From a virus, in the IMG/VR virus record IMGVR_UViG_3300022744_000105, positions 1 to 22,326 of that record: DNA of 22,326 bases, one strand, 5' to 3'. Position 1 is the first letter of the stretch. Each line of letters starts with the position of its first letter. The notes below the pieces were generated by a model. It worked only from the letters and a program-made list of their open reading frames with translations. It did not search any database and was not told the DNA's origin. Positions 1-22,326 of the stretch are shown here, one piece after another. Made by a program: the position numbers and the translations under genes.

Positions 1-450
1 TTACGAAACCCATAAACAACCATCCAATTGCAAAGTTGTAATTTCAATCAAGCCAGCTTCGCCAACAAAAATTGAATTTTGCCCATAACACACGCCAAGA
101 ACAGGCCCGAACGTGTCGAAATCGTCCGGTAACTGAATATCAATGTCAGGGTTGGAAGTAAACACAATGTCACCCTTTTTTGCAAAAGCAATAGGCTGAC
201 GCTCGCCAAGGTTCTTGTCAAAGACTTCAATTGGCTTGCTAACTTTGTCAATTTGCTTAAGCTTCTTGAGCGCGCCTAACGCTGTTGAATATCTGCCAAC
301 GTAAGGCGAATAAATATCAACCCCATTGACGGCTTCAATTGCCATGCCTGCCCACAATGAACAATCGAAAGAGCCGAACGCGAACGGCTCTTTTCTTTTG
401 GCTTCAATCAAAGCTGAAAGATTGCTTTGCCAGTTGTCCAAACGTGCCAT
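1..450 (-). CDS. NlpC/P60-like tail peptidase (DUF6950 type)
   Basis: This 149-aa protein is complete; its TAA stop is the first three bases of the window. The N-terminal pattern is that of DUF6950 and related phage cell-wall peptidases: a leading W (W7), then FAFGSFDCSLWAG around residues 23-35 with Cys30 as the likely nucleophile, then an Ala-rich helix and a G-x-Y segment near 50-56. Family knowledge: such proteins sit at the tail tip and are thought to open peptidoglycan during DNA entry. The ATG overlaps the stop of the upstream tail gene (TAATG), so translation is probably coupled. A histidine partner is not obvious: I see no clear His in the C-terminal half, so activity is uncertain. 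The position after two distal tail genes supports the role. Confidence 0.75.
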   Translation of the reverse strand: MARLDNWQSNLSALIEAKRKEPFAFGSFDCSLWAGMAIEAVNGVDIYSPYVGRYSTALGALKKLKQIDKVSKPIEVFDKNLGERQPIAFAKKGDIVFTSNPDIDIQLPDDFDTFGPVLGVCYGQNSIFVGEAGLIEITTLQLDGCLWVS

Positions 451-1112
451 TAATAAAAATCCCTACTGTCGCCGTAAAAGTCAGAATTGTCAGTTACAAT
501 AACAGGCGCGGCACTAACCGTTCCGAAACTGGCTGTCATGTTGGCGAGCGAATAAACATAGTCTTGGCTAATGTCATTGGGGTTTATGTCTTTTTGTTCA
601 CTATAGCGGGTCAAAAGCGGCTGTTTGCCGTAAGCTTGTTGGCCTTCAATTTTGCACTTGACAATGCCTTTCCCCTTGTCTTCGTCATAAGGCATTTGGT
701 CAATGCGCCCGGTTTTAATCCTGAAAGGCTTGCCAACAACTGCATAAGTCACGGGGTCAAGCAATACCATCCAAACGTAAGCCGCTTTGAATTGCCAACG
801 GTTGTGATTATAGATAACTTGGCGCAAAATTGGGTCAGTGATTGAAACGCCAGCTAACGAAAGTTCCAAAGCGTCAGAACCGCCCAAGCCGTCAGTCGCA
901 TTGCCAATTTCAACCGCCGTGCCGGTGCCAACAAAAGTTAAACCGTCAAGGGCCGTGTCACCTGTCGCCCCTGGCGCAAATGTCAAATCACCTAAACCCG
1001 TCCAACAATAAACAGGGTCGCCCACAATATCCAATCTGATAATTGTGGCGAGCGGCAAAATTGGCAAATCGGTTGCGGCGGCTGTTGCCGTGTCTAGCGG
1101 GCGGTTGCTCAT
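450..1112 (-). CDS. distal tail protein (lambda gpL-like position)
   Basis: The 220-aa product has a pattern widespread in siphophage tail proteins: an opening segment with YCWTGLGDLTF (about residues 35-45), a VGTGTAVEIG stretch near 61-70, then LSLAGVSI (about 84-91), an R-x-x-x-x-x-x-VWM-x-LLDP strand (about 105-119), and FRIKTGRIDQM near 131-141. It lies between the tape-measure/distal-tail genes and an NlpC/P60-like peptidase, the place occupied by gpL-type hub proteins. It starts with ATG inside the upstream stop (ATGA) and has a GAGG ribosome site. The C-terminal 40 residues are rich in D, S and Y and look flexible. The tail role is fairly sure; the specific equivalence to gpL is inference from order. 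Confidence 0.65.
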   Translation of the reverse strand: MSNRPLDTATAAATDLPILPLATIIRLDIVGDPVYCWTGLGDLTFAPGATGDTALDGLTFVGTGTAVEIGNATDGLGGSDALELSLAGVSITDPILRQVIYNHNRWQFKAAYVWMVLLDPVTYAVVGKPFRIKTGRIDQMPYDEDKGKGIVKCKIEGQQAYGKQPLLTRYSEQKDINPNDISQDYVYSLANMTASFGTVSAAPVIVTDNSDFYGDSRDFY

Positions 1113-1717
1113 GCGGTTACGTCCTCAATTGCGCTAAAGCTGACTTTGTGGCGAGTTGGTGCCGACAAGCCCCAAGCGGCGTCATCATCCGCCGATTGCA
1201 TCAAAACCGTTGGGTTCTGAAGCGTAACAGTCGCATTGTCTGACACTGGCTTTCGCATGAATGGTTGAAAAGAAACTGTTGCTTGGCCGCTGGCATTGCT
1301 GGCGATATTGCCAACACACATTTTCAATTCGTCATTAACCGTGAAATAATCACCGTCATTCAAAATTGCAGTTGAAGGCGTAAGGCCATCAATCGCCATG
1401 CTTGTTGCACGGGCTGCAACCGCCCCATTGACCAAAGCGTTGCCTGAATATCCTGTTGACGGCTTAGTGTAACCTGGAATCGGCAAACGAAATGTGTTTT
1501 TTTGCCCTTCAAGCTGAACAAGGAAAGAGCGAACCGCGTTAGCTTGTGCGCCTTGATATTCAACAAGCGTAGCTTCAAGCATCCAAACAGCGTAAGGATA
1601 AACAACAGTTTGACGAACGGCGGTGTATTTTGACCTAACCGTGTTGCCAGCCCGTTGAAGCGAAAACTTTTTGACAGCCGTAAAGCTAAAAGCTGAAGGC
1701 AAAGTTATAATAGCCAT
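1109..1717 (-). CDS. tail protein downstream of tape measure (Dit-like or gpM-like position)
   Basis: The predicted product has 202 aa. I chose the ATG at 1717 over the TTG two codons upstream because a GGGAACGG stretch lies at ribosome-site distance from it. The sequence is beta-rich with few charged stretches, and its middle (IPGYTKPSTGYSG, about residues 80-92) resembles phage distal-tail domains. It begins just after the tape-measure stop and overlaps the next gene by ATGA. By order (tape measure, this gene, gpL-like gene, NlpC/P60) it should be the first distal tail component that joins the tube to the hub. I do not recognise a named domain, so the role rests on position and length. Confidence 0.6.
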   Translation of the reverse strand: MAIITLPSAFSFTAVKKFSLQRAGNTVRSKYTAVRQTVVYPYAVWMLEATLVEYQGAQANAVRSFLVQLEGQKNTFRLPIPGYTKPSTGYSGNALVNGAVAARATSMAIDGLTPSTAILNDGDYFTVNDELKMCVGNIASNASGQATVSFQPFMRKPVSDNATVTLQNPTVLMQSADDDAAWGLSAPTRHKVSFSAIEDVTA

Positions 1718-1719
1718 TG

Positions 1720-4700
1720 TCAACCGTTCCCGATACGTTGGCGAGTTGCGGCGGCAACCCTGTCTTGTGCTGCATATTCTCTTGCAATTGCCACTGTTTC
1801 GGCCTTTTGGGCGTCTAGCATATCCTGAATTTGCTGAACCGTTCCGGCGTCAGCGTTGTCAGCGTGAATAACAGGGCTATAAACAAAAGTCGAGCCTGAA
1901 CCGCTAGCCGTGTTGTTGCTGGCGTAACTGTTGTCATTGCTGCTAGCGAGCGTTGACGTTCCGTTTCCGCTGGCATTTGTGGGGTCATACAAGCCACCCT
2001 GACCGGGAAGCGTGCTATAAGGGCTAGTCATTGAAGTGCTATCACCCGCCCCGCTTGACGTTGTGCTTGAAGTGTCGGTTGTGCCAGCGGAACTAGACGC
2101 CCCGCCACCGCCGCCAACCATTTGCACGCCAATGGCCACCAGTGCGGCGAGCGTTGCCGCGCCTGCCACCAGGTTCAGCGGGAAGGGCAAGGAAGCAATC
2201 GCCTTGGCCACGCCTGCAATGCCGTCAGCCGTGGCGCGTGCGCCGCTGTTGGCCACGCTGCTTGCCGTGTGGGCAGTATCAACCGCAATGGCTCGCGTCT
2301 TGTTTGCAATTTCCATCGCAAAGCCAATCATCTGATAAAGCCGGTAAGCTTTTTCAGCAGCTTCAAGCACGCGATAGCCGGTTGAACCTTGGGCAAAGAA
2401 AGTTTTAGCAGCGCCCAACATATCGCCATAATGCTTGACGCTAGCGCGGCCAAGTTGTTCAGTCGCCCTTTGCCGTTCTTCTTCATTACCGTTAGCGGTC
2501 GCTTCTGCAATGCGCTGTTGAATTGACGCCACCTTGTCGCCATAATCAGCAACAACGTTAATTAAGTTTTCAAAGCCTTGGCCAGCCGTTCCAAATAAAT
2601 CGCCAAAGCCGCTAACAGCATCGCGCAAAGTCGCGTTAAGGTCATTCATTGCAGCGGTGTATTCTTTAGCGTTGTCAACGTCTAACTTACTTTGACCCTT
2701 TGCAGCGGCTAGGGCAATATGCGCGTCAGCTTCTTCTTTGACAGCAGCCGCCGCCTTTTCATAAGCTTCAACGCCAAGGCTCTTTTTAATAGCCAACAAC
2801 TTGTTTTCAATGTCATGTTGTGCGTTCAAAATTTCAATTTCTTTGGCATTTTTGCCAATCAAAGAAGCTTCAAACTGAAGTTGTGCGTTTTCGTCTTTAA
2901 TGTTAGTTACAAGGTCAGTTGCAGCTTGGCCAATGGTTTTTTCTTTCCAAGCTTTAGTTTCTTCAGCAATGGTTGAAGCAAGTTGCTTTGATTTGGCAAT
3001 AGCCGCGTCAGTGCCAAGGCGAGCGCCAGCGGCAATAACTTCAGCTTGCGCCCGCGCCGATTGCAATTCTTTCGTTTGAATTTGGTTTTTGCCAATTTCA
3101 AGCGTTTCTTCTTTCAAGCTTCTGGAATAGTCTTGTGATTTTTTGATTTGGCTATCATAAGCCTTTTCTTCATCGCTTTTGGCTTCAGTCTTCTTTTTAG
3201 CTGCCGCTGGCGCGTGTGTGACAATCGGCGCGTCAGCCGGTGTAATTGGGTCAGTTTGCGCTTGTTTCAGCTTTTCTTGCAAATCCATTGAAACAGCAAC
3301 TTGCTTGCTATAAGCCGCCGTTGCTTCACGGTCAGTTCGCCCGCCACTAAGTAAGCTTCGCGCCCGATTGGTAACAACGCTAGTGTCAATGCCTAGAATA
3401 TCACCTTTGGCCAAAGCTTGACGGTTTTGACCGGCAACAGCGTCTTGCCCGCTTGGTGTTGCGTTGGCCAAAGCCTTTTCGTTCTTTTGACTTTCGGTCA
3501 ATTGAGTTTGCAGCATTTCAACGCGAGCCGCCCTAGCCGCTCGCGCCATATCATAAAGCTTTTGTGCTGCTTCGCCAACTTTGCCGCCAAAGCTGTCAAT
3601 TTTGGGAATGCTGCCAAGCGCGTCTTCACCCAAGCCCACAACGTGAGTTTGTGCCGCGCCGCCCTTCTTCTGCATTTCGTCAAACGATTTGTTGGCTTGG
3701 TCAATAGCCGCGTTGGCTTGCAACGTGTCGTTAGCAAACGCAACAAAAGCCAACGCAACACCGCCAACAATAGACAAAGCGGCAAGTTTAGTTGCAAGAG
3801 AAGTAACAGCGAAAGCCAAAACGTCAGTTGTTGCAGTAAGACCAACAAGCGCGGCTTCTTCAACAACAGCCGCCGCCGTTGACGCCACAAAGCTAGCTGT
3901 TAGCCTAATGCCAACCGCCGTAATCAGAACTTCAACAACTTTAACAACAGTGTCAAGATTGTCACCAACCTTTTGAATTGCACTTGCGAAAGCCGCGCTA
4001 GCCCCGCTGGCGCTGTCTGTCTCGCCAACATATTTAAGAACTTCATTCTTAAGTTGCGTGAAAGATTGGCTAATGGTCAGCGGCATTTTGGAAAATTCTT
4101 TTTCCACCGCGTCACCTTGCGACTTAAGCGCGTCAAAGACCGTTTCGCCAGTAATCTTGCCTTGTGCGCCCAATGCGCGCAACTGGCCAACCGTTACCCC
4201 CATGCCGTCAGCGATAGCTTGGGCGAGCCGTGGCGTGCCTTCCAACACGCTGTTCAGTTCATCGCCGCGAAGCGTGCCGCTCGCGAAGCCCTGGCCAAGT
4301 TGGGTCAGCGCCCCTTGCGCCGTGGCGGCTGAAGCGCCTGACACGATAAGCGCCTTGTTGATTGTTTCAGTAACAGCCAACAAGTCTTTTTGGGTTGTGC
4401 CTAGTGTTTTGGTGGAACGCGCCAAGCTCGCGTAAAGGTCGCTAGTCGCTTCAAAGCCAACCCGCGAACGTTGCGAAACTTCAAACAGCTTGTCAGTAAC
4501 TTGCGCAAGTTCAGCGGTGCCGGTTGTGACAAGGCTAAGCCGCCCTTCAATGTTTTTGAAAGTGTCGGCAAGCTGGCCTAGCTCCGCAAGGGTGGTTGCA
4601 ATCCCAAGCGAAGCCAGAACAGTTTTAAGCGAATTGAAGGCAGAAGTTGCACTTTTGGCAGAAGCTTCAGCTTTGCCGCCGCTATCGGCCAACCTGTCAA

Positions 4701-4764
4701 GAACGATAGCAGCGGTTTTGCCATCGCTGCTATCAATCTTAATGCCAAGCGTTGCAATGTCCAT
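1720..4764 (-). CDS. tape measure protein
   Basis: At 1014 aa this is the longest gene of the window and lies directly after the tail chaperone pair, as tape measures do. Residues 1-40 form an Ala/Ser/Lys-rich start; about 60-260 match the lambda-type tape-measure domain (EGRLSLVTTG, LYASLARSTKTLG, ALTQLGQGFASGTLRGDELNSVLEGTPRLAQAIA). Hydrophobic stretches lie near 275-345 and 865-905, with a coiled-coil Lys/Glu/Gln-rich region between (about 500-720). The tail end is Ser/Thr/Gly-rich. Using the usual rule of about 1.5 Angstrom per residue, it predicts a tail near 150 nm, which indicates a siphovirus. The ATG lies within the last codons of the frameshifted chaperone reading frame. Confidence 0.93.
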   Translation of the reverse strand: MDIATLGIKIDSSDGKTAAIVLDRLADSGGKAEASAKSATSAFNSLKTVLASLGIATTLAELGQLADTFKNIEGRLSLVTTGTAELAQVTDKLFEVSQRSRVGFEATSDLYASLARSTKTLGTTQKDLLAVTETINKALIVSGASAATAQGALTQLGQGFASGTLRGDELNSVLEGTPRLAQAIADGMGVTVGQLRALGAQGKITGETVFDALKSQGDAVEKEFSKMPLTISQSFTQLKNEVLKYVGETDSASGASAAFASAIQKVGDNLDTVVKVVEVLITAVGIRLTASFVASTAAAVVEEAALVGLTATTDVLAFAVTSLATKLAALSIVGGVALAFVAFANDTLQANAAIDQANKSFDEMQKKGGAAQTHVVGLGEDALGSIPKIDSFGGKVGEAAQKLYDMARAARAARVEMLQTQLTESQKNEKALANATPSGQDAVAGQNRQALAKGDILGIDTSVVTNRARSLLSGGRTDREATAAYSKQVAVSMDLQEKLKQAQTDPITPADAPIVTHAPAAAKKKTEAKSDEEKAYDSQIKKSQDYSRSLKEETLEIGKNQIQTKELQSARAQAEVIAAGARLGTDAAIAKSKQLASTIAEETKAWKEKTIGQAATDLVTNIKDENAQLQFEASLIGKNAKEIEILNAQHDIENKLLAIKKSLGVEAYEKAAAAVKEEADAHIALAAAKGQSKLDVDNAKEYTAAMNDLNATLRDAVSGFGDLFGTAGQGFENLINVVADYGDKVASIQQRIAEATANGNEEERQRATEQLGRASVKHYGDMLGAAKTFFAQGSTGYRVLEAAEKAYRLYQMIGFAMEIANKTRAIAVDTAHTASSVANSGARATADGIAGVAKAIASLPFPLNLVAGAATLAALVAIGVQMVGGGGGASSSAGTTDTSSTTSSGAGDSTSMTSPYSTLPGQGGLYDPTNASGNGTSTLASSNDNSYASNNTASGSGSTFVYSPVIHADNADAGTVQQIQDMLDAQKAETVAIAREYAAQDRVAAATRQRIGNG

Positions 4765-5592
4765 TAGGTTGAACCTTCAGCTTTTTAGGTTTGTTGGCGC
4801 TCGCAAGGTAAGCGCCGTCAAGCCTTAATATCGCTTTTAGTTCCCAACGGTCAAGCGGTTGTTTATTTAGTTGCGTCCAAGCTAGAATATCGGAGTATTG
4901 AAGCGGCAAAACTCCAAACCCGTTGTTTGTTCTTTGGCGTGACAAGTCTAAGAAGAAACCCCACAAGTAACCTAGCTGTTCTGGCGCTTTTGGCGCTTCG
5001 TCTAGCTCTTGCGGCTTGACGCCGGTTGAACGCCAAGCCGCTAACAAGTGGTCTTTCTTAGAATAGCCGTCTTCAAGCTTGCGGCTTAGTTCAAAGTCGT
5101 ATTCTGCAAACTCTAAAAGTTCAGCCGCAAGACTTACATAAAATTTTCAAGGTCGCCAATGGCTTCATCAACCTGACGGCGGAACCAAAGCAAGTTACTG
5201 TAAAGCTTCTTGGCGTTGGCAACGGTAAAGGCGAGTTCTTCACCCTTATAAGTGATTGTTGACTTGAAGTTGTCGCCTTCAATCCGCTGACGCCATCCAA
5301 CAGTGCAAACAACCAAAAGGTCAGTTGCCTTTTCTTCAGCTTCTTCAGCGGTTGGCGGGGCAACGTCTTTGCCGCGCTTGTCGGCAAGTGCTTGGCGGCG
5401 AATGCGCGTGTTAACGTCTTCCTTAACGTGTTGCCGGAAAACTTCGCTGTCTTTGCCAAGAATGGTAACGAAAATCCCGACTGGCTCGCCGGTTGTCGGG
5501 TGGCGCAACTCAATTTCAGCGCCCTTGTCACACGCGGCGCAAGTGTCGAGCGCGTCAAGGTCAAGCGGCGCGGCGGTCTTTTTGGTGGTCAT
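4739..5592 (-). CDS. tail assembly chaperone G-T fusion by -1 frameshift
   Basis: A second reading frame continues past the G stop. Slipping back one base at the heptamer at 5140-5146 joins 151 codons of G to 133 codons ending in TAA at 4739, giving about 284 aa. The T part starts YVSLAAELLEFAEYDFELSR and has no plausible start of its own at its beginning; the only start-like codon is a TTG 31 codons in. The open frame runs to 16 codons from the tape-measure gene and reads as a protein, with an acidic helix followed by W-rich segments (LGYLWGFFLDLSR, LAWTQLNKQPLDRWELK). Family knowledge: lambda gpG/gpGT-type chaperones bind the tape measure and recruit tube subunits, and the minor frameshifted form is essential. 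The slip itself is predicted, not measured. Confidence 0.85.
5078..5131 (-). promoter_or_regulatory. stimulatory stem-loop for the -1 frameshift
   Basis: CTTGCGGCT (5131-5123) pairs perfectly with AGCCGCAAG (5086-5078) over 9 bp, with a 36-nt loop. The stem begins 8 nt after the slippery heptamer, inside the usual 5-9 nt spacing for frameshift stimulators. The loop holds a smaller possible pairing (AACT with AGTT) and could also support a pseudoknot. Confidence 0.7.
5134..5592 (-). CDS. tail assembly chaperone G
   Basis: This 152-aa protein lies between the tail tube and the tape measure, the fixed place of the lambda gpG family. It starts with a Lys/Ala-rich tail, then a beta segment (about 27-46: IELRHPTTGEPVGIFVTILG), a charged helical middle (about 52-90), and ends YSNLLWFRRQVDEAIGDLENFM; phage chaperones of this type often carry the LxWFRRQV-like ending. 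The stop TAA at 5134-5136 comes two codons after the slippery heptamer, so ribosomes that do not slip end here. ATG was chosen because nothing upstream in frame has a ribosome site. The G role is confident from order and from the frameshift signal. Confidence 0.85.
   Translation of the reverse strand: MTTKKTAAPLDLDALDTCAACDKGAEIELRHPTTGEPVGIFVTILGKDSEVFRQHVKEDVNTRIRRQALADKRGKDVAPPTAEEAEEKATDLLVVCTVGWRQRIEGDNFKSTITYKGEELAFTVANAKKLYSNLLWFRRQVDEAIGDLENFM
5140..5146 (-). promoter_or_regulatory. -1 ribosomal slippery heptamer AAATTTT
   Basis: On the minus strand the zero frame reads GAA AAT TTT ATG TAA, giving the canonical X XXY YYZ form A-AAT-TTT. After a -1 slip both tRNAs re-pair (AAT to AAA at two of three positions, TTT to TTT), and the frame opens to the T extension instead of the TAA. 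The -1 frame has a TGA just upstream of the heptamer, so the extension can be reached only at or after this point. Confidence 0.85.
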
Positions 5593-5611
5593 GGTGCCAG
5601 GTTCCTAAGTT

Positions 5612-5635
5612 AAAGAAATAGCCGCTTACGGCGGC
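5612..5635 (-). terminator. weak stem-loop between tail tube and chaperone genes
   Basis: In the 103-bp gap before the chaperone gene, GCCGC and GCGGC form a 5-bp stem with a 5-nt loop, followed on the minus strand by TATTTCTTT. It is short for an intrinsic terminator but well placed to reduce readthrough from the abundant tail tube message to the low-abundance chaperone and tape measure. The same gap also has a 7-bp inverted repeat, TGTTGAC/GTCAACA (5642-5648 and 5669-5675). Confidence 0.35.
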
Positions 5636-5695
5636 AAGTCGTGTTGACTATTGGTTATTGCCTAGCCGGTCAACAAACGTGGCAACCGTTACGCC

Positions 5696-6925
5696 TTAGA
5701 CAAAGGCGCTGTCTTGAATGCTAATGGTTGTGGGCAAGTCAACAGTGGAACCGCTGACATTTTCCAACGCCGTGAAAGGCATTGTCAAGGTCAGGCCCGC
5801 CGTTCCATCATCCTTGGACGCGCCGCCAAACTTGCAACGTGACATAACAAAAGCCGTGAAGCCAGCGTTGGCCGCGTTGCTTGCTTCAAGAGCAACGGCA
5901 ATGCTTGCTTCAGTTTCGTTAACAAACATATCGCGGTAAGTCGCATTCTGAAAGAAAACGGTAATTTGGCCGCTGACTTCAAGAACGCCAGGGAAAACGT
6001 CAGGGTCAACGTTCGCGCCAACCACGCCACCAGGCACGGAATAATTGCCGTTAATGGTAATGGTCATTCCCGTAATGGTTGCAACGGGAACGCCAGCCAC
6101 CAACAGCACGCCATTGACAGCAGCGAGAATGCCGCCCGTTGGCGCGGCGGCTGGTGTGGTGAAGTATTCAACCACGCCGCTTTGCATATCAAGGCCCATA
6201 ACGGGAAATTCAACCGTTGCCATGCCAGTTGGGGGCAACTGGATGGTTGCGCCAGTAAAAACGCAATCGGTGAATTGCTCGCTTTGGGCAATATCGCTGA
6301 ACCAGTGTTCAATGGTGTAATAATCGCGAGTGTGGCCACTTTGGGGAACCCAAGTCTTTTTGCCAACAAGCGTGCAAGTCACACTGTCGCCCGCCGCCTT
6401 CGCGCCAACCGCCACGCCGTCAAGCGTAATCACGGTCATAACCGTTGCGGTCAGCGCCGCAATCATCATGTTGTGTGCATTGTTAGGAACGCCAGTAGTT
6501 GCCCAACCCGTCCATTGCACAACGTCACCAATCTTGAAACCGTCAGTGATATATGAGCCAGCCGAACGGGTGAAAGTGCCAGTGTTGCTACCAGTGCTTG
6601 CCGCCGTGACAGTGATAAGCGCGCCGCTGGTTGCAGCCGCTTGAACAACTTGACGGCAAACACTTTCAAACGGCTTCTGATAACCGCCAACGGAAAGTTC
6701 ACCCGAAATAGAACCAGCAACCTTGCGCACGCCGTGGCGAAAATCGCGGCGCTGTTGCGAAGCCAGAATTTCGCCTGAAGAATAGGTTGCCTTGGACAAG
6801 TCAAGCGTTGACGTAACCCGGCGCATATATTGAGCCGTGCCAGCGCCGCCGCTAGGCGCTTTGGTGTTAAGCGCGGTTTGCTTTTTGAGCGAAAGCTTTT
6901 TGAAAACGCCAGTTGCAATAGCCAT
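5696..6925 (-). CDS. major tail tube protein
   Basis: The 409-aa product follows the pattern of the large tail tube family seen in many proteobacterial siphophages (Phage_tube_2 type): N-terminal SLKKQTALNTKA, then SSGEILASQQRRDFRHGVRKVAGSISGELSVGGYQKPFE (about residues 49-87), and a beta-rich body with many Thr, Val and Gly. It lies between an 87-aa small structural protein and the tail chaperone, as expected. Length is above lambda gpV (246 aa), so extra surface or inserted domains are likely; the stretch around 95-185 looks like an insertion rich in Ala and Thr. ATG has an AAAGGG ribosome site 9 nt upstream. The tube role is strongly supported by order. Confidence 0.88.
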   Translation of the reverse strand: MAIATGVFKKLSLKKQTALNTKAPSGGAGTAQYMRRVTSTLDLSKATYSSGEILASQQRRDFRHGVRKVAGSISGELSVGGYQKPFESVCRQVVQAAATSGALITVTAASTGSNTGTFTRSAGSYITDGFKIGDVVQWTGWATTGVPNNAHNMMIAALTATVMTVITLDGVAVGAKAAGDSVTCTLVGKKTWVPQSGHTRDYYTIEHWFSDIAQSEQFTDCVFTGATIQLPPTGMATVEFPVMGLDMQSGVVEYFTTPAAAPTGGILAAVNGVLLVAGVPVATITGMTITINGNYSVPGGVVGANVDPDVFPGVLEVSGQITVFFQNATYRDMFVNETEASIAVALEASNAANAGFTAFVMSRCKFGGASKDDGTAGLTLTMPFTALENVSGSTVDLPTTISIQDSAFV

Positions 6926-6948
6926 GATTTTAACCCTTTATCTAAGTG

Positions 6949-7212
6949 TCAAGCAACACCAATGACGCCAGACGCGCCAAGGGAAGCCACAATAGTTCCC
7001 TTATTGCACTTAAACGGCAACGGTGTAAAGGTGCCAGCCGCCAAAGCGGTCAAGGGAACAACCGTGTTGCCATCGCTGTCAGTCACGCTAATTGAACCGG
7101 CTGTTGCACAAAGAAAGCCGCCAAGCATAGTGATTGAACCAAGGCCAACGCTTGCATTGACGCCAACTTGAATTGGCGTGTAAACGTCTTTAACGGTTTG
7201 TTCGCCAGCCAT
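6949..7212 (-). CDS. small beta-rich putative structural protein (87 aa)
   Basis: Gly, Ala, Thr and Val make up much of this protein, with a repeated turn-rich pattern (TDSDGNTVVPLTALAAGTF, then FKCNKGTIVASLGASGVIG). It has no signal peptide or convincing TM helix. It sits between the tail terminator and the tail tube. The strong GGAGG site and a start context identical over 15 bases to that of the major capsid gene suggest high expression, which fits a virion component such as a decoration or tail surface protein. I do not recognise the family and the function is inferred only from context. Confidence 0.6.
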   Translation of the reverse strand: MAGEQTVKDVYTPIQVGVNASVGLGSITMLGGFLCATAGSISVTDSDGNTVVPLTALAAGTFTPLPFKCNKGTIVASLGASGVIGVA

Positions 7213-7214
7213 TT

Positions 7215-7622
7215 CTAAGCCTCCAAGTTGGCAAAAAATCTAATCTTAACGTTGATAACATATCTGTCTTCAACGTTGCCGCCTTTTGCAATTTCCGGCG
7301 TCTTTTCGATAACCGTAGTAACTCCGCTGTCTGTCAAAGACAAGCCCCTTGGGAACCAATTTTTAATAGCTTCAGCGCGAGCTAGGGCGGCTTGTCGTCC
7401 GGTGTTCAAAGGAAAGCGAAGCTGAACTTGCATAAAGCCGCGTTGGCGATTAAAGCCGCTTCCAAATGTGGGGTTTTCCGGCTCTGCAAATAGAATGTCA
7501 ACTTTCTGATATTCAACGCCACCAACAGGCGAAAATTCCACATTCTCCCAAGCTGTCGCCAAGGGCGATGCAATGGCGTTTAGCCTGACTTCAAGAGCGT
7601 TTGAAATTGCGGTTTGTGACAT
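7215..7622 (-). CDS. tail terminator protein (DUF4128 / gpU-like)
   Basis: The 135-aa protein matches the tail-terminator pattern: an N-terminal helix ending ALEVRLNAI, then VEFSPVGGVEYQKVDILFAEPENPTFG, a strand with GFMQVQLRFPLNTG (about 62-75), a helix with RAEAIKNWFPRGLSL, and a final VINVKIRFFA strand. Family knowledge: these proteins cap the tail tube and join it to the neck. It overlaps the gp10-like gene by TAATG and stands just before the tail genes, as expected. The stop is TAG. Confidence 0.8.
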   Translation of the reverse strand: MSQTAISNALEVRLNAIASPLATAWENVEFSPVGGVEYQKVDILFAEPENPTFGSGFNRQRGFMQVQLRFPLNTGRQAALARAEAIKNWFPRGLSLTDSGVTTVIEKTPEIAKGGNVEDRYVINVKIRFFANLEA

Positions 7623-8110
7623 TATCTTAAAGCCCTAGCAGCAGCTTCAACAATCGGTTCAAATTCCAAAACAGTCAGGCCAACCATTCCGTTAGGCGCT
7701 TGGCGGCTCCAACCATTTTCCAGGCGGTCAGCATAAGGCAAGCTGTTTGTGATATAATGAACTTCGCCCGCCGCTTCCTTGTCAACCTTGCCCACAATAG
7801 CGGCGATAGTGGCGCGGCCTTGGGGGTCAACGTCTTCAGTTGTGTCAGTCTTTGCAGCATTCAACCCATATTGCCAATTCGCCCGGAAACGCCCGCCAAC
7901 ATATCCGTCAGGGGTGTCTTTGTAAGCCGAATAATGCACGTAATCAGGATTTTCAGAAGTGCCGCGATTGTAAAGCCAAAATTCAGGGTCGCCAACGGGC
8001 GACTTCATAACTAAAGCAGTGCCAACATCAATGACAATCTTTCTGACAACCGCGTTGGCGATTGCGTTTGTTTTGTTGGCGAACGCCTGAAGGTCTAGTT
8101 GAAAGCTCAT
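7622..8110 (-). CDS. HK97 gp10-like neck / tail completion protein
   Basis: This 162-aa protein begins with a helix with FANKTNAIANAVVRKIVIDVGTALVMKSPVGD, typical of gp10-like proteins whose first helix is followed by a V-x-x-SPVDTG-like turn. The middle is RFRANWQYGLN (about 91-101) and the end is PYADRLENGWSRQAPNGMV (about 125-143), which matches the family motif for the face that meets the tail. It is coupled by ATGA to the upstream head-closure gene and by TAATG to the tail terminator. Confidence comes from both motif and order. Confidence 0.82.
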   Translation of the reverse strand: MSFQLDLQAFANKTNAIANAVVRKIVIDVGTALVMKSPVGDPEFWLYNRGTSENPDYVHYSAYKDTPDGYVGGRFRANWQYGLNAAKTDTTEDVDPQGRATIAAIVGKVDKEAAGEVHYITNSLPYADRLENGWSRQAPNGMVGLTVLEFEPIVEAAARALR

Positions 8111-8469
8111 TTCAACCGCCCTTGAATTTCGTAAAGCGCGTCAAGCTCGCCGCTTGAAATGGCTTTGACTTGCATTATTGTATAAACAACGCCGTCAATG
8201 GTCAGCCTGTCAACAGGGCTAGGGCGGCTAGCCAAATCAGCAGCGGAAACAGTAACTTTCTTGTCGCCAGCTTTCGCCAAATCGTTTGCAATGTCAAAGC
8301 CCTTGTATTCTTCAACAATCGCCTTAACGCTCGCGTCAGCAGTCGTTTGACCCGCAAGCCCGGTTGCAGGATTGTAAGCGCCAGCGGTAACAGTGGTCAA
8401 CGTTATTGACTTGCCAAACTGGCCAATCATTTTAGTTGCCAACTTGCGAGCGGTTGCGTCAAGTGTCAC
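8107..8469 (-). CDS. head closure / head-tail joining protein
   Basis: Product is 120 aa and starts at GTG; GTGA overlaps the upstream stop, which fixes the start. The fold suggested is the small beta-barrel head-closure type: ITLTTVTAGAYNPATGLAGQTT, then VKAIVEEYKGFDI, a VTVSAADLA strand, and DRLTIDGVVYTIMQVKAIS toward the end. Its place between the DnaT-like adaptor and the gp10-like protein is that of the stopper that seals the portal channel after packaging. No unusual features. Confidence 0.75.
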   Translation of the reverse strand: MTLDATARKLATKMIGQFGKSITLTTVTAGAYNPATGLAGQTTADASVKAIVEEYKGFDIANDLAKAGDKKVTVSAADLASRPSPVDRLTIDGVVYTIMQVKAISSGELDALYEIQGRLK

Positions 8470-8993
8470 GTTCTAACCAACCTTGTCATTGCGCCGCCCG
8501 TTTTCAGCAGCGGGCGAAGCTTGCTTTCAACAGCCCTGAAAATAGTTGCAACGTTGCCCGTTGTGTCATATTCAACTTCAATCGGGCCAACCTTGACCCG
8601 CTTTTGCGCTTGCTCAATATCCGGCGCAAGGTCAACGCCTTGTGTTGTCTTGTAAGCCAAGTCAATGCAAGCGTTTTTAACTTCAGCGGGAACGCTTGCG
8701 CTGTCATAGTAAGGGGCTAAACCATAGCCACCGCTAAGCGCGTCTTCACGTTCAACATAATAGCGCGGCCAATCCAAGGCTTGCGTTGTGTTGACGCGAT
8801 AGCCTTTCCAGCGAGTGCGAAAGCTGTTCACCATGAAATCAGTTGCAAGCCGCAAAGCTGTTTCTTTGGCTGCAACAGTCAAAGCCGCCCAAGCTGTGAA
8901 CCCATAGTTAGCAAGGCGCGTGTCAGCTTCAGCAACGCTTGCATAACTTTCAGCCGTTGCAAGGCCAGTGCCGTTTTCAACAATAAGGGCCAT
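8466..8993 (-). CDS. head-tail adaptor (DnaT-like family)
   Basis: The 175-aa product has the start typical of the phage family named putative DnaT-like ssDNA-binding protein (GLATAESYASVAEADTRLANYG, about residues 10-31), followed by ALRLATDFMVNSFRTRWKGYR and LDWPRYYVE. Despite the family label, in phage head operons this protein acts as the first head-tail connector that binds the portal ring; the label comes from weak similarity. The order here (capsid, small protein, this gene, closure, gp10-like) agrees. ATG is preceded by GGAG with 8 nt spacing. Confidence 0.8.
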   Translation of the reverse strand: MALIVENGTGLATAESYASVAEADTRLANYGFTAWAALTVAAKETALRLATDFMVNSFRTRWKGYRVNTTQALDWPRYYVEREDALSGGYGLAPYYDSASVPAEVKNACIDLAYKTTQGVDLAPDIEQAQKRVKVGPIEVEYDTTGNVATIFRAVESKLRPLLKTGGAMTRLVRT

Positions 8994-9005
8994 TGCGAAA
9001 GCTCC

Positions 9006-9039
9006 AAAAGAAAAAGGGGCGAGCCGTTAGACCCGCCCC
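9006..9039 (-). terminator. intrinsic terminator after the 87-aa gene
   Basis: The minus strand has GGGGCG then a 12-nt interior and CGCCCC, followed by TTTTTCTTTT. This is a GC-only 6-bp stem with a clean T tract in the 55-bp gap between the 87-aa gene and the head-tail adaptor. It would reduce readthrough from the capsid region into the neck genes. Confidence 0.7.
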
Positions 9040-9048
9040 AACAGCAAC

Positions 9049-9312
9049 TTACTTGCCAGCCTTGGGCGGGGCGTTCCAGCCATCCGCGCCAGTGTCGCCA
9101 GCCGTCAGCTTGGCAAGCGTTGCCTTCAGTTCAGCGAGTTCAGCCGCCATAGCTTCAACGGAAAGCGGGGCGCTGGCGCTCGCCGGTTCAGGGTTGTCAG
9201 GCCCGTCATAAAGTTTCATGGTCTTTTCGTCAAAGTCTTCTTCATTCACAATGACGTATTTGCCTTGAGTGGCTTCGTCAGTTGCCACAATGCGAACGGT
9301 CTTCAGGGTCAT
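9049..9312 (-). CDS. hypothetical protein after the capsid gene (87 aa)
   Basis: The N-terminal half (VRIVATDEATQGKYVIVNEEDFDEKTMKLYDG) reads as a small beta domain of a type common in phage head operons; the C-terminal half is Ala/Pro/Glu-rich with a helix (VEAMAAELAELKATLAKLTAG) and ends in a flexible Gly/Pro tail. ATG has a GAAAGG ribosome site. It lies between hairpins on both sides (9006-9039 and 9337-9371). The helical tail might bind a head protein, but the function is unknown. Confidence 0.65.
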   Translation of the reverse strand: MTLKTVRIVATDEATQGKYVIVNEEDFDEKTMKLYDGPDNPEPASASAPLSVEAMAAELAELKATLAKLTAGDTGADGWNAPPKAGK

Positions 9313-9336
9313 TTCAAATGCCTTTCAATGTGGGCA

Positions 9337-9371
9337 AAAGCTTTGGCGAGCCAACTAGGTCAACTCGCCAA
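9337..9371 (-). terminator. terminator-like hairpin after the major capsid gene
   Basis: TTGGCGAG (9371-9364) pairs perfectly with CTCGCCAA (9350-9343) over 8 bp with a 13-nt loop; the minus strand then reads AGCTTTTG. The stem starts 6 bp past the capsid stop. The T tract is only four long, so it may stabilise the capsid mRNA 3' end rather than end transcription fully. Confidence 0.5.
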
Positions 9372-9376
9372 CGCCG

Positions 9377-10510
9377 TTAGCCAAGCACAACAGCCGAAAA
9401 TTCAGGGTGAACGTTCTTGAAACCCCAAGCAAGGTGAAGCTCCCAACTGGTTTGCCCATATTGAGCAATTTCAAGCATAAGATAAGTCATGCCAAAATTG
9501 TCAGAAATAGGCATTTGTTGAATGGTGGGGTTGGGCGGCATGATGGGCGGGCGAAGCGTGCCCACAATAGCATTACGTTCAAAAGCAAGGTTGGCCGTGT
9601 AGTTGTTGCCAATAGTCATCGCCGTAGCAGCAGCGGGGATTGCCTGACGCAAGCCAGGAGTGGCAAGGGTGATAGTGCCAGGGGCAGCAACGCCAACTGC
9701 AACAACATACTTGTTGGGGTCGCCCGCGAACGTCACAATATCGCCAGCAAGCACCGTGCCGGAACCCGTGATAATGGGAATGGAAGTTGTGCCAACCGCA
9801 AAGCCCGCCGCGCTGGTGGTGTAAGCCGTGCCGGTGCCTTTGGTGTGCAGGCCAATGCCCGCGCTTTCACGCGGCATGAACCCAAACTGACGCTGAAGCA
9901 CGCCCGAACGGCGTTCTTCATCAGAACCGGCCTGATAATGGTTCTGGATAACGCCAAGCTTGCGCAAGGCCGCGCCGCTGGTGGTGTCGCCAACATATTG
10001 CATATCGGCAAGCGGTGCGCCGTTGTCCTGAAGCACTTTGCGAGCGTCAACAAAAGCGTCAAGGTTGGAAGCAAAAGGCGAAGTGCCAGCGGTGCCAATG
10101 GCGCGGCTCGCGCCAACCTTGGCGGCAAGGGCGCAATCAACTTCAGCTTCATTGCGCAAGGTTCGCATACCTTGCATAAGAAGCTGTTTCACCCAATCCT
10201 GATCGTTGCCGCCGTTCTGAAGCGAACGCAACTGTTCACCCGTCAGGTTCCAATCAACCTTGCGGCTCTTGGTAATCTGAACGTCAATGGTTGCGGCAAC
10301 GGCATCAGTGCCGGTTGCGGCAACGTTGTTGGGCGTGAAGTCGCTTGCGGTGCGAACCGGCGCATAAGGAACCTTCACAAGGTCGCCCTTGGCAACGCCC
10401 TTGTCGTCAAAGCTGGTGTTGATTGCAGACACAACGCCGAACGGTTCGTTTGCAACTTCCTTGGCCGCACTATACAAAGTGGGCGCAATGGCGGTCAAAG
10501 TATTGGCCAT
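9377..10510 (-). CDS. major capsid protein, P22 coat family
   Basis: The 377-aa product carries the P22 gene 5 coat-family pattern: MANTLTAIAPTLYSAAKEVANEPFGV at the N-terminus, then a long first domain, GSDEERRSGVLQRQFGFMPRESAG near residues 195-220, an inserted beta-rich domain near 230-300, and a C-terminal segment with NFGMTYLMLEIAQYGQTSWELHLAWGFKNVHPE. Length is a little below P22 coat (430 aa). The start has a strong GAAAGG site 8 nt upstream. The gene follows the scaffold gene and is flanked by a candidate promoter and hairpins, consistent with needing several hundred copies per virion. The role is confident. Confidence 0.92.
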   Translation of the reverse strand: MANTLTAIAPTLYSAAKEVANEPFGVVSAINTSFDDKGVAKGDLVKVPYAPVRTASDFTPNNVAATGTDAVAATIDVQITKSRKVDWNLTGEQLRSLQNGGNDQDWVKQLLMQGMRTLRNEAEVDCALAAKVGASRAIGTAGTSPFASNLDAFVDARKVLQDNGAPLADMQYVGDTTSGAALRKLGVIQNHYQAGSDEERRSGVLQRQFGFMPRESAGIGLHTKGTGTAYTTSAAGFAVGTTSIPIITGSGTVLAGDIVTFAGDPNKYVVAVGVAAPGTITLATPGLRQAIPAAATAMTIGNNYTANLAFERNAIVGTLRPPIMPPNPTIQQMPISDNFGMTYLMLEIAQYGQTSWELHLAWGFKNVHPEFSAVVLG

Positions 10511-10552
10511 TTCTAAGCCTTTCCTAAAATTGAGGGTGAAAGCCTAGTTAGC

Positions 10553-10634
10553 GCAACCAACCTGGCGAACCGGCGCAACCGGATTTGCAAAGCGCGGCTT
10601 TGCAATGGTTTTGCTTATTCTTCAGGTTGGTTGC
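10553..10634. repeat. nested perfect inverted repeats before the capsid gene
   Basis: The outer arms GCAACCAACCTG (10553-10564) and CAGGTTGGTTGC (10623-10634) are a perfect 12-bp inverted repeat 58 bp apart. Inside, TTGCAAAGC (10585-10593) and GCTTTGCAA (10597-10605) form a perfect 9-bp hairpin with a GCG triplet loop, flanked by a further AACC/GGTT pairing. No T tract follows, so it is not a normal terminator. Confidence 0.85.
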
Positions 10635-10642
10635 TTTGTCAA
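10614..10642 (-). promoter_or_regulatory. candidate promoter for the capsid gene
   Basis: The minus strand has TTGACA (10642-10637), a 17-nt spacer, then AATAAG (10619-10614), which matches TATAAT at four of six positions. Transcription would start near 10607, at the 9-bp hairpin, leaving a leader of about 97 nt before the capsid ATG. One arm of the 12-bp inverted repeat lies inside the spacer. TTGACA also occurs by chance in coding DNA here, so this is moderate evidence. Confidence 0.4.
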
Positions 10643-10654
10643 TAGCTCAAAGAA

Positions 10655-11287
10655 CTATTCAGCCGAAATAGTGCCACCTTCTGCAAAGAAAGCGGCGCGC
10701 TCCGCTGGCTTCATGGCGTTAAAGCCTTCTTGGTTGACAGTCTTGCCGCTGGCTTTCTTGTCGGTGCCACCTTGCGCGCCGCCGCCGCCGTTGGCCGGTG
10801 CCGCAATGTAGTGCTTGCCGTCTTCACCTTTGGCCCATTCGCCCACAAAGTCAGCAAGCGGCTTGTCGCCAACAACGGCAACGCGGTTTTCACCGTCAAC
10901 CTTCAAAGCCACTTGGCCCGAAAGCATCGCCTTGACCGCTGGCAAGAATTGCTTGGCAACGTTGGCCTTAACCAAGGCTTCAGTCAGCCCGTTGTCAACC
11001 AAAAGCTTTTGCACAAAGCCGCTTTCATTCTTGGCGAGTTCTTCAGCCGTTTCAGCGCGCTTGCTGGCGTCCTTGGCGGTCTTTTCCAAGGTCTTCTTTT
11101 CAGCTTCAAGAGCGTCAATCTTGGCTTCAAGCTTTTCAAGTTCAGCGGGGTCAATCGCCTTGCCCTTGCGAGCTTCCTTAAGCTCTTTCAGAAGTTCAGC
11201 GTTCTTTGCGGCAACAGCCGCATTCGCTTCTTCAATCGCGTCAGCGAGAATTTTCTTGTCAGCGGGGTCATTGGGGTCAAACGCCAT
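10655..11287 (-). CDS. capsid scaffolding protein
   Basis: This predicted 210-aa acidic protein lies directly upstream of the capsid gene. I chose ATG at 11287 rather than the TTG three codons upstream because GAAGGA lies 8 nt before it. Residues about 8-95 form a long Ala/Glu/Lys coiled coil (EEANAAVAAKNAELLKELKE onward), followed by a compact part (about 95-155), then a Gly-rich linker (ANGGGGAQGG) and a helical end MKPAERAAFFAEGGTISAE, the type of short C-terminal helix that scaffolds use to bind coat. This is the usual architecture for scaffold proteins of P22-like and HK97-like heads. No protease gene is seen, so the scaffold may exit intact as in P22. Confidence 0.82.
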   Translation of the reverse strand: MAFDPNDPADKKILADAIEEANAAVAAKNAELLKELKEARKGKAIDPAELEKLEAKIDALEAEKKTLEKTAKDASKRAETAEELAKNESGFVQKLLVDNGLTEALVKANVAKQFLPAVKAMLSGQVALKVDGENRVAVVGDKPLADFVGEWAKGEDGKHYIAAPANGGGGAQGGTDKKASGKTVNQEGFNAMKPAERAAFFAEGGTISAE

Positions 11288-11399
11288 TTTCTTCAATCCT
11301 TCTGTTTGCGGTCAGTGCCGCGCCCGGTTGCAAAATTGCGCCCAAGGTTTAGCGGGTCAAGTCTTCAGATGCAAGGGGCTTTGCCGCCTGCCATCGCCG

Positions 11400-11552
11400 T
11401 TAAGACAAAAACGCTTTTGCAAGGGCAATGGCGTCTTCAACTAACGTTTTGTCTTGGCTGTTAAGCGTTGACAAATCAATTTTCAAAAGCTCGCTTAGCA
11501 TTTTCTGCCATTCGGCTTTAGGTGAAAATTCATTAGGCGTTTCAATTATCAT
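11400..11552 (-). CDS. 50-aa coupled small protein
   Basis: A short ORF, MIIETPNEFSPKAEWQKML onward, starts with an ATG that overlaps the stop of the minor head gene (ATGA) and ends with TAA at 11400. The protein is helical and acidic with regular Leu spacing (LSELLKIDLSTLNSQ, then LVEDAIALAKAFLS). The overlap and codon use like its neighbours make it credible. I do not recognise it. About 110 bp of apparently non-coding DNA follows before the scaffold gene, with no clear structure. Its tight link to the MuF-JAB gene makes it a candidate partner or inhibitor of that protein, which is speculation. Confidence 0.6.
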   Translation of the reverse strand: MIIETPNEFSPKAEWQKMLSELLKIDLSTLNSQDKTLVEDAIALAKAFLS

Positions 11553-13201
11553 TGTTCAAACACCTTCAAAAACTCGCCAATGTAAAACTTGTTTTTGTTG
11601 AAGCTGGCTTTAGCCGCTTCGCTATGCTCAAAAGAATAAACAATTTTCTTTTGATTATGCAAAGCCAAGTTAACAACGTGTGCGTAATGGTCATTAAAAG
11701 CCTTAACATCAATGTAACCGGCTTTAACAAGGGGTTTGAAAAACTTGTTAAGTTTTACTTCAACAGCTTTTATAGCCCCTTGGCTAAGCTTATCGCTTTC
11801 AGCGTAAAAGCTTGAACCTTCGTGCGAGTGCGCCCAAAGACCTTTTAAGCCTGGATTGTTGGCAACTTCCATCAAATCTTGTGGGCTTAGCGAAATAGGG
11901 CGGTTAATCGGGTGGTTGTGGTGTGCAACAATTTCGTTTTTAGGGTCAGCAACAAGCTTGTTAAAATTGTCAGACGTTTGAATATAGCTTTTGCCGTTTG
12001 CTTTCATAACGTCAGAAATAGGGTTGCCGCTTTTATTATCAAAAGCCGCCATGTGTTCATTTTTGTCTTTGAAACCTTTTGATAAAACTTCACTTTTTGC
12101 TTTTTCATTAGACTTGACTAAAATTTCACCAATGCTTTGTTCATTGGCTTTAGCGGTGCGGCTAGTTACGCCAGCGCGCAAAGCCTCCAAGCTGACCGGC
12201 CTGCCCTGACCGTCAACCAAGTCTTTAAGCGTAATCTTGCCTTCGCGCCAAAGGTCAGCGCGCCCAACGCCTAAAACTTGGTCTTGATAAGCTTTGCCCT
12301 TGCGTTCAAGATAGTCATTAAAGCTTGTGTTAACGTCAACTTGACCGTCAGAACTTGCGCGAGTAGTGGCAGGAGCTTCAGGAATGTTTAAGCCCATTTC
12401 CTTAAAGCTTTTCGTTATAGGAACTTCAAGCGAACGGCATTTGAAATGTCTAGGCGTGCCGCCATTGTAAGACAACTTTTTAGGGCCAAGTGGTTCAAAG
12501 TCCAAGTTCCAACTTTCGCCGCTATAGGCAACACAAGTCAAGCTTGTGTGACCGTCAAGCGTGCTTACTTGCTTCAACCCTTTAACAATGTCACTATTGG
12601 CCTTAAAGGTTTGCCGCCGCGCATCATTAGCAACAGTTTGAATTGACGTATGCACCAAGCTAGCAGCATCGCGCCGCGCAATGTCCATAACACCGGGAAC
12701 GCCAGCTTTGCCCACAATGCGGGCGGTTATTTGCTGGTTTGTCTCGCCATTCGCTAGACCTTGGCGCACTTGGGCGGCAAACTTGGTCTTGATATTCTCG
12801 CTTTGGCCGCGCCACCAATCCGCGCTAGGAGCGCCTTGAATTAGAACGTCACTGTTCAGCGATTTGAAATAGTCGCTAGGTGGAACGGCAACGGCTTCTT
12901 TGTCAAAGACAACGTGCAAAGCGTTGGCGGCATGGTCAGCCACCATTTCAGCAATTCCCTTTTTGTCAATGCTGTCTTGAATGTTTTTATAATGCTTGTC
13001 AATAATTTCGTCAGTGTCGCCAATGACCTTTTCAAGCTTTTTGCGTTCCGAAAAGTCAAGGTCTTCTTCAGCCAATCGCTTCAAAAGTTCCTTTTCCATA
13101 TCTTTCAAGCGCGCAAAGGTTAGCGCCCTTTCGTGTGCTGACAAACGCAAAACATCAATTGCATTTGTCAACACCGCATCAAAAAGTTCTTGGTCAATCA
13201 T
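11549..13201 (-). CDS. minor head protein (MuF / SPP1 gp7 type) with JAB-like C-terminal domain
   Basis: The 550-aa protein has two parts. Residues about 1-80 are helical; about 135-262 match the phage Mu F/SPP1 gp7 head morphogenesis domain (ARRDAASLVHTSIQTVANDARR at 175-196, then LDGHTSLTCVAYSGESW and the ending GTPRHFKCRS at 248-257). About 295-345 is the frequent RADLWREGKITLKDLVDGQGRP linker. From about 380 a second domain reads like a RadC/JAB metalloprotease: Glu382 in NEHMAAFDNKSGNPI, then H428-x-H430-P431, and S439-x-x-D442, spaced as H-x-H-x8-S-x2-D. Family knowledge: JAB domains bind zinc and cleave isopeptide or peptide bonds, while MuF proteins can carry toxins into hosts. The end (about 470-550) is basic and helical. 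ATG overlaps the portal stop (ATGA). The domain call is by eye. Confidence 0.85.
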   Translation of the reverse strand: MIDQELFDAVLTNAIDVLRLSAHERALTFARLKDMEKELLKRLAEEDLDFSERKKLEKVIGDTDEIIDKHYKNIQDSIDKKGIAEMVADHAANALHVVFDKEAVAVPPSDYFKSLNSDVLIQGAPSADWWRGQSENIKTKFAAQVRQGLANGETNQQITARIVGKAGVPGVMDIARRDAASLVHTSIQTVANDARRQTFKANSDIVKGLKQVSTLDGHTSLTCVAYSGESWNLDFEPLGPKKLSYNGGTPRHFKCRSLEVPITKSFKEMGLNIPEAPATTRASSDGQVDVNTSFNDYLERKGKAYQDQVLGVGRADLWREGKITLKDLVDGQGRPVSLEALRAGVTSRTAKANEQSIGEILVKSNEKAKSEVLSKGFKDKNEHMAAFDNKSGNPISDVMKANGKSYIQTSDNFNKLVADPKNEIVAHHNHPINRPISLSPQDLMEVANNPGLKGLWAHSHEGSSFYAESDKLSQGAIKAVEVKLNKFFKPLVKAGYIDVKAFNDHYAHVVNLALHNQKKIVYSFEHSEAAKASFNKNKFYIGEFLKVFEQ

Positions 13202-14706
13202 TCGCCAGCCTTTGCAGGGTCAACGGGCTTCTTCTCGCCAGGTTTGGGCTTTGGTGCGTTGGGGTTAGCAACAGGGGCGGGAAGCGCGGCGGGTGGCGGT
13301 GCCGCGTCAATTTCCCCTTGGTGTTCTTCAAGCGTCTTGTCGCTTTCGATAAGGTCGCCACGCTTGAACAGGTCAAACAATTCAGCGTCAGACAGCTTGC
13401 CAGCCTGACAAGCTGCAACCAACGCCGTCAGCGTTTGCGCGTCCATAACAACCGGCGAGTAATCGCGGTTAAGTTCATAGCTAATTTCAGCGTCAGACGA
13501 ATTAGCCCAAGCGGCAAACACTTTCAAAGCTGCTTCAAGCTTCAAAGAAACTTGAATTGCAATGCTAGACAAAATAGAATTTTCGCCAGCGTTGCGCGCC
13601 GCTTGGGTCTTGTATGCTTCAACGCCCGCTTTCTCGCTAGCCAGCATTTTAGCGCCAAGGTTGGCCATTTGGTTTTCTATGCGGTCAAGTGCCTTTTCAA
13701 GCGCTTGAATGCCTTGGCCCTTAAATTCAAGATATTCAGCCTTGGCGTTGGGGTCAGGGAAAACCCAAGCACTTTCAGAACCAATATAAAATTCTTCAGG
13801 CGCTTGGCCCGGTTCAGGCACGCTTGGAGAATAGCCGCTTACAACAGGTGTAGGCAACGCCGTGAAGTGCAAGGCGTGATAATAGTCAGCGCTGACAAGA
13901 TAATGATTAAGGTTTGCGTCAATCAAATCAATTAACGGCGGGTCGCAAAAATCAAAGTCAGCTTCAAAGGGAATTTGATTTAAGGGCTTGCCGTCAAGCA
14001 ATGGGTAAGTTGGCCCTTCAAGCAAAATGTCTTCATTTTTGTCATTTTGCTTGAAAACCCTGACGCGATAGTTGCCGTTTTCGTCAAGGTCAAGAACCCT
14101 ATAGCGTTCTTCTTCTTCTTCTTCAAACTCGCTGACTGCAACTTTCGCGCATTCGCCAAGCACAACCATTGAAAGGGTGTGTTTGTTGTTGACAACGCGA
14201 AACTTCCAATTGCGGATAGCTTCAGCTTTGTAAAGCTGCATAGTTGGGCGCAAGCCAAGGGCTTCAGCTTGGGCAACAGTCAATTGTTGCCCGTTTGTGT
14301 CAACGCTTGGCGGGTGGTCAGTCAAAACGCCAACAAAGCCGATTGACAGCCATTCAAGCGCGTATTCTTCAGCAAAGACGTTCAAAGGAACGCCCTTCAT
14401 TGAAACGTCTTCAAGGTAAGGGTCAAGACCTTTCGGCAACTCGCTTTCAGGCGGCTTGCGAAACATCATGCCAAGCAACGCCGCAACCGTGCGCCAACTC
14501 GCGTTATAAAAAGCCGCTCGCTTCTTATAAGACTTGTATTGGTCAGCCGTTTGCTTGTTCAGCTTGGGTAAGTATCGCTCGCCAGCCTTATGAACTTTGT
14601 GTTGGCCCGCCAAAACATCACGAACGTTTCGCCACTTGTGGGCAAATTCGTCATATTTTTCATGGGTTGCAGCAACACCCTTTTTCTTGCCAACAGCTTC
14701 AGCCAT
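13198..14706 (-). CDS. portal protein (DUF4055 family)
   Basis: Start chosen at ATG 14706 (502 aa), with GGGGAA upstream inside the last codons of the terminase, rather than the 29-codon N-terminal extension. The DUF4055 portal pattern is clear: EFAHKWRNVRDVLAGQHKVHKAGERYLPKL (about 19-48), YNASWRTVAALLGMMFRKPP (about 64-83), a WLSIGFVGVLTDHPP segment, a middle beta-rich region, then DPPLIDLIDANLNHYLVSADYYHALHFTALPTPVVSG, ending near DRIENQMANLGAKMLAS and a long helix. The C-terminal 40 residues are Pro/Ala/Lys-rich, a disordered tail that may sit in the head. It follows TerL by 4 bp and couples to the minor head gene. The role as the dodecameric channel for DNA is confident. Confidence 0.9.
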   Translation of the reverse strand: MAEAVGKKKGVAATHEKYDEFAHKWRNVRDVLAGQHKVHKAGERYLPKLNKQTADQYKSYKKRAAFYNASWRTVAALLGMMFRKPPESELPKGLDPYLEDVSMKGVPLNVFAEEYALEWLSIGFVGVLTDHPPSVDTNGQQLTVAQAEALGLRPTMQLYKAEAIRNWKFRVVNNKHTLSMVVLGECAKVAVSEFEEEEEERYRVLDLDENGNYRVRVFKQNDKNEDILLEGPTYPLLDGKPLNQIPFEADFDFCDPPLIDLIDANLNHYLVSADYYHALHFTALPTPVVSGYSPSVPEPGQAPEEFYIGSESAWVFPDPNAKAEYLEFKGQGIQALEKALDRIENQMANLGAKMLASEKAGVEAYKTQAARNAGENSILSSIAIQVSLKLEAALKVFAAWANSSDAEISYELNRDYSPVVMDAQTLTALVAACQAGKLSDAELFDLFKRGDLIESDKTLEEHQGEIDAAPPPAALPAPVANPNAPKPKPGEKKPVDPAKAGE

Positions 14707-14710
14707 GCTT

Positions 14711-16015
14711 TTAATTCCCCACAATCTTAACTTTGACAACACGATTGGCGACAACAGGGAAGCGGTAACAAATGAAATAGCCGCCCGCGTCATTGGTGTG
14801 ATCTAGCCCGCTCGTCTTATCAGGTTCACCGTTCTTGTCATAGGCTTGTTTTTCTAAACCTTCAACATAACTTGGGCAAGTGTCAGCGTTGACCATAAGG
14901 CGGCGTTTCCCGCCCGCGCATATCATGCGGTTGACGCTTAACACCCTGTCTTTGACACGCGGGTTGCTGGCATTGTTCAGCACGGTAAAACCGGCTTGTT
15001 GTAAAAGGCCAATGTCTGAAACGCTGGCGTTGTTGCTCTTTCGACTGTCTCCGCTGGCGTCAGGGTAAACAAAGATTGCATGATTGGGAAAGCGCGCTTT
15101 AATGGCTGCAATCATGGCAGGAGTGTCTAACAGCTTGGTCAGTTCCGCCACCGCGTGCGGCTCGCCAGCGCGTTGCACAAAAACAACCCCTGACATATTG
15201 CCTACATTGAAATCCATTCCAATATGCAAGGCTTCGCCAGGTTTGACCACTTCGCTAGAGCCGTTAAGCACGCGGTCAAATTCGGGATAAACAGCCCCGC
15301 TAGTCAGGTTGACAAACTCGCCGTCAAGGTAAGCCGCAATCAAGTTGCTAGGGTAATCTGCAATCAAGTCGTTAATGTAACTTTCAGGCAAGTTCCTAGC
15401 GTTTGAATGTGTGCTTGCTTTGATTAGTTCGTATTCGTCGCTAGGCGGCTCTTTTTTCCAACGGTTGTAAACAAACTTGAAGCCTTCAGGAGTGGTGCCA
15501 ACTGCAATAGTGTTCTTGGAGCCGTCAGGCTTCTTTTGACGGTTGCGCGCCAATATCTTTTGCCACGCCGTTTTAGCGTCAGCTTCTTTCATTGTGTCGA
15601 GTTCGTCAATGAAGCTGTCAGCGACTTCATAACCAACAATGCGCCCCGGATTGTCCATAGTGCGCAAAATGATTTGACCGCCGCCAATAATCTTAATCAT
15701 TGGCGTCAGCGATTGAACTAGCGTGTAATGCTCTTTTTCAAACATTCCCAAGGCGGCAAGTTCTTCAATAAAGCGCGGGAACGCAATTGTTCTAACCAAG
15801 TCATAAGTTGGCAGATAATAGGCAACATTTTGTTCAGGATATTCAAACTTAAGCCGCAAGCAACGCTTCATAAGCGCGTTTGTTTTGCCAGCACCAAAGC
15901 CAGCAACCATAGCAGGAAATTGCTTGTCAGTCGTAACAAGCCTATATTGCGGGTCAGTTAATTCAATTTCTAAAGGTGGCCCGCCGTTGTCGCCAATGCC
16001 GCGTTCAATCGTCAT
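14711..16015 (-). CDS. terminase large subunit (TerL)
   Basis: The 434-aa protein has an ATPase and a nuclease half. Walker A is GFGAGKT (residues 39-45) and Walker B with the catalytic acid is DSFIDELD (about 133-140, Glu138). The RNase H-like nuclease has Asp268 in HIGMDFNVG, Asp319 in FVYPDASGD, and Asp409 in GLDHTNDAGGY, all at the expected places. Length is normal for the shorter TerL type. The ATG lies 11 bp inside the end of the preceding gene (TerS). Family knowledge: it drives DNA into the prohead through the portal and cuts the concatemer; packaging mode (cos or headful) cannot be told from the sequence. Confidence 0.95.
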   Translation of the reverse strand: MTIERGIGDNGGPPLEIELTDPQYRLVTTDKQFPAMVAGFGAGKTNALMKRCLRLKFEYPEQNVAYYLPTYDLVRTIAFPRFIEELAALGMFEKEHYTLVQSLTPMIKIIGGGQIILRTMDNPGRIVGYEVADSFIDELDTMKEADAKTAWQKILARNRQKKPDGSKNTIAVGTTPEGFKFVYNRWKKEPPSDEYELIKASTHSNARNLPESYINDLIADYPSNLIAAYLDGEFVNLTSGAVYPEFDRVLNGSSEVVKPGEALHIGMDFNVGNMSGVVFVQRAGEPHAVAELTKLLDTPAMIAAIKARFPNHAIFVYPDASGDSRKSNNASVSDIGLLQQAGFTVLNNASNPRVKDRVLSVNRMICAGGKRRLMVNADTCPSYVEGLEKQAYDKNGEPDKTSGLDHTNDAGGYFICYRFPVVANRVVKVKIVGN

Positions 16016-16445
16016 AACGCTTAATCACAACAGTTGGAAACGACTTGGCTTTTGTGTTGTCAACTCGCTTGTCAATGGCTTTAACAATCTGGCCAGACAT
16101 TTCAGCATGAAGGCGCATAGCGGCCAAGCGGTCTTTCAACTCTTGGCTTTCGTCTTCATACAAAACTTGGAGCTTCCTAAGCTTTTCTTCAAGCGTATGA
16201 ATGCCAGCCGGTTCAACACCGCCGTTAAGGCGAGCTTCCCTAATGCGTTCCAAAACGCCAATATCTTTAAGCCAAACCATCGCGGCTTGCGCTGACCTTA
16301 AGCCGGGGTCGCGTTGGTTCCTGAAAACGTAAGCCGCTATTTCATCGGGCGTGCGTGTAGGGTGAAGGGCGCTTAAGCGGATAAACTCGCTTTTAAGGGC
16401 TTCTTCGTCTTCGTCTTCAAAAATGGCAACGGGTTGGTTCCACAT
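16005..16445 (-). CDS. terminase small subunit candidate (TerS)
   Basis: The 146-aa protein overlaps TerL by 11 bp. Residues 15-75 look like a helix-turn-helix region (RTPDEIAAYVFRNQRDPGLRSAQAAMVWLKD), followed by a Glu/Lys/Leu coiled coil (about 85-125, LEEKLRKLQVLYEDESQELKDRLAAMRLHAEM) that would form the oligomer, and a Lys-rich C-terminal tail. These and the position support a TerS that binds the packaging site. An acidic N-terminus (EDEDEEALKSEF) is odd for a DNA binder. Family similarity is weak, as usual for TerS. Confidence 0.75.
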   Translation of the reverse strand: MWNQPVAIFEDEDEEALKSEFIRLSALHPTRTPDEIAAYVFRNQRDPGLRSAQAAMVWLKDIGVLERIREARLNGGVEPAGIHTLEEKLRKLQVLYEDESQELKDRLAAMRLHAEMSGQIVKAIDKRVDNTKAKSFPTVVIKRYDD

Positions 16446-16486
16446 AATGCAAACCTAATAACACGCTTTTGTCAAGTGAACAGCGC

Positions 16487-16518
16487 AAAAGAAAGGGGCG
16501 GAACCAATGGCCCGCCCC
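16487..16518 (-). terminator. intrinsic terminator between lysis and packaging genes
   Basis: GGGGCGG (16518-16512) and CCGCCCC (16501-16495) form a perfect 7-bp GC stem with a 10-nt loop on the minus strand, followed by TTTCTTTT. It ends the lysis operon and separates it from TerS. Confidence 0.8.
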
Positions 16519-16542
16519 GCTCCTATCTAAACTGAAATTAAC

Positions 16543-16812
16543 CTAGCTGTTGCGGATAGCTTCAGCCAACTTGTCGTTCTGAACAGACAGCTTGTTAAGC
16601 ATGGTGTTGATTGCTTCAAGGTCTTCAGAAGAAAAAACGTGTTCAACTTCAACCGCCCGATTGACAACATTGTGTGCAATATCGGAAACGGTCAAAACAA
16701 CATTTGCAACATTGCCCACAACAGGCCCGCCAATAGCAGCGGCGAGCGGGGCGAGCTTTTCGACAACTGCAACGCCTTCTTCAAGCGTTTCAAGAACAGC
16801 CTTAAAGTTCAT
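16543..16812 (-). CDS. 89-aa helical protein at the end of the lysis cassette
   Basis: The sequence has a hydrophobic central part (LAPLAAAIGGPVVGNVANVVLTVSDIAHNVV, about residues 20-50) between charged helices, and a C-terminal helix (SSEDLEAINTMLNKLSVQNDKLAEAI). The hydrophobic part is broken by Gly/Pro and could be one amphipathic or weak membrane segment, so a second holin or antiholin is possible. ATG overlaps the lipoprotein gene by 11 bp and has a GAAAGG site. Many phages carry similar unnamed proteins near lysis genes. Function unknown. Confidence 0.6.
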   Translation of the reverse strand: MNFKAVLETLEEGVAVVEKLAPLAAAIGGPVVGNVANVVLTVSDIAHNVVNRAVEVEHVFSSEDLEAINTMLNKLSVQNDKLAEAIRNS

Positions 16813-17158
16813 GGTTCAACCTTTCGCTAAGAGTGGTCAGGGCGGCAAGCTTCGCGTTGAAGTCAGCCGCGTTGCCCAAGGCGTAAGCCATGCGAAGGCC
16901 AAGCAACGCCTTGTAAGCGTCAGCCAAAAGAGGCTTCAGCTTCGCCTTGCGTTCCGGCGAAAGCTTGCCAGCAGCGTCAGCGGCCAAAAAGGCTTGCGCT
17001 GGCACGTTATAAAGGGCTTCAGCGGCATAAAGCCCCTTTTCGTCAAGGGTGGTGGCCTGAAGGGCTGGCGCGGTCGCTGACGGGCCTGACGCGGGCGCAC
17101 AAGCCCCAATGGTCAGGGTTGCGAAGGCAAGCACAAGGGCAACGGATTTGGCAAACAT
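16802..17158 (-). CDS. lipoprotein, candidate outer-membrane spanin
   Basis: I chose ATG 17158 (118 aa) because a strong GAAAGGAAGG site precedes it; the longer ORF has none. MFAKSVALVLAFATLTIGAC is a clean type-II signal with a lipobox IGAC (Cys20), so the mature protein should be lipid-anchored. The mature part has an Ala/Ser/Pro linker and then helices (LYAAEALYNVPAQAFL, LKPLLADAYKALLGLRMAY). At about 98 mature residues it is longer than typical Rz1 but of the right type for an o-spanin. It follows the endolysin. The role is inference; a superinfection-exclusion lipoprotein is an alternative. Confidence 0.65.
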   Translation of the reverse strand: MFAKSVALVLAFATLTIGACAPASGPSATAPALQATTLDEKGLYAAEALYNVPAQAFLAADAAGKLSPERKAKLKPLLADAYKALLGLRMAYALGNAADFNAKLAALTTLSERLNHEL

Positions 17159-17168
17159 GGCCTTCCTT

Positions 17169-17618
17169 TCAATCAAGAGGCATTCCGGCTTTAATCCAGG
17201 CGTCAACGTCAAAGCTAGGGCAAGCCTTGTTGACGTTAGGCCAATCCCTATGACCGCGAACCACAAGGCCGGGATAGCGTGCAAGATAGGTGTTCACCAG
17301 CGTTCGCAAGCTTTCCTTTTGCGCTCGCGTTCGCGTGTCTTTGGGCTTGCCACCAGCATTCAAGCTTTCGGTTCCGCCAACGTAGCTAACGCCAATGTTG
17401 CCGGTGTTATGCCCGCCCGTGTGTGCGCCAAGTTCAGTGTCTTGAAGCGTTCGCACTTTGTCGCCATCAAGTTCAATGACCCAATGATAAGACGGTTGCT
17501 TGAAGCGTTCAATATCCCAACGGGTGACTTCAGCCGCCGTATTGTCTCGCCCTTCAGGGGTGGCGGTGCAATGAATGGTCAGGAACTTGACAGGGCCAAG
17601 GGCGGGAAGCTTAGACAT
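17169..17618 (-). CDS. endolysin, N-acetylmuramoyl-L-alanine amidase (Amidase_2, T7 lysozyme-like)
   Basis: The 149-aa protein has the T7 lysozyme/PGRP fold: His16 in FLTIHCTAT, Tyr44-His45 in YHWVI, GVSYVGG (76-82), and RGHRDWPNVNKACPSFDVDAW with His123, Lys131 and Cys133. The zinc ligands are His16, His123 and Cys133, and Lys131 sits where the catalytic Lys of T7 lysozyme lies. It cleaves the amide bond between MurNAc and L-Ala. There is no signal peptide, so it needs a holin to reach the cell wall. It overlaps the spanin-like gene by 8 bp. The length is that of the single-domain enzymes. Confidence 0.93.
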   Translation of the reverse strand: MSKLPALGPVKFLTIHCTATPEGRDNTAAEVTRWDIERFKQPSYHWVIELDGDKVRTLQDTELGAHTGGHNTGNIGVSYVGGTESLNAGGKPKDTRTRAQKESLRTLVNTYLARYPGLVVRGHRDWPNVNKACPSFDVDAWIKAGMPLD

Positions 17619-17946
17619 TGTGGGAACCTTCCTGAATAATCAGCCGCGAACGCAATTCTTCAATTTCGCGTTCTTGCTTAGCCAGTTCAAAAGCTTGTGC
17701 TTCTTTCGTTTCGTGGCAAGTTGCAACTTCGCGTTCAAGTTCAGTAATCCTAGCGTCTTGCGCTGTTATCTTAGCGTCAAGCCGTGCAATTTCATTTTGG
17801 AAGCGCGCCCAATCCATGTTTCTAGCTTCAGCCCTAGCTTTAGGCAAGTCGCGCCTATGTGTGAACCAAGCGCCAAGAGCGCCACCGCCACCAATTGCCG
17901 CAATTAGGGCAATCGCCACTTCGTGCAAGTGAGCCGTAACAGCCAT
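17611..17946 (-). CDS. single-TM coiled-coil protein, candidate inner-membrane spanin
   Basis: The 111-aa product starts at ATG 17946, which overlaps the previous stop (TGATG). One hydrophobic segment lies at about residues 9-29 (HEVAIALIAAIGGGGALGAWF), followed by a basic turn (HRRDLPKARAEAR) and a long coiled coil (about 50-100) with heptads. This is the layout of i-spanins (Rz type). The basic stretch after the TM segment would, by the positive-inside rule, put the coiled coil in the cytoplasm, which is against a spanin role; Rz-type proteins are N-in. So this may be another kind of membrane-anchored lysis or holin-partner protein. Confidence 0.5.
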   Translation of the reverse strand: MAVTAHLHEVAIALIAAIGGGGALGAWFTHRRDLPKARAEARNMDWARFQNEIARLDAKITAQDARITELEREVATCHETKEAQAFELAKQEREIEELRSRLIIQEGSHNV

Positions 17947-18206
17947 CACTTTGCAACTTCGTTTGTGGTGGAATTGTCAACAAGCGGCGGATTTTTAGCG
18001 GTGCCAAATCGAAAGCCGCCACCAATGGCAACCAAGCCAGTTATTGCGCTGCCAATGAAGCCAAGAGCGGCGACAATTTGGGCAAGGTGCTTGTCACTAT
18101 CAAGATTGACGCAAATCAAAGCCGCGCCAATGCCAAGAATAACAATCGCGCCAATGCAAACGGCAAAGGCAATCAAGTTGTTGCGGCTTTCAAACTGTTG
18201 TGACAT
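17946..18206 (-). CDS. two-TM holin candidate
   Basis: The 86-aa protein has two predicted TM helices, residues about 11-33 (LIAFAVCIGAIVILGIGAALICV) and about 42-63 (AQIVAALGFIGSAITGLVAIGG), with a short hydrophilic turn (NLDSDKH) between and a polar C-terminal tail. This is the class-II holin layout. It is first in the lysis cassette, just after a strong terminator, and directly upstream of the coiled-coil membrane protein and the endolysin. No dual start motif is visible. Function is inferred from topology and context. Confidence 0.65.
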   Translation of the reverse strand: MSQQFESRNNLIAFAVCIGAIVILGIGAALICVNLDSDKHLAQIVAALGFIGSAITGLVAIGGGFRFGTAKNPPLVDNSTTNEVAK

Positions 18207-18255
18207 TGGCGCAAACCCCTAATTGCGTGATTTGCTGCCTTTACTAACTCCAATG

Positions 18256-18290
18256 AAAAGGGGTGGCAAGCCCTGAAGCTGCCACCCCTT
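18256..18290 (-). terminator. strong intrinsic terminator
   Basis: AAGGGGTGGCA (18290-18280 on the minus strand) pairs perfectly with TGCCACCCCTT (18268-18258) over 11 bp; the loop is 11 nt and the minus strand continues with TT. It stands about 20 bp after the stop of the secreted-protein gene and 50 bp before the lysis cassette. Confidence 0.85.
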
Positions 18291-18312
18291 CTAAATTAAC
18301 CGTAACGGCGGC

Positions 18313-18948
18313 TCATGCGATACGCCACACGCGAGCGCCAGGGCCACGCGGGTCAGTGGCGTCAACCGCCTTCACGGTGAAATCGCGTGTCACCTTGGTC
18401 TCAGGGCGCGTGACTTCTTCGGTGCTTTCGACAATGCGCTTGCCGTCAGCGCCCTTCGCAAAGCCCTTGCCGGTTTCGCTCTTGGCATAGGTCTTGACCG
18501 TGACGGTTTCGGTTTCGCCGGTTTCAACGGCATACTTGTTGCGAGCGCCGGAAACAGACGATTGCAGGCGCGTCACGGGGTCAGGGTTTTCAGTCGTGGT
18601 CGCAACGTGGAACGACTGGCCAACTTCCAGCTTGTCAAACGGATAGCCGCTATCACGCGAGCGGCGAGCCGTGGAAGCGGGAAGCGCAACAGCATCGTCA
18701 ATTTCAAAGCCGGTCTTGGCCTTGGGCGCTTCAGCGGCAACGGGCGGGGCGTTGTCAGCGGCGAGCTTCGCGCCGGTTTCGGTCAGCGAAACAGCCGCCT
18801 TGTCGCCTTCAACGTTCGCCGTGTCAACGGTGGCCAGGCCCGCGCCAACAACGTCAGCGCCTTCAGCCTGGGTCAGCATCAGAAAGCCAGCCGGTGCAGC
18901 GGCGATAGCCAGAACGGTTGCAATCATTGCCTTGGTAATCTTTGCCAT
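18313..18948 (-). CDS. secreted or membrane-anchored phage protein with DUF7303-like C-terminal domain
   Basis: I chose ATG 18948 (211 aa), with GAAAGG 8 nt upstream. The start MAKITKAMIATVLAIAAAPAGFLMLTQAEGAD is a signal peptide or a single TM anchor (about residues 5-27). An Ala-rich linker follows, then from about 95: GYPFDKLEVGQSFHV (about 101-115), SSVSGARNKYAVETG (about 130-145), a KTYAKSETGKGFAKGADGKR region, and a C-terminal RVWRIA. The YPFDKLEVGQSF / ARVWRIA pair is the DUF7303 pattern found in phage proteins, usually without a leader. Candidate promoter at 19003-19031 and terminator at 18256-18290 would make it a single-gene unit. Function unknown; extracytoplasmic location is inferred. 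Confidence 0.7.
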   Translation of the reverse strand: MAKITKAMIATVLAIAAAPAGFLMLTQAEGADVVGAGLATVDTANVEGDKAAVSLTETGAKLAADNAPPVAAEAPKAKTGFEIDDAVALPASTARRSRDSGYPFDKLEVGQSFHVATTTENPDPVTRLQSSVSGARNKYAVETGETETVTVKTYAKSETGKGFAKGADGKRIVESTEEVTRPETKVTRDFTVKAVDATDPRGPGARVWRIA

Positions 18949-19002
18949 GCTCAAAAACCTTTCTTCAAATGGGTCTCGCCCGGTTCCCGAATGGGAGAAC
19001 TT

Positions 19003-19031
19003 CAACTAGAATTTCAAAAAGCCAATGTCAA
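19003..19031 (-). promoter_or_regulatory. candidate promoter for the secreted-protein gene
   Basis: The minus strand has TTGACA (19031-19026), then 16 nt and CTAGTTG. The -10 is weak (TAGTTG), but the same arrangement, TTGACA-N16-CTA, appears before the first gene of the block (22086-22110). The motif CTTCAACTAG (+ strand 19000-19009) overlaps the -10. Confidence 0.35.
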
Positions 19032-19038
19032 TGACTTT

Positions 19039-19710
19039 TTAGCGGCTAAGGCGTTCTTTCGCTTCGTCAGAAAGTTCAGGATAGTTGCCCACAATAGGAG
19101 CGGCCAAAATTGCCCGTTCGCCGTCAAGGTTGCGGTTGTTGGCGTCAAACTCGCTGAAGCGGTCAGGGAAGCGAGCGCGAAGCTTGGCGATATTGACCCG
19201 TTGGGCTTCGTCAAAGGTAAAGCCGCATTCGTTCGCCAGAATTGCGCAATACCAAAACAAGTCGCCCGTTTCTTCTTTGGCGTTCACTTCGTCAAGCGGC
19301 TTGCCCAATTCGATTGCATCGGTCAGGGCTTCCAACATTTCACCCGCTTCAGTGACAATGCCAAGGATTGCGTGAATAAGGTTGGTCGCCTTAGCCGCTT
19401 CAGTGTCGCCAAGCATCAAAGGAACCGTCTTGCAAGCCGGTTCGCCGTCAAGAGCGGCAAGGCCGTTGTCTCGCCCATAGAAAAGCGTTTTCTTGATTTT
19501 GTCGAGTGCTTGGGCGGCTTCAATCGCGTTGTTGATTGCCATGATAAAATGATATTTGGCCACCTTGTCGCCATGCCAAGAAGGCGAAAGCGTAACCAGT
19601 GCTTCGGCTACATAGTCAAAGCCGCCCTTGCCTTCCTGAATAGCCTTAGCGGCTTGGCGGCTGGCTTCAAACGTTGGCCCTTGGCCGGTGCGAAATTCGT
19701 TTTCAGTCAT
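19039..19710 (-). CDS. MazG-like NTP pyrophosphohydrolase
   Basis: Start placed at ATG 19710 (223 aa) because it has a GAAAGGG ribosome site 7 nt upstream; an extended in-frame version from a TTG at 19818 would add a TM-like segment but has a poor start. The protein holds the all-alpha NTP-PPase signature: E121-A-G-E124 and E147-T-G-D150 (EETGDLFWYCAILAN) binding the metal ions, followed by VNIAKLRARFPDRF as in MazG-family pyrophosphatases. An N-terminal helical region (about 1-100, with a WHGDKV motif) is an added domain. Likely role: hydrolysis of NTPs, dNTPs or alarmone in the infected cell. It is last in the accessory block. Confidence 0.85.
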   Translation of the reverse strand: MTENEFRTGQGPTFEASRQAAKAIQEGKGGFDYVAEALVTLSPSWHGDKVAKYHFIMAINNAIEAAQALDKIKKTLFYGRDNGLAALDGEPACKTVPLMLGDTEAAKATNLIHAILGIVTEAGEMLEALTDAIELGKPLDEVNAKEETGDLFWYCAILANECGFTFDEAQRVNIAKLRARFPDRFSEFDANNRNLDGERAILAAPIVGNYPELSDEAKERLSR

Positions 19711-19882
19711 GTTTTGCCCTTTCATTGATAGGCGCGGTAAAAACAGAATGATTGTTGCGAAAAGCCCAAAAGCAATGCTTGCCAAGCCAAACGCGGTCTT
19801 CCTTGCTGTTGTGGTCAATTACCTTGCGCGAAGGTTTAGCGTCAAGGTCAGCAAGGTTGCGGGTGACAACTTCAATTTTCAC
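19703..19882 (-). CDS. 59-aa hypothetical protein overlapping the MazG gene
   Basis: This short ORF starts at GTG 19882 with GAAAGG upstream and ends TGA at 19703, overlapping the MazG start by 8 bp (ATGACTGA). The product begins MKIEVVTRNLADLDAKPSRK and goes on with DRVWLGKHCFWAFRNNHSVF, which has the mixed charged/aromatic composition of a real small domain. It competes with an alternative reading of the same DNA, where the MazG frame extends upstream as a TM segment; the ribosome site favours this short gene. Not recognised. The His/Cys/Trp-rich middle is its only distinct feature. Confidence 0.55.
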   Translation of the reverse strand: MKIEVVTRNLADLDAKPSRKVIDHNSKEDRVWLGKHCFWAFRNNHSVFTAPINERAKHD

Positions 19883-19894
19883 AACAAAGACCTT

Positions 19895-20074
19895 TCAAAA
19901 GAAATGCCGCGCCACTTGCCAAGCCACATAGACAAAGGCAACAAAGGCAACGGCGTTAAAATACTTGTCGGTTGTGTCGTGTTCAACCCAACCGTGATTG
20001 CCGCAACGCCAGCAAATTTCAAACATAGACTGACGAACGCCTTTGCAGCAAGGGCAAGTTTTCTTGATAATCAT
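19895..20074 (-). CDS. 59-aa zinc-ribbon membrane protein
   Basis: The start ATG 20074 has AAAGG nearby; an in-frame TTG-started version is longer by 18 aa but less supported. The protein has CPCC (residues 6-9), then CWRCGNHG (about 20-27), giving a C-x2-C...C-x2-C zinc ribbon, followed by a hydrophobic C-terminal helix (VAFVAFVYVAWQVA, about 43-57). So it looks like a zinc ribbon held on the inner membrane by a C-terminal anchor. The function is unknown. The position between small unknown genes suggests an early or host-takeover role. Confidence 0.6.
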   Translation of the reverse strand: MIIKKTCPCCKGVRQSMFEICWRCGNHGWVEHDTTDKYFNAVAFVAFVYVAWQVARHFF

Positions 20075-20087
20075 GTTAGCGAGCCTT

Positions 20088-20291
20088 TCAAGCAAAAGTG
20101 AAATCACGTTCTTTGAAAACGTGGCCATACCAACGCGGGGCAGTATTAGAGCCGGTCAAATCGCCATAATAGGCAAACTCCGCATTGCCTTTTTCATCAA
20201 AACGAAAACAGCGCGTCATTGCGGAATAAGCCGCTTCTTCGCGCTGTTCAATGAAAACGCCGCCCGCAAGAGTTGCAAACTTGACCAGCAT
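20088..20291 (-). CDS. 67-aa hypothetical protein
   Basis: ATG 20291 is chosen over the TTG at 20333 because GGGAG lies 7 nt before it. The protein starts MLVKFATLAGGVFIEQREEAAYSAMTR and ends with a YGDLTGSNTAPRWYGHVFKERDF stretch that has many aromatics. No TM segment, no signal peptide. Not recognised. It lies between the nuclease gene and the zinc-ribbon gene, with 74 bp upstream in which I see no structure. Confidence 0.5.
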   Translation of the reverse strand: MLVKFATLAGGVFIEQREEAAYSAMTRCFRFDEKGNAEFAYYGDLTGSNTAPRWYGHVFKERDFTFA

Positions 20292-20365
20292 TTCAGAAAC
20301 TCCCAAAGGCGAAATTGCCTTGCCAATAGCCAACCCTTAAGCCAGCCACTAAGCCAAGTCAAATG

Positions 20366-20872
20366 TTATTTTCCCAAATAGTGCAAAATTGCGTTTCGCG
20401 CCGCTTCCCAACCGTGGCACACTTCAACCGCATAGCCAGCGCTTTTCAGATAGTCGCTCCAATCGTCTTGAACAGGGCTTGTCTTGCCAGCCGCCCCGCG
20501 TGTTGACTTCAGGCGCTTAAGTTCAATGTAAAGACCATGATAATAAGCGTTATAAACGCTTATACGCGCTGGCACTGGCAACATAACGTCAGGCACGCCA
20601 GCCTTGACGCCTTCAGCCTTAGACATTGCGCCGCGTATTGCATCACCGTGGCCAGCGTTCTTGATTGCAAATAGCCAGCGAAGTTCAGGCAACAAAGGCC
20701 CGCCGCGTTCCATATAGCAACGCCTAGCGTAACCCGGCAAAATGTAGCTTTCGCGGTCATTGGCTTGAAGCAAGCCAAAGTTAGCGGCCATGTTTGCCCA
20801 CATAAACAAGGCCGCTTGTTCAGCGTATTCATTGCGGGTTTTTTCCGCATAGCTCCAAGGGTCAAGCGCCAT
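20366..20872 (-). CDS. VRR-NUC domain nuclease
   Basis: The 168-aa protein has the VRR-NUC signature, a PD-(D/E)xK nuclease: E18 in the first helix, KAEGVKAGVPDVMLP with Asp95, then GLYIELKR with Glu117 and Lys119, followed by SPVQDDWSDYLKSAGYAVEVCHGWEAA (about 132-158), the typical closing strand. Family knowledge: related to FAN1 and phage nucleases that act on branched or flapped DNA. The ATG lies 11 bp inside the DUF3850 gene, so the two are translated together. The catalytic residues are all present, so it should be active. Confidence 0.85.
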   Translation of the reverse strand: MALDPWSYAEKTRNEYAEQAALFMWANMAANFGLLQANDRESYILPGYARRCYMERGGPLLPELRWLFAIKNAGHGDAIRGAMSKAEGVKAGVPDVMLPVPARISVYNAYYHGLYIELKRLKSTRGAAGKTSPVQDDWSDYLKSAGYAVEVCHGWEAARNAILHYLGK

Positions 20873-21128
20873 TGGTCAAACTCCCAAAGCCAAGAATGCA
20901 ATAGCCGTTCATTATGGCGGCTGGCATATCCTCTTTTCTGAAAATGTAAGCAACCTTAAAGATTAGCGGGCCTTGGCCAGTATAGCCGCTTAGCGGGTCA
21001 TATTCGCTAAGGGCCACCGTGTCACCAACCTTAAACTTTCTGTCGTCACGCCTGACTTGAAAGTTCAAGTTGCCGCTAACAACTTCCTTCCAAAAGCGAG
21101 GGTAAACCTTAAGCGCGTGTTGTGTCAT
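20862..21128 (-). CDS. DUF3850 (ASCH/PUA-like) protein
   Basis: The 88-aa protein matches DUF3850 well: HALKVYPRFWKEVVSGNLNFQVRRDDRKFKVGDTVALSEYD (about 4-44), SGYTGQGPLIFKVAYI and GYCILGF near the end. This is a small ASCH-like domain whose relatives bind RNA or modified bases. It overlaps the nuclease gene by 11 bp. DUF3850 proteins are frequent in phage accessory blocks; the exact role is unknown. Confidence 0.82.
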   Translation of the reverse strand: MTQHALKVYPRFWKEVVSGNLNFQVRRDDRKFKVGDTVALSEYDPLSGYTGQGPLIFKVAYIFRKEDMPAAIMNGYCILGFGSLTNGA

Positions 21129-21146
21129 TTTGCCCGGTTCCTTTCA

Positions 21147-21236
21147 TCACCTGAAAACTGAAGCGCAAAACATGGCCACCAACGCAAATGTTGCATTGCC
21201 AATGAAGACGCCCCAAGCAATTTTGCCAATGGTCAT
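21147..21236 (-). CDS. 29-aa membrane peptide
   Basis: MTIGKIAWGVFIGNATFALV onward is a short ORF with a proper ribosome site (AAAGGG) and an ATG 12 bp after the previous stop. Almost all of it is one TM helix (about residues 5-27) with a basic start and an Arg end. Stop is TGA, just before the ribosome site of the DUF3850 gene. Short phage membrane peptides are often missed; length alone keeps confidence moderate. Confidence 0.45.
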   Translation of the reverse strand: MTIGKIAWGVFIGNATFALVAMFCASVFR

Positions 21237-21247
21237 TTTCAGCCCTT

Positions 21248-21493
21248 TCACTGACTAACCTTAACGGTCAGCTTCCATTCAACCAAATGCACTAACAGCG
21301 GGTCAAACACAAGCTGAAATTTGCTGTCGCATTCCTCTTGAATTTTAGCGAAAACGTCTTTCAGCTTTTTAGCTAGGTCTTCATCGCTGTCAAAGTCAAA
21401 AGCTTCAACGTGCTGTCTGTTGTGCAAGTCAACGTATTTGATAACGTATGACTTGACATTGCAAACGCCGTAAATTGCGACTTTCTGGCGCAC
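21248..21493 (-). CDS. 81-aa hypothetical protein (GTG start)
   Basis: GTG at 21493 starts two bases after the stop of the helicase-like gene, with an AAGAAG stretch as a weak ribosome site. The product reads as an alpha/beta fold: VAIYGVCNVKSYVIKYVD strands, an acidic turn (DFDSDEDLAKKLKDVFAKIQEE), then FQLVFDPLLVHLVEWKLTV. Not recognised. It may be translated along with the upstream gene. Confidence 0.5.
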   Translation of the reverse strand: MRQKVAIYGVCNVKSYVIKYVDLHNRQHVEAFDFDSDEDLAKKLKDVFAKIQEECDSKFQLVFDPLLVHLVEWKLTVKVSQ

Positions 21494-21495
21494 TG

Positions 21496-21912
21496 TTATA
21501 GCTTCTTACGCTTTGGCTTGTTATGAATTTGATAATCGTAAACCGACGTAATGTTAGGGTCAGCAATCGGCTTGTTTCGCTTACCCCTGCCCACAATCTG
21601 ACGATAAGCGAGCGGCGCTAACGTGTATTCATCAATAAACGCACAATCTAACTTAATGCCAAAGCATTCAAAATCAACAACCACAATGTCACGGCGTGAA
21701 GCGTAATCTTGAACAACAGCTTTAGGGTAAAGCCCGTTGCCGTTAAGCCCTAAAGCTTCGCTCCAATCGTCACACGGGTCAGAATGCGCCAGGTGCCAAA
21801 GTTCAGGGCGAAGGGCGCGGCCATACCATTGCAAACTTCTAATGAAGCTTTTGCCGTCACGCTTGATAGCGTCCATTAACTCTTGCTGATAAGGGTAAAG
21901 CTTAACTGACAT
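21496..21912 (-). CDS. miniature SF2 helicase-like protein without Walker motifs
   Basis: I chose ATG 21912 (138 aa), with GAAGG before it; it starts 4 bp after the 44-aa gene. Residues 4-16 (KLYPYQQELMDAI) resemble the Q-motif region that starts superfamily 2 helicases, and residues 75-112 (DIVVVDFECFGIKLDCAFID, then YRQIVGRGKR) resemble motifs V and VI including Q-x-x-GR-x-x-R. The P-loop and DEAD-box regions that should lie between are missing: only about 60 residues separate them, without GKT. It ends in a basic tail (NKPKRKKL). So it is either a deleted helicase relic or a small protein that mimics a helicase C-terminal lobe. The motif reading is by eye. Confidence 0.55.
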   Translation of the reverse strand: MSVKLYPYQQELMDAIKRDGKSFIRSLQWYGRALRPELWHLAHSDPCDDWSEALGLNGNGLYPKAVVQDYASRRDIVVVDFECFGIKLDCAFIDEYTLAPLAYRQIVGRGKRNKPIADPNITSVYDYQIHNKPKRKKL

Positions 21913-21916
21913 TGGC

Positions 21917-22051
21917 TTAACCTTCCACAACCTGAACTTCAGACTTCTTGCAAGGCAACCAGCGGCGAGCAAGTTTGCTATAATAGAAAAACTTGCCGTT
22001 GGTTTCCTTAACTTCAAAAGTCTTGCCATACTTGTTAAGAACCAGTGCCAT
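21917..22051 (-). CDS. 44-aa hypothetical protein, first gene of the block
   Basis: ATG 22051 has GGAG 9 nt upstream. The product (MALVLNKYGKTFEVKETNGK, then FFYYSKLARRWLPCKKSEV) is basic with a row of aromatics and one Cys, like a small nucleic-acid binding beta domain. It ends TAA at 21917, 4 bp before the next ATG. It would be the first gene transcribed from the candidate promoter at 22082-22110. Not recognised. Confidence 0.6.
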   Translation of the reverse strand: MALVLNKYGKTFEVKETNGKFFYYSKLARRWLPCKKSEVQVVEG

Positions 22052-22081
22052 TTGCCTAACTCCAAATCTGTTGTTGAAACT

Positions 22082-22110
22082 GGCTTAGTTGAAGCGACTG
22101 GCTATGTCAA
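22082..22110 (-). promoter_or_regulatory. candidate promoter at the head of the leftward block
   Basis: The minus strand has TTGACA (22110-22105), 16 nt, then CTAAGCC; transcription would start near 22075 with a leader of about 24 nt holding GGAG. The -10 is a weak match to TATAAT, but the spacing and CTA are the same as before the gene at 18948. Position at the edge of a non-coding region supports it. Confidence 0.4.
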
Positions 22111-22124
22111 CAGCTAAGTTGAAG
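22084..22124. repeat. 11-bp direct repeats around the candidate promoter
   Basis: CTTAGTTGAAG (22084-22094) and CTAAGTTGAAG (22114-22124) are spaced exactly 30 bp, about three helical turns. One overlaps the -10 and the other lies just upstream of the -35, an arrangement fit for a regulator that binds two sites. A related copy in the opposite orientation (CTTCAACTAG, 19000-19009) overlaps the second candidate promoter. Confidence 0.5.
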
Positions 22125-22189
22125 TTGCCCACATTGGACGGCGGGCGCATATAGGGCTTATAACGGGGCCATTATACGGCGGAAAGTGG

Positions 22190-22326
22190 CGGTTTTCCTA
22201 GGGTTTTTGATAAAAATATAATAATATAATAAATATAATACCAAGAGCATAAAAGCTAAATAGGCGATTTTAAAAATCAAGGAATTGAAATAAAATAATA
22301 AGGCTATTTTTACGTCAGGGGGTATA
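22190..22326. other. AT-rich non-coding DNA at the right end
   Basis: From about 22190 to the end the sequence is strikingly AT-rich, with a run of ATAATA-type units at about 22213-22241, against roughly half GC elsewhere. No ORF of note runs through it. A GATTTT/AAAATC hairpin lies near 22264-22276. On the + strand TTGATA-type elements with AT hexamers could act as a divergent promoter. The region most likely separates two transcription units; an origin is possible but no iteron set is visible. Confidence 0.4.

Follow-up and report, generated by a model that had tools for sequence, protein, structure and literature searches.

The window analyzed in this study, i.e., the whole 22,326-base virus record IMGVR_UViG_3300022744_000105, represents the structural half of a siphovirus and looks like a fragment of a phage genome. 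Its clear genes, all located on the minus strand, encode a terminase, a head morphogenesis protein, an amidase, MazG, a VRR-NUC nuclease, and a DUF3850 protein, along with what we take, from reading of the translations, to be the portal, capsid, and tail tape measure proteins. The closest relatives of this phage were uncultured phages, with identities of up to 89% for the terminase and up to 70% for VRR-NUC. In addition, the head morphogenesis protein (window positions 11549 to 13201) comprises 550 amino acids (aa), compared with 352 aa in the version of one sister phage (L002), and its extra C-terminal part carries HHNHPINRPISLSPQD, which by eye is similar to the JAB metalloprotease signature HxHP...S..D; the only Pfam match of this protein was a sub-threshold one to Phage_Mu_F at 140 to 256. 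The genes from VRR-NUC to the contig end are as follows, with about 260 AT-rich bases, devoid of a convincing gene, preceding the first small gene (44 aa) at that end.

20366..20872, minus strand: VRR-NUC nuclease (PF08774, 29.9 bits, above the cut-off of 23.8)
20862..21128, minus strand: DUF3850 protein (PF12961, 70.8 bits; relatives lie upstream of VRR-NUC in the sister records L013 and L014)
21248..21493, minus strand: 81-aa orphan gene with a GTG start, downstream of the 138-aa gene (codon score 0.331; no phage match at E 1)
21496..21912, minus strand: 138-aa orphan protein with helicase-like ends (open frame, codon score, ribosome site)
21917..22051, minus strand: 44-aa gene of no known family, upstream of the 138-aa gene (codon score 0.685; no phage match below E 0.2)

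The 138-aa gene is very probably real and translated. Its frame, running from 21912 to 21496, consists of 138 codons without a stop, its ATG is preceded at a good distance by a GGAAGG ribosome site (21926 to 21921), and it starts 4 nt past the 44-aa gene and ends 2 nt short of the 81-aa gene. Moreover, among the six frames this one scored best for codon usage, with +0.24 bits per codon versus −0.05 for the runner-up. These results bear out the initial annotation, which had described an intact reading frame with a good start.

To the extent of the collections searched, the 138-aa protein is an orphan. It reached no family threshold: Pfam, NCBIfam, and PADLOC returned zero matches, and the single match in PHROGs was a weak one to phrog_16, a DNA helicase family (E 0.19, residues 88 to 131). 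Queries of viral contigs with the whole protein, its C-terminal part, its N-terminal part, or degenerate versions (artificial variants used solely to widen the search patterns) revealed no relatives, nor did these contigs contain the peptide YRQIVGRG[KR]R as an exact match, with the limit that such searches rely on short exact or degenerate stretches and could let distant relatives escape. No relative was detected in genome contigs, and among approximately 800 whole bacterial genomes, matches either contained stops or occurred at the expected chance rate; one of them (L207) was by eye an RHS-like repeat protein. Beyond a 30% match to hypothetical proteins of Agrobacterium phage Atu_ph07 (E 0.4) and one plasmid match (E 8), both disregarded, tblastn of phage records and plasmids gave no relatives, and the PDB sequence search gave no meaningful match. 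Likewise, none of the 36 sister-phage records held a relative, including those of phages with 81 to 89% identical terminase. A literature search found no paper relevant to a phage helicase fragment devoid of the ATPase.

Of the 36 related records, 10 carry a helicase with Helicase_C and 11 carry one with ResIII. One of them, L095 (ResIII at 7 to 172, Helicase_C at 258 to 353), was assigned to phrog_16 with an E value of 7e-80, and thus the sole library match of the orphan is to the helicase family that its kin carry. In seven sister genomes (G002, G003, G004, G006, G007, G009, and G010), the helicase and the VRR-NUC/terminase operon are on opposite strands and, by contig coordinates, many kilobases apart; therefore, the 138-aa orphan is not at the locus of the helicase. 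Helicase-bearing and terminase-bearing contigs were observed together in metagenome 3300017412 (L114 and L014) and in metagenome 3300049825 (L115 and L002), and each pair looks like the two halves of one phage, which suggests that the phage of the window encodes its full helicase in the half that is missing here. In one sister-type helicase (L173, around position 1501), Walker A is apparently split by an intein-like sequence (NPVVAMPTG-CHAKGTEILMYDGSIKAIENI...).

The motif-like segments of the 138-aa protein, scored in bits against a profile of the sister helicases, are as follows.

21865..21912, minus strand: residues 1 to 16, MSVKLYPYQQELMDAI, Q-motif-like start (21.8 bits)
21847..21855, minus strand: residues 20 to 22, GKS, outside a Walker A context (read from the sequence)
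21808..21831, minus strand: residues 28 to 35, QWYGRALR, first QxxGRxxR string (residues 28 to 36, 16.0 bits versus motif VI)
21673..21696, minus strand: residues 73 to 80, RRDIVVVD, resembling the strand before motif II (16.1 bits)
21628..21639, minus strand: residues 92 to 95, FIDE, Walker B-like (residues 89 to 95, 13.4 bits versus DLLIIDE, within the range of chance segments)
21577..21600, minus strand: residues 105 to 112, QIVGRGKR, motif VI-like (residues 96 to 112, 17.7 bits)

Both ends singled out by the initial annotation are present, namely, the Q-motif-like string (VKLYPYQQELMDAI / LYPYQQELMDAI; counterpart in L095, HSVKLRWYQEEAVDAV) and the motif VI-like QIVGRGKR. Its statement that the protein has no P-loop or DEAD box is right as regards the glycine-rich loop of Walker A/motif I (GxxxxGKT/S), which is absent from the translation, and is too strong as regards the GKS located 12 residues past the Q motif, FIDE, and RRDIVVVD; the GKS was aligned to that of motif I by both MAFFT and dynamic programming and is not significant alone. 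Motif III (SAT/TAT) is absent from the translation. For motif V, the corresponding profile block scored at best 1.7 bits, at residue 104 and in the wrong place, and the reading of DFECFGIKLDCAFIDE as motif V is not supported. In addition, motif VI-like strings occur twice (28 to 36 and 105 to 112), as do motif II-like strings (73 to 80 and 89 to 95); QWYGRALR had escaped the initial annotation. The best single segment of the protein reached only the ∼1% level of shuffles.

Between the ends, residues 17 to 86 behaved like shuffles against the second RecA domain (p 0.86), on which ground a fusion of the Q motif to a complete second RecA domain was rejected, and were weakly similar to the first (p 0.009 to 0.033; p 0.007 for the middle residues 61 to 86). 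The ungapped diagonal of the first RecA domain over residues 53 to 100 scored −14.6 bits, and the middle and tail of the protein gave p values of ∼0.02 and 0.01, respectively, when the gap cost was low and nothing when it was high. Two RecA-like domains are not present in the 138 aa, as against ResIII at 7 to 172 plus Helicase_C at 258 to 353 in L095. The structure prediction proposed by the initial annotation was run, and the AlphaFold2 pLDDT values of 47.7 (single sequence) and 42.5 (with aligned helicases) were too low to judge the fold either way. The notion of a protein that keeps the helicase ends and has lost the core survives insofar as the ends resemble one family; a tidy deletion of motifs I to III does not survive, considering that the middle is unlike the second RecA domain and only weakly like the first, that the motif II- and VI-like strings are doubled, and that motif V is missing. 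As the 138-aa protein lacks Walker A, SAT, and motif V, by which a helicase is defined, it should not be filed as one.

The helicase resemblance was quantified using a profile of 86 sister-phage helicases. By plain HMMER the 138-aa protein scored 4.1 bits, above 1,755 phage open reading frames (ORFs), and was outscored by 1 of 5,000 shuffles. Scores of 17.8 bits for the Q-motif block and 16.8 bits for the motif VI block corresponded to shuffle p values of 1e-4 and 5e-5, respectively (20,000 shuffles), and their summed score was matched by none of the 20,000, although both blocks had been picked after the match was seen. Among 2,587 ORFs, the other ORFs at the Q-block score were helicase fragments only, and none reached the motif VI score. 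Gapped alignment to the whole helicase profile, which involves no choice of blocks, gave 39.5 bits, compared with 38.9 for the highest-scoring of 20,000 shuffles (Gumbel p 5e-5), and profiles built in the same way for eight other phage families gave no signal (z −0.9 to 1.7). Kinship to the terminase family of the window's own phage was rejected, with a score of 29.2 close to the shuffled mean of 26.5. The protein outscored every non-helicase phage piece, and among 1,681 real bacterial pieces it ranked first with a gap cost of 6 and third with a gap cost of 8, where the two pieces ahead of it are, by our reading of the sequences, a DEAD-box helicase and an AAA+ ATPase resembling RarA. Its similarity to helicases equals in strength that shown by genuine distant relatives, and the resemblance is probably not due to chance. 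Given that the initial annotation could choose among ∼35 genes and many families, an accident retains a probability of a few per cent, which grows with wider choices.

The coding gene is intact, its helicase-like segments stand in helicase order beyond chance, and it has no catalytic core. On these grounds we tentatively favor, at just short of an even chance, the reading that the 138-aa protein is non-catalytic and was worn down from a phrog_16-type helicase, being now an evolving remnant or a dispensable accessory protein. Its origin would be a superfamily 2 helicase (ResIII plus Helicase_C) of the family carried by the sister phages, and the present gene would be a small, fast-evolving, translated one in the replication/accessory region of a siphovirus. 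A recognizable Q-motif start and a motif VI-like string would have been retained, whereas the loop of Walker A, SAT, motif V, and the greater part of the two RecA domains would have been lost or eroded, so that ATP hydrolysis and unwinding are not expected; any action of the protein would have to be by binding. The phrog_16 helicases (ResIII, PF04851, plus Helicase_C, PF00271) of the sister phages, e.g., L093 to L099, have ∼560 to 640 aa and share with the 138-aa protein a Q-motif-like start at the N terminus (in L095, SVKLxxYQxExxDA), a QxxGRGxR string close to the C terminus, and, arranged in the same order, weak similarities in PIxDPxI and in the motif II strand. Unlike these helicases of ∼570 aa, the 138-aa protein lacks Walker A, SAT, motif V, and the zinc-finger tail, and its gene occupies another locus on the opposite strand. 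Helicase descent and a non-essential role are what we infer, and several results stand against descent: ordinary searches (Pfam, NCBIfam, and PADLOC) were empty, HMMER gave just 4.1 bits, the similarity is weak or ambiguous in the middle and tail, and the gene does not sit where the sister phages have their helicase. The doubled motif II- and VI-like strings are also odd, as they are unexpected of a simple deletion product.

Close behind comes the main rival, which has a substantial chance of its own, namely, that this is an ordinary phage orphan with an unrelated fold in which LYPYQQE and QxxGRxxR are accidental likenesses picked from dozens of ORFs and many families. In its favor, the protein has no relatives anywhere searched, one weak library match (phrog_16 at E 0.19), a QxxGRxxR string that occurs twice, and a best segment at ∼1% of shuffles, and testing ∼35 genes against some 20 recognizable families at p 5e-5 yields a chance of a few per cent. 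Accident fits less well with a joint profile score beyond 20,000 shuffles, with a helicase-profile score that at strict gap cost is common to real ATPases only, and with the fact that the matched family is that of the sister phages. Another reading, related to phage large terminase subunits (ASCE ATPases), which likewise show a Q-motif-like start and a FIDE Walker B-like string, sees a shrunken P-loop domain, either terminase-like or consisting of the first RecA domain only, in which QWYGRA would be a degraded Walker A, FIDE would be a real Walker B, and QIVGRGKR would not be motif VI. This is the least probable of the readings: the fit of residues 17 to 86 to the first but not the second RecA domain, together with the 13.4 bits of FIDE versus motif II, speaks for it, but the −14.6 bits of the ungapped diagonal and a length of 138 aa, too short for a full first RecA domain, speak against it, and, unlike the terminases, the protein has no Walker A and gave no signal with the terminase family of its own phage.

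The initial annotation had gone further in suggesting a competitor or regulator. A retained decoy that has no ATPase activity and competes with, or regulates, a phage or host helicase by binding its DNA or a partner would agree with the intact frame, ribosome site, and codon signal, and the full helicase of the sister phages would be a possible target to modulate. We nevertheless consider it unlikely, given that the protein is conserved in no sister phage, even at 81 to 89% terminase identity, and has no confident fold. Moreover, the Q motif and motif VI of helicases work with bound ATP; without Walker A, ATP binding is not expected of the 138-aa protein, which therefore counts against such a role. 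A shade less probable again is the narrower proposal that a helicase gene turned into a small ATPase-less protein whose outer motifs, the only ones kept, would bind the substrate or partner of a full helicase as a competitor. With neither relatives, conservation, nor a confident fold to lean on, the suggested role gains no footing here. If descent from a phrog_16-type helicase is true, a helicase gene can erode to its outer motifs yet stay translated in a phage, and if the product is also functional, it would be a natural helicase decoy. As a singleton without relatives gives little leverage, the practical importance is low.

Two further features of the 138-aa gene were noticed. By inspection, the tail of its protein (YDYQIHNKPKRK, window positions 21496 to 21541) is similar to a basic stretch within or at the end of different small genes upstream of VRR-NUC in L005 (gene at 5321 to 5743, YDYQQHNRTRR) and L013 (gene at 733 to 1089, YDYRKHEKRGKR), and this likeness may be due to chance or may be a shared short signal. 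Within the gene, a perfect 10-nt inverted repeat (AGCTTTAGGG / CCCTAAAGCT, 20-nt spacing) is located at window positions 21718 to 21757 in a region encoding EALGLNGNGLYPKA, and one of its arms overlaps an in-frame 10-nt direct repeat, AGGGTAAAGC, present at 21724 and 21892.
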